Assembly: GCF_014822185.1 (NCBI RefSeq)
Contig: NZ_QVLR01000037.1
Location: 62,001-126,000, forward strand
Reading direction: 5' to 3'
Length of the DNA stretch: 64,000 bases
DNA from: Azoarcus sp. Aa7
Lineage (GTDB): Bacteria > Pseudomonadota > Gammaproteobacteria > Burkholderiales > Rhodocyclaceae
The notes below the pieces were generated by a model, which saw nothing but the letters and a program-made list of their open reading frames with translations, was not told where the DNA came from and made no database searches. The stretch's first letter is position 1. Every line of letters starts with the position of its first letter. The position numbers were made by a program, and so were the translations under genes. Positions 1 through 64,000 of this stretch are shown here, piece by piece.

Positions 1-87
1 AATGCATGCGGGAGCTTGTTCCGGGGCCAGTTGCTCACATTCTAACGAGGCGTGGGAAAAAATTCCATGCAATTCGCCGAGACCTGC

Positions 88-678
88 TCAGTCGCGCTCG
101 CGCCGTTCGACCCGCTCGGGTTTCTCGGGGCGATCCATGCGTTCGAGCCGCTCCATCCGCTCGAGCTTTTCGGGACGCTCGGCGCGGGCGACGCGCTCGG
201 CGTTGTCGGGGCGTTCGACCGCGGCATGGCGCGAGTCGCTGCGCGTGCGCGCGACGTCGCCATCGGCGGTGGTGCGGCTGGAACTGCGTTCGCTCAGCAC
301 CGTGCCGTCGGCGGCGGTACGAACTTCGGTCGTCGTCTGGGTGGCCAGGCCACCGTCTGCATTGAAGGTCATCTCCTTGGTGCGGACGCGGTTGGGTGCC
401 GCACCGGTGGCGCTCAGGGTGCGCGTGCGGGTCACCGTCGTCGTGCCATCCGCGTTGATGACGGTCTCCACGCTCTGCACGGGCATGGCGCCCTGCGTGC
501 GTGAAACGCCGGCGGCGGCCGTACCGTCCGTCGTTGCTGTCGCGTCGGAGGGGGCGGGTTCGGCAGCGGTCGTTGCGGTAGTCGTCGCCTCCTGCGCAGG
601 GGCGACACTCGAATGCAGTCCGAAGGCGAGGGCGGCCGCGGCGTAAAAGGATACGGAAATCCCGGGGTGAAGTTTCAT
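88..678 (-). CDS. Exported charged low-complexity protein, hypothetical
   Basis: The product is 196 residues. The ATG at 676-678 was chosen because a GAGGAG ribosome binding site lies just upstream on the minus strand; the open frame extends 14 codons further but without one. The N-terminus (about residues 1-29, ending near APAQ) is a Sec signal peptide. A Thr/Ala-rich segment follows, then a middle part with repeated TVTRTRTL/TEVRT-like strands, then a C-terminal tail of about 45 residues made almost only of E, R, P, D and M with recurring ERxER units. No known domain is recognised. It is probably periplasmic. It is transcribed away from the left edge; nothing in the sequence reveals a function. 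Confidence 0.7.
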   Translation of the reverse strand: MKLHPGISVSFYAAAALAFGLHSSVAPAQEATTTATTAAEPAPSDATATTDGTAAAGVSRTQGAMPVQSVETVINADGTTTVTRTRTLSATGAAPNRVRTKEMTFNADGGLATQTTTEVRTAADGTVLSERSSSRTTADGDVARTRSDSRHAAVERPDNAERVARAERPEKLERMERLERMDRPEKPERVERRERD

Positions 679-811
679 CTGATTCTCCTCAAGCATTGCA
701 GGTGGGAAAAAATCCCACATACGCCGACTTTAGGCGTCGACGCCCTTGAAGGTCAAGCGAGTGAAGGCACGCAGATGTATCGGGATATGTGTCGCGCGGA
801 TCCCGAGGGCG

Positions 812-843
812 AAAAAAAGCCCGGCCGGCTAAGCGGTCGGGCT
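812..843 (-). terminator. Rho-independent terminator of the fumarase gene
   Basis: Read on the minus strand, a GC-rich hairpin (AGCCCGACCG paired with CGGCCGGGCT) is followed directly by seven T residues. It starts about 25 bases after the fumarase stop codon. Confidence 0.85.
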
Positions 844-868
844 TGGGGTGCTTCTGTCTGCGCGCGGA

Positions 869-2401
869 TCAGGCGGTCGCGAGCGGGATCTTGCCGATCT
901 TCACCTGCCACTCCTTCGGGCCGGTGTTGTGCACGCTGGTGCCGTTCGAATCGACCGCGACGGTCACCGGCATGTCCTGCACGTCGAACTCGTAGATCGC
1001 TTCCATGCCCAGGTCGGCGAAACCGACGACCTTCGCGCTCTTGATCGCCTTGGCGACAAGGTAGGCCGCGCCGCCGACCGCCATCAGGTAGGCCGACTTG
1101 TTGTCGCGGATCGCGTCGATCGCCGTGGGGCCGCGCTCGGCCTTGCCGACCATCGAGATCAGACCGGTCTGCTCGAGCATCATGCGCGTGAATTTGTCCA
1201 TGCGCGTCGCAGTGGTCGGGCCGGCGGGGCCGACGACTTCGTCGCGCACCGGGTCGACCGGGCCGACGTAGTAGATCACGCGGTTGGTGAAATCGACCGG
1301 CAGCTTCTCGCCCTTCGCCAGCATGTCCTGGATGCGCTTGTGAGCGGCGTCGCGGCCCGTCAGCATCTTGCCGTTGAGCAGCAGCACCTGGCCCGGCTTC
1401 CACGACGCGACTTCTTCCTTCGTCAGCGTGTCGAGGTTCACGCGCGTGGCGACCTTGGTGTCGGCCTGCCAGGTCACGTCCGGCCAGTCTTCCAGCTTCG
1501 GCGCTTCCAGCTTCGCCGGACCCGAGCCGTCCAGTTCGAAGTGCACGTGGCGGGTCGCCGCACAGTTCGGGATCATCGCCACCGGCAGGCTGGCCGCGTG
1601 CGTCGGGTAGTCGAGGATCTTGACGTCCAGCACGGTCGTCAGGCCGCCCAGGCCCTGCGCGCCGATGCCCAGCGCGTTGACCTTCTCGAACAGCTCGAGG
1701 CGCAGTTCCTCGGCGCGCGTGAGCGTCGCGCCGGAAGCGGCCTTGTCCTTCAGTTCATGGATGTCGACCGGCGCCATCAGCGATTCCTTCGCCAGCAGCA
1801 TCGCCTTTTCCGGCGTGCCACCGATGCCGATGCCGAGGATGCCCGGCGGACACCAGCCGGCGCCCATCGTCGGGACGGTCTTCAGCACCCAGTCGACGAT
1901 CGAATCGGACGGGTTCAGCGCGTAGAACTTGGTCTTGTTCTCCGAGCCGCCGCCCTTGGCCGCACAGATCACCTCGACGTGGTCGCCCGGGACGATCTCG
2001 TAATGCACCACCGCGGGGGTGTTGTCCTTGCTGTTCTGGCGCTTGCCGGCCGGATCGAGCAGCACGGAGGCGCGCAGCTTGTTGTCGACGTTGGTGTAGG
2101 CGCGGCGTACGCCTTCGTTGACCATTTCCTGGACGTTCAGCTTCGCGTCCCACTTCACGTTCATGCCCACCTTGAGGAAGACCACGGCAATGCCGGTATC
2201 CTGGCAGATCGGGCGATGGCCTTCGGCACACATGCGCGAATTGGTCAGGATCTGCGCGATCGCGTCCTTCGCGGCGGGGCTCTCCTCACGCTTCCAGGCC
2301 TCGCCGAGGGCCTTGATGTAGTCGAGCGGGTGGTAGCAGCTGATGTACTGGAAGGCATCCGCGACGGACTGGATCAGGTCTTCTTCGCGAATCACGGTCA
2401 T
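869..2401 (-). CDS. fumA: Fumarate hydratase, class I (iron-sulfur)
   Basis: The product is 510 residues and should interconvert fumarate and malate in the TCA cycle in the cytoplasm. It is a class I, oxygen-sensitive [4Fe-4S] fumarase: the three expected cluster cysteines lie in CQDTG (C66), AGWCPPG (C184) and PNCAAT (C280). Length fits the single-chain class I family. The start ATG at 2399-2401 has AGGAG a few bases upstream; the 29-codon upstream extension of the frame has no such site and reads unlike protein. It is divergent from acetyl-CoA synthetase across about 250 bp, which must hold both promoters. The symbol is by family; fumB-type naming is equally possible. Confidence 0.95.
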   Translation of the reverse strand: MTVIREEDLIQSVADAFQYISCYHPLDYIKALGEAWKREESPAAKDAIAQILTNSRMCAEGHRPICQDTGIAVVFLKVGMNVKWDAKLNVQEMVNEGVRRAYTNVDNKLRASVLLDPAGKRQNSKDNTPAVVHYEIVPGDHVEVICAAKGGGSENKTKFYALNPSDSIVDWVLKTVPTMGAGWCPPGILGIGIGGTPEKAMLLAKESLMAPVDIHELKDKAASGATLTRAEELRLELFEKVNALGIGAQGLGGLTTVLDVKILDYPTHAASLPVAMIPNCAATRHVHFELDGSGPAKLEAPKLEDWPDVTWQADTKVATRVNLDTLTKEEVASWKPGQVLLLNGKMLTGRDAAHKRIQDMLAKGEKLPVDFTNRVIYYVGPVDPVRDEVVGPAGPTTATRMDKFTRMMLEQTGLISMVGKAERGPTAIDAIRDNKSAYLMAVGGAAYLVAKAIKSAKVVGFADLGMEAIYEFDVQDMPVTVAVDSNGTSVHNTGPKEWQVKIGKIPLATA

Positions 2402-2650
2402 GGCGCATCTCCTAACGTAAGGCCGGGTCACTCGGTAGGGGCGCAATTCTAGCAGCCCGGGGGGGCGTCGTCCCACCGGAATGGGCAATGTTCCACGGTA
2501 TGGGGGTGTAAGTCCTGTGTAAGATACAAAGCCTTAAATGCCGACCAGATCGCGAAGGCAGCATCTTCAGCGAACGACACATAAGACCGGATCAACCGGT
2601 CGGCCCTGCAGGGCGCTTCAATGACTTTGAATAGTTGAGGAGAGGTCAGT

Positions 2651-4624
<1,974 letters not shown>

Positions 4625-4716
4625 CCCAGCATGACGGGAGACCGGTCCGCAAGAGGCCGGCCCCGCATAAGAATAATTGAGGCAAGCCGGCGCGAGCCGG
4701 CAGGGGGAGGAGGAGA

Positions 4717-4743
4717 AGGCGCGCGCAAGCGCGCCTTTTTTTT
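4717..4743 (+). terminator. Rho-independent terminator after acs
   Basis: A perfect GGCGCGC / GCGCGCC hairpin with an AAG-type loop is followed by eight T residues, about 95 bp after the acs stop. It separates acs from the downstream sensor/transport genes. Confidence 0.9.
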
Positions 4744-4823
4744 CCCGCCCGGAGGGACTGTTTCCTGGGGCCCCCGGCGGGCACCGGTATACTTCGGGTA
4801 GCCATCGTCATCATGAGGGAGAC

Positions 4824-5024
4824 ATGATGCGCAGAGGTCTGGCTGGTCAGAGGCTCGTTGCGACGTTCCTGGGTGGGGCGTTGCTGTTCAATTATCCCGT
4901 GTTGTCCCTGCTCGACAGGTCCGAGCCCTTCTTCGGCATGCCGATGCTGTGGGCGTGCCTGTTCATCGTATGGGCAGTGCTGATCGCGGTGGTCGCCTGG
5001 ATCGCGGAACGTGGCGCGCGTTGA
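4824..5024 (+). CDS. Small inner-membrane protein upstream of symporter-kinase
   Basis: The product is 66 residues with two predicted transmembrane helices (about residues 10-27 and 39-58) joined by a short loop containing SEPFFGMP. The start ATG has AGGGAG just upstream, and the stop is 10 bp before the symporter-kinase start, so the two are almost certainly co-transcribed. Small two-helix proteins of this kind are common partners of sodium/solute symporters (compare the DUF485/DUF4212 type beside ActP-like transporters), but I cannot assign this one to a named family with certainty. A partner or stability subunit for the symporter domain is inferred from position. Confidence 0.8.
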   Translation: MMRRGLAGQRLVATFLGGALLFNYPVLSLLDRSEPFFGMPMLWACLFIVWAVLIAVVAWIAERGAR

Positions 5025-5034
5025 GGAGGCGGGG

Positions 5035-7794
5035 ATGCTGTCGGGCACCGTCGTAGTCGCCGCATCGTTCGCGTACCTGCTGGTGCTGTTCGCGGTGGCC
5101 TGGTACGGCGACCGGCGGGCGGAGCAGGGGCGCTCGATCATCGCGAATCCGTGGACCTACGCCATGTCGCTCGCGGTGTACTGCACGGCGTGGACCTATT
5201 TCGGCAGTGTCGGGCGCGCGGCATCCGGCGGGGTGTGGTTCCTGCCGATCTATCTCGGGCCGACGCTCGCGATGAGCCTGTCGTGGGTGGTGCTGCTGAA
5301 GATGATCCGCATCTCGCGCACCTACCGCATTACGTCGATCGCCGACTTCATCGCCAGCCGCTACGGCAAGAGCCACCTGCTGGGCGGCCTGGTGACCATT
5401 ATCGCCGTGGTCGGCATGGTGCCGTACATCGCCCTGCAGCTGAAGGCGATCTCGAGCGGCTATTCGGTACTCACCGGCAGCGACGACAGCGGCGTATTCC
5501 CCTTCGCGGCGGCGAGCTGGTTCAACGACGGCACACTGTACGTCGCACTGACGCTCGCACTCTTCACCGTGCTGTTCGGTGCGCGCCACCTCGACGCCGC
5601 GGAGCGCCACGAGGGCATGGTCGCCGCGATCGCGTTCGAGTCGGTCGTCAAGCTGCTGGCTTTTCTGGTCATCGGCGGATTCGTCACCTGGAGCGTGTAT
5701 GAAGGATTCGACGACATCTTTACGCGCGCCTTCGCGGACCCCGAGCTCGCCGCGCTGCTGAGCCTGAAGACCGCGAGCAGCGCCGGCTACGGCGGCTGGT
5801 TTGCGCTTACGCTGCTGGCGATGTTGTCGGTGATCTTCCTGCCGCGCCAGTTCCAGGTGACGGTCGTCGAAAACGTGAACGAGCAGCACCTGCGCCGCGC
5901 GACCTGGCTCTTCCCGGGCTACCTGCTGCTGATCAACATCTTCGTGCTGCCGATTGCGCTGGGCGGGCTGTTGTATTTCGGCCGGGGCACGGTCGACCCG
6001 GACACCTTCGTGCTTTCCCTGCCGCTCGCGCACGGCGAGCGGGCGCTTGCGCTGCTGGCCTTCGTAGGCGGTTTCTCGGCGGCGACCGGGATGGTCATCG
6101 TCGAGACGATCGCGGTATCCACGATGGTCTGCAACGACCTCGTGATGCCCTTGCTGTTGGGCATCGAGCGCTTCAAGCGCAGCAATCACCCCGATCTGAC
6201 TGGCTTGCTGCTGGGCATCCGGCGCGGCGCGATCGTCGTCGTGCTGCTGCTGGGTTACCTGTATTTCCGTCTTGCCGGCGAGGCCTATGCGCTGGTCAGC
6301 ATCGGCCTGATCAGCTTCGCCGCGGTCGCGCAGTTCGCCCCGGCGATGCTGGGCGGCATGTACTGGCGTGGGGGCACGCGCGAGGGGGCGCTGGCGGGAC
6401 TGCTGGCGGGCTTCGTGGTGTGGGCCTACACGCTGATGCTTCCCTCGGTGGCGAAGTCGGGCTGGCTCGACCGGGCTTTTCTCGACTACGGTCTCTTCGG
6501 GCTGGAATACCTGAGACCGGAGCAGCTCTTCGGGCTGGGCGGACTCGACAGCATCAGCCATGCGCTGTTCTGGAGCCTGACGGCGAATATCGCGTGCTAT
6601 GTGATCGTGTCGCTGGCACGCGTTCCGACCGGGCAGGAGGCTACTCAGGCGACCCTGTTCGTCGATGTCTTCAGCCGCGGCCAGGACACGCCTGCGACGT
6701 TCTGGCGCGGCAGTGCGCAGATTCAGGATCTGCAGCCCCTCGTGGCGCGTTTCCTCGGCGCAGAGCGGGCGCGGCGGATGTTCGAGTCCTACGCGCGCGA
6801 GCGCGGCGTTGCGCGTATCGACGACCTGAAGCCGGATGCCGGACTCGTGCAGTTCGCAGAAACCCAGCTCGCAGGCGCAATCGGCAGCGCATCGGCGCGC
6901 GTGATGGTGTCCTCGGTGGTGCAGGAAGAGCCGCTGGGGCTGGACGAGGTGATGGACATCCTCGACGAGGCCTCGCAGGTGCGCGCATATTCGCACGAGC
7001 TGGAGGAGAAGTCGCAGGCGCTGGAGGCGGCGACGGCCGAGCTGCGGGCCGCCAACGAGCGGCTGAAGGAGCTCGACCGCCTCAAGGATGATTTCATGTC
7101 CTCGGTGACGCACGAACTGCGCACGCCGCTGACCTCGATCCGCGCGTTTTCCGAGATGCTGCTGGACGACCCGGAGATCGACCTCAAGGATCGCACACGC
7201 TTCCTCGGAATCATCGTGTCGGAGACGGAGCGCCTGACGCGCCTCGTGAACCAGGTGCTCGACATGGCCAAGATCGAGTCGGGCCATGCCGAATGGCACA
7301 ACACCGACATCGACATGCGCGAACTGGTCGGACATGCGGTGGAAACCACCGAGCAGCTCTTCCGCGACCGCGGCGCGGTGCTCGAGCTCGACCTTCCGGA
7401 CCGGGCGCCGCACCTGCGCGCCGATCGCGACCGTCTGCTGCAGGTGATGCTGAACCTGATCTCCAACGCGGCGAAGTTCGTGCCCGGCGACACCGGCGTG
7501 GTGCGTGTCCGCCTGACGTGCGAAACCGGGCAGCTTCGCGTCGATGTCACCGACAACGGTCCGGGGATTGCGCCCGAGCAGCTCGGGGTGATCTTCGAGA
7601 AATTCCGCCAGGGCGGCGACCAGTATTCGCGCCCCCAGGGGACGGGGCTCGGATTGCCGATCAGCCGGCAGATCGTCGAGCACTTCGGCGGCAGGCTGTG
7701 GGTGCAGTCAAGGCCGGGCGAAGGCGCGACGTTCAGCTTCGTCCTGCCGCTGCCGCCCGAGGCCGGCGACGGCCCGGACCGCGCAATGACTTAG
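5035..7794 (+). CDS. Na+/solute symporter-histidine kinase fusion (CrbS-like sensor)
   Basis: The product is 919 residues. Roughly residues 1-540 form a sodium/solute symporter (SSSF) domain with about 13 membrane helices. A short cytoplasmic PAS-like region and a coiled coil (about 640-685) follow. Then comes a HisKA domain with VTHELRTP (phospho-acceptor about H693) and a HATPase domain with NLISNAAKF, DNGPGIA and GTGLGLPIS. All key kinase motifs are present. The start at 5035 is preceded by GAGGAGG; an in-frame GTG at 5011 lies inside the previous gene. Family knowledge: CrbS-type proteins couple substrate passage to control of acetate genes. Here it sits just after acs and before a receiver protein, so acetate or a related carboxylate is the likely signal. 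Confidence 0.93.
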   Translation: MLSGTVVVAASFAYLLVLFAVAWYGDRRAEQGRSIIANPWTYAMSLAVYCTAWTYFGSVGRAASGGVWFLPIYLGPTLAMSLSWVVLLKMIRISRTYRITSIADFIASRYGKSHLLGGLVTIIAVVGMVPYIALQLKAISSGYSVLTGSDDSGVFPFAAASWFNDGTLYVALTLALFTVLFGARHLDAAERHEGMVAAIAFESVVKLLAFLVIGGFVTWSVYEGFDDIFTRAFADPELAALLSLKTASSAGYGGWFALTLLAMLSVIFLPRQFQVTVVENVNEQHLRRATWLFPGYLLLINIFVLPIALGGLLYFGRGTVDPDTFVLSLPLAHGERALALLAFVGGFSAATGMVIVETIAVSTMVCNDLVMPLLLGIERFKRSNHPDLTGLLLGIRRGAIVVVLLLGYLYFRLAGEAYALVSIGLISFAAVAQFAPAMLGGMYWRGGTREGALAGLLAGFVVWAYTLMLPSVAKSGWLDRAFLDYGLFGLEYLRPEQLFGLGGLDSISHALFWSLTANIACYVIVSLARVPTGQEATQATLFVDVFSRGQDTPATFWRGSAQIQDLQPLVARFLGAERARRMFESYARERGVARIDDLKPDAGLVQFAETQLAGAIGSASARVMVSSVVQEEPLGLDEVMDILDEASQVRAYSHELEEKSQALEAATAELRAANERLKELDRLKDDFMSSVTHELRTPLTSIRAFSEMLLDDPEIDLKDRTRFLGIIVSETERLTRLVNQVLDMAKIESGHAEWHNTDIDMRELVGHAVETTEQLFRDRGAVLELDLPDRAPHLRADRDRLLQVMLNLISNAAKFVPGDTGVVRVRLTCETGQLRVDVTDNGPGIAPEQLGVIFEKFRQGGDQYSRPQGTGLGLPISRQIVEHFGGRLWVQSRPGEGATFSFVLPLPPEAGDGPDRAMT

Positions 7795-7819
7795 AATATA
7801 AGGAAGGAAAGGGGAGAGC

Positions 7820-8191
7820 ATGGCCAAAAAAATACTGATTGCCGACGACGAGCAGAACATTGTCATTTCACTCGAGTTTCTCATGAAGCGTGAGGGCTAC
7901 GAGGTGAGCGTCGCCAACGACGGTGATGAGGCGGTGCGGCGTATCCGCGCCGAAAAACCCGATCTCGTGCTGCTCGATGTGATGATGCCGAAGAAGAGCG
8001 GCTTCGAGGTGTGCCAGGAGGTGAAGTCCAATCCCGAACTGCAGTCGGTGCGCATCCTGATGCTGACGGCGAAGGGGCGTGACACCGAGGTCGCGAAGGG
8101 GCTTGCCCTCGGGGCAGACGCCTACATGACCAAACCGTTCTCGACCAAGGAGCTCGTGGAGCGCGTACGCAGCATGCTCGCGGAGCGCTGA
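7820..8191 (+). CDS. Single-domain response regulator (receiver only)
   Basis: The product is 123 residues and consists of one CheY-like receiver domain. Visible conserved residues are the acidic pair in IADDEQN (D9, D10), the phospho-acceptor D53 in LLDVMMP, T83 in MLTAKG and K105 in MTKPF. There is no DNA-binding output domain, unlike the LuxR-type CrbR normally paired with CrbS. It is preceded by GGGGAGAG and lies 25 bp after the symporter-kinase. The next gene starts 3 bp after its stop. It probably takes phosphate from the upstream kinase and acts by protein-protein contact, perhaps with the exonuclease-fused protein that follows. Confidence 0.93.
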   Translation: MAKKILIADDEQNIVISLEFLMKREGYEVSVANDGDEAVRRIRAEKPDLVLLDVMMPKKSGFEVCQEVKSNPELQSVRILMLTAKGRDTEVAKGLALGADAYMTKPFSTKELVERVRSMLAER

Positions 8192-8194
8192 CGG

Positions 8195-10363
8195 ATGACC
8201 GCTCGTGCGCGCTTCATCCTCGCGGTCTGCATTCTTGCGTTGCTGATGACCGGTCCCTTCGTCGTGACGACGGGGTTGGTGTGGCTGGAGGCGGGCGAGG
8301 CCGACCGGGCGCGGCTCATCGACGTGGTCGTGCCGCACCTGCCGCTGGGGGCGCTGATGACCATCGTCGGTTTCGCGCTCGGCATGGCCGTCGTGCGCAA
8401 CCTGTTCCGGCACTACGTGCAGGGACTGCTGCGCATGGAGGAACACCTCAAGCTGATGCTCGGCGCCAACCGCGAATTCCGCGTCAAGCTCGAGGGCCCG
8501 CCCGAGGTGCAGGCGCTGGCGCACGCGGTCAACGTCCTCGCGCAGCAGCGAGACGAGCTGCTGCAGGACGTCGAGGCGCAGATCGCCCAGGCGAAGCACT
8601 CCGTGGAGGAGGAAAAGAACCGCCTCGCCGCGCTGATGTCGGAACTCACGCAGAGCGTCGTCGTGTGCAACCTCGACGGCCGTATCCTGCTCTACAACCA
8701 TCGCGCGCGACAGCAGTTCCGCGCCTTGTCGGATACCCCGGCGGTTGCCGGCGGCGGCGAGCTGATCGGGCTCGGACGCTCGATCTACGCGGTCTTCGAG
8801 CGCAATCTCGTCAATCATGCGCTGGAGAGCATCCAGCACCGGCTGCGGCGCAGCGCGGCACAGCCCGTCGCCAATTTCGTTACGACGACGCGCGCGGGCC
8901 AGCTCCTGCGCGCGCAGATGGCGCCGGTGCTGTCGGTGGAGCAGGGGGAGGGCGGCGAGCGGGCCATCACCGGCTTCATCCTGATGCTCGACAACATCAC
9001 GCGCACCTTCGAGACCGAATCGAAGCGCGACCAGATGCTGCATACGCTTACCGAAGGCAACCGCGCGGCGCTCGCCAATGTGCGTGCCGCGGCCGACATG
9101 CTCGAATACCCGGATCTGCAGGAAGAGCTGCGCGAGCGCTTCCGCACCGTGATCCGTGACGAGGTGCGGGCGATGAGTACGCGCCTCGACGACACCGCCA
9201 ACGAATTTGCTGACTCCCTCAAGGTGCGCTGGCCGCTCGAGGAGATGCTCGGCGCCGATCTGATCGCCGCGGCGCAGCGGCGCATCGAGAATGTCGTCAA
9301 GCTGCCGACGAAGCTGGAGGAGGTCGATGAGACGCTGTGGGTCAAGGTCGACAGCTTCTCGCTGCTGCAGGCCCTGACCTACCTGGCGAATCGCTTGTCG
9401 GACGAGTTCGAGGTGCGCGAGGTGCGTTTCCGCCTGAGCGCAGCGGGCCGGCTGGTCCACCTCGATCTGATCTGGTCGGGCCAGGCGATGAGCACCGAGA
9501 CGGTGATGAGCTGGGAGCTCGAGCCGATGCGCTTCGCCGACGAGAACAGCCCGCTGACGGTGCGCGACGTGATCGAGCGTCACGACGGCGAGATGTGGCT
9601 GGAGCGCGAGAAGGTCCGCCACCGCGCGTTTTTCCGCATCCTGCTGCCGGCCGCCATGCCGCAGGAACAGCTCGACGAGGCGACGATCCTGAAGGGCGAA
9701 AGCCGGCCGGAATACTACGACTTCGACCTCTTCAACTGGTCCGACAAGTCGCGCGCGTTGGACGACCGCCTGCTCAGCGAGCTGACCTACACCGTGTTCG
9801 ACACCGAGACGACCGGGCTCAACCCCTCGCAGGGCGACGAAATCATCCAGATTGGCGCGACCCGCATCGTCAACGGCAAGCTGCTGCGTCAGGAGTCGTT
9901 CGAGCAGCTCGTCGATCCCTGCCGCTACCTGTCGCCCGAATCGGTGCAGATCCACGGCATCACGCAGGAGATGGTCAAGAATCAACCGACCATCGAGGCG
10001 GTGCTGCCGGCCTTCCATGCGTTTGCCGAGGATACCGTGCTGATCGCGCACAACGCGGCATTCGACATGCGCTTCCTGCAGCTGAAGGAAGAGGCGACCG
10101 GCATCCGCTTCGATCAGCCCGTGCTCGACACTCTGCTGCTGTCCGCCGTCATTCATCCGAACCAGGAATCGCACCGCCTCGAGGCGATCGCCGAACGGCT
10201 CAACCTGCCCATCCTTGGACGCCATACCGCGCTGGGCGACGCGATCGTCACCGCCGAGGTCTTCCTGAAGATGATTCCGCTGCTCGCGGCGATGGGCATT
10301 CGCACGCTGCGCCAGGCGCGCGAGGCGGCCGAGAAGTCGTATTACGCGAGGGTCAAGTATTGA
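8195..10363 (+). CDS. Degenerate sensor kinase fused to DnaQ-like 3'-5' exonuclease
   Basis: The product is 722 residues. Two N-terminal membrane helices (about 5-30 and 48-68) are followed by a HAMP-like coiled coil and a PAS domain (about 145-275). A HisKA/HATPase-like region follows in which the H-box is degenerate: EGNRAALANVRAAADML has no acceptor His where one is expected. A DEDDh exonuclease domain resembling the DNA polymerase III epsilon subunit makes up about 530-722. ExoI is FDTETTGL (D536, E538), ExoII HNAAFDMRF (D624) and ExoIII HTALGDA (H677, D682), so the nuclease looks active. It is tightly coupled (3 bp) to the receiver gene. A membrane-bound signalling protein with a nuclease or nucleotide-hydrolysing output is the reading; the substrate is unknown. 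Confidence 0.9.
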   Translation: MTARARFILAVCILALLMTGPFVVTTGLVWLEAGEADRARLIDVVVPHLPLGALMTIVGFALGMAVVRNLFRHYVQGLLRMEEHLKLMLGANREFRVKLEGPPEVQALAHAVNVLAQQRDELLQDVEAQIAQAKHSVEEEKNRLAALMSELTQSVVVCNLDGRILLYNHRARQQFRALSDTPAVAGGGELIGLGRSIYAVFERNLVNHALESIQHRLRRSAAQPVANFVTTTRAGQLLRAQMAPVLSVEQGEGGERAITGFILMLDNITRTFETESKRDQMLHTLTEGNRAALANVRAAADMLEYPDLQEELRERFRTVIRDEVRAMSTRLDDTANEFADSLKVRWPLEEMLGADLIAAAQRRIENVVKLPTKLEEVDETLWVKVDSFSLLQALTYLANRLSDEFEVREVRFRLSAAGRLVHLDLIWSGQAMSTETVMSWELEPMRFADENSPLTVRDVIERHDGEMWLEREKVRHRAFFRILLPAAMPQEQLDEATILKGESRPEYYDFDLFNWSDKSRALDDRLLSELTYTVFDTETTGLNPSQGDEIIQIGATRIVNGKLLRQESFEQLVDPCRYLSPESVQIHGITQEMVKNQPTIEAVLPAFHAFAEDTVLIAHNAAFDMRFLQLKEEATGIRFDQPVLDTLLLSAVIHPNQESHRLEAIAERLNLPILGRHTALGDAIVTAEVFLKMIPLLAAMGIRTLRQAREAAEKSYYARVKY

Positions 10364-10427
10364 ACGCTGATCCCTTGCGGTGCGCACCGGCGTCGCCCGT
10401 GCGCCGCTTGACCGGACGGCTGCCCGC

Positions 10428-12485
10428 ATGACCGGGCCGTCTCCTTTCGCACGCCGTCTGCGCCGGTACTACCTCTGGTATACGATCAGCTTCATCTGCT
10501 TCGTCGGGCTCCTGGCGGTCGGCGAAAAGATGGGCATGTCGCAAGGCGTGATCGGCCACGTCTTCCTGTTCGCGACCATCGCGATTTACGCGGGCATCGG
10601 CGTCATGAGCCGCACCGCCGATGTGACCGAATACTACGTCGCCGGGCGCCGCGTCCCCGCCATGTTCAATGGCATGGCGACGGCGGCGGACTGGATGAGC
10701 GCCGCCTCGTATATCGGTCTCGCCGGCACGCTGTATTTCACCGGCTTCGAGGGGCTCGCTTTCGTCACCGGCTGGACGGGTGGCTTCGTGCTCGTCGCGC
10801 TGCTGCTCGCTCCCTACCTGCGCAAATTCGGGCAATACACGATTCCAGACTTCCTCGGCGCGCGCTACCAAGGCAACGTCGCCCGCGTCGTCGGGCTGAT
10901 CGCCGCGGTCATCGCCAGCTTTGTTTACCTGGTCGCGCAGATCTACGGGGTAGGGCTGATCACCAGCCGCTTCGTCAGCGTCGAGTTCGAGATCGGGCTC
11001 TTCGTCGGTCTGGCGGGTATCCTGGTATGTTCCTTCCTCGGCGGCATGCGCGCGGTGACTTGGACGCAGGTCGCGCAGTACGTGATCCTGATCGTCGCCT
11101 ACCTCGTGCCGGTCACGATCCTTTCATACAAGGTCACCGGTGTGCCCGTCGCGCCGGTGATGTACGGTACGGTGCTCGGCAAACTCTCCGAAAAGGAGAG
11201 CGAACTGCTTACCGACAGCGCCGAAGTGGCCGTGCGCAAGCAGTTCGCCAAACGAGCTGGCGACTATGAAGCCAAGATTGCCTACCTGCCGGATTCGCTC
11301 GATGCGGAGCGCCGCGAGCTCATCGAACACCTCAACCAGCTGCGCCTGAACAACGCTCCCGCGCGCGACATTGCACACACCGAACGAGCCCTGCGCGATC
11401 TGCCGCGCACGCCGGATCAGGCGCGTCAGCAATGGGAGCGCGCGCGTGTCGAGGCGATCGAGCGCTCACGTCCGCCACCGCGGCACGCCCAGGCTCACCC
11501 GGGCGACACGCCCGAGCAGCGTCAGGTCGCGCGCAACAACTTCCTTGCGCTGGTATTCGTGCTGATGGTCGGAACCGCTGCGCTGCCGCACGTGCTGATG
11601 CGCTACTACACGACGCCCGGGGTGGTCGAGGCGCGCAAGTCGGTGTTCTGGGGCCTGTTCTTCATCTTCCTCCTATATGTCACGGCGCCGGCTTATGCGG
11701 TGTTCGCGAAGTGGGAGGTGTACAACAACCTCATCGGCACCAGCATTTCAATGCTGCCAAACTGGATCGTCTCGTGGGGCAAGGTGGGCATGGTCAATAT
11801 CGAGGACATCAACGGCGACGGCATCCTGCAGCTCGCCGAACTGAGCCTCAACACCGACGTGATCCTGCTCGCGACGCCCGAAATCGCCGGTCTGCCCTAC
11901 GTGATCTCGGGGCTTGTTGCCGCGGGCGGCCTGGCCGCCGCGCTATCGACCGCCGACGGACTCCTGCTGACGATATCCAACGCGTTGTCACACGATCTTT
12001 ACTACAAGGTCATCAACCCGAGCGCCAGCACCCAACGCCGCCTGGTCATCTCCAAGTCGCAGCTGCTGGTCGTCGCCGTCGTCGCCGCGTGGGTCGCCTC
12101 GATGCGCCCGGACAACATCCTGTTCATGGTCGGCCTCGCGTTCTCCATCGCCGCAGCGGCCTTCTTCCCCGCGCTGGTGCTTGGCATCTTCTGGAAGCGC
12201 GCGAACCGGCCAGGCGCCGTCGCCGGCATGCTTGCAGGCCCTGGCGTGACGCTCTACTACTTTGTCCGCACCCACGCCTTCTTCGGCGGATCAATGGACA
12301 ACGCCTGGTTCGACATCAACCCGATCTCCAGCGGCGTGTTCGGCGTGCCGCTGGGTTTCCTCACCATCGTCGTCGTCAGCCTGCTCACCCCGCCGCCACC
12401 GCCGGAAGTGCGGGCGCTGGTCGATTACGTGCGCTACCCGCGGCTGCCGGCCGATGATCCGGGCATCTTCACCGAATCGAAGTAG
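10428..12485 (+). CDS. Sodium/solute symporter (ActP/VC_2705-like)
   Basis: The product is 685 residues, an SSSF-family transporter probably importing acetate or another carboxylate with Na+. It has an N-terminal SSS signature region (EYYVAGR, then multiple helices). Two features enlarge it: a hydrophilic insert of about 110 residues (roughly 250-360, rich in E, R and A) and a canonical EF-hand-like loop, DINGDGILQLAE, at about 460-471. The start is uncertain. ATG at 10428 is taken; a GTG at 10380 would add 16 residues, and neither has a strong ribosome binding site. It closes the sensor gene run that begins at 4824 and fits an acetate uptake role beside acs. Confidence 0.9.
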   Translation: MTGPSPFARRLRRYYLWYTISFICFVGLLAVGEKMGMSQGVIGHVFLFATIAIYAGIGVMSRTADVTEYYVAGRRVPAMFNGMATAADWMSAASYIGLAGTLYFTGFEGLAFVTGWTGGFVLVALLLAPYLRKFGQYTIPDFLGARYQGNVARVVGLIAAVIASFVYLVAQIYGVGLITSRFVSVEFEIGLFVGLAGILVCSFLGGMRAVTWTQVAQYVILIVAYLVPVTILSYKVTGVPVAPVMYGTVLGKLSEKESELLTDSAEVAVRKQFAKRAGDYEAKIAYLPDSLDAERRELIEHLNQLRLNNAPARDIAHTERALRDLPRTPDQARQQWERARVEAIERSRPPPRHAQAHPGDTPEQRQVARNNFLALVFVLMVGTAALPHVLMRYYTTPGVVEARKSVFWGLFFIFLLYVTAPAYAVFAKWEVYNNLIGTSISMLPNWIVSWGKVGMVNIEDINGDGILQLAELSLNTDVILLATPEIAGLPYVISGLVAAGGLAAALSTADGLLLTISNALSHDLYYKVINPSASTQRRLVISKSQLLVVAVVAAWVASMRPDNILFMVGLAFSIAAAAFFPALVLGIFWKRANRPGAVAGMLAGPGVTLYYFVRTHAFFGGSMDNAWFDINPISSGVFGVPLGFLTIVVVSLLTPPPPPEVRALVDYVRYPRLPADDPGIFTESK

Positions 12486-12546
12486 GCGGCTGGAAGCAGA
12501 TCGCAGGCGGGTGCGCCGGAAATCTCAGCGGAACGCCAAAATGGGG

Positions 12547-12574
12547 TTCCGTATCGCGGGCGTTCTGCTACAAT
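12547..12574 (+). promoter_or_regulatory. Probable sigma-70 promoter of tRNA-Ser
   Basis: The hexamers TTCCGT and TACAAT are separated by 16 bp. The second lies 13 bp before the mature tRNA 5' end, the usual distance for a tRNA promoter. Confidence 0.55.
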
Positions 12575-12587
12575 GCGCGCCTTCCAC

Positions 12588-12678
12588 GGAGAGATGGATG
12601 AGTGGTTTAAGTCGCACGCCTGGAAAGCGTGTTTGGGATAACATCCCAACGCGGGTTCGAATCCCGCTCTCTCCGCCA
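12588..12678 (+). tRNA. tRNA-Ser (anticodon GGA), integration target
   Basis: The 91-nt gene begins GGAGAGATGG, pairs with TCTCTCC at the 3' end and encodes the terminal CCA. It has a T-arm GGGTTCGAATCCC, an anticodon loop CTGGAAA giving GGA, and the long variable arm (TTTGGGATAACATCCCAA) typical of class II tRNA-Ser. A tyrosine integrase lies immediately downstream, so the 3' end of this gene is the likely attB/attL core. Confidence 0.97.
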
Positions 12679-12751
12679 GTAACACCACCTAGGCCGCAAG
12701 TGGCGTAGGTTCTAGCGAAACCGGGAACTCCGGTTTCGCCTCGGGTGTTAC
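12679..12751. repeat. Nested inverted repeats abutting tRNA-Ser (att region)
   Basis: Starting at the first base after CCA, GTAACACC (12679-12686) is the exact reverse complement of GGTGTTAC (12744-12751). Inside lies a perfect 10-bp repeat with a 5-base loop, GCGAAACCGG / CCGGTTTCGC (12715-12739), and an imperfect CCTAGGCCGC / GGCGTAGG hairpin (12688-12709). This could be recombinase arm or core sites, a terminator for the tRNA, or both. Confidence 0.6.
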
Positions 12752-12805
12752 ACGCTGGCGTACAGGTGACGCTCGCAGCATTCTCAAGTCCACTGGAGAT
12801 GCTGC

Positions 12806-14116
12806 ATGAGCTACCTCACCTTTCACCACAATTCCTTCTATTTCCAGATCCGGGTTCCGTCGGCGCTAGTCGCTTCATTCGGACCGATCATTCGGATCAA
12901 CCTCCAGACTTCCGATCGTGCGACGGCAAGGCCGATTGCATTGCGTCTTGCGAGTGATTGGCTCTCACGCTTCGATGAGGCGCGAGGGCAAGTCCTGTTT
13001 GTCCCTGCAACGACTATCGGCCCGTCGGCGGTGGCTATTCCATCGCCACCAGTTGCCGCGCCGATGATGGCGATTGAATCGCAGATGGGCGGTGTCGTCA
13101 CCGCCGACAGCATGGCGTCATCAACATCCGGACGACCTATGGTGCGGGTCGCCGAGCGCGCGACAGACAGTGCCTTGTTCGACACGTGGAAGAGCATCGA
13201 CCGCGGGCGCGAACCCAGTACCGTGAGGGAGATGCAAGCATCGATCCGCGAGTTCCGCCGCTTCTGCAAAGCGCCGGCCCCTGAGCTTTCCCGGCAAGAC
13301 GTTGCGGGCTTCCGCGATCACTTACTGGGGAAAGGGCAGGCGCGTGCGACGGTCAGCAAGAAAGTTGGCTTCATTTCGACCTTATTGCAAGTTGGTTTCG
13401 ATGCCGGCGTTCTCCCGCAGAACGTCGCGCGCGGCCTCAAAATTCCGCGCGCCAAGGTGCCTACTTTGGTCCGCCGGGTATTTACGACGGACGAACTGAA
13501 GCGAATCTTTGGTTCGGAAGTCTACTCCCGCCAATTTCGCCCGATCGGGGGCGGGGGTGAGGCCTGCGCATGGCTGCCAATGATTGCGCTGGTTACGGGC
13601 GCCCGGCTTGAAGAAATCGCGCAGTTGCGTACCGACGATATTCGTATCGATGCGGCGCATGGTCCACTGATGCGCATTACCGATGAGGATCCGGACCAGC
13701 ACCTCAAGACGGATGGTTCGCGTCGAATGGTGCCGCTGCACACGGATCTGGTTCGAGCAGGATTTCTCGATTACGTCGAAGCGGTGAGGGATGCGCGCCA
13801 GAAATGGCTATTCCCCGATCTCGAACGCGACCACGATGGACGGCGCGGAGGGAATTTTTCGAAGTGGTTCGGACGTTTCTTGCGCTCCCGCCGTGGTCTG
13901 GGGATCAGCGATCCGCGCGTCGTCTTTCATTGCTTCCGACACACTTTCAAAACGCTGTGCCGCGCCGCCCTAATTCCCGAAGACGTCCATGATGCATTGA
14001 CGGGGCATGTATCCTCGAGCGTCAGCCGAAAGTACGGCGAGATGCCGCTCGGCCCCCTTGTCGCGGCGATCGCCGCCGTCAAGCTCCCCATCACGCTGCC
14101 GCGCATCGACGTCTGA
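12806..14116 (+). CDS. Tyrosine recombinase/integrase of the tRNA-Ser island
   Basis: The product is 436 residues. The N-terminal part (YLTFHHNSFYFQIRVP) is the short phage-integrase head seen in many island integrases. A SAM-like core-binding domain lies at about 130-215 and the catalytic domain at about 225-430. The catalytic residues can be read: R in TGARLEEI, H-x-x-R in HCFRHTF, H in LTGHVSS and the nucleophile Y in SRKYGEM. The start ATG follows GGAGATG. It reads away from tRNA-Ser, from which it is separated by only 127 bp of palindromic DNA, the standard layout for an integrase next to its attachment site. It is followed after 11 bp by an unknown gene. Confidence 0.93.
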   Translation: MSYLTFHHNSFYFQIRVPSALVASFGPIIRINLQTSDRATARPIALRLASDWLSRFDEARGQVLFVPATTIGPSAVAIPSPPVAAPMMAIESQMGGVVTADSMASSTSGRPMVRVAERATDSALFDTWKSIDRGREPSTVREMQASIREFRRFCKAPAPELSRQDVAGFRDHLLGKGQARATVSKKVGFISTLLQVGFDAGVLPQNVARGLKIPRAKVPTLVRRVFTTDELKRIFGSEVYSRQFRPIGGGGEACAWLPMIALVTGARLEEIAQLRTDDIRIDAAHGPLMRITDEDPDQHLKTDGSRRMVPLHTDLVRAGFLDYVEAVRDARQKWLFPDLERDHDGRRGGNFSKWFGRFLRSRRGLGISDPRVVFHCFRHTFKTLCRAALIPEDVHDALTGHVSSSVSRKYGEMPLGPLVAAIAAVKLPITLPRIDV

Positions 14117-14127
14117 CGGAGGCGATC

Positions 14128-15066
14128 ATGGTGACTTGGACTGACATCAGCGGTACCGAAACCGAACAGCTGATCGGGTGGATCTATCTCCTTCGCAAAG
14201 AGCAGATCGGCTCGTTTGTCGAACTGGCGGTGAGAGAACCCAAGGCGTGGGAACGCTTGAAGGAGGCGCCGGAGATGCGGCGCCAGATTGCAATGATTTT
14301 CGGGTGGCCGCGCGTGTGCGATTCGGCGCTGGTGGAGCAGCGACGGGTACTCGATATAGCGGCCGTGCTTCTCAATTTGGGTTATACGAGCGCTGTGGCG
14401 CTGTGGATGGATCTGCCGATCAAGTGCCACCGGCTGCACATTAAGGGTGATCTTGAGCCGCTGCTCACCCTGCTCGGACTCGATAACTGGGCCACAACAA
14501 TGCCCAGACTTCTGCCCGAACTCCTCGATTCGGCAGAGGAGTATCGGACGCTTAACGCCTGGTTGCAACTCGACCCCGAGGGCGTCCGTGAGGCGTGCGA
14601 AGAGGGCTGGCATCCCGAAGTCGGTGCGCTGCTTCCGATGCAGCCGCAGGACGGCTGGACCACCCGGGGAGGGCGCGTCTTCACGGTTGCGTCCCTCCTC
14701 GTCGCGCGCTATCTCGAGGCCCACGACGTTGCGTTCGTCGCGCCTCGCTCGCACGATCTGCCACGTGACCCTGACCAGCTCACGGCCGGATTCAGTCTTC
14801 CGACACACGATGCGGTGATTCTGGTGAGTCCGACCTCGCCAGGCGGCGGTCAGGGTGTTCTGCAGGATTCGCCAGTCAGGGTGCTGTGGGCTGACGAGAG
14901 TCTATTGCGCACCTCGCTACACGTCGTTGCGTTCACGCTGCATCTGCGCTTCCTGCTTTCTGATGCCGACGTCGTGAAAAAGGGCCGGACACTCGTTTTC
15001 AGCGATTTGCTCAACCCAGTCCCGAAAGCGCATGGGCCGACTTCGTCGACGAAATCCGGCAGCTGA
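14128..15066 (+). CDS. Hypothetical protein co-transcribed with the integrase
   Basis: The product is 312 residues with no recognised domain, signal peptide or membrane helix. It is a soluble, mixed alpha/beta-looking protein; the N-terminal half is helical and Leu/Glu-rich, and the middle has the striking segment ILVSPTSPGGGQGVLQD. It begins 11 bp after the integrase stop with GGAGGCG upstream, so the two are likely one transcript. Its 3' end faces a second recombinase on the other strand, 7 bp away. A recombination accessory role is possible from position alone. Confidence 0.75.
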   Translation: MVTWTDISGTETEQLIGWIYLLRKEQIGSFVELAVREPKAWERLKEAPEMRRQIAMIFGWPRVCDSALVEQRRVLDIAAVLLNLGYTSAVALWMDLPIKCHRLHIKGDLEPLLTLLGLDNWATTMPRLLPELLDSAEEYRTLNAWLQLDPEGVREACEEGWHPEVGALLPMQPQDGWTTRGGRVFTVASLLVARYLEAHDVAFVAPRSHDLPRDPDQLTAGFSLPTHDAVILVSPTSPGGGQGVLQDSPVRVLWADESLLRTSLHVVAFTLHLRFLLSDADVVKKGRTLVFSDLLNPVPKAHGPTSSTKSGS

Positions 15067-15073
15067 TACGGCG

Positions 15074-16663
15074 CTAGGAGAGGTCGTCCGGGCGAGAAAG
15101 CCTTCGAACCCGGGCGGCCAGGTCAGCCAACACCGGTGCCGCACCGATGAGGTCCGCAGCACCGAGCAGTTCCGCCGGGTCGTAGTGCTTGTCATGAATA
15201 TCAATGTCCGCATGTCCAAGAAAGCGTCGGCGAACCCGTGGGTCGACGTCCGCGCGTCGCAGCGCTTGCCCGACCGTGTTACGGATGCTCTGGAGCACGA
15301 GGCGGCGGTCGGCGAAGTGTTTCCTGAGAGCGCGATTCAGTCGCTTGCTCTCGGCGTTGCCATAGTGCCCGTATTTGTCAGGTGGGGAGTCCGGGAAAAG
15401 CCTTCCCCCGGCAGCCTTTCGCGCGCGGAACCATGCGTGCAGTTCTGGTGTGGCACTCGCGTCGATTGGCAAGTCTCGGTCGGACGCTGCTGTTTTCAAT
15501 CGTGCCGTGTCGCGCTCCAAGAAGGCAATTGTCCAACCCAGGCGATCCTGACTGACTTGTTCAGTATGCAGTTGCAGCAGTTCGCCGAGGCGCGCCCCTG
15601 TGAGCATCATGAGTTCGACCAGATGCCTATCGTCACTGTGCAAGTACTCATCGGACGTGCATATCCGGTGCAGGGTGGCGAGTTGTTCATCGCTGAACGG
15701 CCGGCGACGGGCCTTGCCGAGGTGAGTGTGGGGAATGGCGGCCTGACAGATTGTGGTAGCTGCAGGACTCAAGGGTCGGAGCAGGCTTGCAAGCATCGAC
15801 AATTTGCTTGCGATGGTTGCCGGTTTGTTTCCGCGCTCGCGCCAGCGGGTGATGACGTCGGAGACGTCACAGGGACGCAGCAATTCGACCGGCCGTTCGG
15901 CCAGCACTTCATCGAGCGTCTCTGCGATCCCGGCGTACTTGTCGAAGGTCTTTTGCAGTGCCGTCTTTCCGATGGACTCCAGGCGCTCGCGCCACTTGAG
16001 CGGCAACGCGTCGGCACGCGTACCGAAGAAGCGGGTAAGCGGGAGAACAGCATCCGGTGGTACAGCAAGGACGTCGAGAGAAGTATCGCCGCGCAGCACA
16101 TCGCGCCACGTCTTGGCGACCACGAGTGCGCTGTGGTTCCAACGCTCGGCGAAAGCGTTTGTCTCGAATGTCATGCGCTTGAAGCGCACACAGCTTCTCG
16201 ATTCGAGCGTTTCCAAGGCGCTCAGGGCGTCATCGGCGTGACCACGTGCGAGGCGCCGTCGCGCCACGGCGAACCCCTCGTCAGCAAGTCCAGTCGCTTC
16301 ACTCCAATCCGACTCGGGGGCAGCGCGGAGCCGTGTCAGGGTCTCATGCAAGAGGGCAAGCTGCAGTCCTTGCCAGGCGGCAACGGCACGAGCGGAGACA
16401 TCCTCATCGAGTGCCAACTCCACGATTGGCGCGTCCGTGGCGAAGCACACGGCAGGATGTCGTCGAGCTTTGTCGAACTTCGCACGCCAGTGCTTGGCGA
16501 GGGCGGCGGCGCGGCTTTCGGCTTCGGCCTGAGAAATGTTGCCGAGCGACTGCCGGATGGTTGTGCGGCCGTCGAACGCGGGCTTCACGTCTTGCGGGAC
16601 GCGTATCTGAAAGACAAAACGCGCCCGCTTCTTCTCATAGGTCAAGTACTTGGTGCCGGCCAT
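15074..16663 (-). CDS. Second tyrosine recombinase, atypical catalytic set
   Basis: The product is 529 residues. It has the same head type as the first integrase (YLTYEKKRARFVFQIRVP), a long helical middle (about 60-320) and a C-terminal catalytic domain (about 335-510). The first Arg (TGARLGEL), the second His (LGHADID) and the Tyr (DKHYDPAE) are present. At the usual H-x-x-R site the sequence is VLQSIRNTV, so the His is replaced by Gln; the Arg is kept. Other recombinases tolerate changes at this position, so activity is possible. It converges on the 14128 gene. Divergence of sequence from the first integrase suggests independent arrival rather than duplication. Confidence 0.88.
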   Translation of the reverse strand: MAGTKYLTYEKKRARFVFQIRVPQDVKPAFDGRTTIRQSLGNISQAEAESRAAALAKHWRAKFDKARRHPAVCFATDAPIVELALDEDVSARAVAAWQGLQLALLHETLTRLRAAPESDWSEATGLADEGFAVARRRLARGHADDALSALETLESRSCVRFKRMTFETNAFAERWNHSALVVAKTWRDVLRGDTSLDVLAVPPDAVLPLTRFFGTRADALPLKWRERLESIGKTALQKTFDKYAGIAETLDEVLAERPVELLRPCDVSDVITRWRERGNKPATIASKLSMLASLLRPLSPAATTICQAAIPHTHLGKARRRPFSDEQLATLHRICTSDEYLHSDDRHLVELMMLTGARLGELLQLHTEQVSQDRLGWTIAFLERDTARLKTAASDRDLPIDASATPELHAWFRARKAAGGRLFPDSPPDKYGHYGNAESKRLNRALRKHFADRRLVLQSIRNTVGQALRRADVDPRVRRRFLGHADIDIHDKHYDPAELLGAADLIGAAPVLADLAARVRRLSRPDDLS

Positions 16664-17032
16664 GCAACACGCCCATTCCTGCGCCGCTGTCTCGTGCCAG
16701 CAGCGATACGAGACTGGGGCGCTTACGCCGGAATGCTGCTGGTGAAAAGTCTAGGCACTGCAGCAGGTCTTACAAGCCAACGACAAAACTATATTTCGCT
16801 CATCGATCCGGAGGGGACGTGAAGAACCCAAAAAATCATTCTTCAGACAAGGGGGTACGCGGCAAAGGTCTCGCACCGGTCGCTATAGAGGGAACGACGT
16901 CGCTGGACGGCGCGGTAAGAACACTCCGCAGGCCGCTACCGCCCCCGGTAGACAGACTCCTCGATCATTTCGTCGACAGACTGATGATTGATGTCGTCAC
17001 AGTCGCCGGAACCCTTCACAAGGAATGACGCA
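16664..17032. other. Intergenic, 369 bp, no gene seen
   Basis: The space between two recombinase genes transcribed apart. The open frames crossing it are shadows. A ribosome binding site (AAGGA at 17020-17024) belongs to the following gene. No clear repeat or att site was recognised, though promoters for both flanking genes must lie here. Confidence 0.5.
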
Positions 17033-17659
17033 ATGACTAGTAGAACTTTCGCCAAAGAGCTGGCGGCAATGTTTTCTGCATCGGGAATGAGTGTGATGAC
17101 TCCCCACGAAACTGACTCCGTTACCAAATTCCCGGAGGAGTTGCGGCGGTTGATAGCCGATGACACGGCACGTCTCCACAGCGTGAGAATCAGGCGGGGC
17201 ATGGCTTCCCAACTCGAGCGCGGCTACATGGTGTCGGCCATTGCTTTCGGTTATCGGGCCGAGCGAACTGTGCTGCAAGGCGGGCGCGATGTCGGAACCG
17301 TTTGGACGGTTTGCGAAGCAGAAGCAGTGCTGATTCGGGAGATGTATGCCCGACGTGAGGCGGGCGAGTCCCTCCGAAACCTTGCTGGCAGGCTTAACGA
17401 GGCCGGTATTGCACCTCCCGGGGGTGGTCGCGGATGGTACGCATCGACGGTTGCACGCATCCTTTCGAACCCGATTTACCGAGGGTGGTTTTTTCCAGGG
17501 TGGCACTTGGCGAAGGTCGCGACGAGCAATCGCGACCAAGCGTGCCTGCATAGGTCGGGATTCGCACGTGAGGCGCTACGCATCGTCGGTGATGTGCAGT
17601 GGTTTGCGGTACAGGAACCGAATCCGGTCGTTGTCGGTAGTGACGAGACGCGTGACTGA
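17033..17659 (+). CDS. Serine-recombinase relative lacking the catalytic domain
   Basis: The product is 208 residues. About residues 55-165 match the 'recombinase' DNA-binding domain that follows the catalytic domain in large serine recombinases: RRGMASQLERGYMVS, EAVLIREMYARREAGESLRNLA and STVARILSNPIYRG. The N-terminal resolvase catalytic domain with its Ser nucleophile is absent, and so is the Zn-ribbon. The start at 17033 has AAGGA at proper distance, so it appears to be translated as is. It resembles the intact recombinase at 18232 (GMVGQLERGYMIAA), suggesting a regulatory or accessory DNA-binding partner, or a decayed copy. Confidence 0.72.
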   Translation: MTSRTFAKELAAMFSASGMSVMTPHETDSVTKFPEELRRLIADDTARLHSVRIRRGMASQLERGYMVSAIAFGYRAERTVLQGGRDVGTVWTVCEAEAVLIREMYARREAGESLRNLAGRLNEAGIAPPGGGRGWYASTVARILSNPIYRGWFFPGWHLAKVATSNRDQACLHRSGFAREALRIVGDVQWFAVQEPNPVVVGSDETRD

Positions 17660-18085
17660 TTATTTCGGCGAGAAGCGAGTCGAGGTTGTTATACGACGAA
17701 ATGGCCTCGGAGGGGGCGATGCGAGCATCGCCTGGGCCTCCTCGAACGTCAGGCCATTTCCAGGCATCGCGACATCCACATGCTGCAGCGCAACGCCCAC
17801 CTCTGTGCGGGCAACCTCGTCGCCAAAATGGATGAAGTTCGGGGCGCGGTGAAGGAATACATGCACCGGGGGCGGCCGCGTACGGTAGTGACAGTGGAGC
17901 AGGGGGGCCTCGTCGTCCAGCCCGGAGGCCGATCTGGACGTTGCCTCAACGCCGGAAACCGGTTCCGTTGTGACGGGGGAGATGGGCCTTATCAACGCGG
18001 CCGCAGCCTGAGGCGTTGCCGGTCGCTGAAGGGCGTGCTGTGCCGCAGCGGCCAGCAGGAGGACAAGAAGATGAGAAAGATTCAG
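17660..18085 (-). CDS. Possible exported hypothetical protein, uncertain
   Basis: A minus-strand frame with GC-rich third positions and protein-like composition, for example HRAPNFIHFGDEVARTEVGV. If a TTG at 18083-18085 is used, the first 20 residues (SHLLVLLLAAAAQHA) look like a signal peptide, followed by a Pro/Ala/Ser-rich stretch. No ribosome binding site is evident, and the longer upstream frame overlaps the well-supported plus-strand gene at 18071. It may be a truncated gene left by recombinase insertion. No family is recognised. Confidence 0.35.
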   Translation of the reverse strand: MNLSHLLVLLLAAAAQHALQRPATPQAAAALIRPISPVTTEPVSGVEATSRSASGLDDEAPLLHCHYRTRPPPVHVFLHRAPNFIHFGDEVARTEVGVALQHVDVAMPGNGLTFEEAQAMLASPPPRPFRRITTSTRFSPK

Positions 18086-18235
18086 AAAAGAAGGACGCCG
18101 GTATCTATATGCGATAACCGTAGCGCGTCCGCCTTGCCGGAAGCCGTGCGGGAACTCGCGGACCTGCTCGCGCATATCGCCGTACAGCTGCTCCGCAACA
18201 AACCCATAGAGAAGGATGCAGGGAGTCGGAGATGA
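18071..18235 (+). CDS. Small protein coupled to the serine recombinase
   Basis: The product is 54 residues. A perfect AGGAGG lies 8 bp before the ATG, and the TGA stop overlaps the recombinase start (ATGA), so the two are translationally coupled. The C-terminal half (LPEAVRELADLLAHIAVQLL) is a predicted amphipathic helix; the N-terminus is basic (MRKIQKRR). No known domain is recognised. The tight coupling suggests a directionality or accessory factor for the recombinase, but that is inference from position. Confidence 0.7.
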   Translation: MRKIQKRRTPVSICDNRSASALPEAVRELADLLAHIAVQLLRNKPIEKDAGSRR

Positions 18236-19899
18236 CAGAGCGCGTAGCCATACTTGCACGCTATTCGGATGAGCAACAACGTGACACGTCGATCGAAGAC
18301 CAGATTCGACGTTGCCGGGAGGTAGGGCGCCGGCATGGGCTCACGGTTGATGATGCGCTGATATTCGTCGATTCGGCCATTACCGGCCAGGCGAAGGGCG
18401 AGGCGAAGCGCAAAGGTTTTCAGGCGCTCTTGAAGGCGTGGGATGCCAACGCTTTCTCTGTCCTCATCATCGATGAGTTCTCCCGCCTGTCACGCGATGG
18501 TGTGACCCAAGCGCAACTGATACGGCGTCTGGAGAACAATCAGCGCGTGCGCATGCTCACCGCGAACGGGGTGGACACGACGCGGCCCAACTGGCAGCTG
18601 CAGCTCGGGCTCGAAGGTATCATCGCCCAGCAGGCCGGACGGGACACCAAACATCGCGTCGTGCGCGGAATGGTGGGCCAGCTCGAGCGCGGCTACATGA
18701 TTGCCGCGCCTGCCTATGGTTATACGCTCCAGCGCGAATACGATGCAGAGGGCAAGCATCTGGGGTCGCGCTGGGTTATCGACGAATCGGCGGCAGCGGT
18801 GGTGCGCGACATCTTTGCGCGCCGCGACCACGGGCAGTCGATGCACCAAATTGCGCGGGACTTGAACGCCGCGGCCGTCCCGACCTGCCACCGCGACCGT
18901 AAGAACGAGGCCGATTTCTGGCGTCCTTCCCGCATCCGGGGAGTCCTTTGCAACCCTGTTTACAAGGGGGAGTTCATTTGGAACGGGTCGTCTACCATCC
19001 GGGCGGAGGCGAAGAAAGAGGGGCGGTCGCTCGAACAAATACCTTACGCTCGTCCGGAGTTGCGGCTGGTCAGTGACGAGGTATGGGACCGGTGCAATGC
19101 CAAGATGGTGAGTCGGTCCGGCTACGGTGGCGGAAAGCACGCCTTGGGCGGACTCGTGACGTGCGGGTGCTGCGGTGCGGTCCTGGTATTGAGCGCGGGT
19201 GGCCGCTCGCTCTACTGCGCACGATGTACTCTCGCAAAAGCTGCCGCGGGTCAGAGCGAACGCCTTACAAGCACGGTTGCGGCCGCCGGCGTGCAGGTCC
19301 TATTGGTGGAGGCCGCACATTTCTTCCTGACCGATGACTTCGTTGTGGCGTTTAAGGCGTCGCTGCATGCCCGGTTGACCGGCAATGGCGACGCGGAACT
19401 CAAGAGCGCGCGGGCCGAACTTGTTCGGCTGGAGCGCGTCCAGGAACGGTTGTCGCGGATGATGGCGGCGAGCGATGAGGATGACCCGGTCCTCATCAAG
19501 CGTTACGAAGAGGCGCGTGGTGCTGCCCGTCTGCAGAAGCGGCACGTTGACGAACTTGTTGCCGGCGCGCAGGCGCTTGACCGCGCGGCCATTGAAGCGC
19601 AGTTGCAGATTGACCCGCGGCTCGTCCTCGATAAGCTCTTCGTGGCCGACCTCCCGCCTGAACATCTGCGGTCGGTGCTCGCGCGCCTCTTTCCGGATAT
19701 TGTCTTCGAGGGAAAACGCAGGCGTCACCTCTCCATCTTTCGCGTGCAGTTTGTCCCGGGGGCCGCCCTCGCGCTTGCCTCGGCGACCAGCGGCGTCGAC
19801 GACAAACCGGTCGAACTCCGTTTCGCCCTAAGCTATTCGCCGGCCAGCCCTCTTTGCGGCATCAAAGAGGGGAGATGGCTCGTCGAAGTCCTTGCGTGA
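18232..19899 (+). CDS. Large serine recombinase
   Basis: The product is 555 residues. The N-terminal resolvase-type catalytic domain has the nucleophile in ARYSDEQQ (S12) and the segment DEFSRLSRDG. The recombinase domain (about 145-265) contains GQLERGYMIAAPAYGY and GVLCNPVYKGEF. A zinc ribbon (CGCC...CARC, about 305-335) and a coiled-coil motif (about 385-450) follow. All parts expected of a phiC31-type integrase/transposase are present, so it appears functional. The ATG overlaps the stop of the preceding 54-aa gene. It would mediate site-specific integration or excision; the att sites were not identified. Confidence 0.93.
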   Translation: MTERVAILARYSDEQQRDTSIEDQIRRCREVGRRHGLTVDDALIFVDSAITGQAKGEAKRKGFQALLKAWDANAFSVLIIDEFSRLSRDGVTQAQLIRRLENNQRVRMLTANGVDTTRPNWQLQLGLEGIIAQQAGRDTKHRVVRGMVGQLERGYMIAAPAYGYTLQREYDAEGKHLGSRWVIDESAAAVVRDIFARRDHGQSMHQIARDLNAAAVPTCHRDRKNEADFWRPSRIRGVLCNPVYKGEFIWNGSSTIRAEAKKEGRSLEQIPYARPELRLVSDEVWDRCNAKMVSRSGYGGGKHALGGLVTCGCCGAVLVLSAGGRSLYCARCTLAKAAAGQSERLTSTVAAAGVQVLLVEAAHFFLTDDFVVAFKASLHARLTGNGDAELKSARAELVRLERVQERLSRMMAASDEDDPVLIKRYEEARGAARLQKRHVDELVAGAQALDRAAIEAQLQIDPRLVLDKLFVADLPPEHLRSVLARLFPDIVFEGKRRRHLSIFRVQFVPGAALALASATSGVDDKPVELRFALSYSPASPLCGIKEGRWLVEVLA

Positions 19900-20394
19900 G
19901 CACGACCGTGCAGGGGGCGTTCGCCGCCTGATAACGACGTCGCCTAGCGTCGAGTTGCGGCAGGGGCTCTGGTGCTCAGCCAATCCCTGTCGAACGGTTA
20001 GCACGGGATTTTGCGCTGTCCGATGCCGAAGTTTGCCCGTTTCTCGAAAAAAGGGTTCAGGGGCGCAGGCCTACGGCAGGGTAAGACAATGACCGGCGCG
20101 CGGAAAGGGACAAATTCCTGATGCCGAATCGATGCACCTGACTGTTCCGAGGATTCTCCGCGTGCAATTTCCGTGGACTCGAAAAGCCCGATGGGGCGAA
20201 GATTGGGGCGTCATTGAGGACCGGGAGGGCAAGCGATCCGCATGCAACTTCGATTTTGTCTCGTTCTGGGAACCCATCAGTACAAAATCGAACTCGAATG
20301 CGAGGACGTAGAACACCCGAAGTCCCTTCAAGATGTGGTCGGCCTCGGCTGATGTTGCACGCACGGCCCGACGTGATGACTCGTGGGATTTCCT
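19900..20394. other. Intergenic, 495 bp, one possible small ORF
   Basis: Between the serine recombinase and the YkgJ-like gene. Apart from the 36-codon frame at 20242-20352 nothing gene-like is seen; this stretch could contain the recombinase attachment site. Confidence 0.45.
20242..20352 (+). CDS. Possible 36-aa protein
   Basis: A short frame, MQLRFCLVLGTH... ending SLQDVVGLG, has compact, protein-like composition (alternating beta-strand-like start, acidic middle IELECEDVEHP). GGGAGG lies about 13 bp upstream, further than ideal. No family is recognised. It is included because its composition differs from the surrounding non-coding frames. Confidence 0.3.
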   Translation: MQLRFCLVLGTHQYKIELECEDVEHPKSLQDVVGLG

Positions 20395-20991
20395 TCACGC
20401 CGGATTGGTCGGGAAAAACTCATGGATACAGCCCCATGGTTCCAGTGGCGCTTCCTCGCGAACAAACGCATGGTACGGGCCTTCGACAAGGTCGACGTCG
20501 TAGCTCGCTACCCTTCGTTGCTCGGGGGGCAGGCTTGTGTTGCATGCCTCTGGCCCAGCGTTCAACGAGTGATGCAGCCGGCAGATTACGGGGCGCACCT
20601 CGTAGACCGAGCAGCGATCCTGCTTTAGAAAAGGGCAGGGTTTCCCGAAATACTGCTTTGCTGCGGCGAGACTAAGGCTTGGCTCTCTCGGCGGCAGTGT
20701 CGCCATGGTTCGGCCCGATGCGTTTGCGAGAGCACTCGCCTCGCATGCGTAAAGCATGGTCGGAAGGTGGCAGCACGCACTGCAGCGCGACCGGCATGCA
20801 GTGTGGGGCGCGACCGCCTTATGGAACCTGTCTGCGAGGCGGATGAACTTGAGTTTTTTGCCCTCATAGCTTCCGCTGTCGTATCGGATGCGAATCACTT
20901 GATCGATGAGCGCTTCAGGTGCCATCCAGGGATGCGCACGCATGATTGCGAGGGTTTTCCGTAGGGCTAGTTGTTCAAGGTCGTCATTCAT
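20395..20991 (-). CDS. YkgJ-family cysteine-cluster protein
   Basis: The product is 198 residues. The family is thought to bind Fe-S or zinc through conserved Cys: here CRSRCSACC (C66, C70, C73, C74), C83, C119 (KPCPFL), C127 (CSVYEVRP) and C137 (VICR). The PCPFL...C..Y..RP..CR pattern is diagnostic. The function of the family is not established. The first ATG lies only 6 bp from a perfect 13-bp inverted repeat and has no ribosome binding site, so translation may be leaderless. It is divergent from the XRE regulator at 21093, which probably controls it. Confidence 0.88.
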   Translation of the reverse strand: MNDDLEQLALRKTLAIMRAHPWMAPEALIDQVIRIRYDSGSYEGKKLKFIRLADRFHKAVAPHTACRSRCSACCHLPTMLYACEASALANASGRTMATLPPREPSLSLAAAKQYFGKPCPFLKQDRCSVYEVRPVICRLHHSLNAGPEACNTSLPPEQRRVASYDVDLVEGPYHAFVREEAPLEPWGCIHEFFPTNPA

Positions 20992-20997
20992 TTTGGT

Positions 20998-21031
20998 GCG
21001 TATAAGTCACGGTTCGATGTGACTTATACGC
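20998..21031. promoter_or_regulatory. Perfect 13-bp inverted-repeat operator
   Basis: GCGTATAAGTCAC (20998-21010) and GTGACTTATACGC (21019-21031) are exact reverse complements across an 8-base spacer. The arms contain -10-like elements reading outward in both directions (TATAAG, TTATAC). It lies between the divergent YkgJ-like and XRE genes, touching the start of the former. It is the likely binding site of the XRE protein and resembles the GACT-type boxes of restriction controller proteins. Confidence 0.8.
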
Positions 21032-21092
21032 GGCTGACTTAAAGGCGTCAAGGAAAGACCATGAACGGTCTTCCCTTCTTTCTTGAATCGCT

Positions 21093-21350
21093 GTGACGAA
21101 GCCCCCTTCCGCCCGCGAGATCCTTGCTGAAAATTTGAAGCGCCTGCGAACCGCACGCGGTTGGTCCCAGGAATACCTGGCGCACGAAGCCGGCCTGCAT
21201 CGCACATTCGTCGCCCACGTGGAACGCGGGATGCGGAACATTTCCCTCGACAACATCGAGCGGCTCGCGGATGCCCTTGACGTCACTCCCGGCTCGCTGC
21301 TGACCCCGTCTCGAAGTGAGCTCCTTGCAGCCATCGCGACTGAACGGTGA
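21093..21350 (+). CDS. XRE-family transcriptional regulator
   Basis: The product is 85 residues with a GTG start. It is a single helix-turn-helix domain: ILAENLKRLRTARGWSQEYLAHEAGLHRTFVAHVERGMRNISLDNIE is the classic Cro/C1 fold, here given in part by position (about residues 9-56). The closest types by eye are restriction-modification controller proteins. It faces a perfect inverted repeat 62 bp upstream, so autoregulation and control of the divergent YkgJ-like gene are likely. Its stop overlaps the GTG of a coiled-coil pseudogene. A second, related regulator lies at 24643. Confidence 0.88.
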   Translation: MTKPPSAREILAENLKRLRTARGWSQEYLAHEAGLHRTFVAHVERGMRNISLDNIERLADALDVTPGSLLTPSRSELLAAIATER

Positions 21351-21985
21351 GTGGGATCCAGGAAGCGATCAGGGTACGACTCGCCGAAATGCAAGCCCAG
21401 CTGGAAGAACAGTCACGTGCGGTCGAAGCACTGTGAGTTGATAACGAATCCGTCACCGCGGCTAGTCACGACGCCGAAGAACAGATTGGCGAACTGGCGA
21501 AGCAACTTGAATCGGCGCGGCGCGACGCGGAGGTGCTAAGCACGGCTCGCGATACGTTGCAGTACCGCCTCGGGGAGGCGGAACGGCGTGAGCGAGCATT
21601 GTCAGACGAACTCGCGATAGCGCATGTCCGAGCGGAGCGGGCAGACGGCGTCGACTTGGAGGTCGCACGGCTGACAGGGACGCTCGCGGAATGCAAGCGA
21701 GCGCAGGCCGTCGCCAAGGCGTCAAGCTCGGCTGTCCGTCTTGAACTCATGTCAGAACGCCTCGCGGAGCAGAGGATCCAGTGCGAAATGCTGAGCGAGT
21801 CGGTTGCCACGACCCGCGCCGGATCGGTCTTGGAGCAGCAGCGGCGTATCGCTGCCGAAACAAAGCTCGATACCGTGACGCGGCTCTTCGAGCAACTCGT
21901 CCAGTACGTGCCGGTCCGCGGTGAGCATTCGAGCGAGCATGACTGCGGAAAGCAGTCCCGCGACGCGACTGAGCCCGCTTCCTGA
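21347..21985 (+). pseudogene. KfrA-like coiled-coil protein, interrupted by TGA
   Basis: A continuous frame starts at a GTG that overlaps the XRE stop (GTGA). It encodes SGIQEAIRVRLAEMQAQLEE..., meets an in-frame TGA at 21434-21436, and continues without further stops to 21985. The second part is a long coiled coil (EQIGELAKQLESARRDAEV, then about 150 residues rich in A, E, R and L), like the C-terminal region of plasmid KfrA proteins, but the usual N-terminal DNA-binding domain is missing. Either a nonsense mutation has split the gene or the distal part is reinitiated, for example at GTG 21533. Confidence 0.65.
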
Positions 21986-22015
21986 CAGCGGGGTTTTAGG
22001 GAAGTCCAGAATGTA

Positions 22016-22048
22016 GTTTTGCGCCCGGATATCTCCGGGCGCTATTTC
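22016..22048. terminator. Hairpin terminator after the coiled-coil gene
   Basis: A perfect 9-bp stem GCGCCCGGA / TCCGGGCGC with a TATC loop (22021-22042) is flanked by TTTT on one side and TATTTC on the other, 36 bp after the coding end. It may act in both directions. Confidence 0.7.
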
Positions 22049-22305
22049 TACGTAGACGGCGTCAATCAGCGTGGCCGGCCAAGATGATTGTCGCGCCACA
22101 TTCTACGCGTTCCTTGGCTGCAACCGACTCCCTAGACACGTGTTGTCATGCAATGCGTCCGGAGAATCGGGGGGCAGGCCAACCCTTGCGCAATAATGTC
22201 AAGCGTCCGGGTGTCGACAGCGCGGGGTCGAGCGTTGTTCGCAGCGCCCAGCCATTGAACGATAATGATCGACTGCGGCGGGCGACGGTCCCGCGAGGGC
22301 GATTC

Positions 22306-22764
22306 ATGCACATGACAATGTTTCTCGGTGAAACAGCCGAATGCACCGCGTCGGCGGGATCCACGTCCATCTTCGTGATTTCAAACCAGGCGTCCGATGC
22401 GACCGGCGCTGCGCCGATGCGGCCCGGTTGGCGCGAGGTTCGCGATGTCCTGCAGGAACGAGAAGCCGATCCGGCGCGTCGCCAGCAATTGGCCAACGCA
22501 CGCAAGCGCTTGGCGCACGTGTTGTCGGAGCGCGGCAGCGTGACCTTTCTGCGGCTGGAGAAAGGCTTGTCGAGGCGAGACCTGGCCGCATTGAGTTCGA
22601 TTCCTGAAGCCGAACTGTCGCGCCTCGAGGGCGGGGCCGAGAAGGATCCGCGGCTGTCGGTGTGTTGCAGGCTTGCGCAGGCTTTGGACCGATCGCTCGC
22701 GGAGATCGCGGCGGCGATTGAGGTCAGTGGCCGCAAGAGTCGCGACTTCATGCGTACCTGGTAG
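22306..22764 (+). CDS. XRE-like helix-turn-helix protein
   Basis: The product is 152 residues. The start ATG at 22306 has GAGGG 6 bp upstream; the frame is open further upstream but without a good site. The C-terminal half carries a helix-turn-helix: VTFLRLEKGLSRRDLAALSS (about 80-100) then AELSRLEGGAEKDPRLSVCCRLAQAL. The first 45 residues are unlike the domain. It is followed after 13 bp by a 60-aa gene in what looks like a two-gene unit ending in a hairpin. It is probably a transcription factor or antitoxin of the island. Confidence 0.75.
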   Translation: MHMTMFLGETAECTASAGSTSIFVISNQASDATGAAPMRPGWREVRDVLQEREADPARRQQLANARKRLAHVLSERGSVTFLRLEKGLSRRDLAALSSIPEAELSRLEGGAEKDPRLSVCCRLAQALDRSLAEIAAAIEVSGRKSRDFMRTW

Positions 22765-22777
22765 GTGGGAGCCCGCG

Positions 22778-22960
22778 ATGAACGCCAAGCCGCAGCTCGC
22801 GGACTTGCCGCTGGAGAGGCTCACACGGCTCGCACGCGAGGCGACACAAAAGGCGGCGCGTGATGCCGTCGCAGCGGGTCACGCAGTTGTCGGATGGAAG
22901 GGCGGTCGCATTGAGCGGTTCGGTCCCGGGGGGGCATCCGTTGTGCTCCGTGCGGCCTGA
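22778..22960 (+). CDS. Small hypothetical protein, 60 aa
   Basis: The ATG is 13 bp after the XRE-like gene stop, with GGTGGGA upstream. The sequence has a helical, Ala/Arg-rich N-terminal half (LERLTRLAREATQKAARDAV) and a C-terminal strand-like part (HAVVGWKGGRIERFGPGG). No family is recognised. It could be the toxin-like or partner half of a two-gene module with the upstream helix-turn-helix protein, but no catalytic motif is visible. Confidence 0.6.
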   Translation: MNAKPQLADLPLERLTRLAREATQKAARDAVAAGHAVVGWKGGRIERFGPGGASVVLRAA

Positions 22961-22973
22961 TCCGGGTTCGCCC

Positions 22974-22996
22974 GCCGAACGTTAAGGGCGTTCGGC
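22974..22996 (+). terminator. Hairpin after the two-gene XRE unit
   Basis: GCCGAACG / CGTTCGGC with a 7-base loop, 13 bp after the stop codon. A T-run is absent, so it may be a weak or Rho-assisted terminator. Confidence 0.5.
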
Positions 22997-23237
22997 GCGG
23001 CTATTGTATGGTTCGTTGTGCCAAGTGCGCCGTTTGCGACGCGCAAGGCTTGCCTCGGTGTGCCCGGGTGATCCGGTCATGTAGTGAAACTGGATTGAAA
23101 CCAATACGTTACGATAACTTCAGGGCAAGAATGCGGCGCGTGCTGCTGCAGAGGCCTGCACCGCGGGCACAACGAACCAGACAATAGGTCGTAACGGAGC
23201 GAGTCCGGAGCGCCACGCCGCGATCGTCGGTCGCACA

Positions 23238-23723
23238 CTAGGCGTAGGCACCGGACAGCATCTGCGCCAGGAGCTGCTCCAGCACCCTGAATCCCTCGAG
23301 CGTGTCGGTGAAGCCGGCAGGACGTCGCCCGCCCAAGGCCGGACAGGGACTGGCGAGCCAGTCGCCGACCCAACGTGGCGCATCAAAGGGCGTGTGCTGA
23401 CTGGTGGTCCTCACCATGTCGTCCGCGATCTCGATCAGTCGCAGGAAGGCAAGGACGCGTTCGCTCTGTTCGGTGGTGAGCCGCTTGCCCTTCAGCGGCG
23501 CGGCGACGGGTGAGTGGGCGGCGAGTTGCAGCAGTTCGATCAATTCGGGCATCGAGCGACCCACGGCCGTCGCGATCTCGACGAGCGCGACAGACTCGAT
23601 TCCGGCACGCAAGACGTTGATCCTGTCCATGGGATCGAGACGAATCAGCGCCCGCACGTCAAGCACGGGGCGCTTCTGACTTCCCGCTTTGTGTCGCGGC
23701 CGGATCGCGGACATCGGGTGCAT
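23238..23723 (-). CDS. Orphan Xre/MbcA/ParS-like (DUF2384) antitoxin
   Basis: The product is about 161 residues. The core, DRINVLRAGIESVALVEIAT followed by LTTEQSERVLAFLRLIEIAD and a C-terminal FDAPRWVGDWLASPCPALGG...PAGFTDT segment, matches the antitoxins paired with RES-domain toxins. The start is uncertain: ATG 23723 or 23714, neither with a clear ribosome binding site. A RES toxin normally lies directly downstream; the 240 bp beyond the stop hold no such gene, so this antitoxin is orphaned. It may now act as a transcription factor or as a remnant addiction module. Confidence 0.75.
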   Translation of the reverse strand: MHPMSAIRPRHKAGSQKRPVLDVRALIRLDPMDRINVLRAGIESVALVEIATAVGRSMPELIELLQLAAHSPVAAPLKGKRLTTEQSERVLAFLRLIEIADDMVRTTSQHTPFDAPRWVGDWLASPCPALGGRRPAGFTDTLEGFRVLEQLLAQMLSGAYA

Positions 23724-23903
23724 GGCGGACTTGGGCTGAAAGGAGCAGTCTAACCGAAGCGAGCTGCCGCCGATGCCGGGCAAGTGCGCTGCGGGCGAGG
23801 AAACCCACCGGGCGCTCGTGGGGCAGATCGTTGCAGGCCCCGCTTCAGGCACGGGACTGCCGACGGTGGCAAAGGCACCCCGATGGGGATCCGAGAAAGC
23901 GAG

Positions 23904-24083
23904 TCAGCCCTCGTGAAAAATCGGGTACTTTCCCCTGTCGTTGCGCCGCTTCGCAGCCGCCTCCATCCGTGCGCGATCCTCGACCGTCAACACCGGCACC
24001 GGTTTGCCCGAAAGTGCAAACCGCCGTCCGTTCGGCGCGTCGGGGGCAACCCGCTTAAAGCGTTTGGCGATGCTGAGTTTCAT
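23904..24083 (-). CDS. Small basic hypothetical protein, 59 aa
   Basis: The start ATG at 24081-24083 has GGAG 6 bp upstream. The product, MKLSIAKRFKRV..., is basic, contains a short helix VEDRARMEAAAKRRN near its end and finishes GKYPIFHEG. The frame stays open upstream to 24371, but that part has weaker codon bias and no ribosome binding site. No family is recognised. It lies 180 bp upstream of the orphan antitoxin on the same strand, so the two could share a transcript. Confidence 0.5.
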   Translation of the reverse strand: MKLSIAKRFKRVAPDAPNGRRFALSGKPVPVLTVEDRARMEAAAKRRNDRGKYPIFHEG

Positions 24084-24642
24084 CAACGTCTCCAGCGCGG
24101 GATCGATTACGGAGAAGGGCATACGCGTGTGAGGTGCCGGAAAGCGGCCAGTAGCGCTTGCGGCGCGCCGCGGTACACGATTGCCTAGGTTGCCTAAGCG
24201 TAACGCGATCGTTGAAGCTGGCACAGGCGGGCGCGAGAATCGCCGGACAACAGCCGGCACGTACACACGACCGACCTCGCGCGCCGGTGTCCGGTTGGCG
24301 CGCTGAGTCGGTGAATGGGGGGCTTCCTTGTGCCATTGTGTGGTTGCGTGTGCCACGTCGGGGGCATTCATCCCCTTGAAGACCTTGATCTTGCGGGTGC
24401 GCCATCCGGATCGCTCCCAAGGGACGCGCGAGCGTTGTCTATGGTGGTTCGAGTAAACAGCCGCTTACGATCGTTTCACGCAGACGTGGCGTGCGCACGG
24501 CCCACAGGGGTAGCCCCACCGGTGTCGGCACATGGAACCATTCCATCGCGCCCCCGCTGTCGATCGGCACACGAGCTCACCCCGTCCGCCACGCGATATC
24601 GGTCCGGCGCCCGGTGGTGCCCCCGGCAGAAGGCGTGACGGG
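24084..24642. other. Intergenic, about 560 bp, nothing convincing
   Basis: Open frames exist on both strands but none combines good codon bias with a start site. No repeat or tRNA was recognised. Confidence 0.4.
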
Positions 24643-24897
24643 CTAGGTCGCCGGGCGATCGCGATCGAGCTTCAAGAGCTCAGCGGGCGGGCAGTCAAGC
24701 GCTTCGGCAAGGCGCAGGATATTCAACAACGCGATATTGCGTTGGCCACGTTTAACGCCCCCGAGATAGCTGCGGGCGAGCCCGCTCTCGAGTGCAAGGC
24801 GCTCTTGCGACCAGCCGCGCGCGCGTCGCAGGGCCGCCACCCGTTGCCCGAACAGGAGGAGCGGATCGCGAGGCGGCGTTGCGACAGTCGACAGCAT
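24643..24897 (-). CDS. XRE-family regulator, second copy type
   Basis: The product is 84 residues, a single helix-turn-helix: FGQRVAALRRARGWSQERLA, then ESGLARSYLGGVKRGQRNI and LLNILRLAEALDCPPAELL. It is clearly related to the regulator at 21093 (shared ARGWSQE-LA, RG-RNI and RLAEALD blocks). It is divergent from the Cys-rich gene at 25005; a symmetric operator overlaps the -35 elements of both genes, indicating autoregulation plus control of the neighbour. Confidence 0.88.
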   Translation of the reverse strand: MLSTVATPPRDPLLLFGQRVAALRRARGWSQERLALESGLARSYLGGVKRGQRNIALLNILRLAEALDCPPAELLKLDRDRPAT

Positions 24898-24918
24898 CGC
24901 GCGATGCTAGGAAGTCGT

Positions 24919-24974
24919 GCACTATCGGGCCACGCTCTATGAGTGACAATCGGGCGCAATGTCACCTATAGTGC
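24919..24974. promoter_or_regulatory. Divergent promoters with symmetric GTGACA operator
   Basis: GTGACA (24943-24948) and TGTCAC (24960-24965) form a perfect inverted repeat across 11 bases. Each arm also serves as a -35: rightward GTGACA, 18 bp, TATAGT (24967-24972); leftward GTGACA, 18 bp, CATAGA. An outer pair, GCACTAT (24919-24925) and ATAGTGC (24968-24974), flanks the site, and ATCGGGC is directly repeated. A bound regulator would block both promoters. Confidence 0.7.
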
Positions 24975-25004
24975 GCTCCGTTCCCGATTCTCACGCTGCA
25001 ACCC

Positions 25005-26156
25005 ATGAAGTTTCAGACCGACCCCCGCGTCGCGCATCTGACGGCCGCCCAACTGACCGCGCTGACCGATCGCTACCACGCCGGCGAGCGCGCGATCGAC
25101 CTCGTCACCGAGTTTCAAGTCCGCTGCGCGCCCAATCAGCTTTACCGGCTTCTCCCACCGACGGTCCTCCCCGAACGCCCATGCGACCTTTGCGGGGCCC
25201 CCTTGATTCAGGTTCGCCGTTCGCGTCCCGACGCAACCGGGTCCGGCACCATCGTCTGTTCGGTGTGCGCGCATCGCGCCGACGGACCGTGCGGATGCGC
25301 CGTCTGCGAACGAGACCGGAGCGAACCGGGGGAACGGGAGGTGATGCGCTGCCGGGCCGAGCAGGAAGCCTATTGTTGCGCCCGCTGGAGCTATGTGGAA
25401 CGGGTGCGGGCGCCGGACGATCTGACCTTCGCCGAGACGGTCGCGCTGCTGTCTGTCGTGCGTTGCGGAGGCTGGCGCGCCAACGAGACCGTCGGCGCGG
25501 TCGGGTATTCCGCGGTCCCGCTCGCCCCCGCGGGAGAACTGGGCATGCAGATTCTGACCTCGCTCGTCAGGGCGGGCGTGATCGCCCCCGATCCGGATTC
25601 ACCGATGGAGGCGTTCAGCGCGAGCGATGACGATCTGCCCGCGTTTCCCTACGTGACGTACTGGCGCATCCTGACCCCTTCGCCGACGGCGCTGGTCCGG
25701 CGCATCGAGCGTGTGGCGGAAACGGGGGAATGGCCACAGGCATGGCGCGATGAACTGGGCGACGTGCAGCTGACGCTTGCCCTCGCGGAATGCCACGAGT
25801 TTGCGGACCATTGCCTGGTGGAGCGGGGCTTGCCCGAGGCGCCGGAGGTGGCGTCCGAGGCGCTTTTCCAGAATCTCCTTCGCGACTTTTCCGTGGCCCA
25901 GTGCTTTCGGATCATCTGGGCGGGAGCGCATGCAACGTCCGATTTTCTGGTGCAAAAGCGGGCCAACCGCCGCCACGCGGCCAATTACTTTATTGGTGCG
26001 TGCCAGCGCTGGGCGGATCGAGCGCGCACGGAAGCATGGACGATCAAACCGGGTTTTCGCAACAACAATTATCGGCGTTCCCAGCTCAGCCATGTCTTGT
26101 ATGACGTTTTTCTCGGCATCGGCGAGCAGGGCTTCATTGAGCCGCTGGGTGAGTAG
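25005..26156 (+). CDS. Uncharacterised Cys-rich (zinc-ribbon-like) protein
   Basis: The product is 383 residues. After a helical N-terminal segment resembling a helix-turn-helix (LTAAQLTALTDRYHAGERAI), a metal-binding region carries C60-x2-C63 and C85-x2-C88, then C96, C98 and C101. The remaining two thirds are mixed helical with no recognised fold; motifs worth a search are FPYVTYWRILTPSP and IKPGFRNNNYRRSQLSHVL. No signal peptide or membrane helix is seen. Its only partner is the divergent XRE regulator with shared operator. This regulator-plus-large-unknown arrangement is typical of repressed accessory or defence cargo. I do not recognise the family. Confidence 0.8.
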   Translation: MKFQTDPRVAHLTAAQLTALTDRYHAGERAIDLVTEFQVRCAPNQLYRLLPPTVLPERPCDLCGAPLIQVRRSRPDATGSGTIVCSVCAHRADGPCGCAVCERDRSEPGEREVMRCRAEQEAYCCARWSYVERVRAPDDLTFAETVALLSVVRCGGWRANETVGAVGYSAVPLAPAGELGMQILTSLVRAGVIAPDPDSPMEAFSASDDDLPAFPYVTYWRILTPSPTALVRRIERVAETGEWPQAWRDELGDVQLTLALAECHEFADHCLVERGLPEAPEVASEALFQNLLRDFSVAQCFRIIWAGAHATSDFLVQKRANRRHAANYFIGACQRWADRARTEAWTIKPGFRNNNYRRSQLSHVLYDVFLGIGEQGFIEPLGE

Positions 26157-26281
26157 GCGACCACGAAGAATGCGACCAGCGCGACGGGCGTCTTCTGCAT
26201 TCCGAACCATTGCGTCGTCGAACCGGCACGCAGCTCGTGATTTAGCCCGGGCGCGGGGCTTGTTTCCGCGCCCGGATTCCG

Positions 26282-28159
26282 TCACGCGAGCCGATCCAGC
26301 TCATACGACGCCCGGCGGCCGGGCGATCCCGCAAGCACACAACGGGTGCGACCGCCCTGCTTGGCACCATACATCGCATGGTCGGCAGCCAGCATCAACG
26401 CATTCGCATCCTCCCCGTCGCCCGGGAACAGCGCGATGCCGACGCTCGCGCCGACGCGCACCACCTCCTCGCCGAGCGGCACAGGCCGGGATAGTTCCGC
26501 GACGATCTTGTCACCGACCTGAAGCGCGTGAGCTGGATCGTTCATCGCCTCCAGCAGGACCACGAACTCGTCGCCGCCGAGGCGCGCGACGGTATCGCTG
26601 GCACGCACGCAGTTGCTCAGGCGGAGCGCGAGCGCTTTGAGCAATTCGTCGCCGGCCGAGTGACCGAAGCGGTCGTTGACCGCCTTGAAGCCGTCGAGGT
26701 CGATCACCAGGAGCGAGAAGACGCTGCCCTGTCGTTGCCCGCGCCGGATCGCGTGCGCGATGCGGTCGTCGAGGACCACGCGGTTGGCGAGCCCCGTGAG
26801 ATGGTCGTGGTGCGCGACCCGGATGAGCGCCGCCTCGTTTTCCCGCAGGCGCTCGTTCACTCCGGCGAGCTCGGCCGTGCGCTGCGCGACCCGCTGCTCC
26901 AGTTCCTTCTCCGAGCGCTGCAGGGTTTCGACCATCGCTTCCTTCACGGCGAGCATTTCCGTCTGTGCGGCTTCCTTGCCCCGGCGCATGACGTGGATGC
27001 GGTCCGCGAGGGCGAACGACAGGAGCAGCATCTCCAGCGCCGAACCGATCTGCATCGCGTAGCTGGTGAGCAGGTTCGTCGGAACCCAACCGAGGTTGCG
27101 CATGCCCATCACTGCAACGCCGCCGAGCAACAGGCTCCAGGCCACGAGGAAGTAACGTGCGCCGGGGTGTCGGTTGAGCCGGCAGCGCACGCCCGCGACG
27201 ACCGCAGTCAGCGAGAACGCCACACCGAGCAGCGAGACGAGGATGGCCGCGATGCGGTAATTCAGCGGCATCACCACCAGCACCGCGACGGCGAACGCCG
27301 CCGCGAGCAGGAGGATCAATGGGTCGAGTCGCGGGGTTTGCCGCCGCGTGTCGAGAAAGTTGCGGGTGAAGAGCGCGCCGAAGACGCCGGCCGCAGCAAA
27401 GCCCGACGGCAGGGCGATGTCGCCCCAGGCCGGCCAGTCCGGCCAGAGGAACTGGTTGCCCAGCCCGTTCAGGGAGAGCTGACCAACAGCCATGGCGACG
27501 ACGAAGGCGACATAGGCGAGGTAGACCCGATCGCGCAGCGAAAGGTAGAGCAGCAGGTTGTACGCCCCCAAGGCAAACAACATGCCGTAGTACATGGCCA
27601 GGATCGTGTACTGCTCCTGGTCGTGATGATGCAGCGCGGCCGGCGTCCACAGGTTCACCGGAACAGTGAGGCTGCCCTTGGACACCACCCGCAGGAACAC
27701 CGTCTGGGCGACGCCGGGCTCGAGCGCGAGGGGAAAGACGAGGTTCCGATGTGCAAACGGGCGAGTGGAGAACGGGCTCAGGTCGCCCGCCGTCTGCCGG
27801 GAGGTCCCGCCGGGGCCGACGACGAACACATCGACGCGGTCCAGCGAGGGAAATCCGATCTCCAGCAGCCAGTCGCTCGGCCGCCCCGCCTCGGGCACGA
27901 CGCCGAAGCGCAGCCAGAACGTCGACGTCGAGTAGCCGAAATTGACGTCGTTTCCCTCGAACGCAGCCGGACGAAATCCCGCGGCCACGGCAGGATCCGC
28001 CAGATCCGCGACGTCGAGGATCCCCGGCCCGTCTTCGATGAACTCGAGGTGCCCGACGAGCGGGACGGAGGCGGTCGCTCCGAGCGTCAGGTAGACCGCA
28101 CCAGCATTCGAATCGAGCAGAAGCGCGAATAACAACAGCAGGAAACGGACAAGGCGCAT
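26282..28159 (-). CDS. Diguanylate cyclase with 7TMR-DISM sensor
   Basis: The product is 625 residues, starting at the ATG followed by a signal peptide (MRLVRFLLLLFALLLDSNAG). An extracellular DISM-type beta-rich domain (about 30-160, with FGYSTSTFWLRF) precedes seven membrane helices (about 175-385), a coiled coil (about 395-450) and a GGDEF domain. The catalytic motif is an intact GGDEF at about 528-532, with an inhibitory-site RxxD (RASD) five residues before it. It should synthesise c-di-GMP in response to a periplasmic, possibly carbohydrate, ligand. A PilZ receptor gene lies 240 bp upstream on the same strand. Confidence 0.95.
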   Translation of the reverse strand: MRLVRFLLLLFALLLDSNAGAVYLTLGATASVPLVGHLEFIEDGPGILDVADLADPAVAAGFRPAAFEGNDVNFGYSTSTFWLRFGVVPEAGRPSDWLLEIGFPSLDRVDVFVVGPGGTSRQTAGDLSPFSTRPFAHRNLVFPLALEPGVAQTVFLRVVSKGSLTVPVNLWTPAALHHHDQEQYTILAMYYGMLFALGAYNLLLYLSLRDRVYLAYVAFVVAMAVGQLSLNGLGNQFLWPDWPAWGDIALPSGFAAAGVFGALFTRNFLDTRRQTPRLDPLILLLAAAFAVAVLVVMPLNYRIAAILVSLLGVAFSLTAVVAGVRCRLNRHPGARYFLVAWSLLLGGVAVMGMRNLGWVPTNLLTSYAMQIGSALEMLLLSFALADRIHVMRRGKEAAQTEMLAVKEAMVETLQRSEKELEQRVAQRTAELAGVNERLRENEAALIRVAHHDHLTGLANRVVLDDRIAHAIRRGQRQGSVFSLLVIDLDGFKAVNDRFGHSAGDELLKALALRLSNCVRASDTVARLGGDEFVVLLEAMNDPAHALQVGDKIVAELSRPVPLGEEVVRVGASVGIALFPGDGEDANALMLAADHAMYGAKQGGRTRCVLAGSPGRRASYELDRLA

Positions 28160-28402
28160 GTCTGACGTGGGCGCGGCTGGGTGAGCAATGATCCTGTCAA
28201 TCGGTCGAGGCATGGGACAGCCCACGCCCGGGCGTACTGGCACCTACCTGGACAAGCGGATCGAACAGCGATCTTGTGAGGGGACGCCAGCTTACGCAAC
28301 TTTACTTACGACAAGCTTAATTATCGTCATTGCGCCGTTCGATCTTCTTTGATAACAATGAAAATTCGAGGCCCCACCGCATGGCGTAGGGTCTTCGCCT
28401 TT

Positions 28403-29215
28403 TCAGATGGCGCTATGCGGATTCTCGATGATCTGTTGGTAGACTAGGCCCTTGATCACCATCAAATCGCTTGGTCGAAGATTCCGGAATTCGACACCGC
28501 ACCGGTATTTCCGCTCCGGTGACGTCGCGCCGATTTCGTCCTGCGGAAGCTCGCTCATGATCTCGGACTCGAGCTCCAACGGCATGTCGACATCGTGGAC
28601 TCTCGCCTGGAAGTTCAGACGCAGCATCTCGCCCTTGGACCCGAGCGCCTTGTCGCTGACGATCAGGGCACCGGTCGAGCTGATGTTCTCGATCGATGCG
28701 GTATGCCATTGGAGTTCACCTTCGCTGATGTTCGACAGGTCAACGGCCATCTGCGTGCGAACGCGGCTGGACTTGCGGATGACGGCACCCTGAACGGCTT
28801 GGGGGAAAGACAGATGCAGATACTCGAACGGCAACTTGCACACCCTCAGCACCGACGCGCGAAACGCGAAGGCGCTCTGTCGTGAGAAGGCGCGTATCAC
28901 GACGGTATCGTGCTCGACGAGATTCAGGCGCTTGCCGCGATGCATCGGGGCCGTGACAAGCAGACTGAGCGGCTCGACGTATCCGATCACGCGAACGAAC
29001 ACGCGATCCGCGGCGACCGATGCTGGGCACTCGATCTGCAGCCGGTCTCCGATCTCGAGGCACATATCCCTGAATGTGAAGGACCTTCGCCCGGGCGCCG
29101 CCTGCCCCACTTGCGCGTCCTTACCGACCGCAGGAGGAATCCTCGAGGATTCGGTGGAAGATCCGACATCGGAATGGCCTCGATCGGGAACCTGACATGC
29201 AGCATTCTCATTCAC
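28403..29215 (-). CDS. PilZ-domain c-di-GMP receptor (YcgR-like)
   Basis: The product is 270 residues starting with GTG, with AAGGTG a few bases upstream. An N-terminal PilZN/YcgR_2-like beta barrel (about 50-145) is followed by a PilZ domain (about 150-260). The c-di-GMP-binding motifs are present: RKSSRVRTQ (RxxxR) and ENISSTGALI (D/NxSxxG). The first 45 residues are polar and probably disordered. It sits between two diguanylate cyclases and is the natural receptor in the module; YcgR proteins act as flagellar brakes, but the target here is unknown. Confidence 0.9.
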   Translation of the reverse strand: MNENAACQVPDRGHSDVGSSTESSRIPPAVGKDAQVGQAAPGRRSFTFRDMCLEIGDRLQIECPASVAADRVFVRVIGYVEPLSLLVTAPMHRGKRLNLVEHDTVVIRAFSRQSAFAFRASVLRVCKLPFEYLHLSFPQAVQGAVIRKSSRVRTQMAVDLSNISEGELQWHTASIENISSTGALIVSDKALGSKGEMLRLNFQARVHDVDMPLELESEIMSELPQDEIGATSPERKYRCGVEFRNLRPSDLMVIKGLVYQQIIENPHSAI

Positions 29216-29723
29216 AGCGCACCTTGCATATTGACGGAATACGGTATTACAGCATCGGAGGCGCGACTTGTGCGTATACGCGGACCAGGCAGCAACCTTG
29301 CGCCCCTCCGATCACACACACGCAAGCCGATCAATCGGCCTTCTACCGCCCGCGGAAATTGATCTCCGCCAAAGTCCGCTGTGGTATTTGGAAGCTCTAA
29401 CTGTACGAAATAGAAGTCGTCCGAACTATGATGCATCAGGAGGTATTCATACACGTAAGGGGTTTGCGTTGATATCTTCCCATATGGCTGCTTGAGCCCG
29501 GAAATGGATCGGACCTGCCCGAGCCCGATTGCGTGTGGCGCGAGCCTCGCTCCGGGCGCCCGCTTTCGGCGGTGGAGCGCCGTGCGGAGAATGTTCAGAG
29601 CGCTGGATGGTGTTATCGAGTCGGCCGCGGGATCGATTGACCAAGACGGCAAGTCGTACAGTCCGTAGCCCTTTCGAACGCCTGCCCACCACCCTGAACG
29701 GGCCGCCAGTCAGGACAATTCGA
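29216..29723. other. Intergenic between divergent c-di-GMP genes, about 510 bp
   Basis: Lower GC than the flanks in its middle part (near 29340-29480). No gene or clear repeat is seen; promoters for the PilZ gene (leftward) and the cyclase (rightward) must lie here. Confidence 0.45.
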
Positions 29724-31625
29724 ATGAGTATCGCATATCGTTGGATTGCAGGCGTGCTCGCAATCAACTTCATTGTTGACTTTCAGCTGCATCTGCTGGC
29801 CGACGAAAGCTTGGATCAGCTCGGGATACAGGCAACGGGGAACCTCAAGGTCTCGAGCAATGTTGTGTTGCGCCGGGCAGAGCAGCTCTTCGACACCTAC
29901 GATCGCACACTCTCCGGCATCAACGAAGTCGTCGGGATAAGAGCCGGCCTCAGCGACCTCGAAATCCACCGTCTTCTGGTGCGGCGTCACGCGATCACCC
30001 CTAGCGCGCATTGGATTCTGGTAGCGCGCGAGGATGGTCAACTTGCAGCGACGTCGTTGTCCTTTCCGGCGCCGGACTTGAACATCTCGCATCGCGAGTA
30101 CTACACCGCACAGGCCGACTCCTGGGATGCCGGTCTGTATATTGGACCGCCACTGACCGATATGTGGCGCGCCGGGCGCTTCGTGCCGACCAGTCGCCGT
30201 ATCACCAATGATGGCGGCCGCTTCCTCGGCGTCGCCGTTGCGGCGGTCGATCCGGCCGGTCTGGCGAACATCCTGAGCGCCCAGGCCCTCCCGGAAGGTT
30301 ACATGCTGCGTCTCTTCCTGCGCAGCGGAGCGGCGCTTGCCTGCCTGCCCGATAGCGATGATTGTTACACGCGCGACTGGTCGACGACACCGTTGTTCAG
30401 CGCCTTGCTCGGCCGCGCGGCCAAGGGCGATGTCCGCGGTGGCGCACTGTTCGGGGACGAGTCTGCGTTTGGCGCATACACCAGTTCGGCGGAACACCCC
30501 CTCGTCGTCACGGCTACGGTCAGCGAGAGCCAGGTTCTCGCTCCATGGCGGCAGATCGCTCGACGGTATCTGGCGATCGGCATCAGCAGCAACCTCGCCA
30601 TCGTCCTCATCGCCGTTTTCGCATACCGCCAGTTCCAGCGCCGTCGCAAGGCCGTCGATGCGCTCGAGGAGGCCAACATTCACCTCGAAGAGCGAGTGGC
30701 GTCGCGCACGAACGAATTGCGCCTGAGTGAGGCACGTGCACGGCTCTTCATGAATACCGCGACCGACGCCGTCGTGGTGTTCAACCAGGGGAGGCGGATC
30801 GTCGAGTTCAACACGGCCGCCGAGAGGGTGTTCGGCTATTCGGCGGGGGAGGCGGTTGGCCGCAGCCTGGGCATTCTGCTGCCGCAGTCGGAAGCGATCG
30901 AAGACATCCCGGTCAACCGTGTGACCGCTGAAGACGAATCCCCCATCCTGCAAACGCGTGAGCTCAAGGCCCAGTCGAAGGACGGCAGGGAGTTTTTCAT
31001 CGAAGCCACGGTCGGCTGCACCGAAAACGGCGATCCGGCGCTCTTCGTTTGCGTCATCCGCGACATCTCCGACCGCAAGGCCACCGAGGAGGAACTGCGG
31101 CGCGTGGCGACGACCGACGCCTTGACCGGCGTCCTGAACCGCGGGGCGTGGACCAAGCGGACCGAGGAGCTGATCGCCAATGCCAGACGTTACCGGCGCC
31201 CGCTGACCCTGATGTCCCTCGACGCGGACAAGTTCAAGCAGATCAACGACACCTATGGGCACCCCGCCGGAGACCTTGTCCTCAAGGCGCTCGCGAAGGC
31301 GTTGAACGTGCGGGCGGGAGATATCGTCGGCCGCCTCGGCGGCGAGGAATTCGGCATCACGCTGCCCGAAACCGACGCCGAAAGTGCGCAGGAATTCGCC
31401 AAGCGTCTGCTGGACCAGATCCGGCAGTGCCGCGTGAGCGACGGCGAACATACGCTGTCCTTCACCGTGAGCATCGGTTTGACGTCCCTCGACTGCGGCG
31501 GCGATGACAGTCTCGAAGCGGCATTGAAACGGGCCGATCGCGCGCTCTATCTGGCAAAGGAGCGCGGACGGGATCAATTCGTCCGGCTGGACGGGGATTG
31601 CGTGTCACCGGGAGCGGGGCCGTAG
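29724..31625 (+). CDS. Diguanylate cyclase with periplasmic sensor and PAS
   Basis: The product is 633 residues. The ATG at 29724 begins with a membrane segment (SIAYRWIAGVLAINFIVDF). A periplasmic dCache-like sensor (about 30-280, with HREYYTAQ) is followed by a second helix (about 285-308), a coiled coil, a PAS domain (about 335-450) and a GGDEF domain. GGEEF is intact at about 539-543, with the inhibitory RxxD (RAGD) five residues before it. The frame is open 65 codons upstream but reads poorly. It is divergent from the PilZ gene; together with the DISM cyclase it makes a three-gene c-di-GMP cluster. Confidence 0.93.
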   Translation: MSIAYRWIAGVLAINFIVDFQLHLLADESLDQLGIQATGNLKVSSNVVLRRAEQLFDTYDRTLSGINEVVGIRAGLSDLEIHRLLVRRHAITPSAHWILVAREDGQLAATSLSFPAPDLNISHREYYTAQADSWDAGLYIGPPLTDMWRAGRFVPTSRRITNDGGRFLGVAVAAVDPAGLANILSAQALPEGYMLRLFLRSGAALACLPDSDDCYTRDWSTTPLFSALLGRAAKGDVRGGALFGDESAFGAYTSSAEHPLVVTATVSESQVLAPWRQIARRYLAIGISSNLAIVLIAVFAYRQFQRRRKAVDALEEANIHLEERVASRTNELRLSEARARLFMNTATDAVVVFNQGRRIVEFNTAAERVFGYSAGEAVGRSLGILLPQSEAIEDIPVNRVTAEDESPILQTRELKAQSKDGREFFIEATVGCTENGDPALFVCVIRDISDRKATEEELRRVATTDALTGVLNRGAWTKRTEELIANARRYRRPLTLMSLDADKFKQINDTYGHPAGDLVLKALAKALNVRAGDIVGRLGGEEFGITLPETDAESAQEFAKRLLDQIRQCRVSDGEHTLSFTVSIGLTSLDCGGDDSLEAALKRADRALYLAKERGRDQFVRLDGDCVSPGAGP

Positions 31626-31654
31626 CATGCTCCGCGGCCGCCATTTGTCACCCT

Positions 31655-31864
31655 TCACCGATGGGCAGTGGATCGGGGAAGTCTTCCTTCGCGAATTCCC
31701 TCGGATGTCTCGGCCCGAGCCTGCTCGGCGCTGCTCAGCTGTACCCGGCGGATCTTGCCGGACATGGTCTTCGGCAGGTCGGCGAACTCAATGCGGCGGA
31801 GCCGCCGGAAGGGCGCGAGCCGTGCGCGCGCAAGCGCGAGGATCTTGCCCACGAGCTCGCGGCT
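31655..31864 (-). pseudogene. C-terminal remnant of an AMP-dependent acyl-CoA ligase
   Basis: About 50 codons read ELVGKILALARARLAPFRR then IEFADLPKTMSGKIRRVQL, which is the C-terminal hinge and catalytic-lysine segment of acyl-CoA synthetases. The rest of the roughly 500-residue protein is absent on both sides. It is a deletion scar. Confidence 0.8.
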
Positions 31865-31994
31865 TGGCGGATGGGGACGGGTAGGAGAAGGTGCCACGAT
31901 TAAATGTGAAGGCACGAGGCGATTCCGTTCCCGGGAGATTGAGTGCCGTCCTCATCAATCTCGCCGCCTCGTACTTCTGACGAAGAACGCCGCG

Positions 31995-32702
31995 CTATGC
32001 TCCCAGCTTGCCGAGGTACGGCAACACGAGCGGTCCGACAGATTTCGCGAGCGACCACACGCCTTCGCCGAACTTCTTGACCTTTTCGAGGTTATCGCAA
32101 ACCTCGGCAGTCTTCTTGATGACGTCGCTGGCTTTGGCGAGCACGCTCTGCGCAGCCTCCGGAGCCGTTTCATGTTCGGCCTCGACACGGGTTCGTTCCA
32201 CCGTGTATGCCCCGGCGACTTTCTGGAGCGCGTCCTTCACCGGCCTGGTGCCTTGGATGCCGTAGACGCGGAGCGCGGCGCGGATCGTGTCCAACTGCCG
32301 CTGAATGAAGTCGCGCAGGTATGGAGATATCTCGGTGTTCTGCAAAGTCTGCTCGAGCGACGCGACCTCCTCGCGCAGGGCGGCGAGATCCGCCGCTGGC
32401 ATATCGCCTTCATCCTCATCCCTGAGCACCCAAGCGGCCCATGCGAACCCTTGCCGGCATTCGGGCGGCTGGATATTGCCGCGGTGACCGTTCCACGACG
32501 AGTGAAGGAGGCCGGGCGAAGCCACATTCTTGAGCCGATCAAACCCAGGGCTCGTCAGTTCCGGCGGAACGCCGTGCTCCGTCAATCGCATGCGCGTGAA
32601 ATCGATCTGCTGCCGGAGAGCAACGAGACAACTCGTGACGTCGTCTTCAAGGTGCGGCGTGTTGATTTCGAGATCGAACACCACGGCCCACGTGTTCGTC
32701 AT
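31995..32702 (-). CDS. Hypothetical soluble helical protein
   Basis: The product is 235 residues with no recognised domain. The N-terminal half begins TNTWAVVFDLEINTPHLEDD and contains an odd WNGHRGN...FAWAAWVL stretch. The C-terminal half is strongly helical (AADLAALREEVASLEQTLQN; later AAQSVLAKASDVIKKTAE) and ends in a hydrophobic segment, VWSLAKSVGPLVLPYLGKL. The start lies at ATG 32702 with AGGACC upstream. A membrane-interacting helix at the extreme C-terminus is possible. It follows the H-NS gene cluster on the same strand. Confidence 0.65.
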   Translation of the reverse strand: MTNTWAVVFDLEINTPHLEDDVTSCLVALRQQIDFTRMRLTEHGVPPELTSPGFDRLKNVASPGLLHSSWNGHRGNIQPPECRQGFAWAAWVLRDEDEGDMPAADLAALREEVASLEQTLQNTEISPYLRDFIQRQLDTIRAALRVYGIQGTRPVKDALQKVAGAYTVERTRVEAEHETAPEAAQSVLAKASDVIKKTAEVCDNLEKVKKFGEGVWSLAKSVGPLVLPYLGKLGA

Positions 32703-32931
32703 GGTCTGGTCCTACTGCTGCCCAATGAGCGTGTCGTAGATCGAAAGCAGTCGTGCGGCCCGATTCATACGGATGGCGGAAGTCGGGTTGGAAGCAAGAT
32801 AGTACAGACAAGGAGCGGTCGTTGGGGGCGGAGCGGGGGGCGTGCGTCCCGGTCAGCGCATTGTCAGCGGGGAACCGGGACACAACACCCACAGGGTCGC
32901 CGTGGGTGTCAAGAAAGAAATTATGCGGCAT
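32647..32931 (-). CDS. Possible small ORF in the H-NS operon, doubtful
   Basis: A 94-codon frame starts MPHNFFLDTHGDPVGVV with an ATG overlapping the end of the frame before it, and runs 56 bp into the next gene. The first third looks protein-like; the end (DEHVGRGVRSRNQHAAP) is probably out of the true frame. It may be a decayed gene. Confidence 0.2.
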   Translation of the reverse strand: MPHNFFLDTHGDPVGVVSRFPADNALTGTHAPRSAPNDRSLSVLSCFQPDFRHPYESGRTTAFDLRHAHWAAVGPDHDEHVGRGVRSRNQHAAP

Positions 32932-33115
32932 ATCGGGCGCCGCCTTGGACTGGCGTCTGCACGTCGGTCGGCGGATGATCGCCCAAGGAACGAAGATACG
33001 CGGCTGCCTTCGATGCCGCGTCCGCGGCGGGATCTGTCCCGGGCGCGGCGGAACGCTGCCCCGAGTTCAGAGGCTGGTATCCGAGGGATGCGAAGCGCCC
33101 CGAGGACCGCCTCAA
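32921..33115 (-). CDS. Possible 64-aa protein overlapping the HTH gene
   Basis: A TTG start overlaps the stop of the preceding HTH gene (TTGA). The frame has reasonable third-position GC and reads SSGRFASLGYQPLNSGQRSA, then AASKAAAYLRSLGDHPPTDV. No family is recognised. Coupled overlap is the main support. Confidence 0.35.
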   Translation of the reverse strand: MRRSSGRFASLGYQPLNSGQRSAAPGTDPAADAASKAAAYLRSLGDHPPTDVQTPVQGGARYAA

Positions 33116-33414
33116 GCACTACGCCGCGCACTTCGCGCGGGTTCTCGCACGCACTCCTTGTTGCGCAGCCACGCCAGGAGATCGCCCGCTTGCTTGTCTG
33201 TGCCGTATGTGAGGTGTAAGAGGAGCCGCACCGGACTTGGGATCGTTCTTCCGCCTTCATATCGAGAGCCGCCCGGCTGCGTGACGGATAACCTACGCCA
33301 AAATTCGGACTGGTTCATTGCGAGTTTCGTTCGCAACTCGCGGACTTCATCGCCGCTCTTGAAGCGCAGCGCAGGTTGTTTCCGCGGTTTCGCCGCGGGG
33401 GCGTTCGTGGTCAC
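33112..33414 (-). CDS. Helix-turn-helix protein coupled to H-NS
   Basis: The product is 100 residues with a GTG start overlapping the H-NS stop (GTGA), so it is translationally coupled. The centre, SGDEVRELRTKLAMNQSEFW then YEGGRTIPSPVRLLLHLTYG, is an XRE-type helix-turn-helix of the kind found in plasmid- and island-borne regulators. Basic tails flank the domain. It probably regulates its own operon. Confidence 0.8.
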   Translation of the reverse strand: MTTNAPAAKPRKQPALRFKSGDEVRELRTKLAMNQSEFWRRLSVTQPGGSRYEGGRTIPSPVRLLLHLTYGTDKQAGDLLAWLRNKECVREPARSARRSA

Positions 33415-33929
33415 AGGCTTGCGTCTGGTTGAGCGGAGAAGGCGTCGGGCGCGTACTCAACCGGTGTCGGGGCAGCGGTCCGTGAGTCTGCCGCCGGCAC
33501 GGCCGCGCTTGCCATCGGGCGGTTTTCGGAGGGGGCTTTGAGCTTGGCTTGCCGCTTGTCGAATTTCTGCGCGGCGGTGGCGAGTGCCTCCATCGCGCCG
33601 CCGTTCGCGAGCCACGCCGCGACCCACTGCGGCCTGCGGCCGCGCCCGGACCAAGCGAGTTCCTTGTTGGAGGGATGCCGATATTTTGCCGGCAATGGAA
33701 CTCGTGCGGCGGGAATGGCATTCGAAGGAGCCTTCGGCGGTTTGGTCTGAGTTGCGCCGGACGCCCCTACGAGCTCGTCGAGCGACAAGCCGTGCTCACG
33801 TGCCATCTTCTGCAATTTCTTGAGCATCGACGCCTTCCCTGCCGACTCCTGCTTTTCGATTTCCTTCGCAATGCGGGCGCCGAGTTGCTTGAGCTGCGGG
33901 AGGGTGTAGCTGCTGAGATTCTGGGTCAT
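33411..33929 (-). CDS. H-NS-family nucleoid protein
   Basis: The product is 172 residues. The N-terminal coiled coil (LPQLKQLGARIAKEIEKQES) mediates dimerisation; the DNA-binding motif YRHPSNKELAWSGRGRRPQW at about 84-103 is the classic H-NS C-terminal signature. Unusually, about 70 residues rich in A, P, K and S follow the DNA-binding motif, whereas chromosomal H-NS proteins of this type end soon after it. Island-borne H-NS copies commonly silence foreign DNA and help the element stay quiet. It heads an overlapping gene run on the minus strand. Confidence 0.92.
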   Translation of the reverse strand: MTQNLSSYTLPQLKQLGARIAKEIEKQESAGKASMLKKLQKMAREHGLSLDELVGASGATQTKPPKAPSNAIPAARVPLPAKYRHPSNKELAWSGRGRRPQWVAAWLANGGAMEALATAAQKFDKRQAKLKAPSENRPMASAAVPAADSRTAAPTPVEYAPDAFSAQPDASL

Positions 33930-34131
33930 AGCGGTCCGAGATGCTTGGGCGGGTGGGATACATGGAAATGCTAATCATGCCACGGGTACGGAAGCGACGG
34001 TGCAGCCCTTGCAGAACGCAGTCCTGTCCGGCACACGGCCGGTTTTCGCACCACGGCGACTGCAAAATCGCATGTCAATGGCCGGCGTGGTTCATTGCAC
34101 ACAAGTAGAGTTTTTGCGCTGCAACAGGCGG

Positions 34132-34159
34132 TTGACTTGATCGACGGCGGTCCTATACT
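34132..34159 (+). promoter_or_regulatory. Sigma-70 promoter of the phasin gene
   Basis: TTGACT (34132-34137), 16 bp, TATACT (34154-34159), about 80 bp before the phasin start. Both hexamers match the consensus at five of six bases. Confidence 0.75.
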
Positions 34160-34241
34160 GCAGCGCAGTATGACGAACGCACCCGGGTTTCCGATGCGGG
34201 TGCCATTGACGATTCGACCGATCTCACCAAGGAAATTGACG

Positions 34242-34802
34242 ATGAACGCCTTTGCCGCCCGCGAGCAGTTCGCCTCCGCCAACCAGGCCAGCGTGGACAT
34301 CCTGACGACTCTTGCCAACAAGGCTTTCACCCAAGTCGAGCGGCTGACCGAGCTGAACCTGAACACCGTCCGCTCGGTGCTGGAAGACAGTGTTGCCGCC
34401 ACGAAGACCGTGCTCGCGGTCAAGAACCCGCAGGATCTGGTTGCGCTGCAAGGCACGTTGGCTCAGCCGATGCTTGATAAGGCGGTCGTCTACGGGCGCG
34501 GCGTGTATGAAATCGCTACTGAGGGCCAGCAGGAAATCGCGAAGCTTTTCGAAGTGCGAGTCGCTGAACTGAACAAGACCTTCACCGACACGCTGGACAA
34601 GGCCGCCGAGTCCGCTCCGGCTGGTTCCGAGGCCCTGTTCGCTGCCTTCAAGTCGGCCGTCGGTGCCGCCAACAACGTGTTCGACAGCGTCAGCAAGGCG
34701 ACCAAGCAAGCGACCGAGATCGCCGGAGCGACCGTGACGGCAGCGAGCACCGTGGTCAAGGGCGCGTCGTCCAAGGCAGGATCGTCCAAGAAATCGGCCT
34801 GA
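34242..34802 (+). CDS. phaP: Phasin family protein
   Basis: The product is 186 residues. It coats polyhydroxyalkanoate granules and limits their size. The sequence is an all-helical amphipathic protein of the Phasin_2 family (SANQASVDILTTLANKAFTQ; LTELNLNTVRSVLEDS; FEVRVAELNKTFTDTLDKA) with the usual Ala/Lys/Ser-rich tail. The start ATG follows AAGGA with proper spacing; the frame upstream is non-coding. It is monocistronic with its own promoter and terminator. Whether it belongs to the accessory region or the core is not clear. The symbol is by family. Confidence 0.9.
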   Translation: MNAFAAREQFASANQASVDILTTLANKAFTQVERLTELNLNTVRSVLEDSVAATKTVLAVKNPQDLVALQGTLAQPMLDKAVVYGRGVYEIATEGQQEIAKLFEVRVAELNKTFTDTLDKAAESAPAGSEALFAAFKSAVGAANNVFDSVSKATKQATEIAGATVTAASTVVKGASSKAGSSKKSA

Positions 34803-34848
34803 TCGCATACGGCATGGACTGAGCTGAACTGAATCGCTCGCGCAATAT

Positions 34849-34881
34849 TGCCGCCCTTGCAACACCGGGCGACATTTTTTT
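34849..34881 (+). terminator. Rho-independent terminator after phasin
   Basis: TGCCGCCC / GGGCGACA (7 of 8 paired) with a 10-base loop, followed by seven T residues, about 47 bp after the stop. Confidence 0.85.
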
Positions 34882-35187
34882 GTCCACGCGCGCGCGCATT
34901 GCCGAGGCTCAACGCGATGAGCGGCCCTCGCCGCGTCGACGCGACATTCAGCGCGGTGCCCCTCGTCCTGCTGCATCGCCGCCGCCCTCGATCGCTGCGG
35001 GACCATCTCAATCCACGTGGCGGAGGGGGTCGCAGGGGAGGCGACTGCAGTCCTATCAGCTTCTTCACAGCTGGTTTGCCGTTCACCCCTAGCGCGCATC
35101 GTCCAACGGAGCGCTTGAGGCAGATGAGCCACATGCTGATGGAGCGCCGCAACGGTTCCGTCGTCGATGTCGACGCGAAGCGGCGAC
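34882..35187. other. Intergenic, about 305 bp, nothing seen
   Basis: Convergent gap between the phasin terminator and the IHF-like gene. Open frames on both strands lack start sites. Confidence 0.5.
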
Positions 35188-35556
35188 TCACACGAACTCC
35201 TCGATGTCGTCCTGGACACTGCGCGTCGCACGATGCGCAGCAGCTGCCGGGCCGGTTCCGTCTGACGGTCGCTTGCCCGTGCCGGCCGCACCTTTGAGCA
35301 TGTTACTGCGGTGAAACACCACGACGCGACGCGCGCGGACCACGGCTGTCTCGCCCGTCTTCGGGTTACGTCCCGGGCGCGCGCCTTTTTGGCGCAACTG
35401 GAAGCTGCCAAATCCAGACAGCTTGACCTCCTCGCCGCCCGCGAGCGCCGCGGCAATCTCCTCGAAAAAGGCTTCTACTATTTCGCTTGCTTCGCGCTTG
35501 TTGAAACCGATAGCGTCGGCGATGCGTTGGGTGAGATCGGCCTTGGTCAGGGTCAT
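35188..35556 (-). CDS. IHF-alpha/HU-family DNA-bending protein
   Basis: The product is 122 residues. The first 92 match integration host factor alpha: [36 protein letters not shown], the DNA-intercalating arm [10 protein letters not shown] and [11 protein letters not shown] 30-residue C-terminal extension rich in G, A, T and R, ending DDIEEFV, is not usual for IHF. It is isolated from pheT, the normal neighbour of chromosomal ihfA, so this is probably a second copy carried with the accessory DNA. It would help recombination and nucleoid structure. Confidence 0.9.
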
Positions 35557-35732
35557 GGTGGGGCAGTTCGTGCGGTTTGGAAAAACGGCGAGGGCGCATC
35601 ACAGTCGATGCCCGGACAGGGCGAAGTTTACTCCGCCTTGTCGCGGCCGATACAGCCGCTGTAATGACGGCATGCGGCCAGCACGTCTGCGGAAGTATGC
35701 ACGGCACCCCGCGTGCCCCTTGTCCGCTGACG

Positions 35733-36764
35733 TTACACGCTCAGCGCGGCCAAAATGTGTCTTACCACATCGGGATCGTCGAGATAGCCCACGATCCCGT
35801 GACGATTGGCAGTGTGATTCTTGACGGTGGGATTGTTGTCGATCGCTGGTACGACGGGGAAACTGGTCGCATCCAAGGAGTGAAGTGCTACGACATCGCG
35901 GCGATCGAAAGCGTTGTACCAAGCCTGGACGGGGGGCGGAAACCGAAGCGGCCGGAGCTGGTCGCGGATGGCGCGGATCCCGAGTGGCGAGCCGACCGTG
36001 ACGAACAGGGGGATGTTGAGCGACCGACGGTCGGACCGCAGGATGTTGTAGGCGACCACCGAGCCCAGCGAATGGCCTACGATCACCGTGGGTGCCTCGG
36101 TCACCTGACTCGCAACGATGCGGTCGATCTCGTCACGAACGCCTGCGCGGGTGGTGTACAGGAAAACGTCCCGAGTGAAGAGCTCGAGCGCACTTTGGCT
36201 CATGCCCCCCCCATGCTTGTCGACCGCGCGCAGAATCGCCTGCACCCATTCCCAATTGAGTGGTCCTTTCTGTCTGGGATTGGGCCCGTATTCGGCATCG
36301 ACCAGCTCGTCGGAGATACCGGCGCTCTGACGCACGCTCTCCGCGATTTCCGCCTGAAAGGCGAGGAACTCCTCGTCGATGGCCGCGCCCCGCGTCTGAA
36401 CATCCGCCGTCAGCGGGATGTCGTACTGTTCGGTGAATGCTTCCAGCGCATCGCCGTAGAACGGTAGCGCCACCTCGATCCCGACCGGCAGCGCGTGGCC
36501 GAGCGTCTGTGCGCCGCGCCGCAACGCATCCATCCATTCCGCCTGCAGAGCGGCGGGATTCTTCCCCTGCTGGCTGCGTCCGTGCACCAGGACGAGCCTC
36601 GTCACGTTCCCCGCGGCAAGGGCCGCGCGCGACATGGGCAACACGCCCGCGACGGCCAACGCCAACACGGCCTCCAACATGTGCCGGCGATTCACCATGC
36701 GTTCTGACGACGTAGTCGAGCACGGCCTGCCGGATACGCTCGTTCGAGACTCATCGGCGCTCAT
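35733..36764 (-). CDS. Tat-exported alpha/beta hydrolase paired with caspase
   Basis: The product is 343 residues if the ATG overlapping the caspase stop (ATGA) is used. A second start at M23 (MVNRRHML) would give a more usual twin-arginine signal, RRHMLEAVLALAVAGVLP. The mature part is an alpha/beta hydrolase: oxyanion region VLVHGRS, nucleophile elbow GHSLGS (S232), candidate acid D290 (FDRRDV) and His (NRHG, H322). It resembles PGAP1/lipase-like esterases; the substrate is unknown. Overlap with the caspase-like gene means coordinated translation, and both have Tat-type leaders. Confidence 0.85.
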   Translation of the reverse strand: MSADESRTSVSGRPCSTTSSERMVNRRHMLEAVLALAVAGVLPMSRAALAAGNVTRLVLVHGRSQQGKNPAALQAEWMDALRRGAQTLGHALPVGIEVALPFYGDALEAFTEQYDIPLTADVQTRGAAIDEEFLAFQAEIAESVRQSAGISDELVDAEYGPNPRQKGPLNWEWVQAILRAVDKHGGGMSQSALELFTRDVFLYTTRAGVRDEIDRIVASQVTEAPTVIVGHSLGSVVAYNILRSDRRSLNIPLFVTVGSPLGIRAIRDQLRPLRFPPPVQAWYNAFDRRDVVALHSLDATSFPVVPAIDNNPTVKNHTANRHGIVGYLDDPDVVRHILAALSV

Positions 36765-38599
36765 CGCAGTCTCCCTTCCAGAAGTGCCCGGGTGAGGATC
36801 TGCATGCCTCCTGGATCGAAGGTCGTCCACAATGCGGGGCGAAGGTAATCGCGCGCAGCGTCGACTTCCGGCGGCATGTGCACGCCCCGAGCCCGGACCA
36901 GCTGCCACCCCTGGGACAACAGCGGACAAAATGGGACAGGCCCCTGGGGGTCGTTGCGGCGGCTTCCAGAGAGCGCCCCGGCCAGCATCGCCACGTCGAA
37001 GAGATCCGTCCGCAAGTCGTCCCGCATGAAGCCGAGCACCGACTCCACCTGATCGATCAGGTCCGCGTCGGAATACGCATAGGCCGCGTACAGACCGAGC
37101 GTCGGGTCGATGCCTTTGAGGATGCGAATGGTGTCGCCGAGCTGTCTCGCTCTTGCGGTCCTGCTCTTTCGTTCGCCTTCGATCCGAAACAGGCCGAATC
37201 GGGCGGTGGTGGCAATGGCTGCGTGCAGTTCGTTGATGCGCGCGCGATGCTGTTCGTAGTCGGCCCACCGCCAGTTGTTGCGCGACGGAATGTAACTCAC
37301 ATTGCTCACGCCCCCGGCGCCGACGACCACGTTTCCGATGTAGCCCTCAAGCGCGGCGACAACGGCGCCCGATCCGTCGGAGAAGCCGAGCACCACACTG
37401 CCGGCGGCCATCCCTGCAGCCTCGACACGGACAAGCGCCGCCACTGTATGCCCGTCGCCCTCGGTCAGGACCTGTACGCGCATCCTCGGATTGCAGATCG
37501 CCCGTGTCACGCGCGCACCGGAGACGACAAAGCCGGTTTGTGTCTCGAATTGTCGGGTTTCCGGGGCCCCGAGGATCGCATCCTGCGCCGTGGTGAAACC
37601 GGTTTCGGCAGCGGCGTGGGCGATCGTGCCCTCCGGCAACCGCGGCAGGGCGGCCGTGAGAACGCCTGCGCCGACGCGCGTGAGCGCGAGGCCGGCGACA
37701 TCGACAATCGTTGGCACATCTGGTGGAACGGGGGATGGCTGCGGTGCCTGGACTGTCACCCGGCCAATAAAGGTTGTCTCACCCGATGTCACGTAGGCAT
37801 CAGGAATCTGGCGCAGTTTGATCGACTTGGCTTCGGCCTTCTTGCGGACCTCGCGTTCAAGATAGGATTTGAGCATATTGTTGGGCACCACCCGCATGCC
37901 GTTCACGGTGCGCACCATCGTGTCGTCGGGACGTTCGAATGCGCCGAGGAAGCACGCGGTATAAATGCCCTCGTAGGCGGCGGCACTCTCCTGGAGTGCG
38001 ACCTCGAAGGCGGGATCACCCGGCAGCGCCGCAAGAAACTGGTCCACGTCCGCACGCACGTTGCGCGCGACGCCCCGATTCGGGAAGATCAGGCTGCCAC
38101 GCACGCGTCCGGTGCCGAGACTATCGGGAGTGGAGCGGCAAGCATCCGAGATGAAGACCACATTCGGGATCGCCGACTCCCTCGCGAGCTCGACGCTTTC
38201 GCGCAGGCTGACGGCTTCATTCGGGTTGTCGGGTGCTTTCGAAAGCAGCCAGTGTTCGGAATAGCCGCTGAGAAAGCCGTGGCCGGAGAAGTAGATCACC
38301 AACTGGTCGAGCGTGCCGCGTCCGACGAACTCCTCGATGACATCGAAGATCTCGCTTGCTCTGACGGGCTTACTATCGTCGACGAGGCGTCTCACCTCGA
38401 AGCCTTCGGCTTCGAGCCAGTTCGCGACGCTGCGGGTTCCGGACGTCACCCCATTGAGCACCGGCAGCTTACCCGCCTTCTTGACGCCAATCACGACCGC
38501 CGCCCGCCGCTTGTGGCCGCCAGTCTGTGCGAGAACAGGCCAGGCCGCGAGCATTCCGGCCGTGGTGACACCCATTGCAAGAAAATCGCGCCGTTTCAT
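36761..38599 (-). CDS. Tat-exported caspase-like (peptidase C14) protein
   Basis: The product is 612 residues. The start ATG 38599 follows AAGGGAA and begins with a twin-arginine leader, MKRRDFLAMGVTTAG. A caspase p20-like domain covers about 30-280: the catalytic His is in YFSGHG (H107) and the catalytic Cys in ISDACRS (C154), so the dyad is intact. A beta-rich region (about 300-490) and a helical C-terminal part (about 500-612, with LYAAYAYSDADLIDQV) are not recognised. Bacterial orthocaspases cleave after basic residues. An exported caspase overlapping a hydrolase gene suggests a periplasmic protease-effector pair. Confidence 0.9.
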   Translation of the reverse strand: MKRRDFLAMGVTTAGMLAAWPVLAQTGGHKRRAAVVIGVKKAGKLPVLNGVTSGTRSVANWLEAEGFEVRRLVDDSKPVRASEIFDVIEEFVGRGTLDQLVIYFSGHGFLSGYSEHWLLSKAPDNPNEAVSLRESVELARESAIPNVVFISDACRSTPDSLGTGRVRGSLIFPNRGVARNVRADVDQFLAALPGDPAFEVALQESAAAYEGIYTACFLGAFERPDDTMVRTVNGMRVVPNNMLKSYLEREVRKKAEAKSIKLRQIPDAYVTSGETTFIGRVTVQAPQPSPVPPDVPTIVDVAGLALTRVGAGVLTAALPRLPEGTIAHAAAETGFTTAQDAILGAPETRQFETQTGFVVSGARVTRAICNPRMRVQVLTEGDGHTVAALVRVEAAGMAAGSVVLGFSDGSGAVVAALEGYIGNVVVGAGGVSNVSYIPSRNNWRWADYEQHRARINELHAAIATTARFGLFRIEGERKSRTARARQLGDTIRILKGIDPTLGLYAAYAYSDADLIDQVESVLGFMRDDLRTDLFDVAMLAGALSGSRRNDPQGPVPFCPLLSQGWQLVRARGVHMPPEVDAARDYLRPALWTTFDPGGMQILTRALLEGRLR

Positions 38600-39534
38600 T
38601 TCGTTCCCTTGATGATCGTCACGTCTGTCCTTGGGGGGCGCTACGATCGGGTGATGTCCCGTCCGATGCGTTTGCAACCGGCGAACGTTCACCGATCGGT
38701 GAGGAGCCACTGACGGGCCGAGGAACCATTTGCCATCGTTCATCGTAGGATCCCGCACGCCGTTCGTCGAGTTCGCAAAAGGGGATACACAGCGCCCAAA
38801 CCGTGGGGCACGCAAGGCGAGCCGAGACGAGACTTATCGACACCGACGCGATGCGCGTTCCGAAGGGACTCCTGTACACCGAACCACTCTTTGGCCGCGA
38901 GGGGCACGGCATGCGCAGAAACTCGCACGCGCTTTTCGCGTAGCCGGCAAACCCTCAGTCTGTGCGCCACGCGGTTTGCAACGACAGCGTAGGGGTCTGC
39001 TCGTCGGCTTGCGCATCGCGGTGTACCGCGCTGCTCTTGGCTGCCTGGCGTACCGTCCGCGAAGTCAGCATCGCTAGCAGATAGGTCAGCCACTTCGATT
39101 TGTGCCGCAGTCGGGCAAAAGGGGTGCCAGTCAAAGCATTGAAGGTCTTGCCACAGGCTTGGCCAATTCACAGAGTCGTACGCCACTGCTCAAAGCGGGC
39201 TAGACAATGCCGTCGCCTTGACCACCGTCAAAGGCGTTTGCGCAGAAATGTCAATAATGAACTCAAGGAAACTTTCAATATGTCCTTTGGTCACTTGGAC
39301 AGAGGTCGAGGTCAAAAGGTAGCTATATTGTAACGTCATTATTCCTGGTTCGGAGAGGGGGCCGACATGTCTGATCAATACCTCAAGACTGGCCCAGTCT
39401 TGGTGACACCACGCTCTTCCGCATGGCCTAGCCGCTCGGCGGGTAACTACCCGCCACGGAAACCCTCGAAAGCAGGGGGAGGGAAATGGGCCGGGCACTT
39501 GACGTTGCGCAAGTCTCGTTAAAAGGTCGGGGGT
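38600..39534. other. Long gap, about 935 bp, gene-poor
   Basis: No convincing gene. A 49-codon minus-strand frame at 39190-39339 (MTLQYSYLLTSTSVQV...) in a locally AT-rich patch has AGGA 4 bp before its ATG and is the only candidate. The rest has many stops on all frames and is probably eroded insertion debris. Confidence 0.4.
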
Positions 39535-39786
39535 ATGCGTCGCAGTAGCGCCGAGGGCGATCCGACGGGAAGCTGCATCCCACGCGAGGTAGTCCTTGGA
39601 GTTGTAAATCGAGACAAGCACGTTTGTCAGGTGTGCGGTCGCTATGTCGGTGACGGCCAAGTCGAGTTCGATCACATAATCCCGTTCTCTGCCGCGGGCG
39701 GCACTTCGGAGTCAAACCTTCGACTGGTGTGCGGTGCGTGCAAGTCGGAGAAGAGTCGAATGCGCTTGATGGACTTGGGCAACTAG
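39535..39786 (+). CDS. HNH endonuclease-like protein, short
   Basis: The product is 83 residues. It is a minimal HNH domain: two zinc-binding pairs (CQVCG and CGACK) surround FDHIIPFSAAGGTSESNLRL, where the catalytic DH and the N are present. Full-length HNH proteins usually carry extra N-terminal domains; a stop codon (39520-39522) closes the frame just before the ATG, so this is either a stand-alone nuclease or the tail of a broken gene. The tail RMRLMDLGN is short. It stands alone, flanked by gene-poor DNA. Confidence 0.75.
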   Translation: MRRSSAEGDPTGSCIPREVVLGVVNRDKHVCQVCGRYVGDGQVEFDHIIPFSAAGGTSESNLRLVCGACKSEKSRMRLMDLGN

Positions 39787-40185
39787 GTAGCGACACGGAA
39801 GATGACTGACTCCGAGCCGGTCTGGGCCTTCAGCGGCTTCTTCTCATGGCGGTTCAGCATGGGTTGCAGTCATCCTACTTGAATTCGCCGGTGCAGGTTG
39901 CCGAGCTCCGTCCAGGGCTACCGTCGTCGCAGTGGCAGGATATGTCAGTACGCGGGGAGCGCAGCTGATAGGGGCGCCTGTGGTGCCTACCGATTTGTTT
40001 TCGTCAGAACGTGTGAGTCGCGTTGGTTCTAGGTGAAGTCAACTCAAGAGGTTGGAAGGCGGTACGGGGAATCATTCACGGTTCGCGGCCGGGTGCATGG
40101 CGCAAAATGCAAGTCGAGTTCGCTGACATTGGTCCGTTCCTGACTCGCAAGCGACAAGGTTCGCCCCTTCACCGGAGTCTCCTTA
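39787..40185. other. Intergenic, about 400 bp, nothing seen
   Basis: Between the HNH-like gene and a truncated ORF. No supported gene or repeat. Confidence 0.45.
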
Positions 40186-40275
40186 ATGAGCAGAGTCTAC
40201 ATTCCCGCCACGTCGGCCGAGCAGTGGGCGCCGCTTCTAGCAGCCTGTCGGACTACACCACCGTCGGTGGCGTAG
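40186..40275 (+). pseudogene. Truncated 5' end of a hypothetical gene
   Basis: An ATG opens MSRVYIPATSAEQWAPLLA and then enters a long inverted repeat and stops after 29 codons. The opening is typical of a known small hypothetical family (RVYIPATSADxW...), but the body of that protein is missing. It was apparently interrupted or deleted at the repeat. Confidence 0.45.
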
Positions 40276-40291
40276 TCCGACAGGCTGCTAG
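40237..40291. repeat. 20-bp perfect inverted repeat flanked by CTAG
   Basis: The arm at 40237-40256 (starting CTAGCAGCCTGTCGG) is the exact reverse complement of 40272-40291, with a 15-base centre that is itself near-palindromic (CCACC/GGTGG). Both ends finish in CTAG, which could be a duplicated target. It looks like two insertion-sequence ends left back to back, or a very small non-autonomous element. Confidence 0.7.
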
Positions 40292-40376
40292 GCATCTGTC
40301 CGCCCCAGCCCTATCCCGACGGCAACATGGAAGACCAGCCTTTACGCTGCAAATCCTTCACTCGAGACCCCGCTCC

Positions 40377-40718
40377 ATGACGCAACTTCTCTTTTCGTAC
40401 GGAACGCTCCAGCAGCGTGAAATCCAAATGGCCACCTTCGGGCGGGAGCTCGTCGGTACTGCCGACCAGCTCGTGGGATTCCATCAATCCCAGGTCAGGA
40501 TCGAAGATGCGGAGGTCGTCAGGACGAGCGGGAAGACGCACCATCCCATCGTCAGGCAAACGGGCATCATCGAAGACCGCGTCGCGGGCACCGCCTTCGA
40601 GGTGACGGATGAGGATCTCGCAAATGCGGACAAATACGAGGTGTCCGACTACAAGCGCGTCTTGACGCCGCTGGCCTCCGGTCGCGAAGCGTGGGTTTAT
40701 GTGGATGCCCGCGCCTAG
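40377..40718 (+). CDS. Gamma-glutamylcyclotransferase-like (AIG2) protein
   Basis: The product is 113 residues. The family signature FSYGTLQQ at the N-terminus (substrate-binding YGTL) and the C-terminal DKYEVSDYKR are present; the Glu in YEV is the likely catalytic acid. Members cleave gamma-glutamyl amines or peptides by cyclotransfer. Length is typical of the stand-alone family. The ATG lacks a strong ribosome binding site. It is a single gene between a decayed locus and the recombinase remnant region. Confidence 0.9.
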   Translation: MTQLLFSYGTLQQREIQMATFGRELVGTADQLVGFHQSQVRIEDAEVVRTSGKTHHPIVRQTGIIEDRVAGTAFEVTDEDLANADKYEVSDYKRVLTPLASGREAWVYVDARA

Positions 40719-40896
40719 CCGGATGGTGAGAAACTCCGGGCGCCTTGCGGCGCCTGGATTCTGAGGCACACTACGGGCTGATTTTCGGCCCCCACTTTTC
40801 CTCCCGAACCATACGTGGCGAAGAAGATCCCCAAGCGTCGATCAGTCAATCGAACATCGGCTTCACTCCGATTCCTGCCGCTAATCCTTACTTTAT

Positions 40897-41259
40897 GTGA
40901 CCGGCGCAGCCCGGAGCCTTCATGCGACGTCCCCCCCCTACGGCGATGTCGACGCCGCCGCACTAGAGACCCTGCGGCAAAGCTTTGACACCGCCTCGCT
41001 ACTCGAACTCGTCGAGCGGCTGGCGCCGATCGCGCAGCGATTCGAAAAGACCGGTGGTGTTCGGGATGAACTGCTGCGTCTTCACCGCATGACACACACC
41101 GTCATCAATGGCGCGCATCCGAGCGAATCGAGCGCCGATGACCTGCGGGAAGTTGCCGCCGCCCTCATCGACGAGTTCCGGCAGATGTCCGACCACTGTC
41201 TCGAGATCGCCGCGGCGCTGCAGCCACTGGCTGACCTGGAACCCCATCACGACGCCTGA
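40897..41259 (+). CDS. Hypothetical helical protein overlapping the integrase remnant
   Basis: The product is about 120 residues with a GTG start of uncertain position. The sequence is helical (LETLRQSFDTASLLELVERL; ADDLREVAAALIDEFRQMSD) with good coding bias. No family is recognised. Its 3' end overlaps the 3' end of the convergent integrase pseudogene by 13 bp, an arrangement that suggests both came as one mobile unit. The function could be related to control of that recombinase. Confidence 0.6.
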   Translation: MTGAARSLHATSPPYGDVDAAALETLRQSFDTASLLELVERLAPIAQRFEKTGGVRDELLRLHRMTHTVINGAHPSESSADDLREVAAALIDEFRQMSDHCLEIAAALQPLADLEPHHDA

Positions 41260-42187
41260 TCGTCAGCTGACAAGGCGCGTTCGATGCGCTGCCGGCCGAA
41301 GGCATCGGCCCCGTCGATATAGCGCAGGGCGGACTTCACATCGCGCCAGCCGACGTATTCCATCAGGCTTTTGACATCCCAGCCGTTGTCGTTGGCCCAT
41401 CTGGCGAAACCGCGACGCAAGGAATGGCTGCTGTAGCTGTTGACCGACAGGAGTCCCGCGCGCTCGAAAACGCTGCGCAGCAGCGGCGTGACGCTGTTGA
41501 CGTGCAGGCCGTGGGCGCGGATTCGTCCCCATTGATCGATCCCGCGGAAGACCGGCCCTTCCTCGATTCCGGACAGATCCTTCCATGCCATATAGGCCGC
41601 CACGGGGCACAGACGCGACAAGGCCGGCACCTTGAAGCACCGCCCGGCCGCCTGCCGGTCGCCCTTGGTTCGAGGCAGGAAGCAGGTCATGCCCTGGCTG
41701 GGCACGAGTTCGACGTTTTGCGTTTCCAGGCGGATCAACTCGTCACTTCGGAATCCGCGCCAGAAACCCAGGAGAAGTAGCGCCTTGTCACGGGTGTGGC
41801 GCAGTCGCTCGACCGCTCCCTGGGTCACGATCGCGTGGTCCAGCTAGGTCGCGGCGTGGGACAGTGCCCAATTTGTAGCGGAACGGCTTGACCGGCTTGT
41901 GCCGGATGCAGGGTATGAGTGCCCTTCATGGTCTGTCGTACCAGAGGGGCCTTGGTGGGATCGGGAAAACCGTGATCCTGGTGCCAGCGCGACAAGGCTG
42001 CGAGGCGCTGTCGCAGGGTGGCGATGGACAGCAGCTCGGCATGCTGCGCCAGATAGCGCGCGATGCCGTCCGCGCTGGCCGGCAGGAAACCACCCCATTC
42101 CACCTCGAAGTGGCGCTCGGCGGAGGTGTAGCTGCGACGCGTATTGGCGCGGGTTGCCGCGTGTACGTAGACATCGACCTCATTCAT
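41247..42187 (-). pseudogene. Tyrosine integrase broken by a frameshift
   Basis: The N-terminal core-binding half ([19 protein letters not shown]... to [14 protein letters not shown], 42187 to about 41880) and the catalytic half (from about LDHAIVTQGAVERLRHTRDK, 41845 to 41247) lie in different frames on the same strand, with a TAG in the catalytic frame just before the join. The catalytic residues survive: R in WRGFRSDEL, H-x-x-R in SHSLRRGF, W in VGWRD and Y in ALRYIDG. A single small indel between about 41845 and 41885 accounts for the break. Confidence 0.88.
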
Positions 42188-42369
42188 GGCAGCGCCCTCC
42201 CGATCGGCTCAAGCATAGCGCGGCGGGCCTCGATGTCGTTCATGCTCTTATGCGCCGACCCTTCGCCACTGGACACGATCTTCTGGATGAACCCGATCAC
42301 GGGCACGGACGTTCCTACCCGTTGCCTACCGCCCAGCCGACACCCACCTGCTGCTATTGCCACGCGCGT

Positions 42370-42612
42370 ACACCTGCTTTACCAGCCGGCTCGGCCAGCA
42401 GCGCTACCGGACCTCCGGCCTCAACTTGGTGACGGCGACCATCGTGCTGTGGAACGCGGTCTGGCCACGAAGGCACTGCATGGTCCCGCTGCCACGCTGT
42501 TGCAGTACCTGGCGCCGCTGGGCTGGGAGCATATCGATCTCATGGGCGATTACGTCTGGCGCAGCAGCGCCAAGATCGGCGCGGGGACGTTCAGGCCGCT
42601 ACGGCCGCTGCA
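42370..42612 (+). pseudogene. Tn3-family transposase C-terminal fragment
   Basis: Two frames on the plus strand together read [19 protein letters not shown] (about 42405-42465), then [21 protein letters not shown] (about 42500-42560) and [10 protein letters not shown]. This is the highly conserved end of Tn3-type TnpA proteins. A frameshift lies near 42465-42490, and the rest of the roughly 1000-residue protein is gone. It abuts the PNPOx-like gene end. Confidence 0.88.
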
Positions 42613-42628
42613 ACCGGCTTCGCGTTGG

Positions 42629-43012
42629 TTAGAGCTGGAGTTCGACCCGATCGACGTCGATCACCAAGGCGCCGCGCGCCCACGGAAAAGCGGTCTTGAC
42701 GCGATCGGCCAACTCGCCCTCGCTGACCAAGGCACCGACGCCGTACAGCAGACAGCCCTGACCCGGGCCGTGGCTGCCTTGCACCGCGCGCGAAGCTGCG
42801 AGAACCTGCACGCGGGCGTTGCGTTGCAGGTTTTCCTCGGTCTTGCGGTAGTAGCCCGCGGGAAGAACGATCCTGTCCCCGTCGAGGCCCAGGCGCCGCA
42901 GATAGTCGCCCCAATTGCCGACCACGTGTGGCCCGTCGGCCCCTTCCGTGACGATCGTCAGGAATTCGGTCTTTTCCAGGAGATCCCTGGTCACCCCTTC
43001 GATTACGCTCAT
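42629..43012 (-). CDS. Pyridoxamine 5'-phosphate oxidase-like flavin protein
   Basis: The product is 127 residues. The split-barrel FMN-binding family is suggested by [20 protein letters not shown], then [19 protein letters not shown] and VQVLAAS, the usual strand order of small PNPOx-like proteins. The start ATG has GGAG 8 bp upstream. The exact reaction is unknown; such small members are often FMN- or F420-binding redox proteins. It lies 35 bp downstream of the EamA permease, likely the same transcript. The 3' end touches the Tn3 remnant. Confidence 0.8.
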
Positions 43013-43047
43013 CGTTCACACTCCGTTGTGGTTAGGCCCGCCGGCTG

Positions 43048-43962
43048 TCAGCGGACATGGAAGAATTTCAGCGCAAGGCCGTTGGTGAGCAGCGCGAGCA
43101 CCACGAGCGTCGCACCGATCAGCTCCGCCGCAACGAAATGCTGCCCCTGGTAGACGCCGATCAGGAAGGCCGTGATCGGCACCACGTTGATGAAAAGCAT
43201 CCCGCTCAACGGGTCGAGCGAGCGAATGCCCGCATTCCACGCGAGCACGGCGACGATCGATGCAAGCAGGACCAGATACAGCAACTGCGGCCCCACCGGA
43301 TAAAGGCTCTGAAGGGACGGGGCACTCGCCAGACCGGAAATCGTTGCGAGGACCGTGGCGACTACAATCGCCGCCTCACCCATCAGACAGGTCAGCGCCG
43401 TATATCGCAGTGGCGACCAGCCCGGGAAACTCCCCGCCGCCAGTGTGTAGACGACCCAGCTCACCGCGCCCAGCACGATCAGCAGGTCGCCCCAGCCGGC
43501 CCCTGTGTAAAGGTTGTCGAGCTGCCCGCGCGTCACGACGAGGAACACGCCGGCGAAGGCGGCCGCGATGCAGATCAGCGTGATGCGCGGCGGGCGATGC
43601 CCCTGCCACAGCCAGCGGACCAGCGCCCCGATCATGGGCTGCATCGCCATGATGATCGCAGCGTGCGCCGCCTGCGTGTGAGCGAGGCCAACGAAGGCGA
43701 ACAGGCTGAACCCCGCGAAGCCGATCGCGCCGAAAAGGCCGGCGCGCAAGAATTCTTTGTCGAAACTGAGCGCCTTGCGACCTTCGGCCAGCCACAGCAC
43801 GAGAATGAAAGCCGCCGCGGTGACCCCGTAGCGCAACGTGTTGAGATAGAACGCGTCGACGACGCGAAGCGCATCCTTCGCCACCGGAAACATCCCGCCC
43901 CACAGGATCGTGGCGGTCAGCAGCAGGCCACCCCCCTTCAACGCAGTGTCACGGCGAGCCAC
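43048..43962 (-). CDS. EamA-family (DMT) permease
   Basis: The product is about 304 residues starting at GTG 43962, which has AAGGGA upstream; a TTG at 43995 is the alternative. Ten hydrophobic helices form two EamA repeats: the first with [16 protein letters not shown], the second beginning near [20 protein letters not shown]. It is a drug/metabolite transporter, exporting or importing a small metabolite; substrates of this family cannot be read from sequence. It is in the inner membrane and probably co-transcribed with the flavin protein downstream. Confidence 0.92.
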
Positions 43963-44137
43963 GTCTTCCCTTCCAATCGTCTTGTACCAATCCAATATGC
44001 AGCCTTTCCGCTGCGCCGTATTTGATCGTACTCAAAGCGCAAGGGACACGGCCCCGGGGCGCGCGCGACACCGTTCAGGCGGCGATGCCATCCCGCCTCG
44101 CGGAAACCGGCCGGCTCGATCGGGCGGCCCGCGGCTT

Positions 44138-44764
44138 TCAGTCCTTGCGCAGCCGGGCGCGCACGAGGTCGATCACGCTTTCATCGATCGTGTGGCCCAC
44201 TTCGGGCAGCAGATTCAGATCGACGTGAGCGCCCATCGACGAGAGGCGGTCGGCGGCGGCGATGCTATGGCGTGGGTCGACCACCGCGTCTTCCTTGCCG
44301 TGGATGAGATGCAGCACTGTCGCCAAGGGGAGGACCTTGGGCGGCTGCGCGAAGCGTCCCGCGATCGAGATCACCTGCGCGGCGATCGCGTGGGCCAGCT
44401 GCGTCGACTCGAGCGCCATGATCGCACCCTGCGAAAAACCGATCAGCGTCGTCGCCTCGACACCGGCCCCGGATGCCTTCTGCCACTGGCGCACCGTCTG
44501 GACGAAGCCAGGCATCGCGGCGGCGATGCGGCCGATGCGGTTCTCCTCGGTGATGCCGCGCACCGGGAACCACTGCCAGCCGATACTGAAATCCGAGGGA
44601 TCGGGCGAGCGCACGCTCACGATCCATGCCTCCGGATCGGCCTCCGCGAGCGCATCGGCCAGCGGCAATAGGTTCTGCGGCGTGGCGCCCACGCCGTGGA
44701 ACAACAGCACGAGGCGCTGCGCAGGCCCGGCGGGCTTCTGAACGAGCACGGTATCGTCGGACAT
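44138..44764 (-). CDS. YpfH-like phospholipase/carboxylesterase
   Basis: The product is 208 residues, starting at an ATG with GGGAGTG upstream. It is an alpha/beta hydrolase: VLLFHGVGATP forms the oxyanion loop, GFSQGA the nucleophile elbow (about S115), with Asp in GKEDAVV and His in VGHTID. Length and motifs match the serine esterases of the YpfH/AB_hydrolase_2 group that act on short acyl esters. It is 31 bp downstream of the DoxX gene and likely co-transcribed. Confidence 0.93.
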   Translation of the reverse strand: MSDDTVLVQKPAGPAQRLVLLFHGVGATPQNLLPLADALAEADPEAWIVSVRSPDPSDFSIGWQWFPVRGITEENRIGRIAAAMPGFVQTVRQWQKASGAGVEATTLIGFSQGAIMALESTQLAHAIAAQVISIAGRFAQPPKVLPLATVLHLIHGKEDAVVDPRHSIAAADRLSSMGAHVDLNLLPEVGHTIDESVIDLVRARLRKD

Positions 44765-44795
44765 GATCACTCCCGGATGAGAAGGCGAAACCCGA

Positions 44796-45248
44796 TCAGC
44801 GCCTGTCGCCCGACGGCGCGAGCGTGGCATCGACCGATGCGCGGCCCGCACCGCTGAACAGGAGCGAAATCGAGACCGCCAGCAGCGCGAGCCCGAACTC
44901 GTACCCATTGTTCTTCATGAACAGCCCGTTGGCCGCGTGCACGCTGAAGATCGCCACCAACATCGCGAAGGCCAGCACCGCCGCGGCCGGGCGCACCAGC
45001 AAGCCGACGATCAGTGCGAGTCCGCCGAAGAATTCCGCGCCGCCCGCGAGCAGCGCCATCAGGTAGCCCGGCGCCAGGCCGATCGATTCCATCCACTGGC
45101 CCGTGCCCTGCAGACCGTAGCCGCCAAACCAGCCGAAGAGCTTCTGCGCGCCGTGTGCGGTGAAGATGATGCCCACCGGAATGCGCAGTGCCAGCAGCCC
45201 CCAGCCGGAGTTGGTGGCGAGGAGGCGATTGACGAGACCGTTGCTCAT
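44796..45248 (-). CDS. DoxX-family membrane protein
   Basis: The product is 150 residues with four membrane helices. The family signature ALRIPVGIIFTAHGAQKLFG is at the N-terminus, followed by GGAEFFGGLALIVGLLVRPAA. DoxX proteins relate to thiosulfate:quinone oxidoreductase subunits, but most stand-alone copies are of unknown role, often linked to stress or detoxification. The ATG has GGAG upstream. It pairs with the esterase downstream. Confidence 0.93.
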   Translation of the reverse strand: MSNGLVNRLLATNSGWGLLALRIPVGIIFTAHGAQKLFGWFGGYGLQGTGQWMESIGLAPGYLMALLAGGAEFFGGLALIVGLLVRPAAAVLAFAMLVAIFSVHAANGLFMKNNGYEFGLALLAVSISLLFSGAGRASVDATLAPSGDRR

Positions 45249-45348
45249 GTAAGTTCTCCATGGGGTCGTCTCAGAAAACGGAAAAATCGTACGCTAAGCC
45301 CCGCGGGACACCCGTAGCGGCCGGAATTTGCCCCTGCTTGACGTCCGC

Positions 45349-45642
45349 CTACGTTGCCAGACCGAGAGCCACAATGAACCAGTAGGCGGCTCTTGAAGCC
45401 GCTAGTCTTGCGTTCGCATTCCGTCGCACAAGCCGGAAAAGAAAGACGGGAAGGAAGAAGACCACGAAGAAGATTCCTTCCACGGCAAAGAGCCATGCTG
45501 GGAAGGCCACGAGCTGCCGTAGCGGCCCCGCTTGACTCAGGAAGAGGACGAAAAGCAAGAGTGCGTTCATGGCGAACAGAACCTTGAGCGCCTTCCGCCC
45601 GAAGGCAAGGTCTTCGGCTTCGAGTTCTTGCTCGGAGAGCAT
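45349..45642 (-). CDS. Small two-to-three-helix membrane protein
   Basis: The product is 97 residues: a polar head (MLSEQELEAEDLAFGRKALK) and two or three hydrophobic helices (FAMNALLLFVLFL; AWLFAVEGIFFVVFFLPVFL; AYWFIVALGLA). No ribosome binding site is obvious. The charged, conserved-looking head suggests a real gene. The family is not recognised. It is 37 bp from the racemase gene on the same strand. Confidence 0.65.
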   Translation of the reverse strand: MLSEQELEAEDLAFGRKALKVLFAMNALLLFVLFLSQAGPLRQLVAFPAWLFAVEGIFFVVFFLPVFLFRLVRRNANARLAASRAAYWFIVALGLAT

Positions 45643-45679
45643 ACGCTGCGGTAGCGTTGAGACGCTTAACCAATAGAGC

Positions 45680-46393
45680 TCAAACGTTAGCTAACCCGAC
45701 AGCCGTCAATGCCTGCTCTGCCGCTGCGGCAGCATGGATCGCGGTGGTGTCGAACAGCGGAACGCTCGTGTCCCGCTCGCCCACCAGCATCGAAATCTCC
45801 GTGCAGCCGAGGATGATGCCTTGCGCACCGCGCTCGACCAGGCGCTGCATCACGTCGCGATAGGCCTGACGTGAGGTCTCCTCGATGCGTCCCAGACAGA
45901 GCTCCTCGTAAATCACCCGATGCACGAGTCTGCGGTCGTCCGGCTCAGGGATCAGCACCTCGATGCCATGCTGCCCGACCAAGCGGCCGCGATAGAAGTC
46001 CTGCTCCATCGTGAATCGCGTGCCGAGCAGACCGATGCGGGATAAGCCCGCCCCGCAAATGGCCGCCGCCGTCGGGTCGGCGATGTGCAAGAGCGGAATC
46101 TTCACCGCGGCCTCGATTGCCGGTGCCACCTTGTGCATAGTGTTGGTACATAGAACGGTGAAATCCGCACCGGCGCGCTCCAGCGATTGCGCGGCATCGG
46201 CGAGCAAGGCACCGGCCGCATCCCAATCACCGCGGTGCTGCAGCCGCTCGATCTCGGCGAAATCGACGCTGTACAGCACGATCTTCGCCGAGTGCAGTCC
46301 ACCAAGCCGGGCCTTCACGGCTTCATTGATCTGGCGGTAATAGGGGACGGTGGATTCCCAACTCATGCCGCCGAGGAGACCGATGGTTTTCAT
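45680..46393 (-). CDS. Aspartate/glutamate racemase family protein
   Basis: The product is 237 residues, starting MKTIGLLGGMSWEST, the exact opening of this family. The two catalytic cysteines are in LCTNTMH and LGCTEIS. It interconverts L- and D-amino acids (Asp, Glu or related) in the cytoplasm. The ATG at 46393 is preferred: the longer frame to 46426 would overlap the well-supported start of a divergent gene. The divergent starts are only 26 bp apart, which leaves no room for two separate promoters between them. Confidence 0.94.
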   Translation of the reverse strand: MKTIGLLGGMSWESTVPYYRQINEAVKARLGGLHSAKIVLYSVDFAEIERLQHRGDWDAAGALLADAAQSLERAGADFTVLCTNTMHKVAPAIEAAVKIPLLHIADPTAAAICGAGLSRIGLLGTRFTMEQDFYRGRLVGQHGIEVLIPEPDDRRLVHRVIYEELCLGRIEETSRQAYRDVMQRLVERGAQGIILGCTEISMLVGERDTSVPLFDTTAIHAAAAAEQALTAVGLANV

Positions 46394-46419
46394 GAGGAGC
46401 TTGATCCAGGAGGATTCAG

Positions 46420-46617
46420 ATGGCACATGATGACATGGCGATCATTTCTGGTGGTGTGCGGTGGGTAACAGATGCTGCGCCCGTTCTCCATATTACGGAG
46501 TTCGCCGTGCGGAAGAGTAGGTGTTCGCCAGAAACGGGAGGGTTCATGGGAGTGATCGGGGCATATTCAAGTTGGGAGGAGCTTCGAGCGCGGTGCCTGG
46601 CCAAGGGGGAAGACTGA
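46420..46617 (+). CDS. Small hypothetical protein, 65 aa
   Basis: A consensus AGGAGG lies exactly 6 bp before the ATG. The product, MAHDDMAIISGGVRWVTDAA... ending WEELRARCLAKGED, is soluble with no known domain. The mRNA must begin inside the racemase gene, because the divergent start is 26 bp away. Translation is likely on signal strength; function is unknown. Confidence 0.6.
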   Translation: MAHDDMAIISGGVRWVTDAAPVLHITEFAVRKSRCSPETGGFMGVIGAYSSWEELRARCLAKGED

Positions 46618-48184
46618 TGCTCCGAAGCGCCCGTACCGCCACGATCGTCACCGCAAAGCGTAGACGCCCCACCGAGTTCTCCGCCCGTCATTGCGGCGAC
46701 CGAGCGATGCCCGCGGCAACAAGCGCCGCAAGATCCGGCTCGCAGAAGTTCTCCGGCGTGGCATCGAGCTCGGAAATACTGTCTGCGATTGCTTGAGTGG
46801 GTCACGCCCTTGTGCCGAGCAGGATTGGCAGGTTTGCTTGGGCAATCGGCGTGACGGAGGCCACCCTCGGCAAAAGCCCCGCTTTGACGACGGACTTTCG
46901 GCGGCTCTCACTGATGTCGCGGTTGCGGTACGAGCGTTCCGCCATTGGTCAAATCGGCGAGCTCAACCGCCCGTCCGGGTGCGCATCACGCCCTCCGCAC
47001 GCTGATGAGAATGTCCTAGGATCGCTGCTTGCGACGATCCTCTCGAAGCGCGGCGTGTCACCCACCGCGCGACCTTGAACGGGAGCGTATGTTGCCGGGC
47101 ACAGACACTTGCGTGGCGAGGAGCATGCCCGATGAACCTCTCTTGCCATAGGCACGCTCGACGTCCCGGATGATCTCGTGCTCCTGCACGCCGGCATGAG
47201 GCCCACGGATCGTCCGCGTACGCGACGCCGATCATCGCATGGGGCGTGGCGACCCGCCGGATAGGGAGGGGGAGCATGATCATCTTCTTTCTTCCGTTTC
47301 GATGACCATCAACCGCGTCGATACCGGCTCCGTTCGCCCCTTGCATCCCGCCGAGGTGATTGCACTTGGTGTCTGTCAAGGTCGTCTTCCGCATAGACGG
47401 CGGCCTCGCGGTGGTTTCCCCCGCTCACCGCGACTTCTGCACGCATCTCGAATGACCCGCCGACGCAGCGCACGTCAAGATCGCGCTATCCGACTCGCCA
47501 TTATCAACGATGTCTCCTGCTATCGCTTTCGGTCATAGGGTCCCTGCGCAAGATATTGCGAGCACGCCAAGATCTCAATACGCGGCAACGCGTTGGATAT
47601 ATCCATCAGAGTACGTCGATCTTCCGCACGCGACCGCAACCGCGATCTCCCGCATCGGCACCGGCCTAAGAATGCGTCCCTTGCTGTTCTGATAACCGGT
47701 GCTATACCGACACAATGTCAGGGAGATTGCTGCCCGTCTCGCATAGTCGAAGCGGGCAGGCGAGGCGTATGCCCGGAGCGGGGCAGGGCGATTTCTTGCC
47801 CGTGCGCAGTAATGACAAGGTTCCATTCACGCAGCGATGTGCTGTTCAAAGCAATCCGCAGTCAGACAGTGACTGCCACATTAATCATTCACTAATATCG
47901 ATCTTGCTGTCGCAGATCCAATAATTGGAAACAGATGTTGTGCTTGAAATTGGGGGCAGTTCTCGGCCAATTGCCAGTGTTGGGGCTTCGCGGGAATTGG
48001 GGCTGCTCGGGGTATGGCGCGTCGACTTTCCGACGGCACCAATACAGTTGGCGGCGGTGCGGACTGCGGGATGCCGCGGTCAGTGGACCGTATATACCCC
48101 CAAGAGTGAGCTCTGTTTCGACACCTGCCGCTATGCCCCCCGACCGAACCGGTGCGCGTAGTCAGCCGTTTCTGGAGAGCAAGC
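46618..48184. other. Gene-poor region, about 1.57 kb
   Basis: No supported gene. A minus-strand frame near 47060-47200 reads HAGVQEHEIIRDVERAYGKR then GMLLATQVSVPGN, which looks like a remnant of a real protein, but it has no start and is not identified. The region just before 48185 carries the muramidase ribosome binding site (GGAGAG) and presumably the cassette promoter. Confidence 0.45.
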
Positions 48185-49000
48185 ATGGATTTTCTCGGTA
48201 CGAAACAGCCCCTGACCTCAACCGGCCTGGATCACGTACTGGATTTCTTAGACCTACAGTCCGGCGAGGCAGCTGCGATCTGGGCCGTGATCGAGGTGGA
48301 AACCTCGGGCGTGACACAGGGCTGTGGCTTTCGTGCCGACGGCAGACCGCAGATCCTTTACGAACGTCACATCTTTCGCCGTGAAACCGGCGGACGGTTC
48401 GACGGCAAGGCTCCTCATCTGTCGGGTCCGCAGGGTGGCTACGGGGGACTCTCCACGCAGTACGGCAAACTGCATCAGGCGGTCACACTTTGCGAAGAGG
48501 AACAGTTGGGCCTCGAACCGGCGCTGCGCTCGGTGTCCTGGGGCTTGGGGCAGGTGATGGGGTTCAACGCGGGGCTTGCCGGGTTCGATTCGGCCGAAGC
48601 CATGGTACGGGCGATGATGGACGGGGAGGATGCCCAGTTGTTGGCCATGGCGCATTTCCTACGCGCGCATAGCCTGCACAAGGCGCTGTTGCGCCGCGAC
48701 TGGGCTGGTTTCGCGCGGGGCTACAACGGCCGCGGTTATGCGCAAAATCAGTATGACGTCAAGCTGGAACAGGCGCATTCGCGGCTGTCGTCTGGTTCGC
48801 TGCCCAACCTGCAACTTCGCGCTGCGCAAATCGCATTGCTGTACCTCGGGTATGCGCCGGGTAGGGTCGACGGGGTCATCGGACAGCGTACCCGCAACGC
48901 GATCAGCAATTTCCGGCTGCAGGCAGGACTGCCGGCTGGAACAGACCTCGATGGACCGTGCTATCTCGCCCTGGTAGGGCGCGCCGGACTGCAGCCCTGA
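48185..49000 (+). CDS. N-acetylmuramidase with peptidoglycan-binding domain
   Basis: The product is 271 residues. About 1-195 is a DUF3380-type N-acetylmuramidase: AIWAVIEVETSG with the catalytic Glu, DGRPQILYERHIFRR, SWGLGQVMGFN and ARGYNGRGYAQNQYD are the recognised family landmarks. About 210-271 is a peptidoglycan-binding domain (QIALLYLGYAPGRVDGVIGQ) ending YLALVGRAG. There is no signal peptide. The start ATG has GGAGAG upstream. It cleaves the glycan strand as phage endolysins do, and it is the first of five same-strand genes of proteolytic and wall-lytic type. Confidence 0.9.
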   Translation: MDFLGTKQPLTSTGLDHVLDFLDLQSGEAAAIWAVIEVETSGVTQGCGFRADGRPQILYERHIFRRETGGRFDGKAPHLSGPQGGYGGLSTQYGKLHQAVTLCEEEQLGLEPALRSVSWGLGQVMGFNAGLAGFDSAEAMVRAMMDGEDAQLLAMAHFLRAHSLHKALLRRDWAGFARGYNGRGYAQNQYDVKLEQAHSRLSSGSLPNLQLRAAQIALLYLGYAPGRVDGVIGQRTRNAISNFRLQAGLPAGTDLDGPCYLALVGRAGLQP

Positions 49001-49027
49001 CGCATCCCATCATGTGGAGGAATGGTC

Positions 49028-51139
49028 ATGCCGAAAGTGTTTCTTGGAGCCAAGAGCGAGCCGGCTTACGAACTGCAGCAGAGCGAGGACCTGATCGCCG
49101 TGCGCACGCGCAGCGGCCGCTCGGTCAGACGCTCCGCGGGACCCGTGGCATCACCGCTAACCAGCGCGCTGGACGACAGTAACCTTGTCGTGTCATTTCC
49201 GGAAGCCGGAGTCGAGGTGTTTCGAGTACCGGTCGGAAAAGGGCAGCGCTCCATCGACGAACGCAAGGCCGTACTGCGTGCAGCGCCCGATGTGCGTTTT
49301 GCCGGGGGCGTGCTAATCGACCCCGCGACCGGCGAGCCCGTCCTTTACACGGAAAATCTATTCATTAAGTTCTCCGATGAGGCGGATGACGATGCCTGCC
49401 GAGAGGTTTTACGCAGCATGGGATTAAGCATTAAGGAGGAAGTGGGCTACACGGTCAACGGCTTCTTCGTGCAGGCATCCGAGGGCGTGGGCCAGTCAGT
49501 GTTCGACATCGCGTTGTCGCTGATTAGCCGTCAGGATGTGGAGTACTGCCACCCTGAGTTGATCCGGCCGCGTGCCCGCAAGGCCATCTTTGCGCAGCAA
49601 TGGCACCTGAAGAAAACTACCGTGAACGGTGTCGTGGTCGATGCGCACGCCAACGTGGATGCGGCCCATCAGGTGACGAAAGGCGAAGGCGTTACCATTG
49701 CCATCATCGATGACGGGGTCGACATCGACCACCTCGAATTCAGCAGTGCCGGCAAGATCGTCGCTCCGCGCGATGCGACACTGCAGTCGGACAATCCCCG
49801 CCCCAAGGACCCGTTTGGCACCGGCCCCGATAATGGTGAGAACCACGGTACGGCGTGCGCCGGCGTGGCGACTGCGAACGGTGTGCACGGGGCGTCTGGC
49901 GTGGCGCCCGCGGCCCGATTGATGCCGGTCCGCCTTGCCTCCGGGTTGGGTTCGCAGCGGGAGGCCGCCGCCTTCACCTGGGCGGCCGATCACGGCGCGG
50001 ACGTCATTTCGTGCAGTTGGGGGCCGCCGGATGGAGCGTGGTGGAATCTCAACGACCCCGCCCACAAGCGGAAGATCCCCTTGCCCGCGAGCACGCGCCT
50101 AGCGATCGACTACGTGACCACCACCGGCCGCGGCGGCAAGGGATGCGTGGTCTTGTTTGCGGCGGGTAACGGCAACGAGCCCGTGGACAACGACGGCTAT
50201 GCCAGTTGCGACAAGGTGATCGCCGTCGCGGCCTGTAACGACACGGGCAAGCGTAGCGTGTACAGTGATTTCGGCACAGCGGTCTGGTGCGCCTTTCCGA
50301 GCAGTGACTTTGGGCATGCCCCGTTTAACCAGCCGCCACCGCTGACGCCGGGCATCTGGACTACCGACCGCACCGGCGACCAGGGTTACAACTCGGGGAC
50401 CAGCGCGGACGGTGACACGGACGGCCTGTTCACGAGCCACTTCGGCGGCACCTCCAGTTCCTGCCCTGGTGCGGCGGGCGTGGCAGCCCTCGTTCTGGCG
50501 GTGAATCCGTCGCTCAAGTGGAACGAGGTGAAGGACTTGCTCAGACGCGCCTGCGACCGCATAGACCCGCAGGGTGGCGCCTACGATGCGGACGGTCACA
50601 GCGCGAAATACGGCTATGGCCGGCTAAATGCGCGCGCCGCAGTGGAACTTGCCAAACCGCAACCGCGCAACGAGATCACCATCAGCCGCCGCTTCGACGC
50701 ACCCATTCCGGATCTGCAGACCACGAGATTCACCCTTGACGTGCCCGACACCGAACAAGTTGAAGCGGTGAGCATCGGCGTGGCGCTCAGGCACAGCCAC
50801 ATCGGCGATCTGGTCATTACCATCGAGCCGCCCGCCGCGCTGTCTATGGCGCCGGTCACCTTGCACAACCGCGCGGGCGGTTCGCACAAGAGTATCAAGA
50901 AGGTTTACGACGCGGCGATCGTGCCGGCCCTGAGCAATTTCGCCGGAAAAGCCTGCAACGGAACTTGGACGTTGAGCATCCGCGACGCCGCAGCGCAGGA
51001 TGCGGGCGTACTTTCGACATTCTCGCTTCGTCTGTCTTTTTCACATGCGGAGCGGATGCTAACAAGCGAGGCGACACCGGACGCAAAGGCGGCAAGAAAA
51101 AGTGTGACACGCAAGAAGGCGGCGAAGGCGAGCGTGTGA
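49028..51139 (+). CDS. Subtilisin-like protease (S8) with P-domain
   Basis: The product is 703 residues; ATG 49028 is chosen because GGAGG lies 7 bp upstream (the in-frame ATG at 49022 is too close). The N-terminal 190 residues look like a propeptide region (RVPVGKGQRS; NLFIKFSDEADDD). The S8 catalytic triad is intact: D in IIDDGVDIDH (about 228), H in NHGTACAG (about 272) and S in GTSSSCPG (about 475). A proprotein-convertase P-domain follows (about 555-670, with HSHIGDLVITIEPP and CNGTWTLSIRD), then a basic Lys-rich tail. No signal peptide is present. It follows the muramidase after 27 bp. Confidence 0.93.
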   Translation: MPKVFLGAKSEPAYELQQSEDLIAVRTRSGRSVRRSAGPVASPLTSALDDSNLVVSFPEAGVEVFRVPVGKGQRSIDERKAVLRAAPDVRFAGGVLIDPATGEPVLYTENLFIKFSDEADDDACREVLRSMGLSIKEEVGYTVNGFFVQASEGVGQSVFDIALSLISRQDVEYCHPELIRPRARKAIFAQQWHLKKTTVNGVVVDAHANVDAAHQVTKGEGVTIAIIDDGVDIDHLEFSSAGKIVAPRDATLQSDNPRPKDPFGTGPDNGENHGTACAGVATANGVHGASGVAPAARLMPVRLASGLGSQREAAAFTWAADHGADVISCSWGPPDGAWWNLNDPAHKRKIPLPASTRLAIDYVTTTGRGGKGCVVLFAAGNGNEPVDNDGYASCDKVIAVAACNDTGKRSVYSDFGTAVWCAFPSSDFGHAPFNQPPPLTPGIWTTDRTGDQGYNSGTSADGDTDGLFTSHFGGTSSSCPGAAGVAALVLAVNPSLKWNEVKDLLRRACDRIDPQGGAYDADGHSAKYGYGRLNARAAVELAKPQPRNEITISRRFDAPIPDLQTTRFTLDVPDTEQVEAVSIGVALRHSHIGDLVITIEPPAALSMAPVTLHNRAGGSHKSIKKVYDAAIVPALSNFAGKACNGTWTLSIRDAAAQDAGVLSTFSLRLSFSHAERMLTSEATPDAKAARKSVTRKKAAKASV

Positions 51140-51279
51140 GAAGGGCGGCCGTCAGTGGGGATGCGGTTAGCGTGAGTCAAATGATCTTTCGTTGGGGGGA
51201 ATAGGTCGACGGCAATCTGCACCTTCCTGATGCTCGCGACAATCATAAGTCTTGAGAACAATCGCGCGGGGAGAGCAAT

Positions 51280-52629
51280 ATGTTAGAGGAAGAGGTTGTG
51301 CTGAACAGGACCACCGTGCTCCTTGCCGGCACACTGCTGCTCGCCGGCTGCACCATCCTTCGGCCAATTGAGCCGCCGCGGGGAGACGACACCTTCTTCC
51401 GCACGGAATTGCGCAAGGACGGCCCTGAGCGATGCGCTTTGGGAGGCGATCTGCCCGACGAATGCCTGATACCGGCCGACAATCTCGATAACTATGCTGG
51501 TGAACTCGGCCATGCGATCTGGGAAGCGGACCTATACCGGCGCCGCCTTGCCTTCCGCGGAGCAGAGCGCACGAACCTGAACAGCGCGTACAACGCCCTG
51601 CTGTGGCCCGTGGTCGCTTACGTGGGAGTGCGAAGCATCGCCGACCCCTCGGCCTCGCTGCTGCGCGACGCGGGGGCGGTGGCGCTGGCCAGCTACGGCC
51701 TGCTGAATTCGGGCATTCCGGAGCGCGACAAGCTCTACATCGAAGCCTCGCGCCGCATCGCCTGTGCTATCGCGCTGGCCACTGCCGACCTTTACCTGCG
51801 CGCCGACATCGAGGACTTGAACGGTGCTCCTGGCTCACCGCGCCGCTCGTTACCGCGCCACCAGGACACGCTCGAGCAGACGATGCAGCAACTCGACATC
51901 GCGATCGACCGCTACGAATATGGGCGCACGGTCTTGCTGAGCCGTCTCGAAACGCGCAAGGCCCCACCCGATGAACGAATGTCGATTCAACGCCGGCGCG
52001 ATGAAGCCCTTGGAAATTCAAAGCATTTGAGTCCCGCGGGCGGCAATGCGATCGAGAAGTTCTCAGCCGCGAGTCAGCGGAAGCTGGACGCGGCCGGGGC
52101 CCTGCTTGCCGAGTTGAACACGGCCTATCGCAGCTTGCAGTCCTCTGGCGAGCGCCTGCGCCTTCGGCGCAGCAATGTAGAAGCCAGCCTGAATGCCGCA
52201 CTGAACGCACGCGCACCGACCCTGGCCGAGCCGAGCGCCGTGGCGGCCCAGCTTGCCACGCTGACAGCGAAGTTCGACCGCGCAATTGCCGCGCGCGGCA
52301 CTGGCGGCCAGTTGAAGGCGGAGGGCGCACTGCAGACCTGGGAGGCCAATCGAATGACGCTGGCCGGGCTGACGCCAGAATCCCGCAAAGCCGTGCTGGC
52401 GTTCGAGAATGACGCGGCGGTGGACCTCGTTCGCGCTGCGCGCGCCGCTGAGCAGTGGAAAAAGGACATTGAAGCGCGCAAGACCTCGGTGCGCGAATCG
52501 GCCGCGCGCAATGGCTGCTCCGACGCGCTGTTTGCCGACGTCGGCCCGCTGCCGCTACCCGCGGTACCCGCGCCAGCGACCCCAGGCACCACAGGCAGCG
52601 GCGACGTACGGCCGTTGGAGGAGCGTTGA
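51280..52629 (+). CDS. Lipoprotein of the protease/wall-hydrolase cassette
   Basis: The product is 449 residues. A short signal with lipobox LLLAGC gives an acylated Cys at about residue 24. The body is helical with a partly hydrophobic centre (LLWPVVAYVGVRSIA; AGAVALASYGLL at about 108-145) and a long coiled-coil region (about 245-400). It ends in a Pro/Thr-rich tail. No domain is recognised. The start follows GGGAGAG. Its stop overlaps the start of the next gene (TGATG), so the two are coupled. It is probably the cell-envelope anchor or immunity-like partner of the enzymes. Confidence 0.85.
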   Translation: MLEEEVVLNRTTVLLAGTLLLAGCTILRPIEPPRGDDTFFRTELRKDGPERCALGGDLPDECLIPADNLDNYAGELGHAIWEADLYRRRLAFRGAERTNLNSAYNALLWPVVAYVGVRSIADPSASLLRDAGAVALASYGLLNSGIPERDKLYIEASRRIACAIALATADLYLRADIEDLNGAPGSPRRSLPRHQDTLEQTMQQLDIAIDRYEYGRTVLLSRLETRKAPPDERMSIQRRRDEALGNSKHLSPAGGNAIEKFSAASQRKLDAAGALLAELNTAYRSLQSSGERLRLRRSNVEASLNAALNARAPTLAEPSAVAAQLATLTAKFDRAIAARGTGGQLKAEGALQTWEANRMTLAGLTPESRKAVLAFENDAAVDLVRAARAAEQWKKDIEARKTSVRESAARNGCSDALFADVGPLPLPAVPAPATPGTTGSGDVRPLEER

Positions 52630-54041
52630 TGCGTAACGCCCGCCAAGCCTTCATCACCTTGTCTCGCATCCTGCAGCAGCGCCATTCCGGCGCCGTCGTG
52701 GCTGGGGCACCTGACTGGATCGACCCGGCGGCACTCGACTCGATCGCGCTGATGCTACCCGGAGCTGGTGCACCCGTTAGGGAACTGCGGCTTGCGCTGC
52801 GCGACGGCATTCCCGCGCATGCGCTCCCGCGGACACTGGCGCTGGCTCACGGCGAACTGCCACTCCACTGCGTGCGCGCAGCGGCGGCGCGTGTCCAGGC
52901 CGTGCCACTGGTCGAGCGAAGCGCGCCGCCCTTGGAGCGCGGCACCGGCACCTGCCTCGTGCGCGACCGCCTGAACCCCGACCGTTACTACCTTATCACC
53001 TGCGGCCACGTGGTGGCCCCGAGCGCGGTGGCGCGCTGGGACGAAGTGGTCAGCGTGCAGGTCGGTGGCAAGAGTTACGAGGGGAAGTTACGGGAGTGGC
53101 AGCCCACAGTCGGGGTTGGATTGCCAGCGTCGACCATCGATGCCGCACTGATTGAAGTCGACAGCACGGTCGTGCTGGCACTGCGGGAATTGGCATGCGA
53201 CTGGCTCCCGCAGGCGCTGGATGACGACATCCGGCGTGACCGCCAGGTGGCATTGCACCGTGCGCAGGGGCCGCTGCCTGGCATGCTGAAGGTGCATTGG
53301 TCGGGCAGGGTGAGCGTCCCCGACGGCGATGACGACCCAGACTATTTTCTACGCGACGCAATCGGGTATATGACGCGGGAGCCCACCAGCCCCGGCGACA
53401 GCGGTGCGCCTGTATGGAGCGAAGATGATGGGCTGCTAGGCATGCACATCGGCTCGGTCGCTCCGGAGGGGGCGTTTGGCGCCAACGCGGTACTTGGCCG
53501 TATTGCGCCTGTGCTGGAGTGGTACAACGTTAAGCCATTCACGCGCGATGACCCTGCCTCCCTCGGGGCGGCCGACCGCCCCGGTGTTCCACCGCGCCTG
53601 AACCTGCCGCCTGCCGGACTGCTGCTGCATCCTAACCAGAACGAGGTTATCGTCCTCGCCAAGACGATCTGGGGCGAGGCTCGCGGCGAAGGAGTAGACG
53701 GCATGAAGGCCGTGGCTTGCGTTGTGTGCAATCGGCTGCAGCGCGGCCACCGGGGGTGTCACACCGCGGCGGCCGTTTGCCTTTCTCCGAAGCAGTTCAG
53801 CTGCTGGAACGGCAACGATCCCAACCGACGGCGCCTGGACCGTATCGACCGCGAGCCCGACGCACAGTACCTGCAGGCCGTCGACATCGCTTCACAGGCG
53901 CTGGCCGGTGGCCTGCCCGATGTCACGCGGGGCGCGCTGCATTACGTCGTCAGCACGCTACGCGAGCGGCCCGACTGGTTAGCCGGCAAGGTGCCATGCG
54001 CCGTGATCGGCCGGCACGAGTTCTACAACGACATCCGATAG
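52629..54041 (+). CDS. Trypsin-like protease fused to SleB-type wall hydrolase
   Basis: The product is 470 residues. About 95-310 is a trypsin-fold serine protease: H127 in LITCGHVV, D in STIDAALIEV (about 171) and S258 in SPGDSGAPVW complete the triad. About 335-470 is a SleB-like cell-wall hydrolase: VIVLAKTIWGEARGEG with its catalytic Glu, then ACVVCNRLQ, SPKQFSCWN and the C-terminal HEFYND. The first 90 residues are helical and unknown. No signal peptide is seen. The ATG overlaps the lipoprotein stop, and the next gene begins 9 bp after its end. A protease joined to a glycan-cleaving enzyme in one chain is an unusual pairing. Confidence 0.88.
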   Translation: MRNARQAFITLSRILQQRHSGAVVAGAPDWIDPAALDSIALMLPGAGAPVRELRLALRDGIPAHALPRTLALAHGELPLHCVRAAAARVQAVPLVERSAPPLERGTGTCLVRDRLNPDRYYLITCGHVVAPSAVARWDEVVSVQVGGKSYEGKLREWQPTVGVGLPASTIDAALIEVDSTVVLALRELACDWLPQALDDDIRRDRQVALHRAQGPLPGMLKVHWSGRVSVPDGDDDPDYFLRDAIGYMTREPTSPGDSGAPVWSEDDGLLGMHIGSVAPEGAFGANAVLGRIAPVLEWYNVKPFTRDDPASLGAADRPGVPPRLNLPPAGLLLHPNQNEVIVLAKTIWGEARGEGVDGMKAVACVVCNRLQRGHRGCHTAAAVCLSPKQFSCWNGNDPNRRRLDRIDREPDAQYLQAVDIASQALAGGLPDVTRGALHYVVSTLRERPDWLAGKVPCAVIGRHEFYNDIR

Positions 54042-54050
54042 GCGGGCACG

Positions 54051-56843
54051 ATGGACAACACGATCCTCGACGTCGTGATCGGTTTGATGCTGATCTACGC
54101 CACGCTGGCGCTACTGGTGACCTCACTGCAGGAGTTTTTCGCCGGCACGCTGCTGCGTGGCCGTGTCGGCGTAATGCATACGCTGCTGGAGGAGGCCGTA
54201 GGGCACGATGCAGCGCTCAAAGACCGTCTGCTCGCGAATCCCCTCGTGTTCGCACTTTCGGTCGGCGAGAAGGCAAAGTCGGGCGTATTTTTTCCGACCG
54301 GGCCTTCGGCCTTGCCGCCAGACGTTTTCGCGCGAGCGCTGCTGATGGAGGTGGATACGTCCCAATCGCATCGGCATCCATCGGAGTTGCATGCAACACC
54401 GCAGCAGTTCCTCGACGCGCTGAAGGAAAAAGGCCTGCATCTGGTTGGCGGGGAAGAACGCAAGATTGTCAGTGTGCTGCGCGGTCTGGTCGTCGGGCGT
54501 GAGGCGGACTGGGGCGGGTTCGAGGCCGCCATCTCCGCCTGGTTCCAGCATATCGGCGATCGCTCGGAGGGCTGGTTCAAGCGACGCAGTACGTGGTGGA
54601 CGGTAGGCATCTCGTTGACACTGTCAGTTGCCATTAATGCGGATAGCATGAACATCGCACAGGTACTCAGCAGCGACGGCGCGCTGCGCAGCGGCCTGGC
54701 GGACCTGGCTGAGCGCGTGGTCGCGCAGCGCGAGGCGGCCCCCGCTAGTCCGGCCACCGCGGCTTCCGCCGCGCAGCGGCCGGAGGTGCTCGTCTCGGCG
54801 CGGTTGATGTATGCGTACAACCGTCTGCATCCGATGTACTTCCAGGACGACGAGATCGCCCGCTTCGGGCACAAGCTTCTGCCGGTGAGCAAGGCGTGTG
54901 CCGTAGGTTGGCTTTCAAGCGACGATGGCGGACCGCAACTCGCGAGGGTGCAGAAACAGTACATTTCCGATTCCAACACATGGCTTGAAGTAATCCCGGC
55001 CCTAAAGGCCGTAATCGAAGACGCGATTGTTGGCTATCAGCCGCGCGGGGTTGGAGGCACATTGAAGGAGACGAAGCCGAGTACGTCGTCCAGTGCTGCC
55101 TCGTCTGACAATGGCGCGGACACTGGTTCAGTCGAGACGCTGCGTCGTGCCCGCAGCTGTCTGATCCAGATTTCCGCTTGGGTGGATGCCGCTGCCCCCG
55201 CAAGCAAGGATCCGGCGGTGCAACGTGCAATGCAGGAAGCGGCTGCGGCGTTGGAAGACAGCAAGCGGGCACTGACCGAATTGCTGCGCCAGCAGCGCGT
55301 GCCTTTGCGGCTGGCGCAGATGTTCAGCGCCGACCCCAAAACTTATGCCGAATGCCTGCGCGATGCCACGAGCCGCGACGCGCTGCGCGTCTGCATGGAA
55401 CCTGCGCTCGGCGACCTCTCGCGGTTGCCGCTGGGATGGGGCGGGGCCAACGTCCACGCGCAGTTCTGCCAAGTCATGACAGCCAAGAAGGACGAAAGGC
55501 TTGAAGACCTCAAGGCTGATTCCGGATTGTTCCACCTGTGCGTGGGAGAAGCGGACGCAAGACCCGAACTCGGATTGCCGGCAATGAAGCTGGACGCCCA
55601 GCCGGTGGGCACGTGGGTAGCATGGGCTTTTGGTATCATGGTGACTACCTTTTTCATATCCCTCGGCGCGCCGTTCTGGTTTGATCTGCTCGGCAAGCTC
55701 GTGAAAATGCGGTCCGCCGGCCGCACGCGCGATCAGGAGGATAACGCCCGCAAGGCCGCTGGCACACTGCCGCTGCTGCCGCCTCAGGCCGGCGGCGGTG
55801 GTGCCGCCGCTGCGGCCCCGGCCGTCTTACCACCGCCGGCGCCATTCACGCCCGCCGCAAACCGCTTCGAGGACCAACTCACAAAGCGTGAAATCATTGC
55901 GCTGCAGCAGCGGCTCGGAGTCATACCGATAAGCGGCGTGCTTGATGCGGCGACGCGACTCAAGCTGCGCTCGGTGCAGTCGGCGCAAGGTCTGGGCGAG
56001 ACTGACACGCTGACGCCGGCGTCGTATCTGGCGCTGGTGGGTCGGCCGGCACTCGCCAATGAGGTGGCCGCGTCGGTTACCGGCATTCGACCGCGACTGC
56101 GCCAACTGCATCCGCAGGTGCCGGCTCTCGCGAGAAACCTGATGCCGATTCTCGGCTTCCCGGGGCGCATCCCGGCCGACGAAAGGAGTTTCAGCGACGA
56201 CTTACGTGCCTTGACCGTCCTATATCGCTACAAGATGGAGAACGCAACGCCAGAGGCCGAACGCACAGTGTTCAAACTCGCACGCGATAACGCCGCAGCA
56301 CTCGACGAACTGGACGAAGCGCTGATGAACGAAATCTTGTCCTCCCGTAATGTGCCGCCGAACTGCGCGCGCGACGCGTCGGCACCGTGGCTGGACTGGG
56401 CGATCGGCGAACTTGGGCAAGTCGAGAACAGTGCGAGCAGCCGGCAGGCGAGCAATCCACGCATCTGCGAATATCTGGACGCATTGCCGGCGCCGCTCGG
56501 AGATCAGGGCGACAGGACAGCGTGGTGTGGAGCTTTCGTGTGCTGGGTAATGAAAAAGCACAACGACGCGCCGATCGGCGGCGTATTGCCACCAGTGCCG
56601 AAGGTGCCTGAAAGCGCGGCAAGTTGGATCACCTGGGGGCAGCAGCGCAACCCGGTCTTGCCGCAGCGAGGCGACGTGGTCGTCGTGAAATCTCCCGGCA
56701 CGTCGAGTGGCCACCATGTCGGGTTCTGTTTAGCGGTAGATGCCACCCACGTCTGGCTACTCGGCGGCAACCAGATGGATGGCAGCCGCGTGTGCCTGTC
56801 GTGTTTTGTTCTCGCTGGCGTGGTGACAGCCTCCTTTGGATGA
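54051..56843 (+). CDS. Membrane protein with peptidoglycan-binding and CHAP-like domains
   Basis: The product is 930 residues. An N-terminal helix (VVIGLMLIYATLALLVTSLQ) and the following region match a widespread uncharacterised membrane family (ANPLVFALSV...LPPDVFARALL). Further helices lie near 180-200 and 519-547. A Pro/Ala linker leads to a peptidoglycan-binding domain (about 605-665; LTKREIIALQQRLGV, ending YLALVGRPA). The C-terminal part (about 775-930) is an NlpC/P60-CHAP amidase-like domain: TAWCGAFVCW with Cys about 825, HHVGF with His about 887 and GGNQ. If the linker and end face the periplasm it would cleave peptide crosslinks. It is the last gene of the cassette. Confidence 0.85.
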   Translation: MDNTILDVVIGLMLIYATLALLVTSLQEFFAGTLLRGRVGVMHTLLEEAVGHDAALKDRLLANPLVFALSVGEKAKSGVFFPTGPSALPPDVFARALLMEVDTSQSHRHPSELHATPQQFLDALKEKGLHLVGGEERKIVSVLRGLVVGREADWGGFEAAISAWFQHIGDRSEGWFKRRSTWWTVGISLTLSVAINADSMNIAQVLSSDGALRSGLADLAERVVAQREAAPASPATAASAAQRPEVLVSARLMYAYNRLHPMYFQDDEIARFGHKLLPVSKACAVGWLSSDDGGPQLARVQKQYISDSNTWLEVIPALKAVIEDAIVGYQPRGVGGTLKETKPSTSSSAASSDNGADTGSVETLRRARSCLIQISAWVDAAAPASKDPAVQRAMQEAAAALEDSKRALTELLRQQRVPLRLAQMFSADPKTYAECLRDATSRDALRVCMEPALGDLSRLPLGWGGANVHAQFCQVMTAKKDERLEDLKADSGLFHLCVGEADARPELGLPAMKLDAQPVGTWVAWAFGIMVTTFFISLGAPFWFDLLGKLVKMRSAGRTRDQEDNARKAAGTLPLLPPQAGGGGAAAAAPAVLPPPAPFTPAANRFEDQLTKREIIALQQRLGVIPISGVLDAATRLKLRSVQSAQGLGETDTLTPASYLALVGRPALANEVAASVTGIRPRLRQLHPQVPALARNLMPILGFPGRIPADERSFSDDLRALTVLYRYKMENATPEAERTVFKLARDNAAALDELDEALMNEILSSRNVPPNCARDASAPWLDWAIGELGQVENSASSRQASNPRICEYLDALPAPLGDQGDRTAWCGAFVCWVMKKHNDAPIGGVLPPVPKVPESAASWITWGQQRNPVLPQRGDVVVVKSPGTSSGHHVGFCLAVDATHVWLLGGNQMDGSRVCLSCFVLAGVVTASFG

Positions 56844-56978
56844 GGCTACCTGTGTGCCTCCACATACGCTGTGCCATCTTGGCCCCCAGCATGGCACTCG
56901 GGGGCATCACCCCGAAACAGAAGTTGGTGCTTGCCGCATAATTTCTACTTCTGGCGACCAGTTAAAAAAACTGCGAGA

Positions 56979-57228
56979 TTACCCGATCAGTCCCAATTCT
57001 CGGCACAGCACGACGAACTGCCGACAGACGCCGCGGATGCCTTTCGGATTGTCCTTGCGGAAGTTGGCGATGGTCTTGAAGTCAGGCGCGAGCCGCCCGA
57101 CAAGCCACATCAACTCCAGATTGCGCTGCGCCTCGCGCTCCAGGCGCCGACTCGACTGGATCCGATTCAGGTAGCCGTAGATGTAGAGCTTGAGCAGCAC
57201 CGCCGGGTGATAGGCGGGTCGTCCTGTC
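56979..57228 (-). pseudogene. IS1182-like transposase N-terminal fragment
   Basis: On the minus strand the sequence reads GRPAYHPAVLLKLYIYGYLN, then RLEREAQRNLELMWLVGRLAPD and FKTIANFRKDN, the conserved N-terminal region of IS1182-type transposases. The frame ends in a stop at 56979, and the expected DDE catalytic region is absent. Upstream of about 57228 the frame is shifted. It is a truncated, non-functional copy. Confidence 0.88.
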
Positions 57229-57369
57229 GGTCAACGCATGCAATAAGACCTTGAACGACACGTCGTGCACCAAGCAAAGCTTATCGCCATCACTCGCGGT
57301 CACGAACGCATGGACAGCCTCGACTGGCAGCAGCCCAGGCAGTCGGGACCGTCAACAGAACTGTTGAGC

Positions 57370-57407
57370 GCCGCACTGTACTGCTACGCGGAGCAATACA
57401 GTGCGGC
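57370..57407. repeat. Inverted repeat upstream of the MocR regulator
   Basis: GCCGCACTGTA (57370-57380) and TACAGTGCGGC (57397-57407) are perfect complements across 16 bases, and flanking bases (CTGTTGAGC / GAGCTGTTG) extend the symmetry imperfectly. It lies 100 bp before the regulator start and could be its binding site, or a terminus of the decayed insertion sequence beside it. Confidence 0.55.
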
Positions 57408-57508
57408 GAGCTGTTGTTCAATTTGCTCGTTGTACAAGTTGCTCCCTTAGTCCAAGCTAACCTTGAATCCGTGTAGTTGAACTTACGGCAAATCATCCGA
57501 GAGCCCGC

Positions 57509-58909
57509 ATGTTCGTTGTCGATCCGAAAGCGCACAAACCTCTGGTTGTTCAGATCGTTGAGGGCTATCGCGCACTGATCGAGACGGGCAAGTTGCGCTC
57601 CGGAATGAAGATTCCGTCCATCCGTCAGTTCGCCGAGACCAATCGAGTCAGCATGTCGACGGTCGTCGAAGCGTACGATCGCCTTGTGGCCGAGGGCTGC
57701 CTGGTGGCCCGCCAGAACATGGGTTTCTTCATTCGCGAGGTCGGATCCGAGCGTCTCTCGACAGGCGTTGATGGGGGGCGGCCATTGCTCGGGATGAAGA
57801 CACTATGGTCGGTGCACAAGGGTTGGGTCACGGGCAATGCATCGATCAACGCAGGCAGTGGCTGGCTCCCAGAGGACTGGTTCGACGAAGAGGCGCTGAA
57901 GAAGAGCTTGCGCGCCGTTGCGGGCCGTCCGGCGGCGCAGATTGTGGGTTATGGGCATCCCAAGGGGTTTCCGAGCTTGCGCTGGAAAATCGCCGACTGG
58001 CTGCGCGAGAAGGAGATCTATGCGAACCCCGAGCAGATATTGACGACCACCGGCGCAATGCATGCGCTGTCACTGTTGGCAAAGTATCTTGTCCGAGAGG
58101 GGCAGACGGTTTTCGTCGAGGAGCCGGGTTTCGGAACACTGAATGTCACGCTGCGGCTGCAGGGCGCGAAAGTGGTCGGCGTGCCGATGGGCGCGCACGG
58201 GCCGGACATCGAGACGCTGGAAGCGCTGGCCGCCGAGCACAAGCCCCGCGTCTTCTTCATCAACCCGCGGTTGCAGAATCCCACCGGCGTGTCCTACGAC
58301 ATGCCGACCTCGCACCGCGTGCTGCAACTCGCGGAACGCTACGACTTCCTGATCGTGGAGGACGACATCTACGCCGAGCTCGATCCATTCTCCAGCCGCT
58401 GTCTCGCCGGAATGGACCAGTTGAACCGCGTGATCTACGTCAACGGTTTTTCGAAGACCGTCGCGCCGAGCCTGCGTGTCGGCTACATCGCAGCTCACCC
58501 CGACATCATCGAGGATTTGACGCTGCACAAGATCGCCGCAGGCCTGACGAGCTCGGAACTCTCGGAACGATTTGCGCACGAGGTGCTGCTCGATGGTCGG
58601 TATCGCAAGCACCTGCGCGCGCTGCGCGAGCGCTTGGCGATCGCGCAGGCGCAGACCTGCGAGCGGCTCGAAGCGGCCGGGCTGGAGCTCTTCCACCGGC
58701 CGCGTGCCGGCATGTTCGTGCTCGCGCGCTTTCCGGGTCTCGACGACCCGGAGCCCCTGTGCAACGAGGCGAACTTGCGCGGCATCCTGATGGCGCCGCT
58801 CGCGGGCTTCTGCACGGGCGCAGACGGCTCGCCATGGATCCGCTTCAACGTCGCGTACTGTGACAACGAGCGGCTTTTCGAATACCTGTCGATGATGAGC
58901 GCGCAATGA
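57509..58909 (+). CDS. MocR/PdxR-type GntR-aminotransferase regulator
   Basis: The product is 466 residues. About 1-80 is a GntR winged helix (GYRALIETGKLRSGMKIPSI; SMSTVVEAYDRL). About 110-466 is a fold-type I aminotransferase domain with the PLP-binding lysine in NGFSKTVAPS (K316) and NPRLQNPTG. Such regulators sense amino-acid- or amine-like ligands through PLP. It heads the plus-strand HyuA/HyuB cluster (next start 43 bp on), so it probably controls that cluster. Confidence 0.94.
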   Translation: MFVVDPKAHKPLVVQIVEGYRALIETGKLRSGMKIPSIRQFAETNRVSMSTVVEAYDRLVAEGCLVARQNMGFFIREVGSERLSTGVDGGRPLLGMKTLWSVHKGWVTGNASINAGSGWLPEDWFDEEALKKSLRAVAGRPAAQIVGYGHPKGFPSLRWKIADWLREKEIYANPEQILTTTGAMHALSLLAKYLVREGQTVFVEEPGFGTLNVTLRLQGAKVVGVPMGAHGPDIETLEALAAEHKPRVFFINPRLQNPTGVSYDMPTSHRVLQLAERYDFLIVEDDIYAELDPFSSRCLAGMDQLNRVIYVNGFSKTVAPSLRVGYIAAHPDIIEDLTLHKIAAGLTSSELSERFAHEVLLDGRYRKHLRALRERLAIAQAQTCERLEAAGLELFHRPRAGMFVLARFPGLDDPEPLCNEANLRGILMAPLAGFCTGADGSPWIRFNVAYCDNERLFEYLSMMSAQ

Positions 58910-58951
58910 GTGAGGGAGACTTCGTGCGATCCGCCGTCGAGGAGTTGCACC

Positions 58952-61042
58952 ATGGCTAAGACCTACCGTCTGGGCATCGATACCGGCGGTACGTTCACCG
59001 ACTTTGTGCTCGCCGATAATGGCGGCCGCACCTGGTTGTTCAAGGTCGAATCGACCCCCGACGACCCGAAGCGGGCGCTCGCCGCGGGATTCCGCGAGAT
59101 CGAGCAGGAACTCGGGCTCGCAGCGCACGCGCTGATCGACGCGACGGTGCTGTGCGTCAACGGCACGACCATCGCACTCAACGCACTGATCCAGCATTCG
59201 GGCGCGAAGGTGGGCCTGCTGGCGACGGCCGGCCACGAGGATTCGCTCGAAATCCGTCTCGGCCAGAAGGAGGAGGGCTACCGTTACAATCCGAATTATC
59301 CCCCTCCACGGATGCTGGTCGAGCGCTATCTGCGCCGCTCGGTGCGGGAGAGGATCACGTCTGACGGCTCGGTGCTGATGCCGCTGAACGAGAACGACGT
59401 GGCGGAGGCTTGTGCCTTCTTCCGCGATGCCGGCGTCGAGGCGGTTGCCATCTCCTTCGTGTGGTCCTGTGTGAACGCGGCACACGAGCAGCGCGCCGCC
59501 GAGATCGTCCGTGAACTGCTGCCCGATGTGTACGTGACGACGGGAGCCGACGTGCTCCCGCAGATTCGTGAGTACACGCGCACGTCAACGGTCGTGCTGA
59601 ATGCCTATCTGGGCCCGTCGGTGGCGCATTACGTGCGCGAAGTGGGGGATTTCTTCAGCACCTATGAAGGTGCGTCGCGTCTGCGCTATTTCCAGTCGAA
59701 CGGCGGCATGGCTTCGCCGACAGAGTTCACGCGACGGGCCGTCTATGCGGTGAACTCCGGGCCCGCCGCCGCGCCCCGAGCCGGGAGCTTTGTCGCGCAT
59801 CCGCTCGGGGTCGATGACATCATCACCGTCGACATGGGCGGTACATCGTTCGATGTCACGCTGTGTCGCGCGGGTCAGGCGAACATCGCCAAGAACGTCG
59901 ACTTCCTGCGGTATCGGCTGGGGATCCCGGTCATCCAGGTGGAAATGCTCGGCGCGGGGGGCGGATCGATCGCGGCCGTCGATCGCTATGGGATGCTATC
60001 GGTCGGTCCGCAGAGCGCCGGCGTGAATCCTGGGCCCGCCTGCTACCGGCGCGGAGGCGAGCGGCCGACTGTGACCGACGCGAACGTCGTGCTTGGTTAC
60101 CTGAATCCCGAGGCGCTGCTCGGCGGGCGGCTGCCGATCGATGTCGGGGCTGCAAGGGTGGCGCTCGCGCGCCACATTGCCGAGCCGCTGGGCGTGTCGG
60201 TCGAGAAGGCTGCGTACGGAGTGGTACGGGTCGTCAATACCAACATGGTCGCAGGTATCCGGCGGGTGTCGGTCGAGCGTGGCTACGATCCCCGGGAGTT
60301 CTCGCTGGTTGCCGCAGGAGGCGCGACGGGCGCGCACATCACCGCACTCGCGTCCGAGATCGGTATCCGCCAGGTGTTGGTGCCGAAGGTCGCGTCGGGG
60401 CTGTGCGCATTCGGGCAGGTGCTTTCCGACGTCAAGTACAGCTATATGGCGGCGTGTCCGGGACGACTCGACGAGCACACGGACTTCCTGCGGTTGGAGT
60501 GGCTGTTCCAGGATATCGAGGCGGAAGGGGTCCGGGTGCTGCGCCGCGAGGGGTTCGCGGACGAGGCGATCCGCATCGAGCGCTCGATCGACATACGCTA
60601 CGTCGGCCAGATCCAGGAATGCACGGTGCCGACGGGCAGTGGTCGGCTGCGGCCGGACTCGGCCGCGCTGTTGCGCCGACGATTCGACGAGACTCACCAA
60701 CGCCTGTTCACGTTTTGCGAACCCGACAGTGCGGTGGAGATCGTCAATATCGAAAGCACGGTGTATGGCGTCTTCCCGGATCTTCCGGTTTGGAGGCATG
60801 ACAACGCGGCCGGAGGCGCAGATCCGGTCAAGACGTGGCGCCAGGTCTGGCTCGGCCAGGGCGACGACATCGTGCCCTGCGAGGTGCCGATATACGACGG
60901 TGAGCGGATGCGCTGCGGTGTCGTCATTACGGGGCCGGCGCTGATCGAGGAGCCCACGACAACCATCCTGCTCGAAGCAGGCTGGCAGGCAGTGCTCGAG
61001 CCCAGCGGGGTTTACCGGCTCACGGATGAGCGACCGACGTAG
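58952..61042 (+). CDS. HyuA-like subunit of hydantoinase/acetone-carboxylase family
   Basis: The product is 696 residues. The start ATG has GAGGAG 7 bp upstream. The N-terminal hydantoinase A motif RLGIDTGGTFTDFVLAD and the ATPase-type DMGGTSFDV (about 292-300) mark the ASKHA-like nucleotide-binding fold; GAGGGSIA and NPGPACY are family landmarks. In acetone and acetophenone carboxylases this subunit phosphorylates the substrate or bicarbonate at the expense of ATP. It is followed by a MarC gene, then by HyuB-like and a second HyuA-like gene. A 5-oxoprolinase or hydantoinase role is the alternative. Confidence 0.92.
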   Translation: MAKTYRLGIDTGGTFTDFVLADNGGRTWLFKVESTPDDPKRALAAGFREIEQELGLAAHALIDATVLCVNGTTIALNALIQHSGAKVGLLATAGHEDSLEIRLGQKEEGYRYNPNYPPPRMLVERYLRRSVRERITSDGSVLMPLNENDVAEACAFFRDAGVEAVAISFVWSCVNAAHEQRAAEIVRELLPDVYVTTGADVLPQIREYTRTSTVVLNAYLGPSVAHYVREVGDFFSTYEGASRLRYFQSNGGMASPTEFTRRAVYAVNSGPAAAPRAGSFVAHPLGVDDIITVDMGGTSFDVTLCRAGQANIAKNVDFLRYRLGIPVIQVEMLGAGGGSIAAVDRYGMLSVGPQSAGVNPGPACYRRGGERPTVTDANVVLGYLNPEALLGGRLPIDVGAARVALARHIAEPLGVSVEKAAYGVVRVVNTNMVAGIRRVSVERGYDPREFSLVAAGGATGAHITALASEIGIRQVLVPKVASGLCAFGQVLSDVKYSYMAACPGRLDEHTDFLRLEWLFQDIEAEGVRVLRREGFADEAIRIERSIDIRYVGQIQECTVPTGSGRLRPDSAALLRRRFDETHQRLFTFCEPDSAVEIVNIESTVYGVFPDLPVWRHDNAAGGADPVKTWRQVWLGQGDDIVPCEVPIYDGERMRCGVVITGPALIEEPTTTILLEAGWQAVLEPSGVYRLTDERPT

Positions 61043-61099
61043 TCGAGGGAACCGTGTCGGCGCGACTCCGTTCATCTTCATCTTGAAGGAGTGGCGTCG

Positions 61100-61717
61100 A
61101 TGGAATTCGCTAAGATCTGCATCACCCTTGCCGCACTGATCAACCCGTTCGGTGCGATCCCGGCATTCATCAGTCTGACCGAGGGGCAGTCCGCGGCGGC
61201 GCGTCGCCAGACCACCCGGACCGCCGCGCTCGCGACTTTCATCGTGATCGCGATATCGGCCCTCGGCGGCCAGTACCTGCTCGCCGGTTTCGGCATCACG
61301 ATTCCATCGCTGCAGGTAGGTGGCGGGGTGCTGCTCTTCCTCGTCGCCGTGTCGATGTTCAACGCGCAGCCGGCACCGAGCCGGGCGACGCCCGAGGAAC
61401 GCGACGAGGCGAGCGAACGGGCAAACATCGCCGTCGTGCCGCTGACGATCCCGCTGCTGACCGGTCCCGGCACGGTCAGTACGGTGATCATCTATGCGGA
61501 CCAGGCGCACAGCGTCGGTGGGATCCTGATGTTGCTGATGGCCGGCCTCCTGATCGCGGTCGGCGTGTGGGGGGCCTTCAGCCTGGCCGCGCCGATCAGC
61601 CGACTCGCGGGGCGTACCGGACTCAACATCATGACGCGGCTAATGGGGCTCGTGCTGGCGGCGCTTGCCGTCGAGTTCGTGGCGGCGGGGGTGCGGACCT
61701 ATGTTTTCTCCGCCTGA
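61100..61717 (+). CDS. MarC-family inner-membrane protein
   Basis: The product is 205 residues with six membrane helices. Family motifs are LINPFGAIPAFISL near the N-terminus and VPLTIPLLTGPGTVSTVI in the centre. The start ATG 61100 follows AAGGAG; an in-frame GTG at 61091 overlaps that site. MarC proteins are uncharacterised transport-like proteins. It sits between the two parts of the carboxylase-like cluster, 57 bp after HyuA, so a link to uptake of the substrate or product is possible but unproven. Confidence 0.93.
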   Translation: MEFAKICITLAALINPFGAIPAFISLTEGQSAAARRQTTRTAALATFIVIAISALGGQYLLAGFGITIPSLQVGGGVLLFLVAVSMFNAQPAPSRATPEERDEASERANIAVVPLTIPLLTGPGTVSTVIIYADQAHSVGGILMLLMAGLLIAVGVWGAFSLAAPISRLAGRTGLNIMTRLMGLVLAALAVEFVAAGVRTYVFSA

Positions 61718-61756
61718 TCCGGCCTCCTACTGTGGCGTCCAATAGAGGGGCCGGGT

Positions 61757-61772
61757 GCACTGCTTGCAGTGC
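61757..61772. promoter_or_regulatory. Short palindrome between MarC and HyuB genes
   Basis: GCACTGCTTGCAGTGC is a perfect 7+2+7 palindrome in the 190-bp gap. No T-run follows. It may be an operator or an attenuating hairpin. Confidence 0.4.
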
Positions 61773-61906
61773 GGCGACTGTACTGGCCGTACGTGGAGTA
61801 CACCCCGGCGGTGAGGACGCTGTGGTGTATCTGTAAGCACGTCTGCCCCCGCCGTACTCTTCACTCACGACAACTCAATCCCGTCAGAGGGTATGGAGAA
61901 GAGGCG

Positions 61907-63658
61907 ATGACAAGAAAGGTAAATCCGATCACCCTGGCCGTCGTTCGCGGCGTGCTGGAGACGACGCAGCGCGAGATGACGCTGACGCTCGAGAAGACGG
62001 CGCGTTCGAGCGTCTTCAACGTGGCGCACGATTACAGCAACGCGATTTTCAATCACCGGCCGGAGATGATCTTGCAGGGGCAGGACATCCCGATCCACCT
62101 GGGTAGCCTGATTCCGGCGATGAAATTCGTCGCCGCCTACTTCGGGGATGACATCCACGAAGGCGACGTCATCTATCACAATGACCCGGGCAGCATGGGC
62201 AGTCACATTCTCGACTGCTGCATGTACAAGCCGGTGTTCTACCGTGGGGAACTGGTGTTCTGGACCGTTTGCAAGGGCCACGTCACCGACATCGGCGGGC
62301 CGGTGCCGGCAGGTTACAACCCGGATGCGAAGGAGATCTACGCCGAGGGCCTGCGCATTCCGCCGGTGAAGTTCTGGGATAAGGGGCAGCAGCGCAAGGA
62401 CGTCGTCAATTTCTATCTCGCCAACGTGCGTTCCCGCCGCGACCAGGAAGGTGACCTGCGCGCGCAGTTGGGCGCGGTGACGGTCGGCGAGCGCAACCTG
62501 ATCGCGCTGCTCGACAAGTACGGCGTGCAGACGGTGCGCGACTGCATCGACGAGCTGATGGACATGGCGGACCGCCACATGCGCGAGATCATCGGCGCGA
62601 TTCCGGATGGCACCTACTCCGCGAGCGCGGTGCTGGAGGATGCGGGCCACGGTTTCGGCGACATCACGATCTCTGCCGCGGTGACGATCAAGGGTGACGA
62701 GTGCGCGATCGCGATTTCGAGCCCTCCGCAGATCCCGTACTTCATCAACTCCTACGAGGGTAACTCGATTTCGGGCGTGTATCTGGGCCTGATGATGTTC
62801 ACGCAGGTCGATCCACCATACAACGAGGGTCTGTATCGCTGCATTACCGTCGATCTGGGCCCGAAGGGGACACTGTGCAATGCGGTGGAGCCGGCGCCGC
62901 ATGTGAACAGCACGACAACACCGATGGAGACGCTTGCCGACGCAGTGCGGCTCGCGCTGGAGAAGGCGGCGCCCGAGCGCGCCGTGGGGTCGTGGGGCCA
63001 CGCCAGTGGCATCAACATCGCCGGCGTCGATGCGCGCAATAACGAGGAGTACGTGACGATGGTGCTCGCGTCGCTGATCTCCGGCGCGGGGGCCACGGCG
63101 CACATGGACGGCTGGCACGCTTGCGGTCCGCAGTGTTGCTTCGGGGCGCTGACCTCGGGCGACATCGAGATCCTCGAATACTCCTACCCGATCGTGATCC
63201 ACCGCTACGGGCTGGTGCAGGACAGCGGCGGCGCGGGCAAGTACCGGGGGGGCTGCGCGACCGAGTGGGAAGTCGAGCCGATCGGCCACGAGATGACCGT
63301 CGTGAGCTTCGGCGAGGGGCGCAAGTACGCGTCGCTGGGTGCGAACGGGGCGCGCAACCACGTGCTCGACAGCAAGCTCGCACGCATCGACCTGAAGGAC
63401 GGCGAGAAGGTCACCGAAACGCTGCGCAAGAACGTCGTGCTGAAGATCCAGGACGGCCAGCGCGTCTCCGCGATCAATCCTGGCGGGGGCGGCTGGGGCA
63501 ATGCCTTCGAGCGCGACCCCGAGCAGGTCGCATCCGACGTGCGCAACGGTTTCGTGTCCTTCGACGGGGCGCGCAAGGACTACGGCGTGGCGGTGTCGCC
63601 GGAGGATTTCAGCGTGATGGCTGACGAGACGAAGCGCTTGCGCGCGGCGGCGATCTGA
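61907..63658 (+). CDS. HyuB-like subunit of hydantoinase/carboxylase family
   Basis: The product is 583 residues. The start ATG follows GAGAAGAGG. HyuB landmarks are NPITLAVVRGVLETTQREM, DIPIHLGSLIPAM, HNDPGSMGSHI, KGHVTDIGG and the Gly-rich end NPGGGGWG. The HyuB/acetone carboxylase alpha-type subunit binds the organic substrate and carries out the carbon-carbon or amide chemistry, using the activated species from HyuA. It is 23 bp before the second HyuA-like gene. A length below 600 residues is closer to hydantoinase and acetophenone carboxylase beta subunits than to acetone carboxylase alpha (over 700). Confidence 0.92.
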   Translation: MTRKVNPITLAVVRGVLETTQREMTLTLEKTARSSVFNVAHDYSNAIFNHRPEMILQGQDIPIHLGSLIPAMKFVAAYFGDDIHEGDVIYHNDPGSMGSHILDCCMYKPVFYRGELVFWTVCKGHVTDIGGPVPAGYNPDAKEIYAEGLRIPPVKFWDKGQQRKDVVNFYLANVRSRRDQEGDLRAQLGAVTVGERNLIALLDKYGVQTVRDCIDELMDMADRHMREIIGAIPDGTYSASAVLEDAGHGFGDITISAAVTIKGDECAIAISSPPQIPYFINSYEGNSISGVYLGLMMFTQVDPPYNEGLYRCITVDLGPKGTLCNAVEPAPHVNSTTTPMETLADAVRLALEKAAPERAVGSWGHASGINIAGVDARNNEEYVTMVLASLISGAGATAHMDGWHACGPQCCFGALTSGDIEILEYSYPIVIHRYGLVQDSGGAGKYRGGCATEWEVEPIGHEMTVVSFGEGRKYASLGANGARNHVLDSKLARIDLKDGEKVTETLRKNVVLKIQDGQRVSAINPGGGGWGNAFERDPEQVASDVRNGFVSFDGARKDYGVAVSPEDFSVMADETKRLRAAAI

Positions 63659-63681
63659 CAAGAACGAAGAGGAGAACAGCA

Positions 63682-64000
63682 ATGAGCAAGCGTTTCCGCC
63701 TGGGCATCGACGCCGGAGGCACTTTTACCGATTTCGTGCTGGCCGATGAGCAGGGCCAGGTGCGGCTCTTCAAGGCCACTTCAACACCGGACGACGGCAC
63801 GAAGGCGATCGCCGACGGGTTGAAGCAGATTTCCGAGGCGTTGGGCCTGCCGGTCGCCGAGATCCTCAACAATGCCGACCTGCTGGTGAACGGCACGACG
63901 GTCGGGCTGAATGCGCTGATCCAGTTGAAGGGCGTCAAGACCGGCCTGATCTGCACCGCGGGCCACGAGGATTCGCTCGAGATCCGCCTCGGCCACAAGG
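63682..64000 (+). CDS. Second HyuA-like subunit, cut by the window edge
   Basis: The first 106 codons of a gene that runs off the window. RLGIDAGGTFTDFVLAD and NGTTVGLNALIQL are nearly identical in pattern to the HyuA-like gene at 58952, and GHEDSLEIRLG is shared exactly, so the two are paralogues. GAGGAG lies 9 bp upstream of the ATG, 23 bp after the HyuB stop. Two HyuA-like chains with one HyuB fit the alpha/alpha-prime/beta design known for acetophenone carboxylase. The remaining product length is unknown. Confidence 0.92.
   Translation, partial: MSKRFRLGIDAGGTFTDFVLADEQGQVRLFKATSTPDDGTKAIADGLKQISEALGLPVAEILNNADLLVNGTTVGLNALIQLKGVKTGLICTAGHEDSLEIRLGHK

What the first reader, a model, noticed from the sequence alone, without database searches (positions are those of the whole stretch)
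48185..56843. Five-gene protease and cell-wall-hydrolase cassette
Seen: five same-strand genes with tight spacing (27, 140, overlap, 9 bp) encode a DUF3380 muramidase with a peptidoglycan-binding domain, an S8 protease with P-domain, a lipoprotein, a trypsin-fold protease fused to a SleB-type hydrolase, and a membrane protein with peptidoglycan-binding and CHAP-like domains. All catalytic residues appear intact. Three wall-cutting and two proteolytic activities in one operon, with no phage structural genes, match no system I can name. Inference: a lysis, interbacterial killing, or protease-triggered defence device.
Basis: partly seen in the sequence, partly recalled or inferred. Interest (0 to 1): 0.88.

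Follow-up and report, generated by a model that had tools for sequence, protein, structure and literature searches.

The report
Membrane-tethered wall-cutter and protease cassette
A bacterial chromosome carries a compact set of genes for three different cell-wall-cutting enzymes, two proteases, a lipoprotein and a membrane anchor; relatives rearrange the same parts, which suggests a non-viral device that bursts the cell open, perhaps to release injection particles built inside it.

Summary
Five same-strand genes encode a muramidase, an S8/P-domain protease, a lipoprotein, a trypsin+SleB fusion, and a 3-TM protein ending in an NlpC/CHAP-type domain; catalytic motifs look intact, and three of the four enzyme proteins have no export signal. 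It is not a recognisable phage remnant. The exact five-gene set was seen only here, but overlapping sets recur in other fusions: an order-level relative (lipoprotein-like / trypsin-SleB / membrane-CHAP-muramidase), a same-genus relative (the last two), an R. phaseoli plasmid (lipoprotein / CHAP-SleB / membrane protein), a Hymenobacter plasmid (membrane protein / amidase / trypsin-S8). That argues for one functional unit. The anchor belongs to an unnamed, widespread family with wall hydrolases beside it in 10 or 11 of 80 loci. In Trinickia, Pinibacter and Mucilaginibacter it lies in or beside contractile-injection (eCIS) genes, and all six carriers among 61 relatives, this genome included, have an eCIS marker; wider samples show weak or no association. 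Best reading: a non-phage self-lysis module with hydrolases held cytoplasm-side until triggered; eCIS release is a plausible, unproven client. An effector role is the main rival. No function was tested.

The parts
48185..49000 (+). g1: N-acetylmuramidase (PF11860, DUF3380) + PG_binding_1, 271 aa, no signal peptide by hydropathy
   Evidence: 43% identical to a muramidase directly after the g5-family gene in Sphingomonas BK580 (L110)
49022..51139 (+). g2: subtilisin/kexin-like S8 protease with P-domain, 705 aa, no signal peptide by hydropathy
51280..52629 (+). g3: lipoprotein (lipobox LAGC by eye), 449 aa, no known family
   Evidence: structure prediction useless (pLDDT 41)
52626..54041 (+). g4: Trypsin_2 protease (about 52941-53444) fused to SleB-type Hydrolase_2 (about 53685-54026), 471 aa, no signal peptide by hydropathy
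   Evidence: same fusion in G003 (Pfam) and in G112 (similarity)
54051..56843 (+). g5: 930 aa; 3-TM anchor family at aa 1-230 and TM3 about aa 522-555, PG-binding-like about aa 626-661, NlpC/P60-CHAP-type (TIGR02594) about aa 775-930
55614..55712 (+). g5 third TM region with the LGAPFWFD motif of the anchor family

Best explanation
A non-phage, self-acting envelope-breaching (lysis) module. Shown: three wall hydrolases of different families (muramidase, SleB-type, NlpC/CHAP-type), two serine proteases, a lipoprotein and a 3-TM anchor are encoded together, and relatives carry overlapping sets in different fusions. Predicted: g1, g2 and g4 have no export signal, and the charge pattern of the anchor family puts the C-terminal hydrolase part of g5 on the cytoplasmic side, so the enzymes are stored away from the wall. 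Inferred: when the membrane is breached, or the hydrolases are cut loose by the proteases, the wall is cut at several bonds and the cell opens, as with a holin-endolysin-spanin cassette or a type 10 secretion system. Inferred and weaker: in several lineages the client is a cytoplasm-assembled contractile injection particle (eCIS) that needs lysis to get out.
For: The same activities are fused differently elsewhere: G112 lipoprotein-like / trypsin-SleB / membrane-CHAP-muramidase, the first two overlapping by 4 bp as in the window; G003 trypsin-SleB / membrane-PGbinding-CHAP-muramidase; R. phaseoli lipoprotein / CHAP-SleB / membrane protein / metallophosphoesterase; Hymenobacter membrane protein / amidase / trypsin-S8 fusion; Sphingomonas membrane protein / muramidase / PGbinding-CHAP. 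Of 66 same-strand neighbours from 43 of 80 family loci, 9 have PG_binding_1, 7 Amidase_2, 3 M15_4, 1 Muramidase, 1 S8; in 66 control genes none of these is among the 25 families shown, of 117. Topology counts. eCIS: 4 of 80 loci are in or beside eCIS genes (Trinickia x2, Pinibacter, Mucilaginibacter); among 61 relatives Pvc16_N is in 6 of 6 carriers and 13 of 55 non-carriers (p 4.9e-4, 1.6e-3 without own, 0.009 without own and with genomes of 3.5 Mb or more).
Against: No lysis was tested. Most family members that I looked at stand alone or beside other enzymes (Tle1-like DUF2235, patatin, haloperoxidase), so the anchor is not lysis-specific. In the window's genome the eCIS cluster is on another contig. 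Outside the window's relatives the eCIS association is weak: 3 of 12 carriers versus 16 of 386 in the phylum sample (p 0.015; 0.084 without own), 3 of 9 versus 7 of 82 in the order of Chitinophaga filiformis (p 0.057; 0.18 without the centre; 0.50 with genomes of 3.5 Mb or more). No protein is shown to form holes. The lipoproteins of the different loci are not detectably related by sequence, and that of G112 has an imperfect lipobox by eye. TM2 of g5 was not found by hydropathy.
Confidence: 0.45

Rival explanations
1. Antibacterial effector cassette: the hydrolases are cargo of an eCIS or T6SS that digests rival envelopes, with the lipoprotein as immunity protein.
For: Family members are paired with Tle1-like DUF2235, patatin and amidases, known antibacterial effector folds; some family genes lie at or near eCIS operons, whose 3' ends tend to hold eCIS-associated toxins, one of them a predicted peptidoglycan hydrolase (PMC8213781, passages); g1, g2 and g4 have no signal peptides.
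Against: No eCIS_core, VgrG, PAAR, Hcp or Rhs domain was found by Pfam in the five proteins (g3 and g5 have no Pfam match at all); a 3-TM anchor fused to the hydrolase is an awkward cargo; two proteases fit a wall effector poorly; lipoproteins are not alike in sequence.
Confidence: 0.25
2. Envelope remodelling or nutrient-scavenging enzymes with an ordinary housekeeping role.
For: Neighbours look metabolic (by eye); enzymes of common families.
Against: Patchy distribution (g5 family in 6 of 61 relatives; g4 in 3 of 399, one of them SleB only), no export signals in g1, g2, g4, wall hydrolase fused to an inner-membrane-type protein.
Confidence: 0.12
3. Anti-phage abortive-lysis system triggered by proteolysis.
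For: Protease plus lytic effector logic; some relatives lie on conjugative plasmids.
Against: PADLOC finds only a generic subtilase match, 2.4e-11, for one of five proteins; Pfam shows no sensor or NTPase domain, though g3 and g5 have no Pfam match at all.
Confidence: 0.08
4. Remnant of a prophage lysis cassette.
For: g1, g4 and g5 C-termini match PHROG endolysins or tail lysozymes.
Against: An anchor-family query has no match in 50,697 phage records and the family one locus in the viral-contig scan; proteases and this lipoprotein are not usual phage lysis genes (recalled); frames intact; no phage genes recognised beside it by eye.
Confidence: 0.03

Closest known systems
Type 10 secretion system / holin-endolysin-spanin lysis cassette (Yersinia entomophaga, PMC10847048, outline and abstract read)
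   Same: Works like it, if the reading is right: membrane protein, wall hydrolase without export signal and lipoprotein in one cassette outside a phage, lysing the producer to free large cytoplasm-folded cargo.
   Different: Three wall hydrolases instead of one, fused to or beside an unrelated 3-TM family, two serine proteases, no recognised holin or spanin; lysis untested.
Afp lysis cassette upstream of an eCIS cluster (review PMC12961389, passages read)
   Same: Wall hydrolases plus membrane protein linked to eCIS genes in some related loci (Trinickia, Pinibacter, Mucilaginibacter).
   Different: In this genome eCIS and cassette are on different contigs; the membrane family has no name.
eCIS-associated toxins (Geller et al. 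2021, PMC8213781, passages read)
   Same: Peptidoglycan hydrolase and peptidase activities encoded in eCIS operons.
   Different: No eCIS_core domain found in the five proteins; membrane-anchored architecture.
T6SS Tle1-like (DUF2235) effector loci
   Same: Two family members (G023, G058) directly follow a Tle1-like gene (Pfam for G023; similarity for G058).
   Different: No T6SS part among the five genes.

Membership tests
Unnamed 3-TM 'LGAPFWFD' anchor family | WF..(M)DR..GW(Y/F)KR-type stretch before TM2 and LGAPFWFD-type motif at TM3 | tested here: met
   Nine-row alignment with 15 invariant columns; profile match 4.2e-72 in the own genome
Unnamed 3-TM 'LGAPFWFD' anchor family | Three TM segments | tested here: inconclusive
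   Hydropathy of g5 gives aa 5-23 and 522-540, plus 911-929 inside the CHAP-type fold; TM2 not found, but the model has a helix at aa 154-195. In the family 50 of 81 members give three segments
Phage-type lysis cassette / T10SS | Endolysin-class wall hydrolase without signal peptide | tested here: met
   PHROG endolysin matches for g1, g4, g5; no N-terminal hydrophobic segment in g1, g4
Phage-type lysis cassette / T10SS | Hole-forming membrane protein (holin) | not testable with these tools
   g5 has TM segments but no Pfam match; activity needs experiment
Phage-type lysis cassette / T10SS | Spanin pair (inner-membrane protein plus outer-membrane lipoprotein) | tested here: inconclusive
   g3 has a lipobox by eye but no match in Pfam or PHROGs and 449 aa; no inner-membrane spanin recognised
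eCIS-linked lysis module | Located in or beside an eCIS cluster | tested here: not met
   eCIS marker of this genome on contig C4, cassette on C37; met in 4 of 80 relatives' loci
T6SS/eCIS effector | VgrG, PAAR, Hcp, Rhs or eCIS_core delivery domain in the gene set | tested here: not met
   Pfam scan of all five proteins; none found, g3 and g5 without any Pfam match
Known anti-phage defence system | Match to a PADLOC system's proteins | tested here: not met
   One generic subtilase match for g2, nothing for the other four
Prophage remnant | Phage homologues of the core part and phage genes beside it | tested here: not met
   Anchor family: 0 records of phages, 1 locus of viral contigs; neighbours read by eye, window not fully scanned

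The most novel reading that the evidence does not exclude
An undescribed, phylum-spanning programmed-lysis (release) device built on an unnamed 3-TM family: multi-specificity wall hydrolases tethered to the cytoplasmic face of the inner membrane and freed by dedicated serine proteases, serving as the missing exit route for contractile injection particles whose gene clusters lack a lysis cassette.
Probability: 0.25. Interest if true: 0.85.

Novelty: new variant of a known kind. Interest (0 to 1): 0.6.

Why it matters
A review states that some eCIS loci completely lack a lysis cassette (PMC10598620, passages read), so how those particles leave the producer is open. A recurring, non-phage set of wall hydrolases around one membrane family, in some lineages among eCIS genes, is a concrete and testable candidate.

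Tried and rejected
Scan of genome contigs with g5 alone found nothing; the family alignment did. Sequence and profile comparison of the lipoproteins (g3, G112, Rhizobium) showed no homology beyond the signal peptide, so a 'recurring lipoprotein' means position and type only. Plasmid search with g3: no match. R. ruizarguesonis has the Rhizobium-type lipoprotein beside a CHAP plus Phage_lysozyme2 protein, with no anchor among the listed features. Structure of g3 from one sequence was useless. Foldseek of the g5 model against PDB: no match at E<=0.001; against viral models four matches at E<=0.001, named tail fibre, tail lysozyme and peptidase proteins and one without name. The anchor domain alone was not folded and searched, so I do not claim a new fold. 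PDB sequence searches with g5 and with the family: nothing convincing. Motif scans of relatives missed the muramidase pattern in G112 and L110 and the S8 Asp in Hymenobacter; by eye my patterns were too narrow there.

Upstream of trypsin-SleB in G003 an ORF end overlaps its start by 4 bp and resembles by eye the end of the G112 lipoprotein, but the same frame has a stop about 60 codons further up and the contig then ends, so I do not count a lipoprotein there.

Literature: no paper of the library holds the string LGAPFWFD; searches combining trypsin-like, cell wall hydrolase, subtilisin, lipoprotein and biological conflict, haloperoxidase, patatin and DUF2235, and eCIS lysis-cassette terms listed no title on this cassette; from the first two I saw listings only. 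'Not in print' rests on these searches.

My simple gene caller took wrong frames in some GC-rich loci (seen in L050/L061 and re-read); neighbour counts include such spurious ORFs. The GH19-like nature of the Trinickia PG_binding ORFs is recalled from a motif; Pfam found only PG-binding domains.
Full report
Observation. The five ORFs, strand, spacing and domains are as described. Catalytic-type motifs are present in all (trypsin Asp by eye), with S8 residues also aligned to kexin and the muramidase to endolysins. Hydropathy finds an N-terminal hydrophobic segment only in g3 and g5. The last ~155 residues of g5 fold like NlpC/P60-CHAP enzymes (best VIA-align Z 9.6, rmsd 3.1, 118 aligned).

The anchor. 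The first part of g5 belongs to a family of roughly 300-residue membrane proteins; g5 and two members scanned match no Pfam family over its cut-off. It was found in 6 of 61 relatives, 12 of 398 genomes of the phylum (at most 5 candidates a genome scored), 9 of 91 of the order of Chitinophaga filiformis, and at least 522 loci of the genome collection, of which 80 were kept. Fifteen columns are invariant in the nine-row alignment, five of them in LGAPFWFD. Mean Lys+Arg counts in 15 residues around the three TMs of 50 members are 0.44 before and 1.72 after TM1, 3.48 before and 1.68 after TM2, 1.14 before and 1.82 after TM3 (31 of 81 members with another number of segments were left out, and g5 itself was not among them). 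By the positive-inside rule this gives N-out and C-in, so the hydrolase end of g5, and the CHAP plus muramidase ends of its G003 and G112 relatives, would face the cytoplasm. In g5 over 200 extra residues lie between TM2 and TM3.

Recurrence. G112, an order-level relative, has a lipoprotein-like gene (523 aa, imperfect lipobox by eye), trypsin-SleB (386 aa, 30% to g4) and membrane-CHAP-muramidase (1170 aa) in the window's order, the first two overlapping by 4 bp. G003, same genus, has trypsin-SleB followed by a 1182-aa membrane-PGbinding-CHAP-muramidase protein (CHAP under its cut-off); its contig ends just upstream. In R. phaseoli a lipoprotein, a CHAP-SleB protein (CHAP just under its cut-off), a free-standing anchor and a metallophosphoesterase are adjacent. 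In R. etli a related lipoprotein and the same type of hydrolase are followed by an S8 protease gene, without an anchor that I recognised. In Hymenobacter anchor, amidase and a trypsin-S8 fusion are adjacent. In Sphingomonas BK580 anchor, muramidase (43% to g1) and a PG-binding-CHAP-type protein are adjacent. In a Bacteroidales genome the anchor is followed by an S8 protease (L102). The exact five-gene set was seen nowhere else; g3 had no relative in the other 398 genomes of the order sample or in the plasmids.

Neighbourhood statistics. From 43 of the 80 kept loci, 66 same-strand neighbours (within two places, gaps up to 120 bp, at least 90 aa) were scanned: PG_binding_1 9, Amidase_2 7, M15_4 3, PAP2 2, Muramidase 1, S8 1, eCIS_core 1 (25 of 91 families shown). 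In 66 control genes four to seven places away (of 137 drawn) none of these is among the 25 of 117 families shown, but one is a CIS tape-measure protein, from Trinickia. Wall hydrolases thus adjoin the anchor in 10 or 11 of 80 loci. 24 of 84 loci with the family have no same-strand neighbour within 350 bp. Other partners are Tle1-like DUF2235, patatin and vanadium haloperoxidase.

eCIS. In two Trinickia species the anchor gene follows tape measure, AAA ATPase, Pvc16 and, in one, an eCIS_core gene; a PG_binding ORF follows on the other strand. In Pinibacter anchor and amidase precede Pvc16 and an eCIS_core-type match; in Mucilaginibacter three eCIS_core-type genes precede them. That is 4 of 80 loci by tblastn with 16 eCIS queries. 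A rough Poisson estimate for three independent lineages among 80 loci is 0.0015 if 30% of carriers have an eCIS, 0.006 if 50% (assumed cluster 30 kb, genome 5 Mb). This genome has Pvc16, gp19 tube, CIS_tube, GPD, gp25, baseplate J and an AAA ATPase on contig C4 (a sheath-like ORF had no Pfam match), on another contig than the cassette. Pvc16_N was found in 18 of 40 genomes or records chosen because they carry parts of the system (the 5 plasmid records all negative; 0 of 14 control genomes). By my grouping of the other 35, 10 of 14 carriers with wall-hydrolase or protease neighbours versus 8 of 21 others (p 0.055). In samples drawn without regard to eCIS: relatives 6 of 6 versus 13 of 55; phylum 3 of 12 versus 16 of 386; order of Chitinophaga 3 of 9 versus 7 of 82 (its centre was chosen as a carrier). 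Without centres, and with G051 counted once, the Mantel-Haenszel odds ratio is 7.3 (p 1e-4), carried mostly by the relatives; in the Chitinophaga order nothing remains when genomes under 3.5 Mb are dropped (p 0.50). Phylogeny was not controlled.

Mechanism and novelty. The anatomy resembles a lysis cassette: enzymes without export signals, a membrane protein, a lipoprotein. It differs from the phage type and from the T10SS (PMC10847048, abstract) in its families and in having several hydrolases and proteases. Reviews say that some eCIS loci lack a lysis cassette (PMC10598620, passages) while Afp has one (PMC12961389, passages). I therefore favour a self-lysis module, with eCIS release as a plausible client, against an effector role as the main rival. 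It is a new variant of a known kind with an unnamed core family.

Noticed in passing
G000 contig C4 from 17155 (L139, L140, L150): A contractile injection (eCIS-type) cluster in the window's own genome, with Pvc16, tube, baseplate and AAA ATPase genes; no wall hydrolase recognised by eye in the part read.
   Followed up: partly
L032 1-6906, L035 839-6912, L148 744-6921: Similar plasmid module in Paracoccus, Agrobacterium and Rhizobium: three hypothetical genes, a vanadium-dependent haloperoxidase and then the same membrane-anchor family.
   Followed up: no
L105 7132-7971 and L108 10090-10928: A pair of a ~160-aa lipoprotein-like and a ~110-aa hydrophobic protein near the anchor gene in Sphingomonas and Mucilaginibacter, alike by eye.
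   Followed up: no
L014 6808-9110, L016 8482-10723: Tle1-like (DUF2235) gene directly followed by a free-standing anchor-family gene in two relatives.
   Followed up: partly
L013 290-1501: RES-domain gene (Pfam 1.6e-18) downstream of the G003 version of the cassette.
   Followed up: no
L149 3884-6930: Patatin-like phospholipase gene (record annotation) 11 bp before an anchor-family gene on a Rhizobium plasmid.
   Followed up: no
L152 5001-6737: The only anchor-family relative in the viral-contig scan; no match to my eCIS queries.
   Followed up: partly
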